Assembly (NCBI RefSeq): GCF_011320225.1
Contig: NZ_JAAOEN010000004.1
Coordinates: forward strand, 490,973-554,972
DNA: 64,000 nucleotides
Direction: 5' to 3'
DNA from: Phytoactinopolyspora limicola
Lineage (GTDB): Bacteria; Actinomycetota; Actinomycetes; Jiangellales; Jiangellaceae
Below, one piece after another: positions 1 to 64,000 of this stretch. Numbering within the stretch: the first letter of the stretch is position 1; the number at the start of each line of letters is the position of its first letter. Below the pieces are notes generated by a model. The model saw only the letters and a program-made list of their open reading frames with translations, was not told the origin of the DNA and did no database searches. Made by a program: the position numbers and the translations under genes.

Positions 1-1
1 G

Positions 2-289
2 GAAGAACCCGAACGGATGCACCGCGGACTGCAGGGTGCCCGCTTCACCGCGACGATGCTCGCCGCCGTCCGCCGCCGCGGCTGGGCGCAGAGCGTCGGC
101 GAACGCGAACCGGGCGTCGCGTCGGTGTCCGCCCCGGTCCGCTCCTCCAGTGGCCGCGTCGTCGCCTCGGTGTCGGTCTCCGGCCCCATCGAGCGGCTCA
201 CCCGCCAGCCTGGACGGGTACACGCACCGGCCGTACTCGCCGCCGCCGAGCACCTCACCGGAGTGTTGAAGAACGCCGAAGAAGGCTAA
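2..289 (+). CDS. IclR-family transcriptional regulator, C-terminal fragment
   Basis: The reading frame is already open at the window edge and ends in TAA at 287-289, so only the last 95 or so residues are present. They read like the end of an IclR effector-binding domain: a stretch containing RRRGWAQSVGEREPGVASVSAP, where IclR proteins have their conserved small-molecule pocket, then a strand-rich VVASVSVSGP segment and a final helix. IclR proteins are dimeric DNA-binding repressors or activators of catabolic genes. The N-terminal winged helix and target genes lie outside the window. It converges on the next gene with a 27-bp gap. Confidence 0.75.
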   Translation, partial: EEPERMHRGLQGARFTATMLAAVRRRGWAQSVGEREPGVASVSAPVRSSSGRVVASVSVSGPIERLTRQPGRVHAPAVLAAAEHLTGVLKNAEEG

Positions 290-316
290 GAACCCGCGGC
301 GACACCACTCTTCCGA

Positions 317-3300
317 TCAGTCGGCCGTCAAGCCCACGATAGGCACGGTGTTGTATGTCGGCACGGCCAGCTCCCCCACGTAGATCACCCGCTCGCCACT
401 GACCCCACCCCAGGTTCGATGGCGTTCGCGCTCGACGACGAGGATCCGCAGCGGCCGCCCAGCGCTGACCGCACCGGACAGATCCATCGTGCCGCTCCAG
501 TACCCGTCGTCTCCGGTCAGCGCCGTTTCGTCACCCCCGTCCACCGGCTTCCAGATGTCGGCATCGGATGAGTCCGCGGTGAACAGGCGACACCCGACGT
601 ACGGCTTCCGGTCCTCGTTCGCCGTCCAGTACGACGCGCCGTGGAGGCTCACGGTGATGCTGGGTTCGTCCCCGTTGCGAAGGATCATCAGCGTACGGCC
701 CGGTAGTGGTTGCACGATGTCGACGGTCGACACAGGAGAGAGGCTGAGGTCCACACCCAACGAGTTCGGCTGATAACGAGCGACGGCGAGTCGGACGAAC
801 GGCATATAGGCCGCTCCGACCCATTGCACGTCGACGTACCAACACTGGCTCGCCTCGTCGTACCGCGGTTCGTAGCCCAGCACTGTCACCGGCACCGACG
901 CCGCGCCCGTGCCCTCACCGACGGCCGCCACCGGCAGCACCGAGAACGACTCCCGATGGTGTGCTCCGGCCAGGAATTCGCGGGTCAGCGGGCGGACTCC
1001 ATGGGTCTGATGGATCGGATCCTGCCCGGCCTGCGAGCACCACGGCGGCAGCGAGGTGAGCCGCCACGCGTTGTCCTTCAACGTTCCAGCGGGCGGCTCC
1101 GAGTCTGCGACGACGACGCCCAGCAGTTCACCTTCACCGGTGAGATGCCAGGGCCGTTCCAGGTACACCCGCAGCCAGCCGCCATGGCGCACCCGTTTGG
1201 CCCGCAGCCAGCCGGGACCCGGCAGCGGCTCGGTGGTGAGATCGCCGACGGTCATCGGACCTGGGTCGTGATCCATGTCGATGACCGGCGGATCGACCAC
1301 CTGGAGGGGCTCGACCGCCCGGACGACAGGTGGCGGTGGGACCTCGGTGTTCGGCAACACCACCTCGACACCGTCGCCCACCGCCTGCTCGAGTGCACCG
1401 TCCGGGTAACAGTCGCCGAACCGGCCCGTCGCCACCAGCGCGTACGTCACCCGGCGTGCACCCGTGGAGGCGAACTCGTGTGCGGGTAGATCGTCGGTGC
1501 CGGTGTCCAGGTCGAAGAGCCGGCGGCCTTGATCGTCAGTGCCTGCGCGGATACACGTCACGGCCTGGTGCCTGATGTCGGCCAGCCGGGCCGGTCCGAT
1601 CCCGGGGATACGTTCGAGGTCATCGATGGATCCGAACGGGCGGCGACGGCGGATCTCGAAGGCGCGTTGATACCCGACGTGGATGATTCTAAAGAGCTGG
1701 CCGACGTCGCCGGTGTTGACGTTGACCTGTCCGGGGGCACAAACCTCGGCCGCATCGGCGAGCGACTCGGCCGCGTCGTCAGCTGGCAGGTGCCAGGTGA
1801 AAACCTCCGCGCTACGGGTCACCTCGCCGGGCCAGCTCTCGGTTGTGTCGTCGACGTGTTCGCGCCAGGTGGCACGCAACGTCACCGACTCCGTCGTGGC
1901 GGGATCCGCCGCGACGTCGATCCGGCACCTGGCGGCACTCTCCCCAGGCTGTCGGGTGATCTCCGGTGGGCTGGTGAAGTCAGCGGTCACCGGCCGGTGG
2001 GTGGCATACACGAGCTCCAGTTCCTGCGCCGGTGTCACCATGGGATGCAGGCCTTGGGCGGCCAGGGCCGCGACCTGCGCGCCCTCGCCGGCGGCACGTC
2101 GCCGCGCACAGTCGTCCACGACGGCCATCAGGTCGACGTCGCGCGGGACCGACGACGCCCACACCGTGCATCGCTGCCCCTCCTTCAGATACACGGTGAG
2201 AGTGTTCGAGCCCGCGTCGTACTGTGGGGCTCGTTCGCCGGCGCCGCGCTGGTCAGCGGATTCCAGCCGGAACCGAACCGGCCGTGGTGTATCCCACGAG
2301 TCGCCCTCGAACCGCACGGTGTACACCTCCCCCGCCGGAAGACCGGGCAGGCCGACGAGCGCCACCCCGGCCGCCATCGAATCCGGCAGATACGGCACGA
2401 CGTCTCCGACGGGGTAGATGAGGTCCACCGTCGAACGGTGCGCCAGCTCCAGCGTGGCCGCGCGCGCATCATTCTTGCCGTTGCCCATCGCTGCGTCGAA
2501 CATGCCGTGCTGCTCCGCCAGAGCCGCGGTGCCTCGTGGGGGTAGCAGCAACCGCTCGCTCGGCACGACGTCGACGCGGGGAGCCGACGAGTCCGACCCG
2601 GCGGGTGCTCGGAGCACGAGCCGATGGGTGGTTTCACCTTCGGCGAAGACGTCGGTGTCTCCGACGGGCGCCACCACGGGCGGCGGGACGGGCTCATAGC
2701 GCAGACAACGCAGCGGCGCGGTAGAGATGTCAGGTGCGTGGCCGAGGTCGACGCCGTGCCCAGCCAGGTCGACGGTACGCATCCGCAGCCGGTACGAACG
2801 CCCGTATCGAAGCTTCGGCAACGTCCCCGGCCGAACCTGGTTCTCCACGTGGGTATGGAGAGCGTCGAACGGACTCGTGGCCGGTTCGTCAGTCTCCGTC
2901 GGGTCGAGTATCGCCGCATACGGCGGTGGTACCGACAGGCTCCAGCCCCGCCAGGTGACCACCCGCTCGTCGACGTAGAGCTCGCCGTCGCCGGCTACGC
3001 ATTCGGTGATCCAGCCTTCGTCCTCGATGAACTCGCCGGCCGCCGGCACCGGGCCGAAACCGTCGACGTCGTAGCGCACCCGGCGGGCGTGCAACGAGTG
3101 GAAGCTGTTGGTCTCGTCATCCCAGACGTCCACCCGGTGCCCGCGGGTGATGTCCTCGGCCCACAACGTCAGTTCGTCGTCGCTCATGCCGTTGCGCATC
3201 TCTCCGCGGCCACGCGACGCATGAACCATCCGCTCATGTACCTCTCGGGCTCGCCCGCTCTGCATCAGTGCGATGCCATCGTTGCGGAGAGACGGGACCC

Positions 3301-4327
3301 GTTGTTCGGCCTCGCGGACGGCCGGCTGGCTGGCGAGGGCGACACCTTTGTGGACCGCGCCGTCCACGTCGAGTTGATCGAGCCGGAAGGCCGGATGGTC
3401 CAGGGGCAGCACGCCGTGTGTCAAGGCTGGGTCCCGCGCCGTGGCCACGAATTGTCCCTGTTCCCGGTCCAGGGTCGCCTGCGTCCACGGGTGACCGTGG
3501 ACGAACTCGTCGGGCAGAACGGACTCCGGGGACAGCCGGATCCGGGTGATACCGTCGTCCACCGCGTCGAGCGGGACGGTGAGGTCGACCAGCAGCCCCA
3601 GCCGGCGCAGCATGGCCGGATGTTCGCCGAGCAGGGTGAACATCTGGTGCAGGTCGAGGCCTTCCGCGGCCCGAAGTCGCATGCTGTCTCCAGCGCGCTC
3701 CCCCGCTCCTCGCTGGAGCTGTTGCATGGCGTACGCACGCCGGATCGGACCGTCGCGCCCGTCCGGCATAACCTCGACGAGAGACCGGTCGTCGGGGCCG
3801 TGGGCGGCACACAGCGCCCGCGACCGCGCCAGCCGGCTCGACAGGTCGCCCTGGAAGTCCGCCAGCGGACCGACGTCGAACGCCCGGCACAAGGTCTGCA
3901 CCGCCGGGTCCGCCCCGGGTGGGCCAACCGCACCGTTGCTGGGTACGGTCATGGCGACGTCGGCGTAGACGTCGCGCACGGCCTCGGCTGCCTCCGCCGC
4001 GGGGTAGGAGACCACTGGGATGTTCGTCTGGTCCGGTACGGCGTCGAAACTCCGCACCGGGGTGCCCGAGGTGAAAACCGCCCGCCACAGGTCGGGGTCG
4101 GGGTCCGGCCCGGCTACCTCGGCCGGGGTTCCACCGCCGGGGCCGATCTCCACCACCCAGCGCACGTGGCGCAGCCGCGCGGGCCAATCACCGAGGCCGG
4201 TGTTGTTCTCGACGGTGGCGTCGATCCGATCCGGAAGGACCCTCGGCGCCACCAGCACCGTCACCATCAGATCGGTGGCCGTGACACCGGCCGGGCAGCA
4301 CACCCAGACGATCTCCTCGACACTCAT
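317..4327 (-). CDS. Very large protein of unknown function with a ComEA-type helix-hairpin-helix
   Basis: I do not recognise this protein of about 1336 residues as a named family. The chosen ATG is preceded by GAGGAG ten bases upstream and lies 18 bases after the stop of the upstream gene; the same frame is open to 4363. The body looks beta-rich, with one segment (YRLRMRTVDLAGHG) like those in extracellular beta-sandwich modules. Around residues 865-925 there is a clear ComEA-like double helix-hairpin-helix, with VNVNTGD, RRRPFGSIDDLERIPGIG and a following helix; this fold usually contacts nucleic acid or assembles proteins. No signal peptide or membrane segment is visible. It is last in a leftward four-gene cluster starting at 8360. 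Confidence 0.7.
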   Translation of the reverse strand: MSVEEIVWVCCPAGVTATDLMVTVLVAPRVLPDRIDATVENNTGLGDWPARLRHVRWVVEIGPGGGTPAEVAGPDPDPDLWRAVFTSGTPVRSFDAVPDQTNIPVVSYPAAEAAEAVRDVYADVAMTVPSNGAVGPPGADPAVQTLCRAFDVGPLADFQGDLSSRLARSRALCAAHGPDDRSLVEVMPDGRDGPIRRAYAMQQLQRGAGERAGDSMRLRAAEGLDLHQMFTLLGEHPAMLRRLGLLVDLTVPLDAVDDGITRIRLSPESVLPDEFVHGHPWTQATLDREQGQFVATARDPALTHGVLPLDHPAFRLDQLDVDGAVHKGVALASQPAVREAEQRVPSLRNDGIALMQSGRAREVHERMVHASRGRGEMRNGMSDDELTLWAEDITRGHRVDVWDDETNSFHSLHARRVRYDVDGFGPVPAAGEFIEDEGWITECVAGDGELYVDERVVTWRGWSLSVPPPYAAILDPTETDEPATSPFDALHTHVENQVRPGTLPKLRYGRSYRLRMRTVDLAGHGVDLGHAPDISTAPLRCLRYEPVPPPVVAPVGDTDVFAEGETTHRLVLRAPAGSDSSAPRVDVVPSERLLLPPRGTAALAEQHGMFDAAMGNGKNDARAATLELAHRSTVDLIYPVGDVVPYLPDSMAAGVALVGLPGLPAGEVYTVRFEGDSWDTPRPVRFRLESADQRGAGERAPQYDAGSNTLTVYLKEGQRCTVWASSVPRDVDLMAVVDDCARRRAAGEGAQVAALAAQGLHPMVTPAQELELVYATHRPVTADFTSPPEITRQPGESAARCRIDVAADPATTESVTLRATWREHVDDTTESWPGEVTRSAEVFTWHLPADDAAESLADAAEVCAPGQVNVNTGDVGQLFRIIHVGYQRAFEIRRRRPFGSIDDLERIPGIGPARLADIRHQAVTCIRAGTDDQGRRLFDLDTGTDDLPAHEFASTGARRVTYALVATGRFGDCYPDGALEQAVGDGVEVVLPNTEVPPPPVVRAVEPLQVVDPPVIDMDHDPGPMTVGDLTTEPLPGPGWLRAKRVRHGGWLRVYLERPWHLTGEGELLGVVVADSEPPAGTLKDNAWRLTSLPPWCSQAGQDPIHQTHGVRPLTREFLAGAHHRESFSVLPVAAVGEGTGAASVPVTVLGYEPRYDEASQCWYVDVQWVGAAYMPFVRLAVARYQPNSLGVDLSLSPVSTVDIVQPLPGRTLMILRNGDEPSITVSLHGASYWTANEDRKPYVGCRLFTADSSDADIWKPVDGGDETALTGDDGYWSGTMDLSGAVSAGRPLRILVVERERHRTWGGVSGERVIYVGELAVPTYNTVPIVGLTAD

Positions 4328-4344
4328 GCCGCTCACGCTCCTCA

Positions 4345-7014
4345 TCAGGCGAAGGCGTCGCACAGCTGGTTCCAGGCGGTCTCATCGACCCCAGTGGCCT
4401 GGTTCCGGGCAGTGCTCCGAGTAGAGAACGACTTTTCGACACCGAAGCTGACCGACTTGCTCACGAAAGCGATCGAGACCCCAACGGTGACCGTGGCGCG
4501 ACCGTAGATCCGTCCGCCGGACTCGTCGTGGGTGTAGCCGAGAGCGATCAAGAACTCGACGCTCACTCCGATGATGCCGCCCAACACCTCGATCAGTCCG
4601 CCGCACCGCAGGTACCCCTCGATAGTGACGGTGTCGCCCCGGACCAGGGACACCCCACCCATCGCGTGGACCTGTCCCCTGGCCGCCACCAGGGAGATCG
4701 AGAAGAAGCCACCGAACTCCAGTGACGCCTCGATCCGGGTCAACTCCTTGGTCGTCGCTGTTATGGCGACGAACCCACCACCACCGAAGATGGCGACACC
4801 AACGGTGAAAGGTGCGTGCCGCTCGGCGAAGTTGAACCGGACCGACGCCGGCTCATCGGTGAACGGGACCGACACCTGGGCGCCGAGCGCAAGGTTGGTG
4901 ATGCTGAACACGCCGAAACCCACCGGCGGCAGCGGCAGCGAATACCGCAGTGAGACCCCGTTGGCGTCGGCGTCCACCGGGCTACCGTCGGGGAAGTCCC
5001 CGATCAGCTTCGCGAGCGCGGCCAGGGCGCGCAGATCCCCCTGGAAGCCCACCGTCACCCCGGTCGCGGTCAAGGATGGCGGCCGACCGGTAGCCGTGTG
5101 GAACTCGAGCCGTCCTATCTCCACGGTGATCACGTTGAGGAACGCCAACGTCGCCCCCGTCAGCACCCCCCTGACCTCGGTGGTCGCCGCCGGGGCGGTA
5201 GCCAGTGCGTCGACCGATTGGAGTGGCTGCGTCACCGTGGCCGACAGGTCCAACGTCGCCCCCGGTGTCAGGCGTAGCTGCCCGGACGGGCTCTCGCGGA
5301 GTTTGGGCCGCCAGGTGTAGGTGGTGACGACGGCGTCGGCCCGATGTTCGGTGCGGAGCACGGGATCGGTGGACTGCTGATCGGCGAGGAGTTCGGTCAA
5401 CGAGACACCGAGCAGCTTCGCGCCGGCGAAAGCCGCTTCGGGTGGCTGCGTTGGTACAGCCCCATTCTCGATGTTGAGCGCGCCCAGTTGCATCGTGGGG
5501 GCGGCCAAACCACCAGCCTGTTCGGCCCCAATGCTCGCGGTGAACTCCGGCTGGAGGGTGAGAAAGTTGCCGTCGGCGGAGATGCCCGCCGCATCCACGG
5601 TGCAGCGCGCCAACGCGGGCCGATCCGTCAACCGCCCCACTGCCTCCAGCGACACCGTCACCGCCTCCGGTGCGATGGCGGCGTGCCCGCCCCGCGTTGT
5701 CCCGGTCAAGGCCAGGTCGATGGCGTGGACCGGCACGGTCACGTCGGCAGCTGAGATACCCGGCCGTTCAGACCGATCGGCCAGCGCCATCCGCACCCCG
5801 GGGAGCCGGACGTGTCGCCGGCTCCCGTCCCCGCCGTTGAACACGCGGTCGATTTCATCGCGGCCCGTGGTATCGAGCAGGAACATCAGCGGGACCGAGA
5901 AGCTGGTCTCCCTGCCCTCCCAGTCGGTCGCGACCAGGGTGAAGTGGACGTCCTGCCCATCGCGGGTGACCCAGGACGGTGCGTCGCCGTGGTCGATCCT
6001 GTGGATCGTCTCGTCGACGAGCCGCAGCGTTCGGAACGGCGATTCTCGCCCGGCCATCGTCACCACGGGGTCCAGAACGGTCAGCGTCCGGGTCTCGATC
6101 AAATGTGCGGCCACATAGGTCGTGCCGCCCATGTACGGGTCACGCGCACTGTCGCCAGCGCCGATCGCGATGTCGGTGATGACAGGGGCCGCGGACGTGC
6201 GCACGTGGCGTTTCGAGGTGAACTCACGGGTGGTCTCCGAGTCCAACCGGACCGGATGCCCGGAGGATAGCCGGCCCACCACCTGCCACCGAGCCTCGGT
6301 GGTCCGACCGAACCGACTGGCATGAGAGAACGACGTGATCGCGGGCATCGTCGGCTGAAACGCATCCGGGCGCCAGTGCGGACCGTTGCCCCACCCGGAT
6401 GCGCCGAGCATCGACAGGCGCATCCGGGTTTCGAACAACGAGCCCCGCATCGACCGGTACTCGGTGTACGGGAGCATGGCGAACCCCCACGGCTCGAACC
6501 CCCGTTCCTCGGTCCAGTTGACCCGCATGAGGGGCCTGTCCAACCCGTCGAATTCGCCGCTCGTCGCCGCGAGTTCCGCACCCCAGACGGCCGTCCGGCC
6601 ACCCGTCGAACCGGGTGGCGGACTGAAGGTCCACCTACCTGTGTCGTACGGTGCGAGCTGGATCAAAGCCGGAAACTCGATGGACCCCGTCGCCCACTTC
6701 TCCTCGAGCCATCCGAGCAGGTCTCCCATTCGTCGCCGGGCTTCGTCCACGGGGACGGTGTAGCTGAGTGAGTCACCACCGATACCTCCGGACGACCACG
6801 ACTCCGCCGAGGCCCCGACCGATGCCCAGAACCCGCCCACAGGTGGAGGCAGGTAGCCGTCGGCATCCACCTGGAAGGTCTGTTCCAAGACGTGCTGTGC
6901 GGGGAACACCAGCTGGAGCATTCCCTGATCGGGATGGAGGCTCACCCGCAGGTACAGCAGATCCTCGGATCGCGCCAGCAGGTAGCGATCCGGCCCGATC
7001 TCGTAGACGGTCAC
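4345..7014 (-). CDS. 889-residue beta-rich protein of unknown function
   Basis: This large protein is not recognised. It starts with GTG, and the TAGGAG just upstream overlaps the stop codon of the preceding gene, so the two are probably translationally linked. The N-terminal two thirds looks like mixed beta structure. The last 250 or so residues are long alternating strands rich in Gly, Val and Ile (FTVGVAIFGGGGFVAITA, then FGGFFSISLVAARGQ), as in beta-helix, beta-barrel or lipid-binding proteins. There is no signal peptide and no transmembrane helix. Position and spacing tie it to the genes at 317, 7024 and 7467 as one operon. Confidence 0.7.
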   Translation of the reverse strand: MTVYEIGPDRYLLARSEDLLYLRVSLHPDQGMLQLVFPAQHVLEQTFQVDADGYLPPPVGGFWASVGASAESWSSGGIGGDSLSYTVPVDEARRRMGDLLGWLEEKWATGSIEFPALIQLAPYDTGRWTFSPPPGSTGGRTAVWGAELAATSGEFDGLDRPLMRVNWTEERGFEPWGFAMLPYTEYRSMRGSLFETRMRLSMLGASGWGNGPHWRPDAFQPTMPAITSFSHASRFGRTTEARWQVVGRLSSGHPVRLDSETTREFTSKRHVRTSAAPVITDIAIGAGDSARDPYMGGTTYVAAHLIETRTLTVLDPVVTMAGRESPFRTLRLVDETIHRIDHGDAPSWVTRDGQDVHFTLVATDWEGRETSFSVPLMFLLDTTGRDEIDRVFNGGDGSRRHVRLPGVRMALADRSERPGISAADVTVPVHAIDLALTGTTRGGHAAIAPEAVTVSLEAVGRLTDRPALARCTVDAAGISADGNFLTLQPEFTASIGAEQAGGLAAPTMQLGALNIENGAVPTQPPEAAFAGAKLLGVSLTELLADQQSTDPVLRTEHRADAVVTTYTWRPKLRESPSGQLRLTPGATLDLSATVTQPLQSVDALATAPAATTEVRGVLTGATLAFLNVITVEIGRLEFHTATGRPPSLTATGVTVGFQGDLRALAALAKLIGDFPDGSPVDADANGVSLRYSLPLPPVGFGVFSITNLALGAQVSVPFTDEPASVRFNFAERHAPFTVGVAIFGGGGFVAITATTKELTRIEASLEFGGFFSISLVAARGQVHAMGGVSLVRGDTVTIEGYLRCGGLIEVLGGIIGVSVEFLIALGYTHDESGGRIYGRATVTVGVSIAFVSKSVSFGVEKSFSTRSTARNQATGVDETAWNQLCDAFA

Positions 7015-7023
7015 GTCCGGCTC

Positions 7024-7449
7024 CTAGAATCCGGCGCCCAGGCGAGACAGCGCGGTGCCGAACAACCGGTTCGCGGCGTCGTGGAACGGCTCGTGCAGGG
7101 CTGGATCGTCGGCGTTGGCGAAATGATTACCCAACCGCTGCAGTTCCGCCCCGACGATAAATAGCTCTACCACTCGGCCGGGTTCGGCGACGAGGTCGTC
7201 GACGACGGTACCGAGGTCCGGCTGCGTATCCGGGGTCGTGGGGACCGTGATCGAGTGAGCTGCGTTCCGGCCGAACCAGTGTGGCTCGATATCCGGTTCT
7301 ACCCATTTCAGATACCAAACCCCCGTGACCGGATCCTGCACAGGCACCGGAACAAGTTCACCCGTTGTTTCCAGCGCCAGATTCGTGATCTCCATCAGGT
7401 CGTCAGCAGTGACGTCGAACTTCATCGTGGTGGCGAATTCTTCTGGCAT
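7024..7449 (-). CDS. 141-residue protein of unknown function
   Basis: This is a small acidic protein with no recognised domain. It starts at an ATG preceded by AGAGGGA, lies 17 bases after the M15-like gene and 9 bases before the 889-residue gene, and so is an internal operon member. The sequence has a predicted N-terminal helix (DLMEITNLALET), a strand region with WYLKWVEPDIEPHWFGRN, and a helical C-terminal half (VVELFIVGAELQRLGNHFAN). It could be an adaptor or chaperone for one of its large neighbours, but that is inferred only from size and position. Confidence 0.65.
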   Translation of the reverse strand: MPEEFATTMKFDVTADDLMEITNLALETTGELVPVPVQDPVTGVWYLKWVEPDIEPHWFGRNAAHSITVPTTPDTQPDLGTVVDDLVAEPGRVVELFIVGAELQRLGNHFANADDPALHEPFHDAANRLFGTALSRLGAGF

Positions 7450-7466
7450 GAGAGTCCCTCTTCTCG

Positions 7467-8360
7467 TCAGCCGAGATCGAAATGCATGATGTCGCCGCTG
7501 GCGCGGGCGCCGAAGTCACTGGCCCCCCACCGCATACGTCCGGTCCGAACGAGCTCGCAGACCACCTCACCGCGCAAATCGAGAAAGCCGCGCGCCGGGT
7601 TTCGGGTCTCCGTGATGGGGCGTCTCGGATCGCCGCGCAGCATGGGGATACGGACCATCTCGTAGTCCCGCAACATCTGCCAGTACTGTTCTTCCGCCGA
7701 CATCCAGCCGGGGTGCGCTTCTTGCCAGTGCGGATCGGAGAACAACGTCTCGAACTGAAACACCGCGTGGTCTTTATCGACGCTGATCTCATTGGCCCTG
7801 ATCTGCTGGAATGCGGGATCACCATCGAACAGAGTGTGTACCCGCGGGATCGGTGGCCGCCTGATGGTGGTCAGATGATCGCTGAAGATGTAGGCGAAGT
7901 AGTCCACAAGGCAGTTCGATACCGTCGCGAACCGGTTATAGGTGGTCTCGATACTGTCGTTGACTCGGATGCTGAGATCCGCCCGATCCGATGAGGTAAA
8001 CGCCAATCGCACGGCCCGGTCACACACCTCGATCGCCCGCTGCCGCATCTCCGGCTGATCGTGCGCGGCTGCTTCACCGCCCAACGTCTGGCCCGTCCTG
8101 GTCACGATGTACGGGTTGGTGTCGTAGTTGAAATCGATGGCCCGCCCGGTTCCGTGGTGTCCGCCGCCACGCCGATATCCACGGTGTGGCTCATGAAAGC
8201 CGCACCATTTCTCGAACGGCTCGATGGTGTCATCGGCCGCGTGGATTTCGCGCAACCTCACCTCGACCTCGGCGAGTCTGGAGGCCATCTCCGGGCTTAC
8301 ACCTCGCCCGGGAAGGAATCGTTGGCCCCCGAATTCGGGATAAACAAGTTCCGGCGACAT
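7467..8360 (-). CDS. M15-like metallopeptidase domain protein
   Basis: The protein of about 297 residues carries the zinc-site pattern of M15/VanX-type peptidases: GGGHHGTGRAIDFNYD supplies the His...Asp pair and MHFDLG at the extreme C-terminus supplies the final His. M15 enzymes cleave D,D- or L,D-peptide bonds in peptidoglycan, or act as phage and toxin lysins. No signal peptide is present, so if it is a cell-wall enzyme it must be exported another way. The start at 8360 is chosen because GAGGTGAGG precedes it; the frame stays open upstream to 8558, with another ATG at 8432 lacking a ribosome site. It is first in the leftward operon ending at 317. Confidence 0.7.
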   Translation of the reverse strand: MSPELVYPEFGGQRFLPGRGVSPEMASRLAEVEVRLREIHAADDTIEPFEKWCGFHEPHRGYRRGGGHHGTGRAIDFNYDTNPYIVTRTGQTLGGEAAAHDQPEMRQRAIEVCDRAVRLAFTSSDRADLSIRVNDSIETTYNRFATVSNCLVDYFAYIFSDHLTTIRRPPIPRVHTLFDGDPAFQQIRANEISVDKDHAVFQFETLFSDPHWQEAHPGWMSAEEQYWQMLRDYEMVRIPMLRGDPRRPITETRNPARGFLDLRGEVVCELVRTGRMRWGASDFGARASGDIMHFDLG

Positions 8361-8424
8361 CGTCCTCACCTCGGTCCAGCCGGAGACAGTTCTCTTCTCG
8401 AAGTCTCGCCGCCCGGTTCCCGTG

Positions 8425-8441
8425 GTTGACATCAGTTGACA
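8425..8441. promoter_or_regulatory. Direct GTTGACA repeats between divergent genes
   Basis: Two identical GTTGACA heptamers (8425-8431 and 8435-8441) lie ten bases apart, one helical turn, in the divergent region between the M15-like operon and the NB-ARC regulator gene. Such spacing suits a protein-binding site; the right copy also resembles a -35 box, but no -10 at standard spacing was found. Confidence 0.35.
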
Positions 8442-8523
8442 GAAAAGGACAGAAGAATCCACCGGCGGCGGTGCCATACTTGTGACGGGATCGTTTGCCC
8501 GGTGGGCTCCGGGAGGGGGGACG

Positions 8524-11190
8524 ATGGGCGAGCTTCCGAGGCCTACCGTCGCTGACACCGCGTTGGCGGCGCTGTTCGACGCCCTGCACCGGCTCCATCA
8601 CGAGGCTGGCTGGCCGAGCCTGCGCACCATGGCGCGTGAGGTCGGATGCAGCCACACGACGGTCGCGGCCGCCTTTTCCGAGCCCAGGGCGCCTCGGTGG
8701 GGTCTCCTGGAGCTCATCGTCGAAACCTTGGGCGGCGACACCAGCTACTTCCATCGGCTGTGGCTCGACGCCACCACACCACCGCATCACGTGGCCGACC
8801 TCCAGGCATCCGGAAGCGGTGGCGTCGTGGGCGGCTCGCCTCCCCCACACGACCTACCGGCCGACGTGTCCGCGTTTACCGGCCGCGCGGATCAGCTCCA
8901 AGGGCTCGATCGCCTCCTCGAGCCCGACGGCGCGGCCGCGTCGGTTGGGGTCTGCGCTATCTCTGGGACCGCTGGCGTCGGCAAGACGGCGCTGGCGGTG
9001 CACTGGGCGCACCGGGTAGTTGATCGCTTTCCCGATGGCCAGCTGTACATCAACCTGCGTGGCTACGATCTCGACCGGCCGGTGCCGCCCGGCGAGGCAC
9101 TCGGCGCGTTCCTGCGGGAACTGGGCCTGGCCGATTCTGCGGTGCCGTACGACGTCGCCGAGCGGGCGGCGAAGTACCGGACCCTGCTGGCCGGGCGCAA
9201 AGTGCTCGTCGTGCTCGACAACGCCTCATCGGTCCAGCAGGTCGCGGATCTGCTACCCGGCGCATCCAGCTGCTTTACCGTCGTGACCAGCCGCGACACC
9301 CTGCCTTCGCTGATCGCCCGCTACGGCGCGGTGCGGCTCAACCTGGATCTACTCACACTGGGTGAATCGATCGACCTGTTGCACCGGCTGGTCGGCGACC
9401 GGGTCACCTCCGACCCTGAACGCGCCATCCGGCTAGCGGCCTTATGCGTCCGGCTGCCGCTGGCGCTGCGGATCGTCGCCGAGTACGCCATCACCCGCCC
9501 GAGAGCCGCGCTCGCCGACCTGGTCACCGAGTTGGAGGACGAGACACACCAGCTCGACATGCTCGCCGCCGGCGACGACGACCGCACGTCGGTCCGGTCG
9601 GTGTTCTCCTGGTCGTTGCGCTCGTTGCGCCCGTCCAGCGCCCACACCTTCGCGTTGCTCGGCCTGCACCCGGGCCGCACGTTCGACGTCGGTGCGGTGG
9701 CCGCCCTCACCGCGGGCACCGCGGGCGATGCCCGCGACGTCGTCGCCGAACTCGTCCGCGCCCACCTCGTCAACGAACTCTCCCCGCATCGGTTCGGCCT
9801 ACACGATCTTCTCCGTGTTTACGCAGCCGAACGTGCGGCCGGGCTGTCCGACAACGAACGCCAAGCCGCCACCATCCGGCTGTTCGACCACTACACCTCG
9901 ACCGCGGCGGCCGCGATGACAGTCGCGTATCCGCAGGGCAACGCACATCGCCCGGTCGTCGACACCGGTGGGCACCCGGGGGTGTCGTTCGATCGGCCGG
10001 ACTCCGCGCGCGGATGGCTCGACGTCGAGCGGCAGAATCTCCTGGCCACCGCCCGGGCCGGCGTCGACCGCAGCCCGAGCCATCCCGGCCAGCTCGCCGC
10101 GGTGCTGCCGGACTATCTCGACGCGCGAGCTCATTTCGGTGAGGCGCTCGAGCTGCAGAACGTGGCGATCGAAGCCGCGCGGAAGCTGGACGACCGGCCC
10201 GGCGAGGCCACCGCCCTCGATGCCAAGGGACACGTCCTGCGGCGAATCGGTCGGTATCACGACGCCCGGGAACACCATCAACGGGCGTTGTCGCTGTTCG
10301 AGGAGCTTGGTGACACGGTGCGGGCCGGGCATGCGGAACACGGCCTGGGTATCGTCAGCTGGCGCCTCGGGCACTACGAGTCGGCCCGTCATCACCTCGG
10401 ACGAGCGCTGGCCACCTACCGTGAAACCGGCGATCACGCGGGAGAGGGCAACGTGTTGCAGGGGCTCGGCGTCGTCTATCGGCGGCTGGGAAGGCTCGAC
10501 GACGCCGTCGACCACTACACGCGGTCCATCGACGTCCACCGTCGCATCGGCGATCGGCAAGGCGAGTGCCGAGCCACCAACAACCTTGGCATCGTCATGC
10601 TCCGGCTGGGCCGGTACGACGATGCACACGAGCTGTACCAGGGCACGCTGGCCACCTACCGAGAGCTGGGCGACCTGGTGGGCGAGGGGGTGGTGCTCAC
10701 CAACATCGGCCTCACACTGGAACGGCTCGGACGGTTCGAAGCGGCCATCGAACGGCATCGGGAGGCCATCTCGATCTATCAGAAGGCCGGATATCGAGTT
10801 GGACTCGGTGACGGGTATCAGGGCATCGGCGTGGCGTTCGCCGGCCTCGGCGACTACACGCGGGCGGAGGAGCATCTCCGCAAGGCGCTCGCGATCAGCC
10901 ATGAGCTCGGCGAAGCGAGCCTGGAGGCGGGCACACTCAATGAACTCGGCCGGGTGTTCCAGGCAACCGAGCGACCGGAAGAGGCCCGCGAGCACCACAC
11001 CATGGCCCTCGACATCGCCATCGACAACGGCGACCAGTATGAGCATGCCCGCGCCCTCGACGGGCTCGCCCGGCTCTCCGCCGCCGGCGGCGACCCGGCC
11101 GAAGCACGGCGGCAATGGCAGCTGGCGGTCGAGATCTTCGCCTCGCTGGGTCTTCCGGAAGCCGACGCGCTCCGCCCACTCGTCCAGTGA
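8524..11190 (+). CDS. STAND-type regulator: HTH, NB-ARC ATPase and TPR repeats
   Basis: This 888-residue cytoplasmic signalling protein has three parts. Residues 1-75 form an HTH region (SLRTMAREVGCSHTTVAAAF). From about 110 to 480 runs an NB-ARC-type ATPase with P-loop GTAGVGKT near 148-155, Walker B KVLVVLDN and a winged-helix segment. The C-terminal half is a row of tetratricopeptide repeats, each near 40 residues. AfsR/SARP-related STAND proteins of actinobacteria couple ligand sensing by TPRs to nucleotide-driven oligomerisation and DNA binding. The start at 8524 follows GGGAGGGGGG; an in-frame GTG at 8482 is less likely. Being divergent from the unknown operon at 317-8360, it is its likely regulator (inference). 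Confidence 0.88.
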   Translation: MGELPRPTVADTALAALFDALHRLHHEAGWPSLRTMAREVGCSHTTVAAAFSEPRAPRWGLLELIVETLGGDTSYFHRLWLDATTPPHHVADLQASGSGGVVGGSPPPHDLPADVSAFTGRADQLQGLDRLLEPDGAAASVGVCAISGTAGVGKTALAVHWAHRVVDRFPDGQLYINLRGYDLDRPVPPGEALGAFLRELGLADSAVPYDVAERAAKYRTLLAGRKVLVVLDNASSVQQVADLLPGASSCFTVVTSRDTLPSLIARYGAVRLNLDLLTLGESIDLLHRLVGDRVTSDPERAIRLAALCVRLPLALRIVAEYAITRPRAALADLVTELEDETHQLDMLAAGDDDRTSVRSVFSWSLRSLRPSSAHTFALLGLHPGRTFDVGAVAALTAGTAGDARDVVAELVRAHLVNELSPHRFGLHDLLRVYAAERAAGLSDNERQAATIRLFDHYTSTAAAAMTVAYPQGNAHRPVVDTGGHPGVSFDRPDSARGWLDVERQNLLATARAGVDRSPSHPGQLAAVLPDYLDARAHFGEALELQNVAIEAARKLDDRPGEATALDAKGHVLRRIGRYHDAREHHQRALSLFEELGDTVRAGHAEHGLGIVSWRLGHYESARHHLGRALATYRETGDHAGEGNVLQGLGVVYRRLGRLDDAVDHYTRSIDVHRRIGDRQGECRATNNLGIVMLRLGRYDDAHELYQGTLATYRELGDLVGEGVVLTNIGLTLERLGRFEAAIERHREAISIYQKAGYRVGLGDGYQGIGVAFAGLGDYTRAEEHLRKALAISHELGEASLEAGTLNELGRVFQATERPEEAREHHTMALDIAIDNGDQYEHARALDGLARLSAAGGDPAEARRQWQLAVEIFASLGLPEADALRPLVQ

Positions 11191-12726
11191 TCAGGCCAGG
11201 CCCAGCGCACGCAAGGACAGCCACACCGTGGCCGCCGCATCGGGGTCGCGGAGGTCAACGCCGAGGAGCCGTTCGGCGGTGCCGACCCGGTAGCGCACGG
11301 TGTTGCGGTGCAGCCCCAGCTCGCGCGCCGCGGCCTCCCAATGTCCACGCTGGCGCAGGTAGGCGGCCACGGCGGCCACAACCTTCGGCCGGTCGAGCTC
11401 GACGAGAGGTGCGACGAGCCGGTGCGCTCCGCCAGCATCCACCAGGCCGTCGCCGCCGGCCTCGCCGATCCACGGCACGGGCCGGCGGCTGAGTTCAGCG
11501 GCCAGCCGGGTCCGCATCGACGCCAGGTCGTCGAGTTCGAGCGGCGCCCCGACCACACAGCGGACGTCGCTACCGAGCGAGCTCAGCGAACGTTGCAACT
11601 CCGGCCAGGCCAGCCCATCGGCGGCCACGACACACCACGTCACCTCCCGTTCTTGGGTCCGGTCCGGGGGCGGGTCGTCGGATACTCCGAGCACGGTGCC
11701 CCGGCATGCCGCTGCGATCACGTCGAGGCCGGTGTCCGCCGGCACACCGTCGAACACGACGAGGCGGGCCAACCCGTCGGGCACGTCGATCCCCAGCCGC
11801 TGGCCCAGCCGGCGCGCCGCCTCGGCCTGGCCGAGGTCGATGAGCTGGGCGATCGACGCGCGGGCGGCGCGGACCGCGGCGGTGGCCCGCCGGCTGCGCA
11901 CGGCGTCGAGGCTGAGGAGTGCGGCCGCCATGAGCACGACGTGGCGATGGGCACCGGAAATCGTGCTCCGCGCACTCCTATGCTGGCCCGGGCTGGCGTC
12001 TGCGGCCACCGGCGGGGCACCGGTGGCGAGATAGCCGACGACGCGGGCCCCGTCGGCTAGAGGGTGGACGACGACGTCGTCGCCGTCGACGGGGAACGTC
12101 GCCGCGGCCCGCATACCCGCCATCCGCAGCCGTGCCGTCTCGGCGGCGAGCCGCCGAGCGGTGCTCAGCCGGTCGTCCGGCCATACGTCAACCGCCGTAC
12201 CGAGCGGGTCCAGCAGCGCCGCCCAGCCGGAGACCGTCTCGGCCAAGGCGCGCAGCAACCCCGGCACTGGCCGTGGTCCGGTAGCCGCCCGGGCGAGCTG
12301 TTGATACGCGCTCAGCGCGGCCGAGAGTTCGTGCCGGTCAGCCCGGGAGACCGCCGACCAGAACGCTCGGCTGATAGTGAGGAACGGAGTTGGCTCCGGG
12401 ACCTCCAGCAGGCCCAATCCAGCCTGCCGGCACGCATCCACCAGACGCGGAGGAATCGCCGGATGCACCGGGCCGACCCCGAAGGCCAGGGCGGCCACAC
12501 CTCCACGCACCAGCCGGTCGACGTACCGGCGGCATTCCTCGGCCCGGCGCGGCAGGGCAAGGCCGGTGGTGAGCAGAAGTTCGCCGCCGTCGAGATACAC
12601 AACCGGATCGAGCAGCTCGCTGACGTGGACAGCGCTGATCGCCGCCGCGGGCGGTACGGGTGGATGAACCGGGCGGAGGTCGTCGGGCAGGGTGCGGCAC
12701 AACTCGGCGACGGTGACCGCCGTCAT
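11191..12726 (-). CDS. PucR/CdaR-family transcriptional regulator
   Basis: This 511-residue protein has an N-terminal PucR-type sensory domain (about residues 1-140), a middle GGDEF-like helper region and the C-terminal helix-turn-helix of the family (RGHWEAAARELGLHRNTVRYRVGTAERL near residues 465-495). PucR proteins activate purine, amino-acid or GABA catabolism. The start is set by GGAGGTG eight bases upstream; the frame is open to 12765. It is divergent from the aminotransferase-led glutarate operon, with a 202-bp shared regulatory region, so it probably controls that operon in response to a pathway metabolite. Its stop abuts the stop of the NB-ARC gene with no gap. Confidence 0.88.
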   Translation of the reverse strand: MTAVTVAELCRTLPDDLRPVHPPVPPAAAISAVHVSELLDPVVYLDGGELLLTTGLALPRRAEECRRYVDRLVRGGVAALAFGVGPVHPAIPPRLVDACRQAGLGLLEVPEPTPFLTISRAFWSAVSRADRHELSAALSAYQQLARAATGPRPVPGLLRALAETVSGWAALLDPLGTAVDVWPDDRLSTARRLAAETARLRMAGMRAAATFPVDGDDVVVHPLADGARVVGYLATGAPPVAADASPGQHRSARSTISGAHRHVVLMAAALLSLDAVRSRRATAAVRAARASIAQLIDLGQAEAARRLGQRLGIDVPDGLARLVVFDGVPADTGLDVIAAACRGTVLGVSDDPPPDRTQEREVTWCVVAADGLAWPELQRSLSSLGSDVRCVVGAPLELDDLASMRTRLAAELSRRPVPWIGEAGGDGLVDAGGAHRLVAPLVELDRPKVVAAVAAYLRQRGHWEAAARELGLHRNTVRYRVGTAERLLGVDLRDPDAAATVWLSLRALGLA

Positions 12727-12802
12727 TCCACGTTCACCTCCACACTCCAGCTCTAGCAGCTTCACGGTTTGGTCATATTATCCACGACTCGACGTTTTGT
12801 TT

Positions 12803-12815
12803 GGATGAATCATCC
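12803..12815. promoter_or_regulatory. Candidate operator palindrome, PucR/glutarate operon
   Basis: GGATGAATCATCC is a perfect 13-bp palindrome within an AT-richer stretch (TTTTGTTTGGATGAATCATCC) in the divergent region. It is the clearest dyad there and a good candidate site for the PucR protein. The function is inferred from position. Confidence 0.4.
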
Positions 12816-12928
12816 CACGACCGTTCCCTCACCCGCCGCTACCGTAGCCACGCGACGCCTGACACGTCGCAACAAGCGGTGGGTGGAGCGCGCACCACGA
12901 CGTCCGTCAGCAGAAAAGGGGAACGACG

Positions 12929-14260
12929 ATGCCTGAGCAGCGACGAATACTCCGTACGGCGATCCCGGGGCCACAATCGAAGGCGTGGCACGACCGTCGC
13001 CAACACAGCGTCGCCACCGGATTCGCGGCAACCCTGCCCGTCTACGTCGAACATGCTGGCGGCGGCATCATCGTCGACGCCGACGGCAACCACCTCATCG
13101 ACTTCGCTTCCGGCATCGCCGTCACCAGCGTCGGCGCCAGCGCACCCGCGGTTGTCTCCCGAGTACAGGAGCAAGCGGCTCGATTCACCCACACCTGCTT
13201 CATGGTCACCGGCTATGACGGCTTCGTCGAGGTCGCCGAGGCTCTGAACCGGCTCACGCCGGGCGATCACGCCAAGAAGACCGCACTGTTCACCACCGGC
13301 GCCGAAGCCGTCGAGAACGCGGTCAAAATCGCCCGAGTGGCCACCCGTCGCCCGGCCATCGTGGTCCTCGACCACGCCTACCATGGCCGCACCCTGCTCA
13401 CGATGAGCATGACCGCGAAGAACGTGCCGTACAAGGACGGCTTCGGCCCGTTCGCGCCGGAGGTATACCGGGCGCCGTTCCCCTACCCCTACCGTTGGCC
13501 GGGCGGTCCCGAACAGGCCGCCGAACAGGCGCTTGACCGGCTGCGGGACATCGTCACCAGTCAGCTCGGCCCGGACCGGGTCGCCGCGGTGGTGGTCGAA
13601 CCCATCCAGGGCGAAGGTGGATTCATCGTGCCGCCAGCCGGGTACCTCCCGGGCCTTCGTGAGTTCACCGAACACCACGGGATCCTCCTGATCGCCGACG
13701 AAGTACAAACCGGGCTGGCCCGCACCGGCGACCTGTTCGCCTGCGACGACGAGTCCGTCGTCCCCGACCTGATCTGCACCGCCAAGGCCCTCGGCGGCGG
13801 GTTGCCGATCTCCGCCGTCACCGGCCGGGCGAGCCTGATGGATGCGGTCCCACCTGGCGGCATCGGCGGTACCTACGCCGGCAATCCTCTGGCCTGCGCA
13901 GCCGCCCTCGGCGTCCTGGAGACCATCGAGCAGCAGGACCTCACCGGCCGGGCCCGCGCCATCCAAGCCGCAGCCCTCCCCCGGCTTCGAGACCTCGCCA
14001 ACCGGCGCCCGGCCATTGGTGAGGCGCGTGGCCGCGGCGCGATGCTCGCCGTGGAGTTCGTCCAGCCCGGCACCACCGCCCCAGCCCCAGAGCTAGCCCG
14101 GCAGGTGGCTGAACGCTGCCACGCCGAGGGTGTTCTGGTGCTGGTGTGTGGCACCTACGGCAACGTCATCCGACTCCTGCCACCACTGGTGATCGACGAC
14201 GATCTCCTCGCCGACGGATTGTCGGTCCTCGAAGCCGCCGTGGCCGCGACGGACGGCTGA
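12929..14260 (+). CDS. gabT: 4-aminobutyrate/5-aminovalerate aminotransferase
   Basis: This class III PLP aminotransferase of 443 residues has the family's usual length. The Schiff-base lysine is K286 in CTAKALGGGLP, the pyridine-N aspartate is D257 in IADEVQTGLARTG, and the phosphate-site GAEAVENAVK is intact. The family moves the amino group of GABA or 5-aminovalerate to 2-oxoglutarate, giving succinate or glutarate semialdehyde. Because the operon continues with a CoA-transferase and glutaryl-CoA dehydrogenase, 5-aminovalerate is the more likely physiological substrate (inference). The start has AAAAGGGGA upstream. It is first in a four-gene operon divergent from PucR. Confidence 0.9.
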   Translation: MPEQRRILRTAIPGPQSKAWHDRRQHSVATGFAATLPVYVEHAGGGIIVDADGNHLIDFASGIAVTSVGASAPAVVSRVQEQAARFTHTCFMVTGYDGFVEVAEALNRLTPGDHAKKTALFTTGAEAVENAVKIARVATRRPAIVVLDHAYHGRTLLTMSMTAKNVPYKDGFGPFAPEVYRAPFPYPYRWPGGPEQAAEQALDRLRDIVTSQLGPDRVAAVVVEPIQGEGGFIVPPAGYLPGLREFTEHHGILLIADEVQTGLARTGDLFACDDESVVPDLICTAKALGGGLPISAVTGRASLMDAVPPGGIGGTYAGNPLACAAALGVLETIEQQDLTGRARAIQAAALPRLRDLANRRPAIGEARGRGAMLAVEFVQPGTTAPAPELARQVAERCHAEGVLVLVCGTYGNVIRLLPPLVIDDDLLADGLSVLEAAVAATDG

Positions 14261-14379
14261 CTCCTTCCCGCCGCCTGCCCCGTTCGGGCGACAACGGCTT
14301 TGAGACGCTATCCCTCGGACCCACGGGGCCATCCCATCCGGGCCACTCCCCCTCCGGGCCACTGATCGTGGAGGTATCC

Positions 14380-15885
14380 ATGTCCGACACCGCCGTGCAC
14401 AACACCCTGGTCAGCATCAACCCGCGCACCGGTGAGTCCAACGGCGCCACGTCCGTCACCCCGTCCGAAGGCGTTGACGACGCGGTGGCCCGGGCCGCCG
14501 AGGTCGCAGAGTCCGTCGGTGACCTCCAGCCGCGGGTGCGTGCCGACTGGTTACGGGCGATCGCCCACGCCGTCGACACCGAGCCCGGCCTCGTCGAGCT
14601 CGCCGACCGGGAGACCGCCAAAGGCACCGACCGGCTGACGGCGGAGCTCACCCGGGCCACCGACCAGCTGCGCTTCTACGCCGACGTCGCCGCCGAAGGT
14701 TCGTGGCTCGGCGCAGTGGTGGAAACCACCCAGGTCGGAGGCAGCTTGGCCCGGATGCGCCAACCACTCGGACCGGTGGCCGTGTTCGGCGCCAGCAACT
14801 TCCCGTTCGCCTACGGGGTCCTCGGCAACGACACCGGTTCGGCACTCGCCGCCGGCTGCCCGGTGGTCGCCAAAGCCCACCCGGCCCATCCGCTGCTCAG
14901 CGAGCGGCTCGGGCGGCTCGCCCGGGAGGCGCTCCAGCGCAGTGGAGCCCCGGACGGGGTGTTCGCCGTGGTAGCTGGCTTCGACACGGGGCCGCGGCTG
15001 GTGACCGCCCCGGACATAGCGGCGGTCGGGTTCACCGGCTCACAGGCCGGCGGCCTCGCGTTGTGGCGGCTCGCCGCGGAACGGCCGGTGGCTATCCCGG
15101 TCTTCGCCGAGATGGGCACGGTCAACCCGGTGGTGGTCACCCCGGCGGCTGGGGCACGGTTCACCGACGTCGCCGACGGACTAGCCGGCGCGTTCACCCT
15201 AGGAATGGGCCAGTACTGCACGAAACCCGGGCTGGTCCTCGCCCCCCGCGGATACGACGTCGCCGTGCTCGCCGGTCAGGCCCTGCTCGCGAAGGCACCC
15301 GCCGGCTGGCTGCTGACACCAGCTATCGCCGAGGCGTACCACTCCGGGCTGCGCGACCTGGGCGAGGCCGGAGCGGTCACCGTGGCCACCGTGCCCGGTC
15401 CGGGTGGTGGGGCATCCGTGCCGGCCGCGGTGCTGTCGGTCGACGCCGACCGGCTGCGTCGTGGTTCGCGGCTGCTGGAGGAGTGTTTCGGGCCGGTCCT
15501 GCTGGTAGCCGAGTACAACGACGACGCCCACCTCGAGGCGATCATCGGCGAGCTGCAGGGCGCACTGGCCGCGAGCGTCATCACGTCGGGCGCGGACGAC
15601 CCCGACGTCAGCGGGCTGGTTCGGCGGTTGTCGCGGATCGTCGGCCGGGTCGTCGTCGACGGGTGGACTCCGGGCGTGTCGCTGGCATGGGGGCAGCAGC
15701 ACGGCGGACCGTGGCCGTCGACCACCGCCCCGTCCACCACGTCCGTGGGTGCGGCCGCTCTGGACCGGTTCACCCGGCCGGTGGCCTACGAGGGAGCGCC
15801 GGACGGCGCCCTGCCACCGGCGCTACGCGCCGCCAACCCGTGGCGGATACCGCGTCGGGTCGTGGCACCGGCGGCCCAACGATGA
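14380..15885 (+). CDS. Semialdehyde dehydrogenase (KGSADH-type, NADP)
   Basis: This aldehyde dehydrogenase of 501 residues has nucleophile C280 in GMGQYCTKPGL, general base E244 (FAEMGTVNPVVV), N140 and K165 (VVAKAHP). The GMGQYCTKPG motif is typical of the NADP-dependent 2-oxoglutarate-semialdehyde (2,5-dioxovalerate) dehydrogenase branch, not of classical GabD/DavD. In this operon the expected job is oxidation of glutarate semialdehyde to glutarate; that substrate is inferred. The start ATG is preceded by GTGGAGGT. The frame is open 234 bases further upstream across the gap from gabT, but no good start is seen there. The stop overlaps the next start (ATGA). Confidence 0.85.
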   Translation: MSDTAVHNTLVSINPRTGESNGATSVTPSEGVDDAVARAAEVAESVGDLQPRVRADWLRAIAHAVDTEPGLVELADRETAKGTDRLTAELTRATDQLRFYADVAAEGSWLGAVVETTQVGGSLARMRQPLGPVAVFGASNFPFAYGVLGNDTGSALAAGCPVVAKAHPAHPLLSERLGRLAREALQRSGAPDGVFAVVAGFDTGPRLVTAPDIAAVGFTGSQAGGLALWRLAAERPVAIPVFAEMGTVNPVVVTPAAGARFTDVADGLAGAFTLGMGQYCTKPGLVLAPRGYDVAVLAGQALLAKAPAGWLLTPAIAEAYHSGLRDLGEAGAVTVATVPGPGGGASVPAAVLSVDADRLRRGSRLLEECFGPVLLVAEYNDDAHLEAIIGELQGALAASVITSGADDPDVSGLVRRLSRIVGRVVVDGWTPGVSLAWGQQHGGPWPSTTAPSTTSVGAAALDRFTRPVAYEGAPDGALPPALRAANPWRIPRRVVAPAAQR

Positions 15886-17141
15886 CGGCCCCGCTCGACG
15901 GGGTGTTGGTGGCGGATTTCAGCCGGGTCCTGGCCGGCCCGCTCGCCACCATGACCCTCGCTGACCTCGGCGCCACCGTGGTCAAGGTGGAACGTCCGGG
16001 CACCGGAGACGACACCCGCGCCTGGGGGCCACCGTGGACGACGTCGGCCAGCTCCTACTTCGAAGCGGTCAACCGGTCCAAGTACAGCGTCGCCCTCGAT
16101 CTCACCATCGACGACGACCGCCGCGCCGCTGTAGAGCTGGCCCGTCGCGCCGACGTCCTGATCGAGAACTTCCGCACCGGCACCATGGAACGGCACGGCC
16201 TCGGTTATGCCGACGTGGCCCGGGGCAACCCCGGCATCGTGTACTGCTCGATCACCGGGTTCGGGAGCGGCGTCGGCGCCGACCTGCCAGGTTATGACTT
16301 CGTCGTGCAGGCCGTCGGGGGGCTCATGAGCATCACCGGGGAGCCCGATGCCGAGCCGCAGAAGGTCGGTGTGGCCGTCGTCGACGTCCTCACCGGCAAA
16401 GACGCGGTCATCGGGATCTTGGCCGCGCTGGAGTCGCGGCGGCGCAACGGCCACGGCCAGCACGTCGCCGTGACCCTGCTCAACAGCCTGCTCGGTGCCC
16501 TGGCCAACCAGGCGTCCAGCTATCTCACCACCGGTGCGGCGCCCGGACGGATGGGCAACCAGCACCCGTCCATCGCCCCGTATGAGGTGTTGCGCTGCCG
16601 GGCCAGCCACCTCGCCGTAGCGTGCGGCAACGACACCCAGTTCCGCCGCCTCACCGGTGTCCTCGGGGTGCCCGGACTGGCCGACGACGCCAAGTTCGCC
16701 ACCAACGCCGACCGCGTCGCCAACCGGAACGCCCTCGTCTCCGCCTTGGAGGCCGCCCTGGCCAGCGACGACGCCGCCGGTTGGGAACCGAAACTCCTTG
16801 CCGCCGGGGTGTCGGCGGGACAGGTCGGTGACATCGCGGCCGGTATCGACCGGGCCGCCGAACTGGGGCTGCGGCCGACGATGTCCGTCGGTGGCGATCA
16901 CCCGGAGCAGATCACCCATCCGGTTCGTTACTCCGCTCCACCCGGCCACGGCGACAGTGGCAGTGCGTCGTCTGGGTCGGTCCCGTCGGCCCCGTTGGTC
17001 CCCGGCCCGCGGTCCGTACCCGAACCGGTACCCGTGCCGCCGTCGGCTCCGCCCACACTCGACCAGCACGCCACGCTGATCCGGTCCTGGCTCGCCCGCG
17101 ACGGTACCGAACCGCTGCCACATCCGGGCCGACCCACCTGA
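15882..17141 (+). CDS. Family III CoA-transferase, probable glutarate CoA-transferase
   Basis: This 419-residue CaiB/BaiF-type (family III) CoA-transferase opens with LDGVLVADFSRVLAGPLATM, which positions CoA, and the catalytic Asp is D168 in VGVAVVDVLTGKDAV. Members swap CoA between acyl-CoA and carboxylic acids; human SUGCT makes glutaryl-CoA from glutarate and succinyl-CoA. Placement between the dehydrogenase and glutaryl-CoA dehydrogenase supports the same role here. An unusual Ser/Pro/Val-rich insert (about residues 350-395) separates the core from a short C-terminal helix (LDQHATLIRSWLA). It overlaps the upstream gene by four bases, so translation is coupled. Confidence 0.87.
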   Translation: MTAPLDGVLVADFSRVLAGPLATMTLADLGATVVKVERPGTGDDTRAWGPPWTTSASSYFEAVNRSKYSVALDLTIDDDRRAAVELARRADVLIENFRTGTMERHGLGYADVARGNPGIVYCSITGFGSGVGADLPGYDFVVQAVGGLMSITGEPDAEPQKVGVAVVDVLTGKDAVIGILAALESRRRNGHGQHVAVTLLNSLLGALANQASSYLTTGAAPGRMGNQHPSIAPYEVLRCRASHLAVACGNDTQFRRLTGVLGVPGLADDAKFATNADRVANRNALVSALEAALASDDAAGWEPKLLAAGVSAGQVGDIAAGIDRAAELGLRPTMSVGGDHPEQITHPVRYSAPPGHGDSGSASSGSVPSAPLVPGPRSVPEPVPVPPSAPPTLDQHATLIRSWLARDGTEPLPHPGRPT

Positions 17142-17172
17142 CCTGTCTCAACGGGCCGATCATCTGCGCGGG

Positions 17173-17234
17173 CAGATCCGCGCCGCCCGACAGATCCGCG
17201 CCGCCCGACAGATCCGCGTCGCCCGACAGATCCG
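17173..17234. repeat. 18-bp tandem repeat upstream of gcdH
   Basis: Three consecutive copies of CAGATCCGCGCCGCCCGA (one with a single T change) and an 8-base partial copy fill the gap between the CoA-transferase gene and gcdH, ending 22 bases before the start codon. The unit is a multiple of three, but no coding frame uses it. Confidence 0.9.
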
Positions 17235-17256
17235 GTATCTCGCAGAAAGGCACCAC

Positions 17257-18459
17257 ATGACGCTCAGCTCGACGGCCGAGGCCAACGTTCCGGCTCTCAG
17301 CCCCCTCGATCTCGCCGGCCTCGACGACCTCCTCACCGATGACGAGCTCGCCGTCCGCACCGCCGTGCGGCGACTATGCACCCACCGGATCGCGCCCCAC
17401 GTCACCGACTGGTTCGACACCGGAACGGCACCCGACGTCCGGGAACTCGCCCGGGAGCTGGGCACCCTGGGAGTGCTCGGCATGCACCTAGACGGCTACG
17501 GCTGTCCCGGCATGTCCGCCACCGAGTACGGCCTGGCCTGCTTGGAGCTGGAAGCGTGTGACTCGGGGGTACGCTCACTCGTCTCAGTGCAGGGCTCACT
17601 CGCGATGTACGCAATCTGGCGGTTCGGATCCGAGGCACAGAAGGAGCAGTGGCTCCCAGAGATGGCGGCGGGCACCGCGATCGGCTGTTTCGGACTGACC
17701 GAACCCGACCACGGCTCCGACCCGGGTAGCCTCCGAACCCGAGCCCGCCGGGACGGCACCGACTGGGTGATCGACGGACGCAAAATGTGGATCACCAATG
17801 GCTCGATCGCCGACGTCGCCATTGTCTGGGCGCAGACCGACGACGGACTCCGGGGCTTCGTCGTCGATACCACCACACCCGGCTTCTCGGCCCCGGAGAT
17901 CACCAAGAAGATGTCGCTGCGGGCATCGGTCACCAGCGAGTTGGTGCTCGACGGCGTTCGGGTTCCCGACGCCGCGGCGCTGCCGGAGGTGACCGGCCTG
18001 GGTGGCCCGCTGTCCTGCCTGAACGAGGCCCGGTTCGGCATCGTCTGGGGCGCGATGGGAGCTGCCCGCGCGGCGTGGGAAGCGGCGCTGAGCTACGCGG
18101 CCGAACGCGAACAGTTCGGCCGGCCGATCGCGGGTTTCCAGCTGACCCAGGCCAAACTCGCCGGCATGGCCGCCGAACTGGTCAAGGGACAGCTGCTGGC
18201 TCTTCATCTGGGCCGACGCAAGGACGCGGGAACGCTGCGGCATGAGCAGGTCAGCCTGGGCAAACTGGCCAACGTGCGGGCGGCGCTCGACATCTGCCGG
18301 ACGGCCCGCACGGTGCTGGGCGCGAACGGCATCTCACTGGAGTATCCGGTGATCCGCCACATGACCAACCTCGAGTCGGTGCTGACGTACGAGGGCACTG
18401 AGGAAATGCACGCCCTCGTCGTCGGTCAGGCTCTCACCGGTCATGCCGCGTTCCGCTAA
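17257..18459 (+). CDS. gcdH: Glutaryl-CoA dehydrogenase
   Basis: This 400-residue FAD acyl-CoA dehydrogenase converts glutaryl-CoA to crotonyl-CoA with loss of CO2. The C-terminal half is distinctive for GcdH: EARFGIVWGAMGAARAAW, REQFGRPIAGFQLTQAKLA, LGANGISLEYPVIRHMTNLES and the catalytic base E379 in TYEGTEEMHALVVG. The FAD-binding motif FGLTEPDHGSDPG is present. The start has AGAAAGG six bases upstream, just after the 18-bp repeats. It is the last gene of the operon; a large inverted-repeat element begins at the base following its stop codon. Confidence 0.95.
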   Translation: MTLSSTAEANVPALSPLDLAGLDDLLTDDELAVRTAVRRLCTHRIAPHVTDWFDTGTAPDVRELARELGTLGVLGMHLDGYGCPGMSATEYGLACLELEACDSGVRSLVSVQGSLAMYAIWRFGSEAQKEQWLPEMAAGTAIGCFGLTEPDHGSDPGSLRTRARRDGTDWVIDGRKMWITNGSIADVAIVWAQTDDGLRGFVVDTTTPGFSAPEITKKMSLRASVTSELVLDGVRVPDAAALPEVTGLGGPLSCLNEARFGIVWGAMGAARAAWEAALSYAAEREQFGRPIAGFQLTQAKLAGMAAELVKGQLLALHLGRRKDAGTLRHEQVSLGKLANVRAALDICRTARTVLGANGISLEYPVIRHMTNLESVLTYEGTEEMHALVVGQALTGHAAFR

Positions 18460-18906
18460 CCCGTGTGCACCTGATCTCCGTTTTGTCACCTGATCTTTTT
18501 CCCCGGGGCGATCAGGTGTGCGAACGGCGTGTGGCGGCGCGGTGGGTGCATCTGATCGTGTCTTGGAGTGTGGACGCTCGGCGATCAGATGCACGGTCAG
18601 CCGCTTAGGGGCGAGTTGTGCATCTGATCGATCAGGGTCCGACAGGCCTGCCGGTCAACTTGTGGCGAAGGACGACTTGAGGGGCGTACGCCGCACCGCG
18701 TGTTTACCCGACGTTATTCGACGCCAGACCCTGTCGATCAGATGCATCAACCGACCAACACGCCCTGTTCATGCATCTGATCGCCACGCGTCCACATCTC
18801 GGGATGCGATCAGATGCACCCAACTGCGCCGTCACGCGCTTTCAGCACACCTGATCGCCCCGGGGAAAAAGATCAGGTGACAAAACGGAGATCAGGTGCA
18901 CACGGG
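18460..18906. repeat. 447-bp nested inverted-repeat element with 13 CTGATC motifs
   Basis: The outer arms are a perfect 61-bp inverted repeat (18460-18520 against 18846-18906). Inside, further pairs of TGCATCTGATCG and CGATCAGATGCA are placed symmetrically (18548-18594 mirrors 18771-18820; 18620-18635 mirrors 18734-18746). CTGATC, on one strand or the other, occurs 13 times: at 18471, 18490, 18510, 18552, 18583, 18624, 18630, 18736, 18777, 18808, 18851, 18871 and 18890. Each outer arm also holds its own hairpin (ACCTGATC...GATCAGGT around CCCCGGGG). The element fills the gap between two convergent genes, starting directly after the gcdH stop and ending two bases before the next stop. No protein-coding frame fits it. 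It may be a bidirectional terminator, a protein-binding array or a non-autonomous mobile element. Confidence 0.9.
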
Positions 18907-18908
18907 GG

Positions 18909-19991
18909 TTAGATCGTTTGCCAGGTGTCCGGGGTGATGTCACACGGCCCGCCCCGGTGCACCGCCATGCGGCGAGCGGCTACGTCGAGACTGACCGTGG
19001 CCAGCGTGACCGAACGGGTGGGCAGCGGTTCGTCCGGCGCGGCATGGCAACACACCGGTGCCTGGCCGTCGGCGGAGTGGCCCAGCATGGCGCTCGCGCG
19101 CTCCATCACCCCCGGTGATGCCAGCTCGTCGCGCCGGTCCTGGAGATGCCGCAACCGGTCATAGGTGCCGGGTCGTTCGAGGCCAAGCCGTTCGCCGCCG
19201 CTCAGTTCCGGCGCAAGGAAGTGGTTGGTGTGTGCGTAGAAGCCGTCGGCGGCCCGCACCACACCAACGCCGGCGGGTGAGAGCTCGAGTCCGGCCACGT
19301 CGCCCAGCCCGTCGCGGTAGGTCACTACTGTGACCACCGACGAGGCGGACAGCCGGGCGGATCGGGCGATCTCGATGGCCTCGTCGATGGTGGTGGCCTC
19401 GTCGAGGATCCGCCGGGCGACGGCGTGCACCGGCACACCGATCCCGGAGTGGTCGCTCGCATGCCACAGGATGTTGAAGTGCACCCCGAGTCCGGCGCTG
19501 TTCAGGCCGATCTTGCCCAGTACGCCGAATTCGGTGAAGCCGCGTACCTCGTGGTCGGGCCGGGGGTGGTACGTCCAGACCACCGGGACATCGCGTAGCG
19601 TCTCGTTCCAGTCCCACGTCTGGATTGTGCGCGGCCCACCGCCGTCATCAGGTAAAACAACAGCTGTTGAGCATTCCGTGGGGCCCGCGATTCGGGCCGC
19701 GGCGAGCACCTCGGTGCGGGTGTTGACCGCTGCTACCTGCCAGGCTTCCAGGGCAGCACCGTCGGCTAGGCCGGTGATCTCAGCGGCCAGCCGCGGAGCC
19801 CATTCACCGAGTTGGTCGAGGGCCCGGGCACCGGAGTCCTGAACCTGCTGGTCGCTGACGCCGACGGCGTGAAACAGTGCTTGATATCCGGCGTACGCCG
19901 CCTCGACACGTGGCCGCCACGCCGTACCGAACTCCCGGCCCCGCGCCGCCGCATCCGACACGTTGGAGGCGAACACCGGGACTCCCACCAT
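18909..19991 (-). CDS. C45-family acyltransferase/amidohydrolase (isopenicillin N acyltransferase-like)
   Basis: This is a 360-residue Ntn-hydrolase precursor of the peptidase C45 family. The self-cleavage nucleophile is C107 in GPTECSTAVV, followed by the family pattern QTWDWN and a GVLGKIGLNSAGLGVHFN segment. Relatives hydrolyse or exchange acyl groups on amides such as penicillins, N-acyl amino acids or choloyl amides. The start at 19991 has AAGGAG seven bases upstream; the frame is open to 20036. It follows the P1 peptidase by 117 bases, after a peptide ABC importer, suggesting that it trims imported acylated peptides or amides (inference). No signal peptide is seen, so it is cytoplasmic. 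Confidence 0.85.
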   Translation of the reverse strand: MVGVPVFASNVSDAAARGREFGTAWRPRVEAAYAGYQALFHAVGVSDQQVQDSGARALDQLGEWAPRLAAEITGLADGAALEAWQVAAVNTRTEVLAAARIAGPTECSTAVVLPDDGGGPRTIQTWDWNETLRDVPVVWTYHPRPDHEVRGFTEFGVLGKIGLNSAGLGVHFNILWHASDHSGIGVPVHAVARRILDEATTIDEAIEIARSARLSASSVVTVVTYRDGLGDVAGLELSPAGVGVVRAADGFYAHTNHFLAPELSGGERLGLERPGTYDRLRHLQDRRDELASPGVMERASAMLGHSADGQAPVCCHAAPDEPLPTRSVTLATVSLDVAARRMAVHRGGPCDITPDTWQTI

Positions 19992-20108
19992 CTCTGTCTC
20001 CTTCGCCGTGCCGCCGTGGTCTTCGACTTCAGCCATGCCCCTACTCCATCACAAGCGGCCATCCCGTCGCCGGCCCGCCGTAGACCGTGCGAATTGCCCT
20101 GCCGACCG

Positions 20109-21118
20109 TCACACCGCGGCGCTGAGCACGGCATCCCACGCCACCTCGGAGGCGATGGTGCCCAGCCCGGTCGGTACCGTGCCGGGCAGCTCGATCTGGT
20201 CGGTGGTCAGCGCGAACAAGACGTCGCCGTCGTTCTCGGTGTGGAACGGCTGGATACCCCGATGCATCGAGCTATGCACCTGCCGGGCGAGCTGGTTGAG
20301 GCTGTAATCGGACAGCTTCACGTTGGTGACCAGCACGGTCAGCGTCGTGTTTCCGCCGACCGGAGCGGCCGGCCCACCGGCTCGAAGCGCGGCTTCATAG
20401 TCGGTCGCCGGGTGGCGTCGCTCGGCGCGTTCAGCATCGTAGTTGCCACGGACGACGGTTCCGGCGCGGTCGACCACCACCCCGATCGCGTTGGGCACGG
20501 TGACGACCAGGACTCTGACGTCGCCGACGGCCGCGAACGCGGCACCCTGCCCCGCGAACTCGGCCCGGCCGAAGTTGACCTTCCCCACGGTGGCGCTGCG
20601 ACCGGCGCCGCACCGGCCCACCGGCACCACACCAGGGACGGCCTGGCGGACGGCGGCGCGCCCCAACGTCGCATCGGGCACGATGGCGTTGTCTCGGCAG
20701 GAGAAGTCGTAGATGACGGCGCCGGACACCAGGCGCAGCTCCGTCCATCGGGTCTGTCGCTGGTGCCGTTCCATCAGCTCGTCGGTGACCCCGGCCGCCG
20801 CCCCCAGACCGTGCACCGATCCTCCGGCCAGGCAGATCGCGTGGTTGACGTCGTAGCCTCCACCGAGCCCGACTGCGCCGCCTCGGGCGTCGACCGCGGT
20901 GCGTGCCCCGTCCGGCACCAGGACCACGGTGCAGCCGGTGGGGCCTTCGGCGTATTCGGCGGTGCCAACCAACACGCCGGGCAGGTCGAACTCGACGTTA
21001 CCTCGCCCGGGGCTCACCTGCGGCGCCAGCGCCGTGTCGGTGTTGGTCAGGCCACCCGCGGCGAATGCCGATACGGGACTCAGCCGCACGTCGCCGTTCA
21101 GAGGGGCGGTTCCGCTGG

Positions 21119-21122
<4 letters not shown>
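20109..21122 (-). CDS. P1/S58-family aminopeptidase (DmpA/BapA-like)
   Basis: This 337-residue self-processing peptidase has the expected ENFDLPGVLVG-like N-terminal domain, GGSVHGLGAAAGV and CGAGRSATVGKV in the middle, and the autocleavage site before T259 or T260 in VGGNTTLTVLVTNV. DmpA/BapA relatives release N-terminal residues from D- or beta-amino-acid peptides. It begins with GTG overlapping the stop of the ABC ATPase gene (GTGA), so it is translated with the transporter. This coupling argues that the imported ligand is a peptide with unusual residues. Confidence 0.87.
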
Positions 21123-21975
<853 letters not shown>

Positions 21976-21979
<4 letters not shown>

Positions 21980-23028
21980 CGGCCGCCACCTATCTCTGCC
22001 GGTATGTCCGTCGGCCGGGCTGGTAGTGGCAGGGCGGCCGTCGACCGCAGCTCTTCGGCCCGGTGGCACAACACTGCCTGCCCGTTCACCCGTGCCAGCG
22101 GCGGCCGTTCGGTAGCGCATCGGTCGACGACGAACCGGCACCGTTCGGCGAACGCACAGCCCGGCGCCGGACCAGCCAACAGTGGCGGCCGCCCCGGGAT
22201 CGGCGTGAGCCGCTCCCCGGGCCGGGCATGGCTCGGCGCTGACGAGGCCAGCGCGTGGGTGTAGGGGTGCGCGGGCCGGGCGAGTACAGCGTGGGCGGGA
22301 CCGTCTTCGACGACGCGTCCGCCGTACATCACCACCACCCGCGCACAGCGCCGAGCCACCGCGTTGAGGTCGTGGCTGAGCCAGAGGACGGTGGTGCCTG
22401 CTGCCCGGGTCAGGGCGAGGATGGTGTCGAGCACCTCGTCGCGGACCTGGCTGTCGAGCGCAGCGGTAGGTTCATCGGCCACCAGGACCCGCGGCTGCAC
22501 GGCCATCGCCATGGCGAGCGCCACCCGCTGGGCCATTCCTCCGGAAAGCTGGTGTGGGTAAGCCCGGGCGACCCGGGCCGGATCGCGTAGCCGGACCTGA
22601 TCCAGCAGGGCCGCCACGGCGTCTCGGGTGGACCGCCGTGGACTCGGCTGGCGGCCACGCAGCGCCCGTCGTACCTGTGCCCCGACCCGCATGGTGGGGT
22701 CGAGTGCACCGATCGGGTCTTGGAAGACGAAGCCGAGTTGGTCCCGTCGCAGCTGCCGGAGCGGCTGCGGGGCCAGATCGAACACCGAGTGACCTGCGAC
22801 GTGCATCGAACCATGCCGCCGCTCGGCCCTGCTGGGCAGCAGCCGGCCGAGGGCCGCTCCCAGGGTCGACTTGCCGGATCCGCTCTCGCCGACCACACCA
22901 ACCGTCTCGCCCGCGTCAACGGCCAGGTCGACGCCGTCGAGCGCCCGTACCGGCCCATGGGCGGCCAGGTAGTCGACCACGAGGTCGCGGGCGACGACCA
23001 CCGGCTCCGCCGGCGTCAGCTGGTTCAT
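21976..23028 (-). CDS. Peptide ABC transporter ATPase (DppD/OppD-like)
   Basis: This 350-residue ATPase has Walker A GVVGESGSGKSTL, Q-loop FVFQDP, signature LSGGMAQRVALAMAMA, Walker B VLVADEPTAALD and a C-terminal oligopeptide-family extension with cysteines (CAFAERCRFVVDRC) that in homologues can hold an iron-sulfur cluster. Four-base ATGA overlaps join it to both neighbours, so the two permeases, two ATPases and the peptidase form a single tightly coupled unit. Confidence 0.92.
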
Positions 23029-23843
23029 GTCAACGACCTCGCTTCCCGTGGTTCGAGCCGATCTCGCAGCCCGTCACCCAGCACGTTGATCGACAGGATG
23101 GCCAGGACCAGCACCACCCCCGGCGCGATGACCAGCCACGGCGCCGCCACCATATAAATGCCGCCCTGGGCGATGAGCACGCCGAGCGACGCCTGAGGTG
23201 GTTGCACACCGAGGCCGAGGAAACTCAACCCGCCTTCCACCAGGATGCCGATGGACAACGCGTACGTCCCCTGCACCGCGATGGTGCCCCCGACGTTCGG
23301 AAGCACGTGTCGCACCAGCATGGTGGGCATTCCGACCCCGCTGACAACGGCCGACGTGATGTAGTCGCGGCTAGCCACGGTGGCGGCCGCGGCCCGGACC
23401 AGCCGGGTCATCAGCGGAATGGTGACGAGCACGATGGCGGCCATCGCGGCCGGCCGGCCGGGTCCAACAACAGCTGCCACCAGGATCGCCAGCACGATGG
23501 ACGGAAAGGCGTAGAGGACCTCCACCAACCGCAGCACCGCCTCATTGACCGCACCGCCGACGTACCCAGCCACGATGCCCAACGCCGTACTAACTACCGC
23601 CGTGACCAGCACCGCGAGCGATGACAGCAGCAGCGTCGCCCCAATCCCTTCCAGCAGCCGCGGCAGCAACGATCGGCCCAGGTCGTCGGTGCCGAGCCAA
23701 GCGGCGGCGCCGGGGGGCCGCAGCCGGTCGCCGTCGATGGCCGCCGGATCGCCCGCCAGCCCAAACCAGCCGGCGACGGCGGCGGCGACCAGCACCATCA
23801 GGCAGATCAGCCCGCATCGGGACAACCAGTCGAGCCGCTTCAT
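23025..23843 (-). CDS. Peptide ABC transporter permease (DppC-like)
   Basis: This 272-residue inner-membrane permease has an N-terminal helix, the DppC-type periplasmic segment with HPLGTDDLGR-like WLGTDDLGRSLLPRL, and five to six further membrane helices. The EAA loop that contacts the ATPases is VVSGVGMPTMLVRHVLPN. It starts at an ATG overlapping the stop of the DppB-like gene. With the product of the gene at 23840 it forms the membrane channel. Confidence 0.9.
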   Translation of the reverse strand: MKRLDWLSRCGLICLMVLVAAAVAGWFGLAGDPAAIDGDRLRPPGAAAWLGTDDLGRSLLPRLLEGIGATLLLSSLAVLVTAVVSTALGIVAGYVGGAVNEAVLRLVEVLYAFPSIVLAILVAAVVGPGRPAAMAAIVLVTIPLMTRLVRAAAATVASRDYITSAVVSGVGMPTMLVRHVLPNVGGTIAVQGTYALSIGILVEGGLSFLGLGVQPPQASLGVLIAQGGIYMVAAPWLVIAPGVVLVLAILSINVLGDGLRDRLEPREARSLT

Positions 23844-24823
23844 GTGCGCCTCCCCGCGGTGGTGACGCCAAGGCGTGGATCGATCAGCCCGACGACGAGG
23901 TCAACAACGACGTTGAGCACGATGAACAGGGCGGCTGCCAGCAGCACCCCGGCCTGGACCACCGCGTAGTCGCGCCGGCCGACCGCATGCACGACGTAGG
24001 AGCCCACACCGGGCAAGTTGAACAGGTACTCGACGATGATGGCTCCCCCCAGCAGGTAAGCACTCACCGTGGTGAGCAAGACGAGTACCGGCGGCGCAGC
24101 GTTGCGCAGGATGTGCTGGCGGATGACCGCCCACGGTGTCTCTCCTCTGGCTACCGCCGCCGTCACATACGGCTCGACCAACACGTTCAGCACGGCGTCG
24201 CGGGTGGTCCGGGCGGTCGCCGAGATGGCGAAGACGGACAACACGGCGGCCGGCAGCAGCATGGCGCGCAGGTTGCCCACGGGGTCATCACCGAGCGGCA
24301 CGTAGCCCCCTACCGAGAGGCCCAGCGCATACCGCGAGAACAGGTACACCACGATGCTGCCGAGAACGAACTCCGGAAGGCTCACCCCGAGCCCGCCGGC
24401 CAGCCGGCCCACCACCGCGCCGCGTCCGCCCGCGCCAGGCCCGCCGGCCCGCACCGCCGCCAGCACCCCCAGGGGCACTCCGATGAATGCCGCGGCCAGG
24501 ATCGCCATCACGGTCAGCTGAGCGGTGACGGGGAAACGGCTGGCCAGTTCAGCGCCGACCGGCTGCTGACTGACCATCGACGTGCCGAAGTCGCCGCTTA
24601 GCGCCGCGGTGAACCAGTTCCAGTACTGCACGAGCACGGATTGGTCCAGGCCGTACCGCTCGGCCAACTCGGCCCGCTGTTCCTCGGTGGCGAAGGGGCC
24701 GAGAATCGTCTCGGCGAAGCCGCCCGGCATGGCCCGCACCGCGATGAAGATCAGGATCGAGACCCCGACCAGCGTGCCCGCACCGCTCAGCGCCCGCCGC
24801 AGCCACCAGGTGAACAGTCTCAT
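23840..24823 (-). CDS. Peptide ABC transporter permease (DppB-like)
   Basis: This 327-residue permease has the classic DppB opening (RRALSGAGTLVGVSILIFIAVRAMPG), a periplasmic loop with YGLDQSVLVQYWNWFTAALSGDFGTS, and the EAA loop ARGETPWAVIRQHILRNA. The start at 24823 is chosen because GGGGAG precedes it and it lies 22 bases after the binding-protein stop; the frame is open to 24910. It is the first of two permeases in the operon. Confidence 0.9.
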   Translation of the reverse strand: MRLFTWWLRRALSGAGTLVGVSILIFIAVRAMPGGFAETILGPFATEEQRAELAERYGLDQSVLVQYWNWFTAALSGDFGTSMVSQQPVGAELASRFPVTAQLTVMAILAAAFIGVPLGVLAAVRAGGPGAGGRGAVVGRLAGGLGVSLPEFVLGSIVVYLFSRYALGLSVGGYVPLGDDPVGNLRAMLLPAAVLSVFAISATARTTRDAVLNVLVEPYVTAAVARGETPWAVIRQHILRNAAPPVLVLLTTVSAYLLGGAIIVEYLFNLPGVGSYVVHAVGRRDYAVVQAGVLLAAALFIVLNVVVDLVVGLIDPRLGVTTAGRRT

Positions 24824-24845
24824 CGTCTCCCCGCCGCCCCCGGAC

Positions 24846-26684
24846 CTACTGTTGCCCGGACCGGGTCTCGGCGAGCCGCCGCAGCGGGTTGCCGTACCCC
24901 TCGGTGGCATACACCGTCGGGCTGATGGCGTCGGCCCGGTAGCCGACCGCGATCGGCCGGGTCACCAGCGGCAGCATCTGAGCGTCGGCCTCGACGGCCG
25001 CACACAGGTCGGCCATGAGCTGCTCCCGGTCCGGGCCCGGAGGTGCGGTGTTGACCGCGTCGATCAGGCTGCTCAGCTCGTCGTCGGCCGCCATGAAGCC
25101 AAGGTTGAACCCAGCGACGTCCGGGTTCCACCATTTGGTGACCATGCCCGGGTCGGCATAGCCGGCGAACCACGACAACGCGGCGTCGAACTCGGCCGGG
25201 GCGGCGCCGTAGACCTTACCCGCCCAGCTCGCCTCCTCCAGCTGTTCGATCTCCACCGACACCCCGATCTCGCGCAAACTCTGCTCGATGACCTGGGCCA
25301 CAGCCGGCGCCGGCTCGGTCGAGAAGATACTCAGCTGGAACGTGAGGTCGTCCGCGCCCGCCTCGCTGAGCAGCGCACGTGCGGCGTCGAGATCGCCGGT
25401 GGCGGACGGGAGGTCGCCGGGTTCGCAGGCACCGGGCAGTCCCACGGGGGTAACTCCAGTGGGGTTGACCAGACCGCCGAGCGCGGCGTCGGCGATCCGC
25501 TGCCGGTCGACGGCGAGGTTGATCGCTTGGCGGACCCGCGGGTCGGCGAATGGTGAATCCGGAGCCTGCGAGTTCAGCATCAGGTAGTAGTAGTCAGTGC
25601 TGGCCTGGGATAGAACCTCCACCTGGGGTACACCACCCAGTACCTGCGGGGCGTCGACGTTGCCCAACGTGATCATCGACGCGCTACCGTCGCGCAGGGC
25701 CGCGATCCGGGACCCTTCCTGCGGGACGATCGAGATGTCGATACCGTCCAGGGCCGGCTGGTCCGGGTGCCAATACCCCTCGTTGCGGGCGAACCGCCAC
25801 GACACGTCCGGGCGATGATCCTCCACCACGAACGGGCCGGTGCCCAGCATCGTGGTGTCGAGGTCGACTGTGCCGTCGGCCACTTCCCGCATAGGCAGGA
25901 TGGCGGCTGGCACGTTCGCCAGCGCAGCCAGGAACGGAGTGTACGGCTCGGCGAGCACCACCTCCACCGTCGCGTCGTCGGTTGCGCTGACCGATTCGAC
26001 CGGCCCGAGCTGACCGGTCCACACCGAGCCGAGTTCCAAGAGCCGTTCGAGGCTGCCAACGACGTCGTCGGCCGTCATCTCCCGCCCGTTGGAGAACTCC
26101 ACTCCCGACCGCAGATGGAAGACGTAGGTGGTGTCGTCGGGCTGCTCCCAGCTCTCCGCCAGCATCGGCTCGACCTCGAAGTCCGGTCCAACGGTCACCA
26201 GAGTTTCGTATACCAAGCCCATGACCTGCCACGACGATGCCAGGTCGGCCCACTGCGGGTCGAGGCCGGTGGCGCCTACGGCATCAATGTGCACCTGTAG
26301 GTCCAAGGTTCCGCCCGGTGCGAGCGACTCGTCGACCGTGGACAACAGCCCGGGCGCGGCCTCCGCGGCCGGGACTTCTGGATCCGCTTCGGATGTCGGA
26401 TCGTCGGCGCCGGATCCACCACCGGCGGACCCGCACGCGGCGACGACCAGGGCGGTACATGCCACCCCGCAGGTCATCCACGCGCGCCGTCCCACCGCCA
26501 CTGTGTTTCGGGTTAAGAGCTTCCGCCAATAGATCGGTGGAGCTGAGCCAGTGGAGGAGCGAGTATGGCGAGGCGGAGGAGGAGGTCGATACGGAGCCAT
26601 CGATCGACGACGACAGCGAAGCCAGGCGATGCTCATCCGCTGGCTCAGCCCGCCAGCATCTATTGGCGGAAGCTCTAAGCCCAT
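24846..26684 (-). CDS. Peptide ABC transporter substrate-binding lipoprotein, 5' end interrupted by an in-frame insertion
   Basis: This is an SBP family 5 (DppA/OppA-like) extracellular binding protein with LAESWEQPDDTTYVFHLRSGVEFSNG, AEPYTPFLAALA and DPRVRQAINLAVDR motifs. The ATG at 26684 has a strong GAGGAGAGA site, but after only three codons (M-G-L) the frame enters a 159-bp element with 18-bp terminal inverted repeats. The frame stays open through it, then continues as T-R-N-T-V and a typical lipoprotein signal (RRAWMTCGVACTALVVAAC, lipid-attached Cys). Removing the element and one TTA repeat restores a normal 30-residue signal peptide. As it stands, translation from 26684 gives 612 residues with 54 extra residues before the signal. 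Internal starts at GTG 26501, GTG 26495 or ATG 26477 could rescue export. Confidence 0.85.
   Translation of the reverse strand: MGLELPPIDAGGLSQRMSIAWLRCRRRSMAPYRPPPPPRHTRSSTGSAPPIYWRKLLTRNTVAVGRRAWMTCGVACTALVVAACGSAGGGSGADDPTSEADPEVPAAEAAPGLLSTVDESLAPGGTLDLQVHIDAVGATGLDPQWADLASSWQVMGLVYETLVTVGPDFEVEPMLAESWEQPDDTTYVFHLRSGVEFSNGREMTADDVVGSLERLLELGSVWTGQLGPVESVSATDDATVEVVLAEPYTPFLAALANVPAAILPMREVADGTVDLDTTMLGTGPFVVEDHRPDVSWRFARNEGYWHPDQPALDGIDISIVPQEGSRIAALRDGSASMITLGNVDAPQVLGGVPQVEVLSQASTDYYYLMLNSQAPDSPFADPRVRQAINLAVDRQRIADAALGGLVNPTGVTPVGLPGACEPGDLPSATGDLDAARALLSEAGADDLTFQLSIFSTEPAPAVAQVIEQSLREIGVSVEIEQLEEASWAGKVYGAAPAEFDAALSWFAGYADPGMVTKWWNPDVAGFNLGFMAADDELSSLIDAVNTAPPGPDREQLMADLCAAVEADAQMLPLVTRPIAVGYRADAISPTVYATEGYGNPLRRLAETRSGQQ
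26517..26675. mobile_element. 159-bp MITE-like insertion with 18-bp perfect terminal inverted repeats
   Basis: The ends are identical in inverted orientation over 18 bases (GAGCTTCCGCCAATAGAT at 26517-26534; its complement at 26658-26675), and imperfect pairing continues further inward. TAA (TTA on the gene strand) directly flanks both ends at 26514-26516 and 26676-26678, as a 3-bp target duplication. It carries no transposase. The GAG-type ends and TNA target fit the IS1031 group of the IS5 family (inference). It sits in the first codons of the binding-protein gene. Confidence 0.85.
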
Positions 26685-26733
26685 GGTTCTCTCCTCGAAC
26701 GGATCGGGTCCGGGCCCCGGCGGGCCGGGACGG

Positions 26734-28821
26734 TCAGGAACAGGAGCAGTGATGCGAAGGCGACCTATGGCCGGTAGAACGGTCGGATGCCGGATGTGTG
26801 GTGTGCGGCGTGCGGTGAGCCGTGGGGTGAGCGGCGGTGCTACTGGTGTGGCACGCCGCACCTGATCCGATGCTGGGTGGTACGTCGAGAGTCGGGTTGC
26901 GGTCGAAGAAACCTACCGGGCGGAGGGTGAAGCCACACCGGTCCACCGGCATGATCGGCCAGTCCTCCGGTCTTGGAACATGGGTGAGGCCGAAGGTGTG
27001 CCACAACACGACGTCCTGACCGTTCAGGCTCCGATCGGCCGCCGTGTAGGCGGGTAGTCCGGCGCCACCGGGATGCTGGTTCACCAGATCACCGGCGGGA
27101 TACCGTTCGGCCGGGTGGTATTGGGTGACCCACAGATGGTGGGTGGCGAAGGTGGCCCGTCGGCGAATCGACGAACCCTCCGCTGCCATGAGGGTGGGGC
27201 TACTCTCCGGGTACAGCGTGTACCCGACAGGCTGACCGAACCGGTTGGGTGCGGTCGGATTGCTCACCCGCCACGTTCGGCCGGTGCTCCCGTCGGCATC
27301 CCTGACCGCCTCCGTCTCGGTCTCCAGCCGGGTGATCACCTGCTGGAAGGCGGTGCCGAACGGGTTGTCCGGGCCGGCCGCACGGGGCACCATGTCGACC
27401 TCGTCGACCGCGTTGGGCACCCCGTCCACCATCATGTCCAGCCGCGCGCCGAACAGGTGCTGATGGTATGGAGCCGCGAGTCCTGGTGCCAGCTCGGAAG
27501 CGTACGGCTGGGCTCGCTCGTCGTACACCCCGGTGAACACGATGCCGGTGGCTTTGACCTCCAGTTCGATGGTGCCGTCCAGGTAGAGGTACCAGTAGAA
27601 CCCGTAGTCGTAGTTGCCGACGGTCACGAAGAAGGAGATCACCAGCCGGCGCTGACGGCGGGTCTCGGCCGAACCGTTGGCCGGGTCGGTATGTTTCCAG
27701 AGGACGCCGTAGTCCTCCTCGTGCATACATACGGCATTGCGGATGGTGCGGGGCGAACCGTCGTCGTTGGCGACGGTTACGTCGAAGTACGTAATCTCGC
27801 CCAGGCAGTCGCAGCCCAGCTCGAGTGAGTTCGCGAGCTTGCCGAGCTGGTACTCGCCGGTGTCGAAGTAGTTCTGCCAGAACCGGACCGGGCTGGGGTC
27901 CGCGTACGGGACCAGCATCTCCGCCACCGACGCGCGGTACACGATCGGCCGGATGCGGCCTGCGTCGTCGAAACCGATCTGGTGTAGCACCAGCCCCTCG
28001 CGCATGTCGTATCCGAGCCGGACGCTCCACTTCTCCCAGGTGACGACGTTGCCGTCGATGTGGAAGCTCGGCCCGTCCGGCTGGCTGATCTCGATCGGAC
28101 GCTGTGTCGTCCGGTAAGGGCCGAACGTGCCGGGCAAGTGGTAGTCGCCGGTCTCCTGCGGCACGGGGAGAACGCCGCTGTCGATGATCTCCAGCACCCG
28201 CTCCTCGATCAGATCGACATAAGCCACCAATCCGTCGACCGGATGTGCCCACGGCAGGCTCGTCGGTGTGGGCTGGTGATGCGCCAGCACCCGGGCGAGC
28301 CGGCGGCCGTGCTCGTTCGGGTGGTCGAAGTGGCCGGCGGTCAGCGCCGCCATGTAGACCGTGTCCATGTCGGTGATTCCCCGCTCGGCCAACGCCTTCA
28401 TCCACTGCGGGTGTTCCTTGAGCACCCGTCGCACCAGCGCGTGGTCACCGTCGAGCAGTGGAACCTGACCTTCCGTCGACGGGTCGATGACCCGGCGCGA
28501 CTCCACGCGCCGGTCGGTCAGTGAGACCACGACGTCGTGTGCCGTCCCCAAGCTCAGATCCAGCAGGAATACCCGAGCCCGCCGGGCCGGCGCGGTGCCC
28601 CGGCCCGTGTCGAAATCCAGGACCGCACATTTCGCCGGTTCCTCGAGGCCGAGGTACGCCACCCGGGTTGTGTCACCGACCTCTAGCAGCGCCGCCACGT
28701 CGGTGATCTCGGCCGGGGACAGCGGGTCGAGCGGGTGCCGGACGGCCGCGGGGCCAAGGCGACGGGCGTCCGCGCTGTTGGTGCTGTCCACGTCCCGGAC
28801 GTTGTCGGGCTGTACGGTCAC
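26734..28821 (-). CDS. Copper-containing primary amine oxidase
   Basis: This 695-residue quinoprotein oxidises primary amines to aldehydes, hydrogen peroxide and ammonia. The topaquinone precursor is Y404 in VGNYDYGFYW, the catalytic base is D320 (WQNYFDTGEYQLG), and the copper ligands are H453 and H455 (YHQHLF) and a His in TFGLTHVPRPEDWPIMP. No signal peptide is visible. The GTG start at 28821 follows AGAGGAG at 4 bases; the frame is open to 28974. The C-terminal 30 residues are low-complexity His/Ser/Thr-rich. It lies 49 bases upstream of the binding-protein gene in the same direction and probably leads the operon. Confidence 0.92.
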   Translation of the reverse strand: MTVQPDNVRDVDSTNSADARRLGPAAVRHPLDPLSPAEITDVAALLEVGDTTRVAYLGLEEPAKCAVLDFDTGRGTAPARRARVFLLDLSLGTAHDVVVSLTDRRVESRRVIDPSTEGQVPLLDGDHALVRRVLKEHPQWMKALAERGITDMDTVYMAALTAGHFDHPNEHGRRLARVLAHHQPTPTSLPWAHPVDGLVAYVDLIEERVLEIIDSGVLPVPQETGDYHLPGTFGPYRTTQRPIEISQPDGPSFHIDGNVVTWEKWSVRLGYDMREGLVLHQIGFDDAGRIRPIVYRASVAEMLVPYADPSPVRFWQNYFDTGEYQLGKLANSLELGCDCLGEITYFDVTVANDDGSPRTIRNAVCMHEEDYGVLWKHTDPANGSAETRRQRRLVISFFVTVGNYDYGFYWYLYLDGTIELEVKATGIVFTGVYDERAQPYASELAPGLAAPYHQHLFGARLDMMVDGVPNAVDEVDMVPRAAGPDNPFGTAFQQVITRLETETEAVRDADGSTGRTWRVSNPTAPNRFGQPVGYTLYPESSPTLMAAEGSSIRRRATFATHHLWVTQYHPAERYPAGDLVNQHPGGAGLPAYTAADRSLNGQDVVLWHTFGLTHVPRPEDWPIMPVDRCGFTLRPVGFFDRNPTLDVPPSIGSGAACHTSSTAAHPTAHRTPHTTHPASDRSTGHRSPSHHCSCS

Positions 28822-28853
28822 AACACTCCTCTGCTCGACTGGGCGAACCGGCG

Positions 28854-28873
28854 ATGCCGGAACGTTCCGGCAT
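28854..28873. promoter_or_regulatory. LacI-type operator palindrome
   Basis: ATGCCGGAACGTTCCGGCAT is a perfect 20-bp palindrome with the central CG and AA-CG-TT core typical of LacI/GalR operators. It lies 33 bases upstream of the amine oxidase start and 180 bases from the divergent LacI-family gene, so it is the likely repressor site for the amine oxidase and peptide importer operon. Confidence 0.7.
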
Positions 28874-28957
28874 TGCCGGACAACGTACCGGGGCGATCCG
28901 TCGTACACAACCCCTCGCCGCAATCCGATACCGGCCGTTAACAAACCCACCGTCACC

Positions 28958-29028
28958 GACTCCGCTACCGCCACATGGCACTCACCGCCTCCCGAGCCGC
29001 CTTAACACCACCTGGCGGTAGCGGAGTC
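28958..29028. repeat. 16-bp perfect inverted repeat near the LacI-family promoter
   Basis: GACTCCGCTACCGCCA (28958-28973) and its exact complement (29013-29028) are separated by 39 bases, just upstream of the regulator's -10 box. It may be a second regulator site or an RNA hairpin in the divergent transcript. Confidence 0.6.
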
Positions 29029-29039
29029 GAGCGGCCACC

Positions 29040-29052
29040 TATGATCGAGACG
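29040..29052 (+). promoter_or_regulatory. Leaderless promoter of the LacI-family gene
   Basis: TATGAT at 29040-29045 lies seven bases from the GTG start at 29052, and no ribosome-binding site is present. This is the typical arrangement of an actinobacterial leaderless transcript. No clear -35 box is seen. Confidence 0.55.
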
Positions 29053-30047
29053 TGCGCACGGAGCAGCCGGTCACCATCGTCACCGTGGCTCGGCACGCCG
29101 GCGTATCCAAGACCACGGCGTCAGACGCCCTTCGTGGATCCGGCCGGGTCTCCGAACAGACCCGCCGACGCATCGAAGACGCCGCCCGCAAGCTCGGCTA
29201 TGCCCCCAACAACTCCGCCCGGCACCTACGCCAGGCCCGCACGGGCACCATCGGCCTCCACCTACCCGAGGTGCTCCCCCGGTCCGATTACTACATGTCC
29301 TTCGTCTTCGGCGTCGTCCAGGCCGCCACCGGCCATGACTACGACGTCACCCTCATGACGTCCCGACATGGCCGCGGCAGCACCCTGGCATCCAAGGTCG
29401 ACGGACTGATCATCGGCGACCCACTGGCCGGCGACCCCACCGTCGAAACCCTGATGACATCGAACGTTCCGGTCGTCACCTGCGAGCGATATCCAGGTGA
29501 CAAGACCCCCGACGGCGTCGTCCGCTCGGAGCACCGCGGCGCGGTCCGCGAGTTGCTCGATCACCTCCGCACCGCCGGCGCCCGACAACCCGGACTCATC
29601 GTCGCCGGCGACGAGAGCGACTGGGCCGGCAGCGTCCACAGCGCCTATCGGGAATGGTGTGCCGAGCACGGCCTCGAAGCAGCCAGCTCCACCGTGCCGT
29701 TCGACTCCACCACCGACGTCATCCGCACCGCGGCGACCAACCTCCTACGGGGAGAACCGGCCATCGACGCGCTGGTCTGCGCACCCGCGGGCGCCGCGGC
29801 CGAACTGGGCCCGGTGTTGCGTGGTGCCGCTTCTACACTCCGGCCGGGTTTTCTGGTGGCCTCGTGTGTGGACACCCCAGCCACCAAATACGCGGACCCA
29901 CCGATCACCGCTCTCGACCTAGCCCCCCAAACTGCCGGGGCGAGCTGCGCGGACCTGCTGTTCGACTTACTCACCGGTGCCGCGGAGCCGGGCACGGAGC
30001 GCCTTCACCCAGTGCGCCTGACGATCCGCGCATCAACCCAGCCCTGA
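29052..30047 (+). CDS. LacI/GalR-family transcriptional regulator
   Basis: This 331-residue repressor has an N-terminal LacI helix-turn-helix (VTIVTVARHAGVSKTTASDAL) and hinge helix (NNSARHLRQARTGTIGLHLP), followed by a periplasmic-binding-protein-like effector domain. The effector ligand cannot be read from the sequence. It is divergent from the amine oxidase/peptide importer operon, and a LacI-type palindrome sits close to that operon's start, so it probably represses those genes. Its GTG start is leaderless. Confidence 0.9.
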   Translation: MRTEQPVTIVTVARHAGVSKTTASDALRGSGRVSEQTRRRIEDAARKLGYAPNNSARHLRQARTGTIGLHLPEVLPRSDYYMSFVFGVVQAATGHDYDVTLMTSRHGRGSTLASKVDGLIIGDPLAGDPTVETLMTSNVPVVTCERYPGDKTPDGVVRSEHRGAVRELLDHLRTAGARQPGLIVAGDESDWAGSVHSAYREWCAEHGLEAASSTVPFDSTTDVIRTAATNLLRGEPAIDALVCAPAGAAAELGPVLRGAASTLRPGFLVASCVDTPATKYADPPITALDLAPQTAGASCADLLFDLLTGAAEPGTERLHPVRLTIRASTQP

Positions 30048-30332
30048 CCGTGTTGTCCGCGGGTTCGGCCGGAAGCACGCTGGCGCCACCAAGACCCCAC
30101 TCACGGCGAGCCTGGTGGGCGAGTACGTCGTGTTCCTCCCTCTGGGCTGGGTGCTCAGCCGGTGTACGACCTCGCCATCACCGGGCTGTCCATCGCCCAC
30201 CACGCCGACCGGTTCACGTTCTTGATCATCGGGGCCTGGTACATCTACGACGCACCACGGCCGAGCTGTCCGACGCCGCGGCCCATCCGCTCGCCGGGAA
30301 CAAGCCCACCACGGGTTCTGGTTAACCCAGAC
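30048..30332 (+). pseudogene. Possible decayed membrane-protein fragment
   Basis: This 285-bp gap between two genes has no intact gene. Two adjoining stretches in different frames read like membrane-protein pieces: [16 protein letters not shown] (about 30115-30162) and then [20 protein letters not shown] (from 30162), as if one base was lost at about 30160. The family is not identified and the reading may be fortuitous. Confidence 0.25.
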
Positions 30333-30782
30333 ATGCCACTAACCGGAGAATACGCACCAAGCACCTCTGACTGGGCCCGCGAACAGGCCGAACTCTATGA
30401 ACGCACCGGCGGCGCCGAGGGCGGCTCCCTGCGCGGGCGCCCGGTCATCGTCTTGACCTCGGTCGGCGCCAAGACCGGAAAACTGCGCAAAACCGCCTTG
30501 ATGCGGGTGGAGCACGACGGCGAGTACGCCGCGGTGGCCTCGCTCGGCGGCGCTCCCCAGCACCCCGTCTGGTATCACAACCTGGTGGCCAATCCGCACG
30601 TGGAGGTGCAGGACGGCCCGGTCAAGCGAGACTACATCGCCCGAGAGGTGTCCGGCGAAGAACGGGAGACGTGGTGGAAACGTGCCGCCGCCGTCTGGCC
30701 GGACTATGACGAATACACGAAGAAGACCGACCGAGTGATCCCGGTCTTCGTCCTCTCCCCCGTCCCCGACGCAGCCCACTAA
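30333..30782 (+). CDS. DDN-family deazaflavin (F420)-dependent nitroreductase-like enzyme
   Basis: This 149-residue protein has the split-barrel signature of the Ddn/nitroreductase family: [25 protein letters not shown], then [24 protein letters not shown] and [21 protein letters not shown]. Family members bind cofactor F420 and reduce quinones or nitro compounds. The start at 30333 is chosen from family length; no good ribosome site is visible, and the frame is open to 30162, so the start is uncertain. It stands alone on the plus strand, facing convergent genes across an inverted repeat. Confidence 0.85.
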
Positions 30783-30860
30783 CCTGCCCGTTCAACCTCA
30801 AACCAGGCCGAGTGATCGGTGCCGGATCACTGAGATGCGGGCGGGTTGACCGGGCAGGTT
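30781..30860. terminator. Nested inverted repeats, likely bidirectional terminator
   Basis: An outer stem (30781-30797 with 30844-30860, one mismatch) encloses an inner hairpin AGTGATC-GGTGCCG-GATCACT (30811-30831). It lies between the convergent DDN-family gene and the small membrane gene, starting at the DDN stop codon. Confidence 0.65.
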
Positions 30861-30888
30861 TTGGGCGCCGACGGATGCTCCAGTGCGG

Positions 30889-31095
30889 TTACGACGAGTC
30901 CGCGGCCTTCTCGGCACGGCGGCTCATCAGGCATCCGACGATCAATATGGCGCCGACGAGCAACGCCCCGACGCGCAAGGCGGTCAGTGCGCCACCGTCG
31001 GCCACGTGCACGAACAGGCCGAAGCCGTCCGAGACCAGCCCGCCCAGGCCGTTGATGACCAGGATGATACCGATCACCTCCAACGTGGTTCGCAT
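30889..31095 (-). CDS. Small membrane protein of unknown function
   Basis: This 68-residue protein has two predicted membrane helices (LEVIGIILVINGLGGLVSDGFGLF, split at glycine, and ALRVGALLVGAILIVGCLM) and a charged tail (SRRAEKAADSS). The ATG follows GAGGAGGGAG, a strong ribosome site. It is 40 bases downstream of the Sap-like exporter gene in the same direction, so the two are probably co-transcribed. The function is unknown. Confidence 0.75.
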   Translation of the reverse strand: MRTTLEVIGIILVINGLGGLVSDGFGLFVHVADGGALTALRVGALLVGAILIVGCLMSRRAEKAADSS

Positions 31096-31135
31096 TGTCT
31101 CTCCCTCCTCTCCATGGTTCGGTCGTCACCGGCCG

Positions 31136-31813
31136 TCACAACAGCTCCGGCAACGCGTTGAGCAGCAAGAGCGCCCCGATGATGCCGGCCATCCACGCCA
31201 CCGTCTCGGCAGACCCGCCGCGCAGCCGTTCCCGCCACCGCAGCATGCGGGGCTCGATCCACCCGTGCAGCAGCCGGTGGGCGGCGTACAACAGCAACGG
31301 CGGGGCCACCATGATCACGTTGTAGGTGGCCATCAGCGGCACCCACTCCGTCGCCGGCAGATCGGCGACCGTCATGATCCCGATCGCCGCCATGTAAGGC
31401 AGGACCATCCCCACCTCGAGCACGCCGGCGCCAAGGCCGAGCCCGATCATCACCGGTGCTCGCAACTCACGATCGGTGCCAGGCTCCCGGCGCCGCGCAG
31501 ACCCACGTGTCCGATACCGCTTGGGTAGGAAGCTGAACGCCAGCAACGCGGCCCCCACCACCGCCTGCCCCCAGGTGACCGCCCGATTCTCCAGGATGTC
31601 GTCGACCCGGCCGAGCAACACGTCCAGGCCAAGCATCAGGGCTACCCCGACGGCGAAGTAGAAGAGCGCCACCGTCGTGAGGAACACCAGCAACGGCGCC
31701 GCGATCCGGCGCCGCCCACTGAGCAGCACGAAGAGGCTCACTCCGATCACCGCTGGGCTCAACGTGTCGAGCAACGCGAGGCCAAGCACCGGAAGCACGA
31801 CGTCCAGCGGCAC
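31136..31813 (-). CDS. GAP/Sap-family membrane protein (LysE-like fold)
   Basis: This 225-residue six-helix membrane protein opens with MPLDVVLPVLGLALLDTLSPAVIGV, the hallmark of the GAP/Sap family (peptidoglycolipid-addressing or sulfolipid-addressing proteins in mycobacteria), which move lipids or small solutes outward. The central cytoplasmic loop is basic (KRYRTRGSARRREPG). It begins with GTG after GGAGGG. It pairs with the small membrane protein gene downstream. Confidence 0.8.
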   Translation of the reverse strand: MPLDVVLPVLGLALLDTLSPAVIGVSLFVLLSGRRRIAAPLLVFLTTVALFYFAVGVALMLGLDVLLGRVDDILENRAVTWGQAVVGAALLAFSFLPKRYRTRGSARRREPGTDRELRAPVMIGLGLGAGVLEVGMVLPYMAAIGIMTVADLPATEWVPLMATYNVIMVAPPLLLYAAHRLLHGWIEPRMLRWRERLRGGSAETVAWMAGIIGALLLLNALPELL

Positions 31814-32031
31814 CGGTACCCTCCGTTCTCCGTTGACCTGGTGCGCCCCGCCGGAGCACTAGTGCGCTCCGCGTGGACCTTCCACGCCAGGCTTGGGCTA
31901 CCCGACCACTGTCGCCGGCGGCGGCAGCTCACGACGTCGGCCAGACGACTGATCCTGGCCGTTCGGAGCCAGCGGGCGGGTACAACTTTCGAATGACGTG
32001 ACCGCTGCGCGGGTTGTGCTGAGATGATGTC

Positions 32032-33456
32032 GTGGTGGTCGACGATCCCGGCCGCGTGGCCCGCTCCGGCACCGGCGCCCGTAGCGCCGCCCGCCGGCCC
32101 TGGGCGGGCCTCGTAGACGTGATTTCCGTTGGCATTGCCGGGGCGTCGAACCAGCGCGCGGTTGCCAAGGGGGCACTCACGCTGTTCGGCATCGGAGCCC
32201 TGCTGTGGGGCATGGGCATCACCACTATCTGGCCGGCGGCCGCCAACTGGTTGTGGCCCGAGCGCCCGGACGGCTGGTGGCACCTCGTCACGCTGGCGAT
32301 CGCCTGTGCCGCGGTCCTCCTGTACCGCACCCGTCTCTGGCTGGCCCTCAGCGTCGCGGTCGCCGTTGCGGCCGTCGACCTCACGCTGGGCGGCAGCCTC
32401 GGTGTGGTCATCGTGTTGTGGGAGTTGCTGTTCGCCGTCGGGCTGTCTGGCTCGGTCCGGCTCCGCCAGGTTGTCATCCGCACCGTGTTCGTCATCATCA
32501 GTGCTGCGACGATCGCCGCCGGCATCGCAACATCGGATCTCCGGATCGGTGTCTACACCGCTCTGCAAGTCGGTGCGGTGCTCGCGTTGCCGCTGTGGTG
32601 GGCGTCGAACGTCCGGCAGAAGAGTGAGCTGGCCGAACTGGAGTCGCGCCGGGCGGCTGACCTGGAACGTATCGGCGAGCTACGGCGCAGCGAGGCCGTG
32701 CAAACCGAACGCAACGCCATCGCCCGCGACCTCCACGACGCCATCGCCTCCCGGCTGTCCACCGTGGCCATTCAGTCAGCAGCCGCCCTGGCGACGCCGA
32801 CAAGTGATCACTCCGCCGCCCTGAACACCATCCGTTCCGAAGCCGTCGGCGCGTTGCAGGAGATGCGGTCCATGATCGTCGTTCTCCGCTCCGCCCCGCC
32901 ATCGACGGCGAGCCACATCACCGATACCGGTACCGGCACCGAAGTGGTGGTGCGCGGTATCGAGCAGATCGACGAACTCGTCGCGGCTGCCCGGCGGGCT
33001 GGCCTGCGGGTTGACCTCCACTCCACGGTGGATCCGGCCGACGACGGACCCGATCCGGCCGACGACGAAACTGATCCAGCCGACGAGGGATCCATGAACA
33101 CGCCGATCCCGGTCGCGGTCGCTCAAGCGTGTTACCGCATCGTGCAGGAGGCCCTCGTCAACGCTGCCAAACATGCCCCCACATCGGACGTTCAGGTCCG
33201 GCTGAGCCGCGAGCCCGGCGAAGTCCACGTCGTCGTCGAGAACACTCTCACCGGTGCGGCCGAGCTGATCGATCCGGCGTTGAGCGCAGGCACCGGGCTG
33301 GTCACCATGCGGGAACGGGCAGAGGCCCTCGGTGGATGGTTCACGGCCGGGCCGCCCGTGCGCGCCGGAGACCACCCCGCCGACGTCTCCACCTGGCGGG
33401 TCGAGGCTAGGCTCGCGGTGCCCGCGGACAGTTCGACACCTGGAGGCCGGCCGTGA
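32032..33456 (+). CDS. Sensor histidine kinase, NarL-type two-component system
   Basis: This 474-residue membrane kinase has five or six N-terminal transmembrane helices (residues about 45-190), a coiled segment, a HisKA_3 dimerisation domain with phospho-accepting His in ARDLHDAIASRLSTVAIQS, and a C-terminal ATPase domain with N-box VQEALVNAAKHA and the GTGLVTMRERAEALGG loop. An acidic block of three DPADD-type heptads (from 33031-33093) is inserted just ahead of the ATPase domain. GTG at 32032 is taken as the start, although no good ribosome site is present. The stop overlaps the response-regulator start, so the pair is coupled. Confidence 0.9.
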   Translation: MVVDDPGRVARSGTGARSAARRPWAGLVDVISVGIAGASNQRAVAKGALTLFGIGALLWGMGITTIWPAAANWLWPERPDGWWHLVTLAIACAAVLLYRTRLWLALSVAVAVAAVDLTLGGSLGVVIVLWELLFAVGLSGSVRLRQVVIRTVFVIISAATIAAGIATSDLRIGVYTALQVGAVLALPLWWASNVRQKSELAELESRRAADLERIGELRRSEAVQTERNAIARDLHDAIASRLSTVAIQSAAALATPTSDHSAALNTIRSEAVGALQEMRSMIVVLRSAPPSTASHITDTGTGTEVVVRGIEQIDELVAAARRAGLRVDLHSTVDPADDGPDPADDETDPADEGSMNTPIPVAVAQACYRIVQEALVNAAKHAPTSDVQVRLSREPGEVHVVVENTLTGAAELIDPALSAGTGLVTMRERAEALGGWFTAGPPVRAGDHPADVSTWRVEARLAVPADSSTPGGRP

Positions 33457-34124
33457 TCAGGGTCCTGCTCGCCGACGACCACGAGCCGATCCGGACCGCT
33501 CTACGCTTCGTCCTCGATGCCGCCGACGACGTCACTGTTGTTGGTGAGGCGGCCGACGGTGATGCGGCCATCACCAATGCCCGGGCGCTGCGCCCGGATG
33601 TCGTCCTGATGGACGTCCGGATGCCCCGCGTCGACGGTATCGAAGCTACCCGCCGGATCACCGCTGAGCGGCTCGCCGACGTGCTCGTGTTGACCACCTT
33701 CGACCTCGACGAGTATGTGTTCGGCGCGTTGCGTTCAGGGGCGGCGGGATTCCTGCTCAAGACCGCCGAGCCGGCCGAGATCCTCACTGCCGTGCGTCGG
33801 GTCGCGGCCGGCGACGGCGTCGTCGCACCCGAGGTCACCCGGCGCGTACTGGCGCACTTCGTCGCCCCGGCGACACCCGCCGACGCCGACGCTGCCAGCG
33901 CCGACGCCGCCAGCACCAACGCCCGGGCGCTGGTGGCCGCGCTGACTCCCCGGGAGCGCGACGTGCTCGCCGCCCTCGGTGCCGGCATGTCCAACCACCA
34001 GATCGCCGCAGACCTGGTCATCACCGAGGCCACCGCCAAGACCCACGTGTCGCGGATCTTGGCCAAACTCGGGTGTGCCAGCCGGGTTCAGGCGGCGATC
34101 ATCGCCCGTGAGGCCGGCGCCTGA
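33453..34124 (+). CDS. LuxR/NarL-family response regulator
   Basis: This 223-residue regulator has a receiver domain with acidic DDH (residues 8-10), phospho-accepting Asp in VVLMDVRMPRVDG, and Lys in FLLKTAEP, plus a LuxR helix-turn-helix (LTPRERDVLAALGAGMSNHQIAADLVITEATAKTHVSRI). The linker between them is an Ala/Asp repeat (TPADADAASADAAS). It starts at GTG overlapping the kinase stop (GTGA) and is the kinase's cognate partner. Targets are not evident; the closest candidates are the exporter genes behind it. Confidence 0.95.
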   Translation: MIRVLLADDHEPIRTALRFVLDAADDVTVVGEAADGDAAITNARALRPDVVLMDVRMPRVDGIEATRRITAERLADVLVLTTFDLDEYVFGALRSGAAGFLLKTAEPAEILTAVRRVAAGDGVVAPEVTRRVLAHFVAPATPADADAASADAASTNARALVAALTPRERDVLAALGAGMSNHQIAADLVITEATAKTHVSRILAKLGCASRVQAAIIAREAGA

Positions 34125-34294
34125 TCAGCAGGCAGTAGCCGCTCGATACGGGGCGAGGATAAATCCGTTGCGCGAGTCGCGCCGAGCCGGCACAATCGTC
34201 CGCGTGTGATCGTGATCCAGTCTCGAGCCGATGACGTGACACCACTGGTGTCGCGCCGGCCCGCCGTCTCCGATCTCACCCAAAGGACTGGATC

Positions 34295-35419
34295 ATGGTC
34301 GTGCACCACTTGCCCAACCCGCCCCCACGTTCGCGGTATCACGCCGTGGCTGACGCCATAGCCGACGCAGGATTTCCCGCCTACCGGTACCGCCAACTAC
34401 TTCATGCCGTGTTCCACCGCGCAGTCCTCGACTTCGCCAGCATGCACGAGCTGCCGATCCGGCTCCGTGACCTTCTCACCGCCCGGTTCGGTCCCCGGAT
34501 CACCGCCGTGGAGCCGCTCGCTACTCAACGGTCGCCCCGCGCGACCAAGACGCTGCTCGCCGCTCCTCGCGGCGGCCGCATCGAATCGGTCCTACTGTCC
34601 TACCCCGCCGGATGGTCGTCGCTGTGTCTGTCGTCGCAGGTGGGCTGCGGACTGGGCTGTACGTTCTGTGCCACCGGGACCATGGGTCTGCGCCGCAATC
34701 TCGACGCCGACGAGATCACCGACCAAGTCCTGCTCGCCGGAGCCCGGCCAGACAGCGTGGCGTTCATGGGTATGGGGGAACCCCTGGCCAACCCGCACAC
34801 CCTGACCGCTATCGACCTGCTCGTCGACCCGGCCTACTTCGGATTCTCGCCGCGCCGGATCACTGTCTCCACGGTCGGCTTCCTACCCGGGATGCGCCGG
34901 CTCCTCGACCGGCATCCCGGCGTGGTGCCAACGGTCTCGGTTCATTCCCCCTACCCGGACCAGCGCCGGGAGCTGATTCCCCTTGAGGACCGCTATCCCT
35001 TGGCCGAGTGCCTGGACGTGCTGGATGAGCACGCCGCACACAGCAACCGCCGGGTCTACCTGGCCTATCTTCTGATCGACGGGGTCAACGACTCCACGGC
35101 ACACGCCGACGCATTGGCCCGGCAGATTCTCGGCTACCGCCGGCCCGACCTCCTGGTGCTCAGCGTCATCCCGTTCAACCCGGCCCCCGGGCTGCCCGCG
35201 GACTACTCCACGCCGAGTGCCGAGGCCACGACGGCCTTCCTGCGCCGGGTCCGATCCCGCGGCATCCGCGCGGTACGGCGCAATCAGTTCGGCGCCGACA
35301 TCGACGCGGCCTGTGGCCAGCTGGCGGCACGCCGCCCTGGGTTCGTCGGTGTCGAGGAGATACTGCGGGCCGACGGTGACCCACGTCGACGTCGAGGCGA
35401 TGCGGCCAGCTCTGGGTGA
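34295..35419 (+). CDS. Cfr-like radical SAM 23S rRNA (adenine2503-C8) methyltransferase
   Basis: This 374-residue radical SAM enzyme has the iron-sulfur ligands C118, C122 and C125 (CGLGCTFCATG) and the methyl-carrying C340 (DIDAACGQL). Several stretches match Cfr better than housekeeping RlmN: DSVAFMGMGEPLANP, TVSVHSPYPDQRRELIP, DRYPLAECLDVLDEH, RRVYLAYLLIDGVNDS and QFGADIDAACGQL (RlmN has LHAP and RGDDIDAACGQL-type versions). Cfr methylates C8 of A2503 and blocks phenicol, lincosamide, oxazolidinone, pleuromutilin and streptogramin A binding. The start has AAAGGA seven bases upstream. The 170-bp leader holds a short hairpin (34238-34252). An RlmN-only activity cannot be ruled out. Confidence 0.85.
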   Translation: MVVHHLPNPPPRSRYHAVADAIADAGFPAYRYRQLLHAVFHRAVLDFASMHELPIRLRDLLTARFGPRITAVEPLATQRSPRATKTLLAAPRGGRIESVLLSYPAGWSSLCLSSQVGCGLGCTFCATGTMGLRRNLDADEITDQVLLAGARPDSVAFMGMGEPLANPHTLTAIDLLVDPAYFGFSPRRITVSTVGFLPGMRRLLDRHPGVVPTVSVHSPYPDQRRELIPLEDRYPLAECLDVLDEHAAHSNRRVYLAYLLIDGVNDSTAHADALARQILGYRRPDLLVLSVIPFNPAPGLPADYSTPSAEATTAFLRRVRSRGIRAVRRNQFGADIDAACGQLAARRPGFVGVEEILRADGDPRRRRGDAASSG

Positions 35420-35438
35420 GGCCACCCGTGGTCAACTT

Positions 35439-35458
35439 CCCGCGGGCAACACCGCGGG
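35439..35458. terminator. Hairpin between convergent genes
   Basis: CCCGCGG and its complement with a six-base loop form a GC hairpin in the 67-bp gap between the convergent Cfr-like and RraA-like genes, suitable as a terminator for either. No U tract follows. Confidence 0.4.
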
Positions 35459-35486
35459 CCGGCACGCCGGGCCCCGCACACGCCGT

Positions 35487-36194
35487 TCATTCCTCGATGG
35501 CGCCACCGATCGCCCGCAAATGCTCGCGGAACGTCAGCGACGGTTGTTCGCGCCGCTTGGCGAGGTATTCGTCGAACCGGACCTGTTCCCGCAAGGAGGT
35601 CCCCGCCCGGATCAGCTCGGCCTGGCGTCGTTCGGTGTCGCGGATCCCCTCGGCCAGTGTGAGCACCTCGTCGACCCGATCCGCGGGGACGAACAACACA
35701 CCGTCGTCGTCGCCGACGACGATGTCGTCGGGCCCGATCCGCCATTCCCCGACGACGGCCGTCACCAGCGCGTCCGCGGGCAGCGGATTGAGCCGGAGTG
35801 GACCCGTCGGTGTCGCCCCAAGGCTGAACACCGGCAGCCCGATACCGTCGATATCGGCGGTGTCGCGGTGCAGGCCCCAGATCACGATGCCCACGACCCC
35901 GGCCGCCGCGGCCTCCAAGACCACCAGGTCACCGACACAGGCCTCGTCGACGCGCCCGCCGTTGTCGACCACCAGCACACCACCGTCGGCGCCGCGATCG
36001 AACACTTCGAGGAAGACGTCGACACTGCCGGTGTGGCGCGCCGGGCGGGCCGGACCCACCAGCCGGCTGCCGGGTGTCATCGGGCGGACCGCGGCCGGGG
36101 CACACCGTACCGGGAGGTTGGCGCGGATACACCCGTCAGCCATGTGTGCGGTGGTCAGTGCCGCGAACCGGGCGCGGAGATCGTCATGGTCCAT
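35487..36194 (-). CDS. RraA-like protein / possible HMG-type aldolase
   Basis: This 235-residue protein belongs to the RraA/aldolase fold: GGVLVVDNGG, ACVGDLVVLEAAAAGVVGIVIWGLHRDTADI, LPVFSLGATPTGP and DIVVGDDDGVLFVPADR are the family landmarks, including the divalent-metal Asp. Members range from RNase E inhibitors to 4-hydroxy-4-methyl-2-oxoglutarate aldolases. Actinobacteria lacking the enteric RNase E context more often use it as an aldolase (inference). The start has GGAAAGGA upstream; the frame is open to 36287. It stands alone between two convergent or divergent resistance-like genes. Confidence 0.8.
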   Translation of the reverse strand: MDHDDLRARFAALTTAHMADGCIRANLPVRCAPAAVRPMTPGSRLVGPARPARHTGSVDVFLEVFDRGADGGVLVVDNGGRVDEACVGDLVVLEAAAAGVVGIVIWGLHRDTADIDGIGLPVFSLGATPTGPLRLNPLPADALVTAVVGEWRIGPDDIVVGDDDGVLFVPADRVDEVLTLAEGIRDTERRQAELIRAGTSLREQVRFDEYLAKRREQPSLTFREHLRAIGGAIEE

Positions 36195-36434
36195 AGGTGT
36201 CCTTTCCTCGTCAGGACGAATTCTGCCCGCCCGGATCCGCCCGCGCCGCCATGTTCCGGCCGGATGCCCCACCATTCCGGACACCACGCGGCACCACCTC
36301 GGGAGGACCGCGTCGACCTATGATCGGTAGTCCGGCCTTCAAGAGGTGAAAAATCGCCCCCACCGCCGATACCTTTCCGCACCCCGACACGTCTCACCCT
36401 GCAGGAGACGCCGTCCGGCGTTCGCCGACGTTGT

Positions 36435-36460
36435 CACCGGCATCGGCCATGATGCCGGTG
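36435..36460 (+). promoter_or_regulatory. Hairpin in the leader of the UvrA-like gene
   Basis: CACCGGCATC and GATGCCGGTG form a perfect 10-bp stem around the loop GGCCAT, 54 bases upstream of the start codon. It may be part of an attenuation or mRNA-stability control. Confidence 0.45.
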
Positions 36461-36463
36461 GAG

Positions 36464-36503
36464 ACCAGCAACTCGACCCACCAGCAACTCGACCCACCAG
36501 CAA
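36464..36503. repeat. 16-bp tandem repeat before the ribosome site
   Basis: ACCAGCAACTCGACCC is repeated twice and a half, directly between the leader hairpin and the AAGGAG site of the UvrA-like gene. Confidence 0.85.
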
Positions 36504-36513
36504 GGAGATTTCC

Positions 36514-38835
36514 ATGACCTCCGCCGCTCCCGGCACCGAACCTTCGTCTTCGGAGGTCGACACCACGGTCCAGCGTCGGCACCTCGCGGACAGCCACGAA
36601 GTCATCGAGGTCCGGGGAGCCCGCGAGAACAACCTGACCGACATCTCGCTCGACATCCCCAAGCGGCGGCTGACCGTGTTCACCGGCGTGTCCGGGTCTG
36701 GCAAGTCGTCGCTGGTGTTCGGCACCATCGCCGCTGAATCGCAACGGCTCATCAACGAGACGTATACCGCCTTCATCCAGTCCTTTATGGCTCCGGTCAA
36801 CCGGCCGGACGTCGATCGGCTGCGTAATCTCAGCGCCGCCATCGTCGTCGATCAGGAGCGGATGGGGGCCAATGCCCGTTCTACCGTGGGCACCGCCACC
36901 GACGCACACGCCATGCTGCGGATCGTCTTCAGCCGCGCCGGCAGCCCGCACGTCGGCACCTCATCGGCGTTCAGCTTCAACAAGGCCGAAGGTATGTGCA
37001 CCGAGTGCGAGGGCCTGGGGCAGGTGTCCGACGTCGATGTGTCGGAGCTCGTCGACGTCGAGAAGTCGCTGAACGATGGTGCGATCACCGTACCCGGCTT
37101 CGGTGTGGGCACCTGGTACTGGGAGACCATCGCTCGTTCCGGTTTCGTCGACCCGGATATCAAGGTCCAGGACTACACCCCACAGCAGTGGGAAGATTTC
37201 CTCCACAAGCCGTCGACGAAGGTGAAACAAGGCACCTTCAACGTCACCTACGAGGGGCTGCTGGTCAAGGTCCGACGGCTCTACTTGAGCAAGGATCGCG
37301 AGTCGATGCAGCGGCACATCCGCGAGTTCGTCGACCGCGCGGTCACCTTCACCGCCTGCCCGGCGTGCGGCGGTAGCCGCCTCAACTCCGCGGCACTCTC
37401 CTCCAAGATCAACGGGCGTAATATCGCCGAATGCGCGTCCATGCAGATCAGCGATCTCGTCGAGTTCGTTCGGGCCATCGACGATGCTTCGGTTGCCCCC
37501 ATGGTCCGCGCGCTAGGAGAGATCCTCGATTCGCTGGTGGAGATCGGCCTGGGGTACCTCAGCCTCGATCGGGAGTCCGGCACGCTGTCCGGAGGTGAAG
37601 CTCAACGGGTCAAGATGATCAGGCACCTGGGCTCGAGCCTCACCGACGTCACCTACGTGTTCGACGAGCCTACCGTCGGCCTGCACCCCCACGACATCCA
37701 ACGGATGAACGACCTGCTGAGCCGGCTGCGCGACAAAGGCAACACCGTACTCGTGGTGGAGCACAAACCCGAAGTGATCCAGATCGCCGACCACGTCGTC
37801 GACCTCGGGCCGGGGGCGGGCACCAACGGCGGTCAGCTGTGTTTCGCCGGGTCGCTGGACGGGCTGCGCGCGTCCGGAACACTCACCGGCCGCTACCTCG
37901 ATCACCGGATCACCCTTCGGGAGAAGGTCCGTGAGCCCAGCGGGCACCTGTCGGTCACCGGTGCCACGCTGCACAACCTCAAAGACGTCGGCGTCGACAT
38001 CCCCCTGGGTGTGCTGACCGTGGTCACCGGCGTGGCCGGCTCGGGCAAGAGTTCTTTGATCCACGGCTCGGTGGCCGGCCTGGACGGGGTCATCGCGGTC
38101 GACCAATCACCCATCCGTGGGTCGCGGCGCAGCAACCCGGCCACGTACACGGGTCTGCTGGATCCGATCCGCGCGGCCTTCGCCAAAACCAACGGCGTCA
38201 AGCCAGCCCTGTTCAGCGCCAACTCCGCCGGCGCCTGCGCCAACTGCAAGGGCAACGGAGTCATCTATACGGACCTGGCCATGATGGCCGGGGTCGCCAC
38301 CGTGTGTGAAGAATGTGAGGGCCGTCGATACACCCCCGACGTCCTCACATACCAGCTGCGCGGCAAGAACATCAGTGAGGTCCTCGACATGTCGGTGGCC
38401 GAAGCCGGCGAGTTCTTCACCGAACGCGCTGCTCGCACCATCCTGACCAGGCTCAACGACGTCGGCCTTGGGTATATACGCCTCGGGCAGCCGTTGAATA
38501 CGTTGTCCGGCGGTGAGCGGCAACGCCTCAAGCTGGCCATTCACATGGGTGAGAAGGCGTCCACCTACGTGCTCGACGAACCCACCAACGGCCTACACCT
38601 GGCCGACGTCGACCAACTGCTGGCGCTGCTCGATCGGCTCGTCGACGACGGAGGCACCGCCATCGTCATCGAACATCACCAGGCGGTGATGGCCCATGCC
38701 GACTGGATCATCGATCTCGGACCCGGCGCTGGACACGACGGCGGGCAGATCGTGTTCACCGGAACACCAGCCGAGTTGATCGAGCGGGGCGATACCCTCA
38801 CCGCGCACCATCTACGGCAATACCTCGGTGGCTGA
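36514..38835 (+). CDS. UvrA-like ABC ATPase (UvrA2/DrrC-type)
   Basis: This 773-residue protein has two ABC cassettes but is shorter than the roughly 950-residue UvrA of repair. It has Walker A sequences GVSGSGKSSL and GVAGSGKSSL, signatures LSGGEAQRVKMIRHL and LSGGERQRLKLAIHM, Walker B FDEPTVGLHP and LDEPTNGLHL, and CxxC zinc pairs (CTECEGLG, CPACGGS, CANCKGNG, CEECEGR). The family includes DrrC-type proteins that protect producers from DNA-binding antibiotics. The ATG has AAGGAG six bases upstream; the frame is open to 36346. Its leader carries a hairpin and tandem repeats. With the nearby Cfr-like gene it hints at a resistance locus. Confidence 0.9.
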   Translation: MTSAAPGTEPSSSEVDTTVQRRHLADSHEVIEVRGARENNLTDISLDIPKRRLTVFTGVSGSGKSSLVFGTIAAESQRLINETYTAFIQSFMAPVNRPDVDRLRNLSAAIVVDQERMGANARSTVGTATDAHAMLRIVFSRAGSPHVGTSSAFSFNKAEGMCTECEGLGQVSDVDVSELVDVEKSLNDGAITVPGFGVGTWYWETIARSGFVDPDIKVQDYTPQQWEDFLHKPSTKVKQGTFNVTYEGLLVKVRRLYLSKDRESMQRHIREFVDRAVTFTACPACGGSRLNSAALSSKINGRNIAECASMQISDLVEFVRAIDDASVAPMVRALGEILDSLVEIGLGYLSLDRESGTLSGGEAQRVKMIRHLGSSLTDVTYVFDEPTVGLHPHDIQRMNDLLSRLRDKGNTVLVVEHKPEVIQIADHVVDLGPGAGTNGGQLCFAGSLDGLRASGTLTGRYLDHRITLREKVREPSGHLSVTGATLHNLKDVGVDIPLGVLTVVTGVAGSGKSSLIHGSVAGLDGVIAVDQSPIRGSRRSNPATYTGLLDPIRAAFAKTNGVKPALFSANSAGACANCKGNGVIYTDLAMMAGVATVCEECEGRRYTPDVLTYQLRGKNISEVLDMSVAEAGEFFTERAARTILTRLNDVGLGYIRLGQPLNTLSGGERQRLKLAIHMGEKASTYVLDEPTNGLHLADVDQLLALLDRLVDDGGTAIVIEHHQAVMAHADWIIDLGPGAGHDGGQIVFTGTPAELIERGDTLTAHHLRQYLGG

Positions 38836-39010
38836 CCCGTCGGCACCTGGGTGAGTAGGGACCCTCGACGCAGCGGCGGACGCTGGGGTCTGTGCGTCGA
38901 CTGACGATCAACGTAGGTAGTTTCGATCAGCCGGCATGGCCGATTCCGCGAGCCCAACGACTTCCTACTCGCGCGGCCGCTGAGGGTGCTGCCTGCCCCT
39001 ACCCTCCCCG

Positions 39011-40766
<1,756 letters not shown>

Positions 40767-40769
40767 GCC

Positions 40770-41712
40770 ACCACTCCATTCACCTTCGACGTATCGATCT
40801 TCGAGCTGTTCTTTCCCTTGGCTACGGGTGGCACCCTCATCCTCGCCGACGACGAACAGCGGGCCGACCCCGACGCGGTGGCGGCGCTGATGCACCATCA
40901 CGGCGTCGGCTGGATCACCGAGACTCCGACCTGGTTGCGGCTGTTGACCTCGACCAACTCCCACAGTCTGCGCGACGTGTTGGTGATCACCATCGGCGAG
41001 GCGCTCGACGCCGACCTCGCACGTGTGCTGCTGTCCGGGGGCGCGATTCTTTGGAACGCCTACGGACCTACGGAGACCACCATCTACTCGACGATGTACA
41101 AGGTCACGGATGTCGGCGGGATCAGCGGGATCGGCGTCGCCATCGGCTCGCCGCTGCCCGGTGAGCAGGCCTACGTGCGCCACGACGACGGCCATGAATG
41201 CCGGGCCGGTGAACCCGGCATGTTGTGGATCGGCGGGAGCGGGGTGGCCGAAGGGTACGTCGACGCGCCCGGGCTGACCGCCGCCGCGTTCGTCGACGAT
41301 CCGGTGGCCGGCAGGATCTATCGCACCGGCGATCGGGTGGTGCGGGACACCACGGGTGTTGTATTTCCTCGGCCGGGACGACGATCAGGTGAAGGTGCGC
41401 GGGTTCCGGATCGAACTCGGCGAGATCGAGTCCTGGGCCCGGGAACACCCGGGAATCCTGCATGCCGCCGCATGGGTGGACGACCATGCCGTCTTGGGCG
41501 CACACATCACGTTGGCGGTGCCCGGCCGACCCGGCGACGATCTCACCGCGGCGGTCCGCGAGTTCCTGTCCGCGCACATCCCGAGTTACATGCAGCCGAA
41601 CCGCGTGGTCCAGGTGACGGACTGGCCGCTGAACAGCAACGGGAAGACGGACAAACGTGCGCTCCGCGCCCGGCTCCGGGTCGAGCCGGCCGAACCTTCC
41701 CGATCACCGTAG
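40770..41712 (+). pseudogene. Truncated, frameshifted NRPS adenylation domain
   Basis: The sequence begins abruptly at core motif A4 (TFDVSIFELFFPLATGGTL) and continues through A5 (NAYGPTETTIYSTM), A6 (GEPGMLWIGGSGVAEGY) and A7 (YRTGDRV). At about 41358-41362 the frame changes (one base gained or two lost) and resumes as A8 (YFLGRDDDQVKVRGFRIELGEIE) and A10 (LNSNGKTDKRAL), ending at TAG. Motifs A1-A3, the ATP-loop half, are missing. No ribosome site or start fits. It is a relic of a nonribosomal peptide synthetase, followed directly by mbtH. Confidence 0.88.
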
Positions 41713-41736
41713 ATCCCGAGGTCCCCTGGAGGTCGC

Positions 41737-42003
41737 ATGAACGAGATCGGCGACATCCGCTACACCGCCGTGGTCAATGGCGAGGACCAACACTCGCTGT
41801 GGACCGAGGGGCGGCCTCTGCCGGCGGGTTGGGCGGAGGTCGGGTTCACCGGCACCCGTGACGAGTGTCTGGCCGAGATCGACCGTATCTGGCCCGACAT
41901 CCTCCCGCGTAGCGTCCGGGACGCCCTCTCCCCCTGCCCCCTGCCCCCTCCCTCCTCTCCTCTCTCCTCTCTCCCCTCTCCCTCCAAGCCCGGGGGGGGG
42001 TAG
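41737..42003 (+). CDS. mbtH: MbtH-family protein with a low-complexity C-terminal extension
   Basis: Residues 1-65 match MbtH chaperones of NRPS adenylation domains: GEDQHSLWTEGRPLPAGWAEVGFTGTRDECLAEIDRIWPDILPRSVRDAL. The start has CTGGAGGT four bases upstream. The normal protein ends near residue 68. Here the frame runs on for about 22 residues of Pro/Ser/Leu into a pyrimidine tract before a stop in the G-runs, so the original 3' end was probably lost or expanded. Its adenylation partner next door is broken; it might still serve another NRPS in the cell. Confidence 0.88.
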   Translation: MNEIGDIRYTAVVNGEDQHSLWTEGRPLPAGWAEVGFTGTRDECLAEIDRIWPDILPRSVRDALSPCPLPPPSSPLSSLPSPSKPGGG

Positions 42004-42028
42004 GGGGGTGGGGGGGGGGGGGGGGGGG
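41930..42028. repeat. Pyrimidine tract followed by long G-runs
   Basis: About 60 bases of nearly pure C/T (41933-41984) are followed by G-runs of 9 (41992-42000), 6 (42003-42008) and 19 (42010-42028). The tract could form a G-quadruplex or triplex and is prone to slippage; run lengths may also be affected by sequencing error. The remaining gap to 42152 contains a G/C-rich hairpin-like stretch and no gene. Confidence 0.9.
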
Positions 42029-42152
42029 CCACCCCCGCCGTCGCTGTTTCGTTGTTGGTGTTGGGGGCCCCTCTGCCCCCCCCAACCCGCTAACGATCAC
42101 CGGGAGAGGGGAGAGGGATCACCGGGGACCACCGAGCACGTCGAAACGGGTC

Positions 42153-42182
42153 TTGCGAAAGAGTTCCTTCAAAAGATATCCT
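42153..42182 (+). promoter_or_regulatory. Probable leaderless promoter of the ArsR-ABC operon
   Basis: TTGCGA (42153-42158) and TATCCT (42177-42182) are 18 bases apart and the ATG begins 8 bases after the -10. The imperfect dyad around AAAGATATCCTT overlapping the -10 may be the ArsR-type autorepression site. Confidence 0.45.
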
Positions 42183-42189
42183 TCGAGAC

Positions 42190-42903
42190 ATGATCGACGA
42201 CGGTCCCCAAGAGGCGAGCGCCACCACCACGGCCGAGCCAGACCCGGCTCCAGCCACCCTCGCGGAACCGCGTGAACTCCGGGATCCGGCGGAGCTTCGA
42301 GCCCTGGCCCACCCCGTCCGCCTGGCGATCCTCGAACTACTCATCACCAACGGCCCGTCCACCGCTACCGAGTTGGCCGAGCAGCTCGGCGACGAGTCAC
42401 CCGCCAATTGTTCATGGCACCTGCGGCAACTCAACCGGTACGGATTCATCGAAGAGGCCGGCACGGGGCCGGGTCGGCAGCGCCGCTGGCGCGTCATCCC
42501 ACAACCCACCTCGTTTGGCCCAACCTCCGACGACACCCCGGAGCTCACGCATGCCATCGACGCCGCCGACGAAGTCATGCTGGGCCGGGAGATCGCCGTC
42601 CTCCGCGCCTGGCAGAGCACCCGGCGAGACGAACCGGAGCAATGGCGGGACGCGAGTTTCGCCCTCAACAGTCACGCCTGGTTGACGGCAGACGAGATGG
42701 CAGCCTTCCAGACCGAGTTCAAAGAACTTCTCGCTCGGCACTCGATCCCCCAGGCTGATCGGCTCGATCCGGCCACCCGTCCCGCCGGCGCCCGGCACGT
42801 ACGACTCGTCACCTGGCTCATCCCCCACCAGCCGGTTCACTCACCGGGCCCGGACCCGGACCACCCAGAACGGGTCACCCCCAGGAACACGGAGGACAGA
42901 TGA
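42190..42903 (+). CDS. ArsR-family winged-helix regulator
   Basis: This 237-residue regulator has an ArsR-like winged helix at about residues 32-105 (ELRALAHPVRLAILELLITNGPSTATELAEQLGDESPANCSWHLRQL) and a helical C-terminal region of unknown ligand specificity. Metal-binding cysteine motifs of the classic ArsR/SmtB sensors are absent, so the signal is probably not a metal. The stop overlaps the ABC ATPase start (ATGA), so the regulator and exporter are one operon and the protein probably autoregulates it. Confidence 0.88.
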   Translation: MIDDGPQEASATTTAEPDPAPATLAEPRELRDPAELRALAHPVRLAILELLITNGPSTATELAEQLGDESPANCSWHLRQLNRYGFIEEAGTGPGRQRRWRVIPQPTSFGPTSDDTPELTHAIDAADEVMLGREIAVLRAWQSTRRDEPEQWRDASFALNSHAWLTADEMAAFQTEFKELLARHSIPQADRLDPATRPAGARHVRLVTWLIPHQPVHSPGPDPDHPERVTPRNTEDR

Positions 42904-43877
42904 GCGCCGCACCCGTTCTGGACGTCGAGAACGTCACGAAGATCTATCACAAGAAGGTCTGGGCTAATGATCATGTCTCGCTGACCATCTCCGCCGGCGA
43001 CGTCTACGGCCTACTAGGGCACAACGGGGCCGGCAAAACTACCCTGCTCAACCAGGTGGTCGGCCTGGCCAAACCCACCGAAGGAAAAATCACCCTCAAC
43101 GGTCGGGACGCCGTCGCCGACCCAGCGTATGCCCGCAAGATGTGCGCGATGCAGCCACAGTCTCAAGCACCTCTGGACGGCGTCACACCAAAAGAGGCCA
43201 TCGAGCTGATGGCCCGGATCCGCGGCGCCAGCCGCCGAGACGCACGTCGGCGCACTGCCGACCTGATGGCCGCACTCGACATCGAGCCGTGGGCCGACAC
43301 CAAAGGCGAGAAGCTGTCCGGCGGAGTACAACGTCTGACGGCCTTCGCCATGGCCGCCGCCGAACCTGGCCGGCTGGCGATGTTCGACGAACCAACCAAC
43401 GACGTCGACCCCGTCCGTCGCCGCCTGCTCTGGGCGCAGGTGCGCGAACTGGCCGACCAGGGATGTGCGGTCCTCTTGGTCACCCACAACGTCATCGAAG
43501 CCGAACGCACCGTCGACCGGTTGGCGATCCTCGACCACGGAAGAGTGGTGGTCCACGGCACCCCGACCGAACTGCGCGGTGAACACGCTCACCAACTCCG
43601 CCTCGAGGCGGCCGCGATCAGCCACGCCGTGGCACAAGACCTGGCGCACGAGTTCGACAACGCCCGCTCCGCCGTCGCGATCGGCCGGCGGATGATCGCC
43701 CCCGTCGCCGCCGACGACTGCGCGACGGCACTGCAATGGGCGCAGCGCCACCAGCAAACCGGCCGGATCGACGAGTTCTCGTTCAATCCGGTCAGCCTCG
43801 AAGACATCTATATACGCCTCGTCGGGTCTCCCGACGACAACGTGGACGAGAGTGACGATGCGCTCCTGGCTACATAG
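42900..43877 (+). CDS. ABC exporter ATPase
   Basis: This 325-residue ATPase is of the drug or lipid exporter type (CcmA-like), with Walker A GLLGHNGAGKTTLL, Q-loop MQPQSQ, signature KLSGGVQRLTAFAMA, Walker B LAMFDEPTNDVDP and H-loop LVTHN. The extended C-terminal region (about 90 residues) ending in FNPVSLEDIYIRLVG is typical of DrrA-type exporters. It overlaps the ArsR gene by 4 bases and the permease gene by about 20, and so works with that permease. Confidence 0.9.
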   Translation: MSAAPVLDVENVTKIYHKKVWANDHVSLTISAGDVYGLLGHNGAGKTTLLNQVVGLAKPTEGKITLNGRDAVADPAYARKMCAMQPQSQAPLDGVTPKEAIELMARIRGASRRDARRRTADLMAALDIEPWADTKGEKLSGGVQRLTAFAMAAAEPGRLAMFDEPTNDVDPVRRRLLWAQVRELADQGCAVLLVTHNVIEAERTVDRLAILDHGRVVVHGTPTELRGEHAHQLRLEAAAISHAVAQDLAHEFDNARSAVAIGRRMIAPVAADDCATALQWAQRHQQTGRIDEFSFNPVSLEDIYIRLVGSPDDNVDESDDALLAT

Positions 43878-44595
43878 CTACAAGCTCCTGCTGAAGTGGA
43901 ACGCCCTACGGATGCGGGCCGAGATTCCCGTGTTCCTGGCCTTGCAGACGGTGATCGCATCGGGCATCGTCATCGGTTTCTCACTGCTGATCCCGGAGAT
44001 CGACGCCGTCTCCGCGCTCTACTTGACGACCGGAGCCATGACCGTCTCCCTGATCACCGTCGGAACGGTGCTCGCCCCCCAGATCGTCGCGCAGCAGAAG
44101 GAGCGTGGACTGCTGGACTACCAGCGGTCGATGCCGGTCCCCAGGCTGGCCATGCTCGCCGCCGATGCCACCATCTGGATCTTGGTCGCCCTGCCCGGCT
44201 TGGTGGCGACCCTCTTCGTCGCCATCCTCCGGTTCGACCTCCAGGTATCGATGAGCCCATGGCTAGTGCTGGCCGTCCCGCTGGTCAGCGCCGGTAGCGT
44301 GGCGGTGGGGTACTGCATCGCGTACACCGTCAAGCCGGTGCTCGTCGGGCTGGTGACGAACATCGTCATGATCGCGGCGCTGATGTTCGCCCCGGTCAAC
44401 TACCCGGCCGAGCGGCTGCCCGAATGGGCCAGAACGGTCCACGACTGGTTGCCGTTCCAATACATGGCGCAAGCCATCCGCGACACCATCGACGTGCCCG
44501 CTGGCGGGACGCCACTGCTCCCGTTCGTCGTGCTCGTCGCCTGGGCGATTATCGGCCTGGCGATCACCTCCCGCGTTATGACGCGACGCATCTGA
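43858..44595 (+). CDS. ABC-2 type exporter permease
   Basis: This 245-residue ABC-2 permease has six predicted helices (VFLALQTVIASGIVIGFSLLI, ALYLTTGAMTVSLITVGTVL, ATIWILVALPGLVATLFVAIL and others) and the coupling segment QQKERGLLDYQRSMPVPR after helix 2. The ATG at 43858 is taken; an in-frame GTG at 43852 is an alternative. It lies within the end of the ATPase gene, so translation is coupled. The substrate is unknown. Confidence 0.88.
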   Translation: MRSWLHSYKLLLKWNALRMRAEIPVFLALQTVIASGIVIGFSLLIPEIDAVSALYLTTGAMTVSLITVGTVLAPQIVAQQKERGLLDYQRSMPVPRLAMLAADATIWILVALPGLVATLFVAILRFDLQVSMSPWLVLAVPLVSAGSVAVGYCIAYTVKPVLVGLVTNIVMIAALMFAPVNYPAERLPEWARTVHDWLPFQYMAQAIRDTIDVPAGGTPLLPFVVLVAWAIIGLAITSRVMTRRI

Positions 44596-44606
44596 GGCCC
44601 GCCGCC

Positions 44607-45140
44607 TCACTCCCCGCTTGCCAACCTTCCGGTGAGGGTGCGGTATGCCCCAAGCAAGAGGCCAGGCGCCAACCGCCGATGCACCGCGGACATCGGCCTC
44701 CACAACAGCGCGGCCGGGATGCGGTCGTAATACACAAACGTCGCCAGCGAGATGTCGTCGGCGCCGACCCGGACCACCAGCTGCGAACGTATGAACCACG
44801 ACTCCGCTTCAAGCCGAAGCCAATCGTCACCGCGGTCGGCGATAGCCCACCCAGCCACATGATCAGCCGAGACGCCGCTGGCTAGTTGGAGACGGAGCAG
44901 GACCCGCCAGATGAAGATCTCAGCCCGATCCGGAACGTCGCCCAACATCGCGCGCGCCCATTGTTCGGGTGACCAGCTATTCATACGCGGCCAGCTGAGC
45001 GTGAAGACATCAACATAGTCGACCTTCGCCAGAGTGCACAGGCTGCTGATCTCCTCGGGGATCGGTTGCTGACGGCGCACGGCGAAACGGGTGGCGCCGC
45101 GGTCCGCATCGGCCGGGCCCGCCTTGTCCTGTGTACCCAT
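44607..45140 (-). CDS. DUF2867-like protein
   Basis: This 177-residue protein appears related to the DUF2867 protein at 48899: both have a VDYVDVFTL/VEDVWAL-like opening, an IWRVLLRLQL/IVRALWAARW helix, a strand-rich centre, and a final segment (MSAVHRRLAPGLLLGAYRTLTGR) matching YMAAIKPIRYLIVYPALLR. The function of the family is unknown. The ATG follows GAAGGGAG. It lies 133 bases downstream of a TetR-family gene in the same direction, with a dyad in between, and so is a likely target of that or a related regulator. Confidence 0.7.
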   Translation of the reverse strand: MGTQDKAGPADADRGATRFAVRRQQPIPEEISSLCTLAKVDYVDVFTLSWPRMNSWSPEQWARAMLGDVPDRAEIFIWRVLLRLQLASGVSADHVAGWAIADRGDDWLRLEAESWFIRSQLVVRVGADDISLATFVYYDRIPAALLWRPMSAVHRRLAPGLLLGAYRTLTGRLASGE

Positions 45141-45190
45141 CCGTGGCTCCCTTCGTGTGCCGCATCGTGTCGCGGTGATCGCTACACGTC

Positions 45191-45219
45191 TAACATACAG
45201 ACACGAATGCATGTATCTA
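45191..45219. promoter_or_regulatory. Candidate TetR-type operator before the DUF2867-like gene
   Basis: ACATACAG and ATACATG-like half-sites lie in inverted orientation around ACACGAATG (about 45191-45219), resembling the ACATACATATCTGTACGTA dyad before the other TetR gene at 48219. It probably marks a regulator site near the gene's promoter. Confidence 0.4.
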
Positions 45220-45273
45220 GAGCGGACCCCCCTTCGTGAGGCAATACCCGCCGCCGCCGTTAGTGGATGACGA

Positions 45274-45939
45274 CTACCGACCGGCCGCCAACTCATCCGC
45301 GAGACGCACCTCGACACTGTCGAGAATCAGCCCGAGCCCGTACTCGAACTCGTCGCCGAACGAGTACCCCTGCCCTTGAACGTGGTCGGTGATCAGCTCG
45401 ACGAGATGTGGGTATGTATCGCGCGGCAGCGTGGGCTGGACCTCGTCGACGAACTCCTCGAAACCGCCACTCACATCGAAAGGTAGGCTCAACTCGGTCA
45501 ATACGAAGCCGTAGATGTAGGCATCGACGGCCGAGAAAGCGTGTACTGCCAGCGCCGGCGAGAACCCGTTGTGCCGCAGACATCCCAGCATGGTGTCGTG
45601 ATGTCGCAACAGGGCAGCTCCGGGCGCCCGTCGCGATTCGATGAGCCCCAGCGCCCACGGATGCTGCCCCAAAGCTTGACGGGCCGAAGCGGCCCGCTCG
45701 GTCATGGCAGGTCGCCACGGCTGTTGCAGCCCGGGCAGCTCGATCTGGGTGAAGACCCAGTCCGCGAGGCCGTCGAGGAGTGCATCCTTGTTGGCGACGT
45801 GGTGATAGAGCGACATCGCCTCGACGCCGAGCTCCTTGCCGACGTTGCGCATGCTGACCTGGGTCAGGCCGCCGTCGTCGGCCACCCGGACCGCAGCCTC
45901 GATGATGCGGTCGTGAGTGAGCGCTGGTCGTCTCGGCAT
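45274..45939 (-). CDS. TetR-family regulator
   Basis: This 221-residue repressor has an N-terminal TetR helix-turn-helix (GGLTQVSMRNVGKELGVEAMSLYHHVANKDALLDGLADWVF) and a TetR_C-type ligand domain (residues about 75-215), the subgroup that includes the tetracycline repressor itself. It is divergent from the quinone oxidoreductase gene with 87 bases between, where CTTACAG half-sites occur, so that gene is the best candidate target. The downstream DUF2867-like gene is a second. Confidence 0.92.
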   Translation of the reverse strand: MPRRPALTHDRIIEAAVRVADDGGLTQVSMRNVGKELGVEAMSLYHHVANKDALLDGLADWVFTQIELPGLQQPWRPAMTERAASARQALGQHPWALGLIESRRAPGAALLRHHDTMLGCLRHNGFSPALAVHAFSAVDAYIYGFVLTELSLPFDVSGGFEEFVDEVQPTLPRDTYPHLVELITDHVQGQGYSFGDEFEYGLGLILDSVEVRLADELAAGR

Positions 45940-45969
45940 CGTGATCCTTTCTCGTGCGAGCCTTGTCAG

Positions 45970-46017
45970 CTTACAGATGTAAGGCTACCGTTGTCTCGAT
46001 AGCCATACACCTGTAAG
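45970..46017. promoter_or_regulatory. CTTACAG half-sites between TetR and oxidoreductase genes
   Basis: CTTACAGATGTAAG (45970-45983) is a 14-bp palindrome, and a further half-site CTGTAAG lies at 46011-46017, overlapping the ribosome site of the oxidoreductase gene. It is the likely operator of the TetR-family protein. Confidence 0.6.
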
Positions 46018-46026
46018 GAGATTCTC

Positions 46027-46974
46027 GTGCGGGCAGCAATCGCGGACCACTACGGCGCCCCCGACGTCATCCGTATCGTTGACCTGCCGGACCCCACACC
46101 ACGCAAGGACGAGGTGCTGGTCCGGGTCTCCGCGGCAGCCGTGACCTCCGCCGACTCACGCATCCGCGCCGCCCGCTTCCCCACCGGATTCGCCATATTC
46201 GCCCGGCTGATGTTCGGCATGTTCCGGCCTCGACGAACCATTCTCGGCGGCGCATTCTCTGGCCAGGTAGCCGCGGCGGGCACCAGCGTGCACACCTTCG
46301 CCCCTGGTGACGACGTGTGCGGCATGACCGGGACGAAGCTCGGCGCACATGCCGAATACGTCACCGTCCCCGCCACGAAGCTTGCGCGGAAGCCGGCTGC
46401 GGTCACCCATGAGGATGCCGCCGGACTGTTGTTCGGCGGCACGACGGCGTTGTTCTTCCTCCGCGACAAGGTGTCCGTCGAGCCCGGCATGTCCGTCTTG
46501 GTCAACGGCGCCTCCGGGGCGATCGGCACGAACGCCGTCCAACTGGCCGCCCACTTCGGCGCGACGGTTACCGGCGTCACCAGCACCTCGAACGCCGATC
46601 TCGTCGCCGATCTCGGGGCGGCGAGAGTCATCGACTACACCCAACATGACCTTGCCTCCGTCACCGACCGATTCGACGTCGTCCTCGACACCGTCGGCAA
46701 CCTCACCATCCAGTCCGGCCGACGGCTACTCGCGCCTGGAGGGAAGCTGCTGCTCGTCGTCGCGGGCCTGGCCGACATGATCCGAGCCCGCGGCAACGTC
46801 GTCACCGGTACCGCACCCGAACGCGTCGCCGACATCGAACATCTCCTCGGGCTCGTCGCGGGCGGACAGCTCACCGTAGTACTGGAACAGGTCTATGGCC
46901 TCGACGACATCACCACTGCGCACCGCCGAGTCGACAGCGGCCGCAAGGTTGGCAACATCGTCGTCCACCCCTAA
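46027..46974 (+). CDS. Zinc-free MDR NAD(P)H:quinone oxidoreductase
   Basis: This 315-residue medium-chain reductase has an N-terminal GroES-like domain (PTPRKDEVLVRVSAAAVTSADSRIR) and a Rossmann domain with MSVLVNGASGAIGTNAVQLAAHFGATVTGV. The structural and catalytic zinc ligands are absent, as in quinone reductases and crotonyl-CoA-like enzymes. Members reduce quinones or enones with NADPH. It starts with GTG after AAGGAG. It is divergent from the TetR gene and ends next to a decayed copy of the palindrome family. Confidence 0.88.
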   Translation: MRAAIADHYGAPDVIRIVDLPDPTPRKDEVLVRVSAAAVTSADSRIRAARFPTGFAIFARLMFGMFRPRRTILGGAFSGQVAAAGTSVHTFAPGDDVCGMTGTKLGAHAEYVTVPATKLARKPAAVTHEDAAGLLFGGTTALFFLRDKVSVEPGMSVLVNGASGAIGTNAVQLAAHFGATVTGVTSTSNADLVADLGAARVIDYTQHDLASVTDRFDVVLDTVGNLTIQSGRRLLAPGGKLLLVVAGLADMIRARGNVVTGTAPERVADIEHLLGLVAGGQLTVVLEQVYGLDDITTAHRRVDSGRKVGNIVVHP

Positions 46975-46994
46975 CCTCCCCCACCCCCACCCCT

Positions 46995-47052
46995 CCCATG
47001 ATCATTGGCTTTTGACTACCGGATCCGGGAGGCAAAATCCAAATATCCAGGG
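46995..47052. repeat. Decayed copy of the long palindrome family
   Basis: The left arm (CCCATGATCATTGGCTTTTG then ACTACCGGATCC) is identical to that at 52706, but the right arm (47024-47052) has many changes. It lies just after the oxidoreductase stop and overlaps the upstream part of the glycosidase reading frame. Confidence 0.85.
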
Positions 47053-47064
47053 ACGATCGGCGAG

Positions 47065-48105
47065 ATGCGAGCGGTCTACCTCCGGCCAGTCGGAGTGCAG
47101 AGCTGGTCGGCGCGGGAACTCATGGACCGGCTAGACACCTTCGCAGACTCCGGCATCGACACGATCGTGACGAAATTGCGGGCATCCACAGGTCGATTCG
47201 CCGCGGAGTGCCGGGCCAGAAACATCCGCCTCGTAGGTTCGTTCGGCTGCTTCATCGATCACGCCCTACCCTCCGACGTGCCACCGGAGCTGCGGCCGGT
47301 GGACGACCATGGCCGGGTGTTCGAGCCGATGCGCTGGTATCACGGCGTGATCCCGACGAGCGAACGCTACCTAGAAGCGCTGGCCGCGGAGCTGTCCGCC
47401 GTCCTCGATCACACCGACACCGACGGCGTACTCCTCGACTTCATCCGCTGGCCATGTCACTGGGAGCGGGAACTACGCCCGGGAGCCACCTGGCGGCGAT
47501 CGTCGTTCGACCCGATCACCCTGGCCCGGTTCAACACGTACCTCGACGGGCGCGACGACAGCCCGCACCTCGCCGTCGATCCAGGCGACCCAGTTCAGGC
47601 CGCCGCGGCCGTCCGCGATCACCTCGCCGAGCAGTGGATCGAATTCCGGTGCGACGTCGTCAACGACGCCTGCCGACGGCTGGGCGACGTGGTGGCCGCG
47701 GCGGGACGCTGGACCGGTGCGTTCGTTGTGCCAACGACGGACCGCCTGCGACGCGAGGTCGTCGGCCAAGACACTCGAGCGCTGGCCGAGATCGTCGACC
47801 TACTCCTGCCCATGACCTATCACGCCGCCCTGCAACGGCCGGTGAGCTGGCTGGATTCGGTCAGTGCGGACGTTAAGGCGACGACGACCGGGACACCAGG
47901 CGGCGCGCCGGTTGTCGCCATGGTGCAGGGTCCCGCCACCGAAGACGGCTGGGGAATCTCCCCGGGCTCACCACAATTCCGGGACGCACTCACCGCGGCC
48001 ACGACCTGGCCCGGCTCCGGCGCCGGCTTCTGCGTGTTTCCCGGCGACGAGTTCGGCCCCGACGAGTTCGTCGCCCTCAGGGACGCTCCACAACCGACCC
48101 CCTGA
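47065..48105 (+). CDS. GHL10/DUF187-like putative glycoside hydrolase
   Basis: This protein of 346 residues looks like a TIM-barrel of the glycosyl-hydrolase-like family 10: MRAVYLRPVGVQSWSARELMDRL at the first strand, DTIVTKLRASTGRFAAECRARNIRLVGSFG, DGVLLDFIRWP (the family's DYIRYP motif with the acidic residue) and LLLPMTYHAAL. No signal peptide is seen. The frame is open to TTG 47005, inside the decayed palindrome, so ATG 47065 is preferred; its ribosome site is weak. The substrate is unknown. It stands between the oxidoreductase and TetR modules. Confidence 0.75.
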   Translation: MRAVYLRPVGVQSWSARELMDRLDTFADSGIDTIVTKLRASTGRFAAECRARNIRLVGSFGCFIDHALPSDVPPELRPVDDHGRVFEPMRWYHGVIPTSERYLEALAAELSAVLDHTDTDGVLLDFIRWPCHWERELRPGATWRRSSFDPITLARFNTYLDGRDDSPHLAVDPGDPVQAAAAVRDHLAEQWIEFRCDVVNDACRRLGDVVAAAGRWTGAFVVPTTDRLRREVVGQDTRALAEIVDLLLPMTYHAALQRPVSWLDSVSADVKATTTGTPGGAPVVAMVQGPATEDGWGISPGSPQFRDALTAATTWPGSGAGFCVFPGDEFGPDEFVALRDAPQPTP

Positions 48106-48198
48106 CCAGCGGCGCACCCATCCTCGACCGCCTCGGGAGTGCACGTCGGCATGCCAGGAACCCGCGTCGACCCGCGACGCCACCACGGCCCACCACCA

Positions 48199-48243
48199 TT
48201 GGGAACCCGAGTGCTACAGTTACATACATATCTGTACGTATCT
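48199..48243 (+). promoter_or_regulatory. Promoter and TetR-type dyad before the second TetR gene
   Basis: TTGGGA (48199-48204) and TACATA (48221-48226) are 16 bases apart. ACATACATATCTGTACGTA (from 48222) is an imperfect dyad covering the -10, as expected for autorepression. Confidence 0.5.
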
Positions 48244-48263
48244 ATTTCTTGGGACAGTGCGAC

Positions 48264-48875
48264 ATGACAACCCAGCAGCACACCCGGCTGACTCAGGCCG
48301 AGCGCCGCATACGCAGCCGCAACGCCCTGCTCGAGTCCGCCGCGCGGGGCATCGCCCAACACGGGTACGCCAACCTGTCACTCGAGCGCGTGGCTACGCA
48401 GGCCGGATACACCCGCGGCGCCCTCTATCACCAGTTCGCCGGGAAAGACGAGCTGGTGCTGGCGGTTGTCGGATGGGTGAAGGAGACCTGGGCGGCCGAG
48501 GTCGGACAGGTCTTGACCGATCACGGCAATCCCGCCGACGCGCTGCTGGCTCTCGCCCGCAACCACGCTATCTACTGCCGGCGCGACGTCGCCGCCGTTC
48601 TGCTCAACCTGCGGATCGAGTTCGATAGCCAGGACCATCCGGTCGGCCGACTCATCGCCGAGAGCATCGATCACATCGTCACCGACTGTGCACGCCTCAT
48701 CGAGGCCGGCCGGACCGACGGCTCCATCCCCCAGGGACCGCCGGCCCGAACCACCGCCGACGCCTTACTCACCGCGCTCGAGGCCGTCGCCATCGAACTA
48801 GCCGGCCAGGCACCCCACGACATCGACCTCGCCGAGCGGGCGGTTCGCGGCGTTCTCGGCCTTCCGCCGCACTGA
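48264..48875 (+). CDS. TetR-family regulator
   Basis: This 203-residue repressor has helix-turn-helix GYANLSLERVATQAGYTRGALYHQFAGKDELVLAVVGWV at about residues 35-75 and a helical ligand domain. ATG 48264 is preferred over the upstream TTG at 48249. Twenty-three bases later the DUF2867 gene follows in the same direction, so the two form an operon, probably under autorepression through the dyad at 48219-48243. Confidence 0.92.
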   Translation: MTTQQHTRLTQAERRIRSRNALLESAARGIAQHGYANLSLERVATQAGYTRGALYHQFAGKDELVLAVVGWVKETWAAEVGQVLTDHGNPADALLALARNHAIYCRRDVAAVLLNLRIEFDSQDHPVGRLIAESIDHIVTDCARLIEAGRTDGSIPQGPPARTTADALLTALEAVAIELAGQAPHDIDLAERAVRGVLGLPPH

Positions 48876-48898
48876 CATCCGCCTCGAGGAGCACAACC

Positions 48899-49489
48899 AT
48901 GAAACTGCCCGCCACCGCCCACACCACACATCCGTGGCGCATCCATCAGATCGCCCCCGACTTCCGGGTCGAAGACGTGTGGGCACTGCCCACCCCCGGG
49001 GGACCGGACGATTTTCACCGGCTCATCGCCAACTTCGCGTCCTTGTCCTTTCCCGACGGTGCCCCGTTGATCGTGCGCGCTCTGTGGGCCGCGCGCTGGA
49101 GGCTCGGCACCTGGTTCGGTTGGGACGAACCCAGCACCGGCACGGCCGCACGGGTCGACTCCCTGCGCGACCGGCTGCCGGCCGACATGAGTGCCACACC
49201 CCGCCCCGATCTCGGCGACGACCACCCGTTCGCATCGGTGTACCTGACCGGCAACGAGTACGCGGCCGAACTGGCCAACAAGACCGTCCACACCATCCTC
49301 CACCTCTCCTGGGTACCGGACGGTGCTGGCGGACATCGCGGTCAAATGGCGGCCTTGGTCAAACCGAATGGAGCCCTCGGGTCGGTCTACATGGCAGCCA
49401 TCAAACCCATCCGGTATCTGATCGTCTACCCGGCGCTCCTCCGCGCCTTCCAGCGTGACTGGTCGGCTCCCGGTTCCCCTTCCCCATGA
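48899..49489 (+). CDS. DUF2867 family protein
   Basis: This 196-residue protein is of the DUF2867 family: WRIHQIAPDFRVEDVWALPTPGG, IVRALWAARWRLGTWFGWDEP, SVYLTGNEYAAELANKTVHTILHLSWV and YMAAIKPIRYLIVYPALLRAFQRDW. The role is unknown; members resemble small-molecule-binding SRPBCC folds and are often next to TetR regulators. The ATG has CGAGGAG upstream. The stop codon and last residues lie inside the 86-bp palindrome. Confidence 0.85.
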   Translation: MKLPATAHTTHPWRIHQIAPDFRVEDVWALPTPGGPDDFHRLIANFASLSFPDGAPLIVRALWAARWRLGTWFGWDEPSTGTAARVDSLRDRLPADMSATPRPDLGDDHPFASVYLTGNEYAAELANKTVHTILHLSWVPDGAGGHRGQMAALVKPNGALGSVYMAAIKPIRYLIVYPALLRAFQRDWSAPGSPSP

Positions 49490-49554
49490 TCATTGGCTTT
49501 TGACCACCGAATTCGGTGGTCAAAAGCCAATGATCATGGGGAAGGGGAACCGGG
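49469..49554. repeat. 86-bp perfect palindrome (family copy)
   Basis: The sequence is a perfect inverted repeat without loop, centred on GAATTC at 49509-49514. It contains the family core CCCATGATCATTGGCTTTTG on both arms. It encodes the last residues and stop of the DUF2867 gene and ends 3 bases before the stop of the convergent membrane-protein gene, so it can terminate both. Confidence 0.95.
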
Positions 49555-49557
49555 GAG

Positions 49558-50703
49558 TCAGCGGTGGTGAAGATGGTTGAGCAGGTCCGGTGTGAGCGCC
49601 CCGAATCCGGTCGACGCCCACGGCTCCGCGCCGGAGTCCATGTAGTGCACCACCGTGTCCTCGGTGGGCAGGTCGAGGATCTCGGGTTCGCGGCGGCGAC
49701 CGATATGGCGGCGACACGCGCGGCAGCACGGCACCTCCCGGCTTCCCGCACTCGTCTCCCACGGCGCTGTGGTGGTGGCCGGACCGTGCAACGGATTGAA
49801 GAAGCAGGCAACCGTCGGTGTCCACTGCCGACCGGCCACGGCGTGTTCGAGGGCATCGTCGCCCCGGCGGCTGAGCACCATCGCCCCGATCGAGTCGGCC
49901 GCCTCCTCGGACCGGTCCAGGATGGCGGTCGCGGCCTGGTAGTGGTCTAACGCGGCACCCCACGCGGTGCTGTCCGAGCGTTGGTCGATCTCCAGCTCCC
50001 GGATCCGCTCGCCGAGCGCCGCACACTCGGCCTCGGCGCGGCGTCGCCATTCCAGAGTCTGCGCCGACGAGATCCGCTGCAACGCCCTCCGCTTCAGCCG
50101 GACGCCTAGCCGGCGGCGACGACGCCGATGTAGGCCAACCAGGACCGCGACGAGCACCGCCGCAACCCCGATGGCAACGGGCACGTCCATACCGAGAACC
50201 TGGGTGGGCTCACCGTCCCCGGAGCTCTGCGCCGTGCCCGACTCGGCCCGATCCGGGAAATGCTCGAAGTACACAGCCTCTGCCTCGCCGCTGGTATAGA
50301 TCTCCAGCGTGTCGCGCACCTGCAAGCCGAGGTCACTCGGGTAACGGTCGGCCGCCACCGATCGCGCGAACAGGTCCGAATTGTCGGAACGCACACCGTA
50401 GCTGGTGGACTCCAGCGACCAGTTGTACTCGACCGAGCCACGAGACACGAAGAACGTCCCGTCTTCTTGGAGCTCCCGGTTCACCAGGGTGACAAGCTGG
50501 TTCGGCGACAGATCGGCGCCGTGCGCCAATGGCACCGCGACGACGAAGATCGGTGAGTCCGCGTCGGCCACCAGAGCTGTGATCTGGGCCAGTTGGTCAT
50601 CGGTGATCACACCGTCCAACGCCGGGTCTACGTGGACCCCGTCGTCGGCGAGGTCAGCCGCGATGACCGCCGGATCCGGCTCGAACACGTCAGCATCACT
50701 CAC
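49558..50703 (-). CDS. TPM-like membrane protein with C-terminal CxxC domain (paralog 3)
   Basis: This 381-residue protein starts with an extracytoplasmic-looking domain (VHVDPALDGVITDDQLAQITALVADADSPIFVVAVPL), has one membrane helix (VPVAIGVAAVLVAVLVGL, about residues 174-192), a basic Arg-rich stretch, a coiled helical region, and a cysteine-containing end (ACFFNPLHGPATTTAPW...CCRACRRHIGRR). The same layout occurs in the genes at 50700 and 51347. No signal peptide is found, so topology is uncertain. It overlaps its upstream paralog by ATGA and ends at the palindrome. The function is unknown. Confidence 0.75.
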   Translation of the reverse strand: MSDADVFEPDPAVIAADLADDGVHVDPALDGVITDDQLAQITALVADADSPIFVVAVPLAHGADLSPNQLVTLVNRELQEDGTFFVSRGSVEYNWSLESTSYGVRSDNSDLFARSVAADRYPSDLGLQVRDTLEIYTSGEAEAVYFEHFPDRAESGTAQSSGDGEPTQVLGMDVPVAIGVAAVLVAVLVGLHRRRRRRLGVRLKRRALQRISSAQTLEWRRRAEAECAALGERIRELEIDQRSDSTAWGAALDHYQAATAILDRSEEAADSIGAMVLSRRGDDALEHAVAGRQWTPTVACFFNPLHGPATTTAPWETSAGSREVPCCRACRRHIGRRREPEILDLPTEDTVVHYMDSGAEPWASTGFGALTPDLLNHLHHR

Positions 50704-51350
50704 CGTGCCGCCCTCCGTCGCCGCGCGAGGAACCAGCCGGCGAGGCCGACGCCTCCAACCAACCCTCCGCCGAACAGTCCAAGGAGCAGACCCGCCGAGA
50801 CGACACCTGCGGTACCTCCCCAGTCGCTGCTTTCGGTGCTCTCACCGAGTGTGTAATTACGTCCGTCGTTTTCCTCGATCTTGTCGAGCAGGAGCGTCGT
50901 TTCGCGGCGGCTCGACCATTCGTCGTCTGGGGTTTCGTAGACGGAGAAGCGTTCCCCGTCGATCCCGACATCCACACTGTCCAACGCACTACCTGGACTG
51001 ACCTGGAAGTACACCCCGGGCCGAGCCAATCGCAAGCCGATCTGCCGCAGCACTTCGCTGCTGGACCGGTAACCGGCCTGCCGGCTCTCCGGCCAGACCA
51101 CCACGAACACCTCCGGGTCCGACGAGGCAGCTGCCGCCTCGATCCGGGCTAACTCGTCGTCGGTGAAAGCGCCGTCAAGACCGGGGTCGACGTAGACGTT
51201 GGACTCCCCCAACGCGTCGGCGGCGGTCCGAGCGCGCTCTGTCGTCGCCGTCTCATCCGGAAGGTTCGACGACATCACCCCCCAGGCGGCAGCTCCACCC
51301 AGGACCGCACACACCAGAGTGGCCACCGTCCCAATGATCATTTTCCTCAT
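50700..51350 (-). CDS. TPM-like membrane protein (paralog 2, short)
   Basis: This 216-residue protein has an N-terminal signal/anchor helix (MIIGTVATLVCAVLGGAAAWGVM), the shared domain beginning SNVYVDPGLDGAFTDDELARIEAAA, and a C-terminal helix (AGLLLGLFGGGLVGGVGLAGWFLA) ending in Arg. It lacks the CxxC domain of its neighbours. Start and stop overlap both neighbours by four bases (ATGA), so all three are translated together. This suggests a stoichiometric membrane complex, though the function is unknown. Confidence 0.78.
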   Translation of the reverse strand: MRKMIIGTVATLVCAVLGGAAAWGVMSSNLPDETATTERARTAADALGESNVYVDPGLDGAFTDDELARIEAAAASSDPEVFVVVWPESRQAGYRSSSEVLRQIGLRLARPGVYFQVSPGSALDSVDVGIDGERFSVYETPDDEWSSRRETTLLLDKIEENDGRNYTLGESTESSDWGGTAGVVSAGLLLGLFGGGLVGGVGLAGWFLARRRRAAR

Positions 51351-52636
51351 CGGCGCACGCTCCGATCCGCCAAGACCTGCTCGGTCAGATCTCCCACCAA
51401 TGCGCCGTAGCCGGTGCGTGCCCAGACAGTAGAGGTGTCGACGTAGGGCTCCCACCCCCGCATCCGCTTACGGGTGGACAGGAACGCTCCTTGCCGCCGG
51501 CCGCACGCCGAACAGACCGGTGCGTCGATCGAGGAGCCGTCCAGCCGGACGGTGTCGCTCGCCTCGCCATGCAGTGGATTGATGAAACATGGCTGGTAAC
51601 GGCGGCGCTCGGGGTCGTGCAGCCGGTCGATCTCGCGGTCCGCGATCCGCGTGAGCACGTCGGCTCCGACGAGGTCCAGCTCGTCGCCCGTGTCGATCAC
51701 CCGCTCCGCCGCTTCGATCGCCGACGTCGCCCGCTCACCGGCCGGCGAGGTTAGCTCGTCACCAGACAACGCGTCACGACGGCGCCGCACGCCACCGAGG
51801 CGTTTGTGGACCCGGCGGTCCAGGCCGTCCGGCACCGCCTCGTAGGCGGGAGGCCGCGCTGCCGAGCGGCCCCGCGCGAGCGGTTTGGCCCGGGCTATCC
51901 CCGCCGTGATGATGAGGCCGGCGACCAGCACCCCCGTCACCACGATGAGGGTCGCCACCCAGCGGTCGGCTCTGGCGTCGGCGATGGGTTTGAGGCGTTC
52001 GGGGAGGAACGCCCACGGCTGGCTGGCGTATTCGTCGACAACGGACGACGGCAGCTCCGCCCCGGGGGTGACGGCCGCCTGCACCACGAGGACCGCCTCG
52101 AACAGCGCCGACGGCCGCGGGTATTCACCCGAAGCGCGCTGCTCGGCGGCTCTCAAGGCGATGTACGCGGGGCGGAAATCGAGCTCGTCCGGGACTCCCC
52201 AGGCACCCGTATACGACGACCCCTCAAGGAAATCCACGTGGTAGATGCCGTCGCCCAATGCTTCCCGGAAGAGGACGGCTACCTGCTCGGCGGGCCGCTC
52301 CATCCTGGCGAGTTCCTCCGGCATCTCCGCGAGCACGACGTAGACCGGCACCCCGGCGTCCGCTACGGCCTGGCTCAGCACCTCATGGGCTAGCCGGGTG
52401 TCGCCCATACCCATCGACGGCTGAACGAGGACGGGGTCGGCGCGCAGCTGCTCGACCATCTCGTCCACGGTCGCGGCGTGGGGTGGCGGCTCGTCGCTGG
52501 CCGGCGTCGCCGCCGCACCGGGGGCGACGAGGGCGGCCAGCACAGCTGCGAACACGCATCCAACAACCAGGGTGGTCGCCGATGGAAGGAGGCGACGGGC
52601 CACCGATCCAGTTCGTGCGGTGAGGGCTACGGTCAC
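51347..52636 (-). CDS. TPM-like membrane protein with C-terminal CxxC domain (paralog 1)
   Basis: This 429-residue protein has a signal-like N-terminal helix (TTLVVGCVFAAVLAALVAPGAAA), an extracellular domain (VPVYVVLAEMPEELARMERPAEQVAVLF), a second helix (WVATLIVVTGVLVAGLIITAGIA) and a cytoplasmic end with PCFINPLHGEASDT...CSACGRRQGAFL, matching the paralog at 49558. The conserved CF-NPLHG and CxxC may bind zinc (inference). GTG start: TAGGCT lies six bases upstream, possibly a leaderless promoter. It is first of the three-gene unit. Confidence 0.75.
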   Translation of the reverse strand: MTVALTARTGSVARRLLPSATTLVVGCVFAAVLAALVAPGAAATPASDEPPPHAATVDEMVEQLRADPVLVQPSMGMGDTRLAHEVLSQAVADAGVPVYVVLAEMPEELARMERPAEQVAVLFREALGDGIYHVDFLEGSSYTGAWGVPDELDFRPAYIALRAAEQRASGEYPRPSALFEAVLVVQAAVTPGAELPSSVVDEYASQPWAFLPERLKPIADARADRWVATLIVVTGVLVAGLIITAGIARAKPLARGRSAARPPAYEAVPDGLDRRVHKRLGGVRRRRDALSGDELTSPAGERATSAIEAAERVIDTGDELDLVGADVLTRIADREIDRLHDPERRRYQPCFINPLHGEASDTVRLDGSSIDAPVCSACGRRQGAFLSTRKRMRGWEPYVDTSTVWARTGYGALVGDLTEQVLADRSVRR

Positions 52637-52698
52637 CAGCAGAGCCTAAGGGCAGCGCGGCCATCTCGCACGACGGGACCACCCCCGCCCCCGCTCGC

Positions 52699-52770
52699 CC
52701 CCCTTCCCATGATCATTGGCTTTTGACTACCGGATCCGGTAGTCAAAAGCCAATGATCATGGGGAGGGGG
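52699..52770. repeat. 72-bp palindrome (family copy), terminator-like
   Basis: A 58-bp perfect palindrome (52706-52763) centred on GGATCC extends to 72 bp with one mismatched pair. Both arms carry the family core CCCATGATCATTGGCTTTTG. It begins directly after the glycerophosphodiesterase stop codon, so it probably ends that transcript. Confidence 0.95.
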
Positions 52771-53928
52771 TTATCGGCGCTGGCCGCTGAGGAAGTCGTC
52801 CCGAGCCATCATGGCGGTGTCCGGGTTGTCCGCCCACACACCTTCGACACCGGCCTCGAAGAACGCCTGGAACTCGGCGAACGCATCACCGTAGTCGCCG
52901 GGGTTGTCGCCCCAGCGCAGATCGGTGGGCAGGTACTGGTTCTCGTTGCGGAACGTCCACGCCATGACGTCCAGACCTGCCGCTTTGGCATCGGCCACCA
53001 GCGACGTGGGTTCGCCGAGGGTGCCGTCGCTGGTCCGCGGAATGACCAGGTTCTTGTTCGGCCCGATCCAGTCGGCGTAGGTGGCGATCTCGCGCAGGCC
53101 GTCCGGTGTGACCATGTCGGCGTAGGTGGGACCTTCGCCGTTGGCGATCGTGTCATACGGTGCACCCGATGTGGTGATGGCCTGCACCACCGGCACCTTT
53201 AGGGCATCGTCGAGAATACGCAGACTCGTCGGCTCGAACGACTGGACGAGCACCGGCCCGTTGGCCCGATTCAGTCCGTTGCGCTTGATCGCCTGGATGA
53301 GCGGCTCTTCGAGCGGCAGGCCGATCGACCTGAAGTACGTCGGGTGTTTGGTCTCCGGGAACACGCCGATCTGTCGCCCACCCCGGCTCGCCCGCTTGGC
53401 CAGGTCGATGATCTCCTGGAACGTCGCGATCTCGAAGCGGCCGTCATAAATGGTGTTGTGCTGGCGGATGTCCTGCAGCGGCTCCACCGCACGCAACGTC
53501 TTCAACTCGGCGAGGGTGAAGTCTTCGGCAAACCACTCGTCCTGGATGAGCCGTCCGCTGACGGTCTTCGTGGTCTGCCGGTCGGCGAACTCGGGGCGCT
53601 CCGACACGTCGGTAGTGTGCCCCAGCCATGGTTCGTGCCGAGCGACCAGCACACCGTCCTTGGTGGACACGAGGTCGGGTTCGATACCGTCGGATCCCAT
53701 CTGGATCGCGAATTCGTAGGCCTCCAGAGTGTGCTCGGGGCGGTAGCCGGAGGCGCCGCGGTGAGCGAAGACGATAGGACGTACGTCCATCGCTGCCCCG
53801 CTGGATGACGCCTGCTTCGATGTGACGGCGGCGCTGGCCGGGTCGGTGCCGGTATTTGCCAGTGGTGCGGCCAGTGCGATCACCGCGGCACCCGCGATGA
53901 CGGCATGGACTGGTCGGCTGAAGGGCAT
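52771..53928 (-). CDS. glpQ: Secreted glycerophosphodiester phosphodiesterase
   Basis: This 385-residue enzyme hydrolyses glycerophosphodiesters to glycerol-3-phosphate and an alcohol. A signal peptide is clear (AVIAGAAVIALAAPLANTG, cleavage after ASA near residue 33). The GDPD motifs are FAHRGASGYRPEHTLEAY, GSDGIEPDLVSTKDGVLVARHEP and ETKHPTYFRSIG, with the metal-binding Glu, Asp and Glu residues present. It probably recovers phosphate or glycerol outside the cell. It is transcribed alone, ending at the 52699 palindrome. Confidence 0.93.
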   Translation of the reverse strand: MPFSRPVHAVIAGAAVIALAAPLANTGTDPASAAVTSKQASSSGAAMDVRPIVFAHRGASGYRPEHTLEAYEFAIQMGSDGIEPDLVSTKDGVLVARHEPWLGHTTDVSERPEFADRQTTKTVSGRLIQDEWFAEDFTLAELKTLRAVEPLQDIRQHNTIYDGRFEIATFQEIIDLAKRASRGGRQIGVFPETKHPTYFRSIGLPLEEPLIQAIKRNGLNRANGPVLVQSFEPTSLRILDDALKVPVVQAITTSGAPYDTIANGEGPTYADMVTPDGLREIATYADWIGPNKNLVIPRTSDGTLGEPTSLVADAKAAGLDVMAWTFRNENQYLPTDLRWGDNPGDYGDAFAEFQAFFEAGVEGVWADNPDTAMMARDDFLSGQRR

Positions 53929-54227
53929 TGTGTGCTCCTCTCCGGCGGCGCCGTTCGGGGAAGGATGACGTCGGGCCGCCGATGTTCGTGAACGTACTCA
54001 ATCGATTTAGTCGCCGTCAATGGATCACGGATGTCGAATCGACGAACGGCTGATGACGCGTCCCGGCGCCGCCACAAGGATCCTTCCTGCCCGCCCCGCG
54101 CGCCACAAGGAAGCGCACTGTCGCCATAGCCACCACAAGCCTCCTTATGGCGCCCACCGCAGCACGCCCCGACGCCCGCCGCGGCGTGCCCACGCACGCA
54201 CCCGGACCGTGCTCACCCGGACCGTGC
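53929..54227. other. 299-bp intergenic region with hairpin and 15-bp repeats
   Basis: No gene is seen. It holds a hairpin CGCCATA...TATGGCG (54122-54152), two copies of the 15-bp CCCGGACCGTGCTCA (54201-54230), and a CTCACCC...GGGTGAG hairpin (54227-54248) across the phosphotriesterase stop codon. The last likely terminates the sugar operon; the glpQ promoter must lie in the left part but no clear boxes were found. Confidence 0.6.
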
Positions 54228-55298
54228 TCACCCGGACATCTGGGTGAGCAGCCGGGCCGGGTTGTGCTGGAGCATCGTCGTCATATCCGCGTCCGTCACG
54301 CCGTGCTGCCGCAGCAGATCGGCGAAAGCCGCGCCGAGGTAGCTGTAACCCCACTCACCGTGGGTGGTGGAGTTCAGATAGACCTCGACACCCGTCATGT
54401 CCTGCGCGAGCAGGAGGCGATCTCGGTACCCATCCGCCACGAGCGCAGCGATCCGGCGCGCTCGGCTGTGGTCGGAGCGGAAGTACGCCTGCTTGGTGAA
54501 TTCACCTTCGGGAAGATCGTCGGGCAGTGGTTCGACGACGAAGTCCCAGAACTGCTTGCCGATGGTGTCGAAGGCGATGTTGACCCCGGTGTCGAGCACA
54601 GCGCGATCATAACCGGCGTCCGCCTGGGTATCCATGTGCCCGATCACCACCCGGCTGAGGTCGGCTCCTTCCTCGGCCAGGATCTCGACCTGCTCCAGAG
54701 CCATCGTCCCGTGTGTTGTGTGAGTGATCAGCGCCAGCCCGGTCTCGCGCTGCGCACGAGCGGCCGCGCGCAGGCACTTCTCCTCATGCGCGGTGATGAC
54801 GCCCAGCCCGGTCGCCTGCTCACCCAGGATGCCGGCTTTGACGGTGGTATCACCGATGCCGTCGATCACGTCGGCGACGAAACGTTCGGCCATCTCGTCG
54901 AGGGTCGCCTCGATGGCCCAGTCCGGACTGTACGGCTCCAGGTAGACCGCCGTCCCGGCGACGACGTGGACACCGCTGCGCCGGGAGATCTCCTGCAGCA
55001 ACGCCACGTTCCCGCCGTGTGTATCCCGTCCGACCACACCGTAGGGGCTGAGATCGACGACGGTGCCGATCCCCAACTCCGCCAGCCCGCCTAGTGCCGC
55101 GACCGCAACCTCCACCTGCGCCTCGTCGCGGGCGCGCATGTCAGCGCCGTCCGGGGTCGGGGCGTCGGATCGCGCCCGGGCGGGCGGCCCACCGGACAGC
55201 CACGGACCGGGGGTCAGCGACAACAGGTGCTCATGGTGCATGATCCCACCAAGCTCACTCGTCGCGACGGGACCGAGGACGGTCTGCACGTGGGCCAT
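54228..55298 (-). CDS. Phosphotriesterase-family metal hydrolase (YhfV/Php-like)
   Basis: This 356-residue TIM-barrel hydrolase has the first metal pair in IMHHEHL, the bridging-lysine region TVKAGILGE, later histidines in ITHTTHG and VIGHMD, and the last Asp in LLAQDMTG. The family includes lactonases, organophosphatases and the E. coli Php (YhfV) protein of unknown substrate. Here it ends an operon with a YhfX-like protein, a sugar ABC importer and a ROK kinase. This suggests a lactone or phosphosugar ester as substrate (inference). The ATG is preceded by CGGAGCG. Confidence 0.88.
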   Translation of the reverse strand: MAHVQTVLGPVATSELGGIMHHEHLLSLTPGPWLSGGPPARARSDAPTPDGADMRARDEAQVEVAVAALGGLAELGIGTVVDLSPYGVVGRDTHGGNVALLQEISRRSGVHVVAGTAVYLEPYSPDWAIEATLDEMAERFVADVIDGIGDTTVKAGILGEQATGLGVITAHEEKCLRAAARAQRETGLALITHTTHGTMALEQVEILAEEGADLSRVVIGHMDTQADAGYDRAVLDTGVNIAFDTIGKQFWDFVVEPLPDDLPEGEFTKQAYFRSDHSRARRIAALVADGYRDRLLLAQDMTGVEVYLNSTTHGEWGYSYLGAAFADLLRQHGVTDADMTTMLQHNPARLLTQMSG

Positions 55299-55311
55299 CT
55301 TGACGCTCCGT

Positions 55312-56088
55312 TCATGCTCGTTCGTCCGCCGCCTGCAGACCGGTGATCATGGATACGATCTCGTTCTTGTCGGTCTGCTCCGTCATCCGGGTCCCGACGT
55401 GGACACCACGGCGGAGCACGGTGATCCGGTTGGCGAGCCGCATCACCTGGTCGAGGTCGTGGCTCACCAGCAAGATGGCAAGATCGCGCCGCCGTAGCCG
55501 GTCGATCAGCTCCTCTACTTTCGCGGTCTCGGCGACACCGAGCGCGGCCGTGGGTTCATCCATGATGATCAGCTGCTTGGCCCACTGGGTCGCGCGGCTG
55601 ATGGCGATACCTTGTCGCTGCCCTCCGGACAGGTCGCGGATGATGGCCTTGGCCGAGGGGATCCGCACGTCCAGTTCATCCACCAGCGCTTGGGTCTCCC
55701 GCGCCATCCGCTTCTTGTCCAGCCGGCGGAACGGGCCGGTGACCAGCTCCCGTCCCAGGAACAGGTTCATATAAACCGGCTGGTGATCGGCCAAGGCGAG
55801 GTCCTGGTAGACGACCTCGATGCCCAGCTCGCGGACCTGCCGCGGATCGGTGGCGGTGACCTCCTCGCCGCTGATCCGGATCTGCCCAGCCGTTGGACGG
55901 TGGACACCGGCGACGAGTTTGACCAGGGTCGACTTTCCGGCGCCGTTGTCCCCAACGAGCGCGACGACCTCGCCGCTGTAGACGGACAGGTTGAATTCCT
56001 GTACCGCCACGACGCCGCCGAACTCCTTACGGACGCCGTCCAGTTGCAGCACAGGCTCACTGGTGCGAGTGGACTCGGTGGTGGTCAT
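55312..56088 (-). CDS. Sugar ABC transporter ATPase (single-domain, RbsA/FrcA-like)
   Basis: This 258-residue ATPase has Walker A VGDNGAGKSTLVKLVAG, Q-loop VYQDLALADHQPVYMNLFLGRE, signature LSGGQRQGIAISRA, Walker B LIIMDEPTAALGV and H-loop LVSHDLDQVMRLA, as in ribose/fructose-type importers. Most RbsA proteins have two such domains; this one has one, like FrcA. It overlaps the YhfX-like gene by ATGA and has AAGGAG upstream. Confidence 0.92.
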   Translation of the reverse strand: MTTTESTRTSEPVLQLDGVRKEFGGVVAVQEFNLSVYSGEVVALVGDNGAGKSTLVKLVAGVHRPTAGQIRISGEEVTATDPRQVRELGIEVVYQDLALADHQPVYMNLFLGRELVTGPFRRLDKKRMARETQALVDELDVRIPSAKAIIRDLSGGQRQGIAISRATQWAKQLIIMDEPTAALGVAETAKVEELIDRLRRRDLAILLVSHDLDQVMRLANRITVLRRGVHVGTRMTEQTDKNEIVSMITGLQAADERA

Positions 56089-57317
56089 TGGTGCGCTCCT
56101 TTCCCGCCGGCCGGATCGGGCGACCAGGTCGGGGTGCCGTCCGCTGACCAGAGCCCCGCCACCCGCGGGCGGCCGCTGCTCACGCCGGTGACGCCGGCGG
56201 TGTAGGCCCGGGTGACGAAGGCCTGGAAGCGGAAGCCGAAGACGACGCTGTCGCCGGCGTCCACCGTCCGTCCCGCTCCACCCGGCCGGCTGGTGAGGTC
56301 CAGTTGGCCGTAGTAATCGATCGCCTGCGGTGGTGGCAGTTCGGCCGGAACCAGGTCGGTCGCCTCCGGCGCGCGGCCAACGACGGCGCGCACGTCGTAG
56401 TCCGGGAACACCGGGTCGACGTACATCCCGCCGCCGAAACAGTACGCTCGGCCGCCGTAAACGTGGCTCACCTCGGACAGATAACAGCCGGCCGGGAGCT
56501 CGACGAGGTCGTGCCGGGCATGTAAGGGAGTTGTCCCGGTCAGGCCGTGTCCTGGCTCGACGTGAGTTGCGCCGCTGTCGGCCAGCCTGGCCAGGGTGGC
56601 GGCGGACGTCGTTCCCGGTGCGTTGACGTGGACATCCCCGTACCCAGCCGCCGCCAGCTCTGCGGCGGCCCGTTCCAGTGTGGCCAAGTTGTGGGTGGGC
56701 ACCACCGCCGCGGACCGCTGGTCGAACAGCAGGGCCGGGAATGTGGTGATGCCGGCGAAGTGGCCTCCATCGAACGAGTTGAGCGCGTCGGCGACGGCCC
56801 GGATCTCCGCCGCGGGGAATCCGCCCTCATGGCCCGGGTAGAACTGGTCCGCCGGATCGTGGATCCGCGCCAGGAATGCCTGGTCTCCCCCGATGGCGGC
56901 CGCCGCAGCGGCAGCGCCGCGGGCCTTCTCGTGGCTGAAGACGGTCCAGTGATCTGGTGCGAGAGCGGCCGCCTCGCCGGCCTCGGCGGCCGGAACCTGA
57001 ACCAGATGCCCGAGGTGGCCCAGACGCATCCCGGCCCGCGTGGTGGCGCGCGCACAGGCCATGTCGACGGCCACACTGGCCTCGATACCACCGGCCAGCA
57101 CCGCCCGGCAGACGTCCGGGTTGCGGCCGAACTGTTTGGTCATGGCCAGTGGGGTCAGGCCCAGCCGGCTAGCCTCGGCGGCGATCGCGGCGGCATTCGC
57201 GGTCACCGCGTCGAGATCGAACACATAGGTGTTGGCCGGCAGCTCACCCTGTTGGTGCAGCACGATAGCGGCGTCGATCAGCGCCGGGTTGCGCCGTCGG
57301 AGCAGGTCGAGGAACAC
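56085..57317 (-). CDS. YhfX-like PLP protein (alanine-racemase fold)
   Basis: This 410-residue protein resembles E. coli YhfX: LRRRNPALIDAAIVLHQQGELPANTYVFDLDAV at the start, LTPLAMTKQFGRNPDVCRAV with the likely PLP lysine in MTKQ, HLGHLVQVPAAEA, and DQFYPGHEGGFP. The fold is that of type III PLP enzymes (alanine racemase/D-threonine aldolase). Its reaction is not known. The GTG start follows GGAAGG. Its placement between the ABC permease and ATPase genes is unusual and ties its substrate to the imported compound. Confidence 0.85.
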   Translation of the reverse strand: MFLDLLRRRNPALIDAAIVLHQQGELPANTYVFDLDAVTANAAAIAAEASRLGLTPLAMTKQFGRNPDVCRAVLAGGIEASVAVDMACARATTRAGMRLGHLGHLVQVPAAEAGEAAALAPDHWTVFSHEKARGAAAAAAAIGGDQAFLARIHDPADQFYPGHEGGFPAAEIRAVADALNSFDGGHFAGITTFPALLFDQRSAAVVPTHNLATLERAAAELAAAGYGDVHVNAPGTTSAATLARLADSGATHVEPGHGLTGTTPLHARHDLVELPAGCYLSEVSHVYGGRAYCFGGGMYVDPVFPDYDVRAVVGRAPEATDLVPAELPPPQAIDYYGQLDLTSRPGGAGRTVDAGDSVVFGFRFQAFVTRAYTAGVTGVSSGRPRVAGLWSADGTPTWSPDPAGGKGAHQ

Positions 57318-57350
57318 GGGATCGGTACCTTCCAGGCGGAGGCGGGGTCG

Positions 57351-58328
57351 TCAGGTCTTCTTTTCGCGCAGCGTCAGGACCACCGCGACGAGAATGATCA
57401 GGCCGCGCGCGATCTGCTGCTCAGCCGGGGTGAACTGGGCGAGGATCAGGCCGTTGTTGAGTAGTCCCAGGATCAGCGAGCCGACGACGGCTCCGACAAC
57501 CGTGCCGACCCCGCCTTTCAACCGGGTCCCCCCGATGATGACGGCGGCGATGACGGTCAGCAGGTCCGCCGACCCCAGGGTGTAGGTGGCGCCGTGTAAC
57601 CGACCGGTGTAGAGCATGCCGGCCAGGGCCGCACAGGCACCACTGGCGACGAGCACCCCGATCCTGATCCGGTCGACGTTGACGCCGGCTACCCGCGCCG
57701 CTCCCACGTTGTCTCCGGTGGCCAGGACGTGTGCGCCGGCGCGGGTGTGCCGGAAGATGCAGTGTCCTGCGACGGCCACCGCACCGGACCAGAGAATCAG
57801 GGTCGAGACACCGGCGAGGCTACCGGCGCCGAAGAGTCCGTTGAAGACCTCGTTGGTCGACGGCACCGGCTGAAGCCGGGTGATGCGTTCCGATAGCCCG
57901 GTGACCAGGCCCATCATGCCCAACGTGATGAGGAACGACGGCAACCGCAGCTTCGCCACCAGCAAACCGTTGATCAGTCCGATCGTCATGCCGGTCAGCA
58001 GTCCGCCGGCGATACCGGCGACGAACCCGTGGTCGCGCAGCAGCACCGCGGACACCAGTGCGGACAGCGACACCACCGAGCCGATCGACAGGTCGATCTC
58101 ACCCGAGCTGAGGACGAAAACCGTGCCGACCGCCATCACGGTGATCGGTGCCGTCTGTTGCAGGATGAGCAGAAGATTGCCCGACGTCAGGAACCCTTCG
58201 TCGCGAAGCGTCACCGCCATCACGAGGAAGATCAAGACGAACCCGATGTAGACCAGGTAGGGCCGGAAGTCGTACGAGCCGAGGCTGGTACGCCGGCGCG
58301 CCGCGGTCTCCGTGGTGGTTGTGGTCAT
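57351..58328 (-). CDS. Sugar ABC transporter permease (RbsC-like)
   Basis: This 325-residue inner-membrane permease of the ribose/xylose type has eight to ten helices, with GEIDLSIGSVVSLSALVSAVLL (the family's conserved second segment), GLINGLLVAKLRLPSFLITLGMM and LGSADLLTVIAAVIIGGTRLKGGVGTVVGAVVGSLILG. It lies 46 bases after the binding-protein gene and 33 bases before the YhfX-like gene in the same direction. Confidence 0.93.
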   Translation of the reverse strand: MTTTTTETAARRRTSLGSYDFRPYLVYIGFVLIFLVMAVTLRDEGFLTSGNLLLILQQTAPITVMAVGTVFVLSSGEIDLSIGSVVSLSALVSAVLLRDHGFVAGIAGGLLTGMTIGLINGLLVAKLRLPSFLITLGMMGLVTGLSERITRLQPVPSTNEVFNGLFGAGSLAGVSTLILWSGAVAVAGHCIFRHTRAGAHVLATGDNVGAARVAGVNVDRIRIGVLVASGACAALAGMLYTGRLHGATYTLGSADLLTVIAAVIIGGTRLKGGVGTVVGAVVGSLILGLLNNGLILAQFTPAEQQIARGLIILVAVVLTLREKKT

Positions 58329-58374
58329 CGGACGCGCTCCCGGTCATCACCGTGCGGAGCACGGGCGAGCGGTG

Positions 58375-59538
58375 TCATCCGCACTCCTCACAGTTGCTCA
58401 GGGCGTCGGCGACGGCCGGAGGAAGGTCGCTGTTCAGGGAGTCGCGGTAACCCTGCTCGACGTTCTCCTTGGTCACCGTGAGCACGCCGGTGATGGCGAA
58501 GGCCGGAGCTTCCTTGCCCAGCAACGCGTAGCCGGCCGCGGCCGCCATCCCTTTCCCCAGGTTCCAGGCCTCGTCGGCGACGATCGCCAGCGTCTGGCCA
58601 CCACCGAGCATGTCGACGGCGACAGTGTCGTCCAGATCCAAGGTGACGATCTTGGTCGTGGTGTTGCCCGCGGTGCGCAGCGCGGCCAGCGCCCCCTGCG
58701 CTGGTTCGGCCCAGCTGGTGTAAAGCCCGTCCAGCCCGGGGTTCTGGGTCAACATCGCACTGGCGATGCTCTCGGCCGTGTTGGGGTCGGTGAAGCCCTG
58801 CTCGGCGACGATCTCGATGTCGGGGAACTCCGCCAGCAGGGTCTGTTTGAAGGCGGCGTCGCGCTGGTTGGTCACGTAGTACTCGGCCTCGTAGTACATG
58901 ATCCCGACCTCCCCCGTCCCGCCCAGGGCGTCGCCGAGGGCCACCGCCGCCTGGCGGCCCATCTCGACCAGGTCGTCGGTGACGATCGAGGTGTAGTGCT
59001 CGCCCCGGGTGAAGCCCTCCGGGACGTTGGAGAGGAAGATCAACTCGGTGCCGTTGTCCACAGCCGCGCGGAACGCCGTCGCCGCCGTCGTCGGATCGAC
59101 GGGGAGGCTGAGTATGACGTCCGGCTTGCGCACCATCGTCGTCTGGACTTGATCCGCCTGGGTTCCGGCGTCGAACTTGGCGTCCGCCGTGGCGATGACG
59201 TCGATGCCGAGCCGCTCGAACTCGGCCTGCGCACCGGCCTGGACGGCGGCCACGAACGCTGACGACGTGTGCCAGAGCATCGCCGCCTTGTAGTCGCCAG
59301 CTCGGAGCTCGGCCACCTCGTCGTCGGTGAACGTCAGGTCGGCGACCGGCGTGGCCGCCTCGCCGTTCGGTCCCTCCGTGTCGTTGACCTCGCGGTCGAG
59401 GATGACGTTGCCCGAGGTGGTGGAGCCGGGCGACTCGTCGGCGGTACTGGCGGTGTCGCCAGCGCCGGTGCTACATGCTGCGAGTGCCAGGATCAGGCAC
59501 ATGCCGGTGGCCGCACCGGCCAGCGTTCTGCGCGGCAT
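58375..59538 (-). CDS. Sugar-binding lipoprotein of the ABC importer
   Basis: This 387-residue extracellular binding protein has a lipoprotein signal (GMCLILALAACSTG, lipid Cys at about residue 22) and a periplasmic-binding type I fold: AMLWHTSSAFVAAVQAGAQAEFERLGIDVIATADAKFD, VILSLPVDPTTAATAFRAAVDNGTELIFLSNV, YYEAEYYVTNQRDAAF and GLYTSWAEPAQGALAALR. Such proteins bind ribose-, galactose- or inositol-like ligands; the ligand here is unknown. The start has AAGGGAG upstream. It follows the ROK kinase gene by 11 bases. Confidence 0.92.
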   Translation of the reverse strand: MPRRTLAGAATGMCLILALAACSTGAGDTASTADESPGSTTSGNVILDREVNDTEGPNGEAATPVADLTFTDDEVAELRAGDYKAAMLWHTSSAFVAAVQAGAQAEFERLGIDVIATADAKFDAGTQADQVQTTMVRKPDVILSLPVDPTTAATAFRAAVDNGTELIFLSNVPEGFTRGEHYTSIVTDDLVEMGRQAAVALGDALGGTGEVGIMYYEAEYYVTNQRDAAFKQTLLAEFPDIEIVAEQGFTDPNTAESIASAMLTQNPGLDGLYTSWAEPAQGALAALRTAGNTTTKIVTLDLDDTVAVDMLGGGQTLAIVADEAWNLGKGMAAAAGYALLGKEAPAFAITGVLTVTKENVEQGYRDSLNSDLPPAVADALSNCEECG

Positions 59539-59549
59539 GAGGACTCCCT

Positions 59550-60506
59550 TCAGATGGTTTCGCGGGAAACGTGAGTTCGGGCTGAATCCAGCGCCAGTGC
59601 GACGGCGCCGTGCAACGATGCGTCTTCGGTGAACGTGGCGGGTAGGACGTCGGGCGGAAACGGCACGGCCTGGCGGACGTGGTGGGACACGATCGGCAGG
59701 ATCACGTCGGCGTGCGCCATCATGCCCCCGCCTATCACGACCCGTTCGGGGTCGACGAGCACCGCGATGTTGGCGATGGCGGTGGCCAACTCGCCCAATG
59801 CCTGGTGTACGACGTGTTGCGCGGATACGTCTGAGCTGGCCAGCACTGCCGCGGCATCGAGGTCTACGCCGAGAAACCGACCCGCCGCCGCACCGATGGC
59901 CTTGCCGCTCACCATTTCCTCGAAGGCGGCGTGCCCGTTGTGCAGCACTGCCGGATCCGTGGTGCTACGGGTCAGGTAGCCGATCTCTCCTGCTGCCTGA
60001 TGGGCGCCGGCTACCACCTGCCCGCCGATGGTCAACGCGGCGGCGACGCCGGTGCCCAGACTGATGTAGACACCTGGATCGCTGCCCCGCAACGCACCAA
60101 AACGCAGCTCGGCAAGGGCGCCGGCGCGGACGTCGTTGGCTACGACGACATCCGCCACGGCAAGTTCGGCCCGAAGGCTGTCCGCCAGGGCCAGCCGTTC
60201 CCACCCGGGCAGGTTGGGCGCGAAGAGGATGCCGTCGGATCGGACCACCCCGGGGCTGACGGCGGCGTAGGCGACGACCGAACGACCATGCTCGGTGGCT
60301 ACCGGCCCGGACAACCGGGCTACCGCCGCCGCGATGCGGTCGAGTGCCTGCGCGGGGCCCTGTTCGGCGAAGGTCGGGAACCGGACCCGGTCGAGCACCG
60401 CCCCCGTCGCCGCCGCCAAGGCGACGTCGATCTTGGTGCCGCCGATGTCGACCGCGATCACTGCCGCGTCGCCGTCGAGCTCAACCGCTGGTGCTTCGAT
60501 GAACAT
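59550..60506 (-). CDS. ROK-family sugar kinase-like protein
   Basis: This 318-residue ROK-fold protein has the phosphate-binding IAVDIGGTKIDVAL, the ANDVRAGALAELRFGAL motif with catalytic Asp, ISLGTGVAAALTIGG and a C-terminal VVIGGGMM. Following AGEIGYL, where ROK kinases usually have GEIGH and a CxCGxxGC zinc site, the histidine and cysteines are absent, so it may be a zinc-independent or divergent kinase. No ribosome site precedes ATG 60506; the transcript may be leaderless. It leads the sugar operon, with the operator next to its start. Confidence 0.85.
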   Translation of the reverse strand: MFIEAPAVELDGDAAVIAVDIGGTKIDVALAAATGAVLDRVRFPTFAEQGPAQALDRIAAAVARLSGPVATEHGRSVVAYAAVSPGVVRSDGILFAPNLPGWERLALADSLRAELAVADVVVANDVRAGALAELRFGALRGSDPGVYISLGTGVAAALTIGGQVVAGAHQAAGEIGYLTRSTTDPAVLHNGHAAFEEMVSGKAIGAAAGRFLGVDLDAAAVLASSDVSAQHVVHQALGELATAIANIAVLVDPERVVIGGGMMAHADVILPIVSHHVRQAVPFPPDVLPATFTEDASLHGAVALALDSARTHVSRETI

Positions 60507-60508
60507 TT

Positions 60509-60535
60509 TTAGGATTCTTTATTAAAGACTCCTAA
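60509..60535. promoter_or_regulatory. 27-bp palindromic operator for the ROK repressor
   Basis: TTAGGATTCTTTA is followed by one central T and TAAAGACTCCTAA; 12 of the 13 symmetric base pairs match. It fills the divergent gap 3 bases upstream of the kinase start and 33 bases before the ROK regulator start. A/T-rich palindromes of this size are typical for NagC/Mlc/XylR-type ROK repressors. Confidence 0.75.
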
Positions 60536-60554
60536 GTGTCAAGCATTCGGTCGT

Positions 60555-60568
60555 TATGATCGGTCTCA
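60555..60568 (+). promoter_or_regulatory. Leaderless promoter of the ROK regulator
   Basis: TATGAT (60555-60560) ends seven bases before ATG 60568, and no ribosome-binding site is present, so the transcript is probably leaderless. This decides the start over the upstream in-frame ATG at 60556. Confidence 0.55.
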
Positions 60569-61818
60569 TGGACTCCTCCAAGCGGCCGCCCGGTCCACGC
60601 TCAGCAGCGGTCGCGCCGTCCCTGCTCCGCGAGATGAACCAACGGCTCCTCCTGGATCGGCTCTTCGTTCACGGCCCGGCCACCCGCCCAGAGCTCGCCC
60701 GCGACTGCGGCCTGTCGCAACCCACCGTCTTCGCCGCTCTGGCCGACATGGAGAAGTCCGGTCTGGTGCGCCCGTGCGGCCGGTCGGAGGTCCCCCAAGG
60801 ACGCCCCGCCATGCAGTACGAGGCCAACCCCACCATCGGCACCGTGGTAGGCGTCGACATCGGCCATGACTGGCTGCGGCTCCTGGCCACCGACCTCGCC
60901 GGCAACCAGCTCAGCAGGCTCGACGTACGCAACACCGCCCGCAGTGCACGCGCGCTGGTCGAACGGGTCAGCCAGGCGGTCGCCGACGTCACGGCCGAGG
61001 CCGGCCAGCAGCCGTCCGCGGTCACCCACACCGTCATCGGGTCGCCCGGTGTCTATGACCCGCAGCACCGCCGCGTCATGTACGCCGCCAACCTCCCCGG
61101 CTGGCAGCGCGCCGGACTCGCCGACGCACTAACCGAGAAGCTGGGCACCAATCTGACCATCGACAACGACGCGAACCTCGCGGCGCTGGGCGAACTCACC
61201 TACGGCGCGGCCAGGGGTGTCCAACAATTCGTCTACCTGACGATTGGCACCGGCCTCGGGCTCGGGCTCGTCCTGGATGGCCAGCTGTATCGCGGCTTCA
61301 CCGGGGCCGCCGGTGAGGTGGGTTACCTACCGATCGGCGACGAACCCACGACGGCACCTGCCGAGAATCCACAACGCGGCAAACTCGAAGAGGCTCTCGC
61401 CGCCGACGCCGTCGTGCGCCGTGCGGTGTCGGCCGGAATGACCTCACCCATCACCGCCGAACAGGTCTTCACCGCCGCCCGGCAGGGCGATCCGAGAGCC
61501 CTCGACGCAGTGCGGGCCGAGGCGACGAAGCTCGCCCAGCTGGTCGCGGGTATTCTCGCGTTCCTCGATCCGGAGCTGATCGTCGTCGGCGGTGGTGTCG
61601 GGCAGAACCTGGACCTACTGGAACCCGAAATGACCGCCGCTCTCGCGCAGCTCACTCCCCTGCGTCCCACGATGACCACTGGTGACCTGGGCCGCGAGGC
61701 GGTGGTCCGCGGGGCCATCGCCATCGGCGTCGAACGCGCCCGGGAAACCGTGTTCAACGCCCGCCGCAACGGGCATCAGGCGTCCGCGACGAAGGCCACC
61801 AAACGCACGTCGTCCTGA
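60568..61818 (+). CDS. ROK-family transcriptional repressor
   Basis: This 416-residue regulator joins an N-terminal winged helix (LLDRLFVHGPATRPELARDCGLSQPTVFAALADMEKSGLV) with a ROK sugar-binding domain (VGVDIGHDWLRLLATDLAG, DNDANLAALGELTYGAARG, LTIGTGLGLGLVLDGQLYRG). The zinc cysteines normally found after GAAGEVGYL are missing. It is divergent from the sugar operon starting with a ROK kinase, and a strong palindrome lies in between, so it most likely represses that operon until a sugar or phosphosugar binds. Confidence 0.92.
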   Translation: MDSSKRPPGPRSAAVAPSLLREMNQRLLLDRLFVHGPATRPELARDCGLSQPTVFAALADMEKSGLVRPCGRSEVPQGRPAMQYEANPTIGTVVGVDIGHDWLRLLATDLAGNQLSRLDVRNTARSARALVERVSQAVADVTAEAGQQPSAVTHTVIGSPGVYDPQHRRVMYAANLPGWQRAGLADALTEKLGTNLTIDNDANLAALGELTYGAARGVQQFVYLTIGTGLGLGLVLDGQLYRGFTGAAGEVGYLPIGDEPTTAPAENPQRGKLEEALAADAVVRRAVSAGMTSPITAEQVFTAARQGDPRALDAVRAEATKLAQLVAGILAFLDPELIVVGGGVGQNLDLLEPEMTAALAQLTPLRPTMTTGDLGREAVVRGAIAIGVERARETVFNARRNGHQASATKATKRTSS

Positions 61819-61832
61819 ATCTGTAGGAGAGG

Positions 61833-62303
61833 ATGACGTCGGCACCTCGGATGGTTGACACCACCATGTCGACTACTGATGTACTGCCCGACGAAGCGAC
61901 GCCGTTCGGCCAACGGGTACGTGAACGGCTACGCAACGAGCGGATCATCTGGCTCACGACGGTCGGCCGCGACGGCACCCCGCAACCCAACCCGTTGTGG
62001 TTCGTGTGGAGCGGCGACGACACCATCGTCATCTACACTCCCCCGGACGCTCACCGGCTCACCCACATCGCGGCCCGCCCCACCGTGTCGTTGCATTTCA
62101 ACGGCACTCCCAGCGGCGGCGACATCGTCGTGATACGCGGGACCGCCGAACGCGCCGACGACCTCCCCTCGCCGGACGATCACCCCGAGTACCTGGCCAA
62201 ATACGACGACGACATGGTGACGGTGGTCGGCAGCGTCGCGCAGTTCGCAGCCACGTATCACGTTCCCATCCGAATCCGGCTGACCGGGACGCGCGGCTTC
62301 TGA
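61833..62303 (+). CDS. PPOX-class F420-dependent oxidoreductase
   Basis: This 156-residue split-barrel protein has the family pattern IIWLTTVGRDGTPQPNPLWFVWSGDDTIVIYTPPDAHRLTHIAARPTVSLHFNG followed by VVIRGTAE. Relatives use F420 to reduce biliverdin or other unsaturated compounds. AGGAGAGG is immediately upstream of ATG 61833; a second ATG at 61866 lies 11 residues later and is closer to the usual start. It follows the ROK regulator by 14 bases and may be co-transcribed. Confidence 0.85.
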   Translation: MTSAPRMVDTTMSTTDVLPDEATPFGQRVRERLRNERIIWLTTVGRDGTPQPNPLWFVWSGDDTIVIYTPPDAHRLTHIAARPTVSLHFNGTPSGGDIVVIRGTAERADDLPSPDDHPEYLAKYDDDMVTVVGSVAQFAATYHVPIRIRLTGTRGF

Positions 62304-62306
62304 TCC

Positions 62307-63545
62307 TCATCCGACGACGCGCCTCGGACGAACCACCGGCGACTCTTCGCGCCGCTGGTTATGGCCGGGGGTGCGTAGTGACAGGGTCCACGCACCCCCG
62401 GCCAGCGCGACAACCGCGGCCACCCCGAACGCCCAGGGAAGTCCCATCGCCGTGGCGACGAACCCTAAGAGGATCGGACCACCACCGATACCAAGGTCGA
62501 GGAAGACACTGGCGGTGCCCGACGCGGCACCACGTTCGGACGGCTCGGCCGTGGCGAAGATCGCGGCGAAGAACGCCGGCGTGCTGAAGGTGACACCAAG
62601 CGCCAACAAGACCGCTCCTAGAACAACCCCCGCCGGGGCCGCCCAGAGGGCGATCACCATCAGGCCGGAGGCGATCGTCACCAGCGCGGCGGCCCCGAGG
62701 ATGAGCGGCGGGAAGCGGTCGTGGACCCGCGCGAAGGCGATCCGGCTCACCACGACGACACCACCGTAGACGATCAGCGGCGTGCCCGTTCGGGCCATTC
62801 CCACGTCGTCGGCGTGCAGCGCGGCGAACGCCAGAAAGACCCCCATGGCCACCACGGAGGCGAAGAACCCCAAGGCCGGCGGCAGCGCCTTCACGTGGAT
62901 GAGTCGGGGCCGATGCCCCGGGACCGGCTGCCCGACCCGAGTCTCGCCGACGTAGAGGGCCGCCACCACCGCGAACAGGGCCAGCCCGGCGGCGGCGTGC
63001 CAGGCCGTGGTGAATCCCCATCTGCCCATAACGAACTCGCCCAGCAGCGGACCGCCCGCGATGCCGAGGTAAAGCCCCAGCGAGTTGTAGCTCAGTGCTT
63101 CACCGACGCGGCTGGGTGGTGCCAGGTCGGCCACCGCCGCGAACGACGCGACGAAGAACGCGGCCTCGGCGACGCCGAGAAGAAGCCGGATCGCCACGAC
63201 CGCCGCCAGCGTGTCGACGTGTGCGGTGGCGACCATACAGATGGCACACAGGGCGGCACCCGCAACCAACAGGGGTCGCCGGCCGACGGTGTCGGTGAGC
63301 CGGCCGGCCACCGGGCGCAAGGCGAGCGCGGTGACCGCGAACGCACCGAACGCGATGCCGGCACCGGCGGTGCCGGATCCGACCGGGCCGGTGACGTAAT
63401 GCGGCAGCAGCAGGAAAGACATGCCGATAGCGGTGAAATACGCGAGGTCGGCGACGGTCAGCCCGACGAACGCCGGAGTGAACAGACGCTCCGGCGCCGA
63501 ACCGACGGGACGCCGCGAGGAGGTGGTCGAGGTAGCCATACCCAC
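62307..63545 (-). CDS. MFS transporter
   Basis: This 412-residue transporter has 12 predicted membrane helices. The intracellular loop 2-3 motif is GRLTDTVGRRPLLVAGA, and motif C-like glycines appear in LYLGIAGGPLLGEF, suggesting a drug or metabolite exporter. The cytoplasmic loop between helices 6 and 7 carries VGQPVPGHRPRLIHVK. A GTG at 63545 or ATG at 63539 may be the start; no good ribosome site is seen. It converges on the PPOX gene with a 3-bp gap. Confidence 0.88.
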   Translation of the reverse strand: MGMATSTTSSRRPVGSAPERLFTPAFVGLTVADLAYFTAIGMSFLLLPHYVTGPVGSGTAGAGIAFGAFAVTALALRPVAGRLTDTVGRRPLLVAGAALCAICMVATAHVDTLAAVVAIRLLLGVAEAAFFVASFAAVADLAPPSRVGEALSYNSLGLYLGIAGGPLLGEFVMGRWGFTTAWHAAAGLALFAVVAALYVGETRVGQPVPGHRPRLIHVKALPPALGFFASVVAMGVFLAFAALHADDVGMARTGTPLIVYGGVVVVSRIAFARVHDRFPPLILGAAALVTIASGLMVIALWAAPAGVVLGAVLLALGVTFSTPAFFAAIFATAEPSERGAASGTASVFLDLGIGGGPILLGFVATAMGLPWAFGVAAVVALAGGAWTLSLRTPGHNQRREESPVVRPRRVVG

Positions 63546-63602
63546 AGGTTCCGCCGTGTCCCGGTGCCGGCACCTGAGTAGACCTACCTATTTAGAGGCC
63601 TC

Positions 63603-64000
63603 TTACGACGACGTTCCCGCCAAGCCGTGCTCCATGGCGAACATCGCCGCGGCCGCCCGGGTCGACACGCCGATTTTGGTGTAGACGTCCTGCACATGGT
63701 TCTCGGCGGTGCGCCGGGAGATCACCAGGCGCTCGGCGATCTCCCGGTTCGACAGTCCGTGGGTAACCAGGCGCAGCACCTCGACCTGCCGATCGGTTAA
63801 GCCGGCCGGGCGGACCCGACGAGACCGACGCTCGTGCCCGGCCGCCTCCAGCACGGCTTGCACCGCGTCGCCATCGAGGCATCCGGCGCGCGCCTCGTCT
63901 CTGAGCGACCGCGCCGCTTCGGCCGCGGGTATAGCCGCCGCGCGGGGCCGCTCCTCGACCGCGGTCTGGTACGCGTCGGCAGCGGCGAGGACCCGTGCGG
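63603..64000 (-). CDS. LuxR-type regulator, C-terminal part (probable HD-domain protein)
   Basis: The gene runs off the window, leaving the last 132 residues. They include DAYQTAVEERPRAAAIPAAEAARSLRDEARAGCLDGDAVQAVLEAAG, a linker typical of actinobacterial HD-domain/LuxR proteins, and then a LuxR helix-turn-helix (LTDRQVEVLRLVTHGLSNREIAERLVISRRTAENHVQDVYTKIGVSTRAAAAMFAMEHGL). The HD phosphohydrolase part would lie outside the window. It is 57 bases upstream of the MFS gene in the same direction and may regulate it. Confidence 0.88.
   Translation of the reverse strand, partial: ARVLAAADAYQTAVEERPRAAAIPAAEAARSLRDEARAGCLDGDAVQAVLEAAGHERRSRRVRPAGLTDRQVEVLRLVTHGLSNREIAERLVISRRTAENHVQDVYTKIGVSTRAAAAMFAMEHGLAGTSS

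Follow-up and report, generated by a model that had tools for sequence, protein, structure and literature searches.

The window, a stretch of 64,000 nucleotides from Phytoactinopolyspora limicola, contains a gene for an SBP_bac_5 lipoprotein in which a small mobile element lies a few codons after the start. A copper amine oxidase frame precedes this gene and two permease genes and two ATPase genes follow it. The features are as follows, in positions of the window.

21119 to 24910, minus strand: two permease genes and two ATPase genes, which belong to the same peptide-type ABC transporter.
24846 to 26684, minus strand: SBP_bac_5 lipoprotein gene with the insertion (PF00496, E 6.6e-79).
26493 to 26501, minus strand: GTG-GCG-GTG, putative internal starts just downstream of the element.
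26514 to 26516: left copy of the target-site duplication TAA (TTA on the coding, minus strand).
26517 to 26675, plus strand (the core-sense strand): MITE, 159 bp.
26517 to 26534, plus strand: left terminal inverted repeat GAGCTTCCGCCAATAGAT, 18 bp, perfect.
26556 to 26634, plus strand: structured core, matched by a covariance model (G000:C34:517528-517606, 82.8 bits).
26658 to 26675, minus strand: right terminal inverted repeat, the same 18 bases as the left end.
26676 to 26678: right copy of the duplication TAA (TTA on the coding, minus strand).
26685 to 26696, minus strand: Shine-Dalgarno-like GAGGAGAGAACC, adjoining the ATG, as read from the sequence.
26737 to 28974, minus strand: copper amine oxidase frame preceding the lipoprotein gene, the same neighbour as in element-free relatives.

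The original prediction placed here a 159-bp element with 18-bp perfect inverted ends, and it is present at 26517-26675 with TTA on both sides on the coding strand. A repeat finder draws its arms as 25 nt at 92%, flanking bases included. On the minus strand, the gene reads ATG-GGC-TTA, then the element, then TTA-ACC-CGA, which puts the insertion after codon 3. The element plus one TAA amounts to 162 bp, or 54 extra codons without a stop on the minus strand, confirming the claim that the gene is kept open with 54 additional residues.

The element is a MITE, as proposed: it is short, has inverted ends and a TNA duplication, occurs in nine genome copies and is missing from orthologues. The further copies that were sought in the genome all span the 159 bp; the eight others are 93.7-96.2% identical to the window copy, giving a set of nine at 93.7-100%. 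TNA is found on both flanks of all nine copies, and the flanks are identical in six, the remaining three differing at the middle base (TGA/TAA, TAA/TGA and TCA/TTA). At the orthologous locus, three examined genes lack the element (G002, 72% identical; G003, 71%, in a record that has runs of N further into the orthologue; G015, 49%). They start directly with a short lipoprotein signal and have an amine-oxidase reading frame upstream and, with proteins 49-72% identical, represent element-free orthologues rather than a base-exact empty site. Some match to the element was found in 25 of 99 genomes searched, its own included; among the matches listed, full-length ones occur only in its own genome and the others cover the interior only. 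The exact 18-base end was also found in 12 scattered stretches of a named collection, one end each and in unrelated taxa, which were taken as chance.

Five of the nine copies follow a reading frame of the same orientation at a distance of 0-81 nt, the window copy runs antisense to the lipoprotein gene, and the other three show no clear orientation. Four of the nine are located at the stop codon of a reading frame or up to 39 nt after it, and not inside the frame. In two insertions (L002 and L007) the TAA target doubles as the stop of the reading frame upstream, hence the TNA duplication restores the stop and would offer a harmless route of insertion.

Shortened forms are also found in this genome. 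Two 30-bp palindromes (G000 C34:315806-315835, L010, and C12:499843-499872, L113) consist of one MITE end joined to the last bases of the other end with an identical junction; L010 has TAA on both sides and L113 has TAA/CAA. These palindromes represent either a recurrent deletion or a mobile mini-form. Two forms of 32-33 bp (G000 C34 ~62595-62627, L011, and C1 ~692513-692544, L012) are consistent with a deletion between a direct repeat CCGCCA within the element, and their flanks no longer match on both sides. A lone MITE end beside TTA with no visible partner (G000 C40:87761-87778, L114) is a remnant or chance.

A TNA duplication and ends beginning with GAG resemble those of the IS1031 group of the IS5 family. 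Profile searches of the 40 contigs of the genome gave no match to PF13340 (DUF4096) or PF13359 (DDE_Tnp_4) and a single match to PF01609 (DDE_Tnp_1), in a gene without the MITE's ends. The resident parental IS5-family transposase that had been anticipated is therefore not among the matches to these three families, in a search that covered these families and end-like sites other than four sites with 3 mismatches.

The original prediction made no mention of a conserved folded core. The central 79 nt of the element recur in elements with different ends, and the interior-only matches in other genomes (query ~49-112) are hairpin elements that have other ends and many of which are CTAG-bounded. Among 49 core elements, drawn lengths assigned by a script are 150-170 nt in 29, run past the likely ends in 14 and are shorter in 6. 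The common part has a fixed order, in which an outer stem is followed by the strand AAGGCGGAGGAGGAG, a hairpin, the strand CGACGACGACAACGCA and the other side of the outer stem. In the window copy, the two loops read GAGGCGGAGGAGGAG and CGACGACGACAGCGA, a few changes from the commonest form; the model was built without this copy, and the eight sister copies supplied 5 of its rows. Core elements of the CTAGGGGGTGTCT type belong to the same family of organisms as the window genome. The P. limicola genome also contains a second core-bearing MITE family (C38:205698-205775, C1:816992 and C1:774684), with ends TGTGTCGCGCCGGAGATCCG or close to it and identical cores, mostly CTAG-bounded.

The stems of this core covary. 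When 34 cores are aligned plainly with MAFFT, both sides have changed in 11 of the 14 pairs, while the loops AAGGCGGAGGAGGAG and CGACGACGACAACGCA are nearly fixed; 85.7% of the cells are paired versus 72.9% in shuffled alignments. The covariation score is 0.413, compared with 0.013-0.142 for slid versions, and none of 500 shuffles reaches it, for a structure that was proposed after inspecting the sequences. A model-fitted alignment of 39 distinct rows, which leans to the model, gives 13 of 14 pairs and a score of 0.745 versus at most 0.116. RNAfold draws the internal loop of a sister copy as isolated G-C pairs with two-by-two loops between them; by sequence, these loops are tandem G.A pairs. 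Searches of Rfam 15 with 10 loci at E up to 10 returned no match to the core, the two matches obtained lying outside it and far below threshold. Likewise, no paper on a shared structured core was found in a literature search covering few subscription journals, and the papers listed for four strings of the core are unrelated by title.

This covariation bears on the simplest account of the element, an ordinary MITE that arose as a deletion derivative of one insertion sequence, its interior being common by recent descent and its fold a by-product of long inverted arms. A hairpin does follow from inverted repeats, most core matches fall in one class and the nine copies of the genome are near-identical, all as this account would have it. 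However, the stems are rewritten by paired changes around nearly fixed loops, the ends differ between families and the core recurs in another class. In addition, mismatches are strand-asymmetric in the inner arms and not at the ends, subject to the G-rich bias described below. Taken with these observations, descent from a single insertion sequence appears improbable as the whole explanation.

The asymmetry was counted at 40 chosen loci from 37 genomes, using an alignment score that treats G.T and A.C alike. At positions 1-14 from the core, 67 G.T and 4 A.C mismatches were found, and positions 15-35, outside the model, contain 90 and 10. From position 36 on, in the outer ends, the counts are 22 and 14 (p 0.24). 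A first, redundant set of 57 loci had given 234 G.T and 34 A.C in total. When 40 of 44 loci were reduced to 26 clusters, G.T:A.C was 37:10 in the middle zone and 8:8 in the outer zone. In the same clusters, however, A.G:C.T was 32:7, G.G:C.C 6:0 and T.T:A.A 2:2 in the middle zone, with A.G:C.T 14:6 and G.G:C.C 5:0 in the outer zone; the excess of A.G and G.G means that a G-rich strand bias may contribute to the asymmetry. The core-sense strand forms the more stable fold at 39 of the 40 loci, the two strands being equal at L222. On our reading, the ends appear to be kept as DNA and the inner hairpin as the fold that one strand adopts, with RNA the simplest candidate.

Strand asymmetry would also result if selection acted on a single strand of DNA, and the core could accordingly be a single-stranded DNA hairpin, formed during replication or transposition and bound by a host factor or the transposase. 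Tandem G.A pairs are stable in DNA too. However, the outer ends are the part that a transposase should recognize, and they are strand-symmetric. The action reported for ERIC is on mRNA (PMC2229807), which also speaks for RNA, and a role as single-stranded DNA is considered unlikely.

The favoured interpretation, considered probable, is a non-autonomous miniature transposon that combines DNA-mobile ends with a structured inner RNA module on one strand. The DNA module would comprise the terminal inverted repeats and the TNA duplication, and would be moved in trans by a putative TNA-duplicating DDE transposase. The RNA module would consist of the inner arms and the 79-nt core, one strand of which would fold into a long hairpin whose internal loop hardly varies and whose tip covaries. 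Since the inner arms and the core appear to be kept while the mobile ends differ, selection probably acts on the transcript of that strand. The function that we infer for the core module is most likely an effect on the processing or stability of mRNA through recognition by an RNase or an RNA-binding protein, as reported for ERIC; the conserved fold covaries, and its action as RNA rather than as single-stranded DNA, like any effect on mRNA, would follow from this reading.

The spread of the core was followed with two covariance models. Model R1, whose rows come solely from the class of the window genome and for which at most 15 candidates were scored per genome, matches 72 of 296 genomes of that class and 23 of 114 genera; a matching genome often contains more than one copy. 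As 23 of the 72 matching genomes had supplied model rows, the independent matches amount to 49 of 273, and the core loci are related rather than independent of one another. A 321-base query with one core element matched 12 plasmid records, all from Streptomyces, over 21-42% of its length. In 8 cellular genomes of other groups, R1 had no match at E 0.001, the best reaching 0.055.

R1 matches 7 of 229 genomes in the class to which an Oxalobacteraceae MAG belongs, and 8 of the 9 loci have the hairpin core with both loops, L220 being doubtful. Pairing outside the model span exceeds that of shuffles by more than 5 standard deviations at L221 and L223, which are near-duplicates, and by about 1 to 5 at the other loci of this class. 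At two loci of this other class (L224 and L223), the core forms the tip of a very long hairpin (-151 and -104 kcal/mol, respectively).

Model R2 includes six loci of the Oxalobacteraceae-MAG class and L151. It matches 8 of 240 genomes in the class of an Acetobacteraceae MAG, where L230 and L236 look real by eye; outside the model, pairing is not above shuffles at L230 and is above them in one reading only at L236. Both loci are core-like hairpins followed by a T run and have a similar CTAGAGC left flank; they may belong to a distinct family that terminates transcripts as well. For Streptococcus cristatus, R2 matches 3 of 250 genomes of its class and only L238 looks real, a locus at which the opposite strand folds better (-57.1 vs -44.2). 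Most of the 11 genomes that R2 matches in the two further classes look like chance, indicating that the E-values of the model are too small, a tendency against which the search tool itself cautions.

Viral contigs were searched with the pattern GCAAGGCG-N20-45-ACAACGCAGC, which gave 83 stretches. Of the 80 that were read, only L151, from a viral contig of 30% GC, had an 8-pair tip and more than 4 outer pairs; because the pattern preselected its loops, only its fold counts. L238 and L151 have loop sequence in common and different tip stems. A search of phage records for the L151 element gave no match.

Among known systems, ERIC is one of the closest. ERIC is reported to destabilize the upstream mRNA with orientation being crucial (PMC2229807), and to affect mRNA through an RNase E site (PMC10969869, PMC2229807). 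Like the present family, ERIC / IRU / RU-1 are small elements that form a hairpin over their whole length, and co-transcription and in-frame intragenic cases have been described for them in parts of PMC2229807, PMC10969869 and PMC2759123. The available text of PMC2267715 presents ERIC as a structured repeat family and surveys mycobacteria, and names no actinobacterial relative of ERIC. Correia / NEMIS are similar by description, as small MITEs whose transcript is processed through the hairpin (PMC10969869 and PMC2229807, in part).

At the level of sequence, the match to ERIC is confined to loop motifs. The motif AAGGCGG, which like CAACGC was picked after seeing both ERIC and the core family, marks the inner end of the 5′ arm of 4 among 6 ERIC copies, and 3 of these 6 have CAACGC at the 3′ arm. 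The consensus of the window's class has both, and the window copy reads GAGGCGG (1 change) and CAGCGA (2 changes). The same strand gives the more stable fold in 6 of 6 ERIC copies, and in their outer arms G.T exceeds A.C in 5 of 6, with a tie in one, on small counts. In contrast, ERIC is ~127 bp long, with other ends, a longer tip hairpin and nothing alignable beyond the loops. With default filters, R1 found no ERIC match at the yeiL locus of two strains, and with filters off it matched 1 of 5 ERIC copies (L219, 13.5 bits, E 0.0064). R2 again matched L219 only (14.0 bits, E 0.011), so that the models detect 1 of 6 copies, and weakly. Kinship of the core family with ERIC is hence tentatively suggested rather than shown.

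A broader possibility, put forward tentatively, is that one old structured RNA module occurs in many MITE families whose ends are unrelated, across actinobacteria, proteobacteria and Bacillota and with ERIC included; such MITEs would form a superfamily defined by RNA and not by transposase. In this module the internal loop (AAGGCG.../...CAACGC), with tandem G.A pairs, would be nearly fixed, and the tip would covary freely.

As for the host gene, the insertion is real and of a known kind, since in-frame MITE insertion has precedents in ERIC and in the Rickettsia palindromic elements (RPE). Such insertion in genes is reported for ERIC/RU-1 in PMC2759123. RPE, likened by description only, are MITE-like and lie in frame inside protein genes (PMC2229807), with the difference that retention as coding sequence is doubtful for the family of the window element. 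The suggestion of an evolving coding MITE, under selection for openness and giving the lipoprotein a useful N-terminal peptide, proved weak and is very improbable: minus-strand frame 0 is open in all nine copies, their length with the duplication is 162 and PMC2759123, in part, provides precedents, but the copies are closely related, a shuffled element has a given frame open in 24% of cases and at least one of six frames open in 82%, 19 related CTAG-bounded elements have (length + 4) modulo 3 equal to 0, 1 and 2 in 5, 10 and 4 cases, and the four copies at or after stop codons are not within a frame. Moreover, 4 of these 19 relatives are open in all six frames, which shows that openness is cheap in GC-rich sequence.

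According to the two-module interpretation, the element would have inserted after codon 3, in frame by chance, with its RNA module antisense to the lipoprotein gene; the lipoprotein mRNA does not contain the sense fold of the core. The native ribosome site and ATG are retained despite the insertion, so translation can start and run through 54 MITE residues ahead of the native signal. Signals for export normally stand at the N-terminus. The minus strand of the element has a fold of -86 kcal/mol, versus a mean of -51 for base-shuffled copies, which begins at the fourth codon and should hinder initiation of lipoprotein translation. A start at GTG 26501 or 26495 could possibly restore a short signal peptide, judging from the reading frame. 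The expected outcome would be lowered translation and export of the lipoprotein, with partial rescue from GTG 26501 or 26495.

As a whole, the original prediction is partly supported, and the insertion offers a clean natural case of a MITE that lengthens the N-terminus of an exported protein. The shared structured core deserves a phylogeny-corrected study and transcript data. It touches on an old question, the role of ERIC-like repeats and their persistence without a visible transposase. If the interpretation is true, a covarying and apparently strand-specific core that outlives changes of the mobile ends would point to a common and testable function, involving a host RNase or RNA-binding protein, and ERIC-like repeats would be findable by their structure rather than by their ends.
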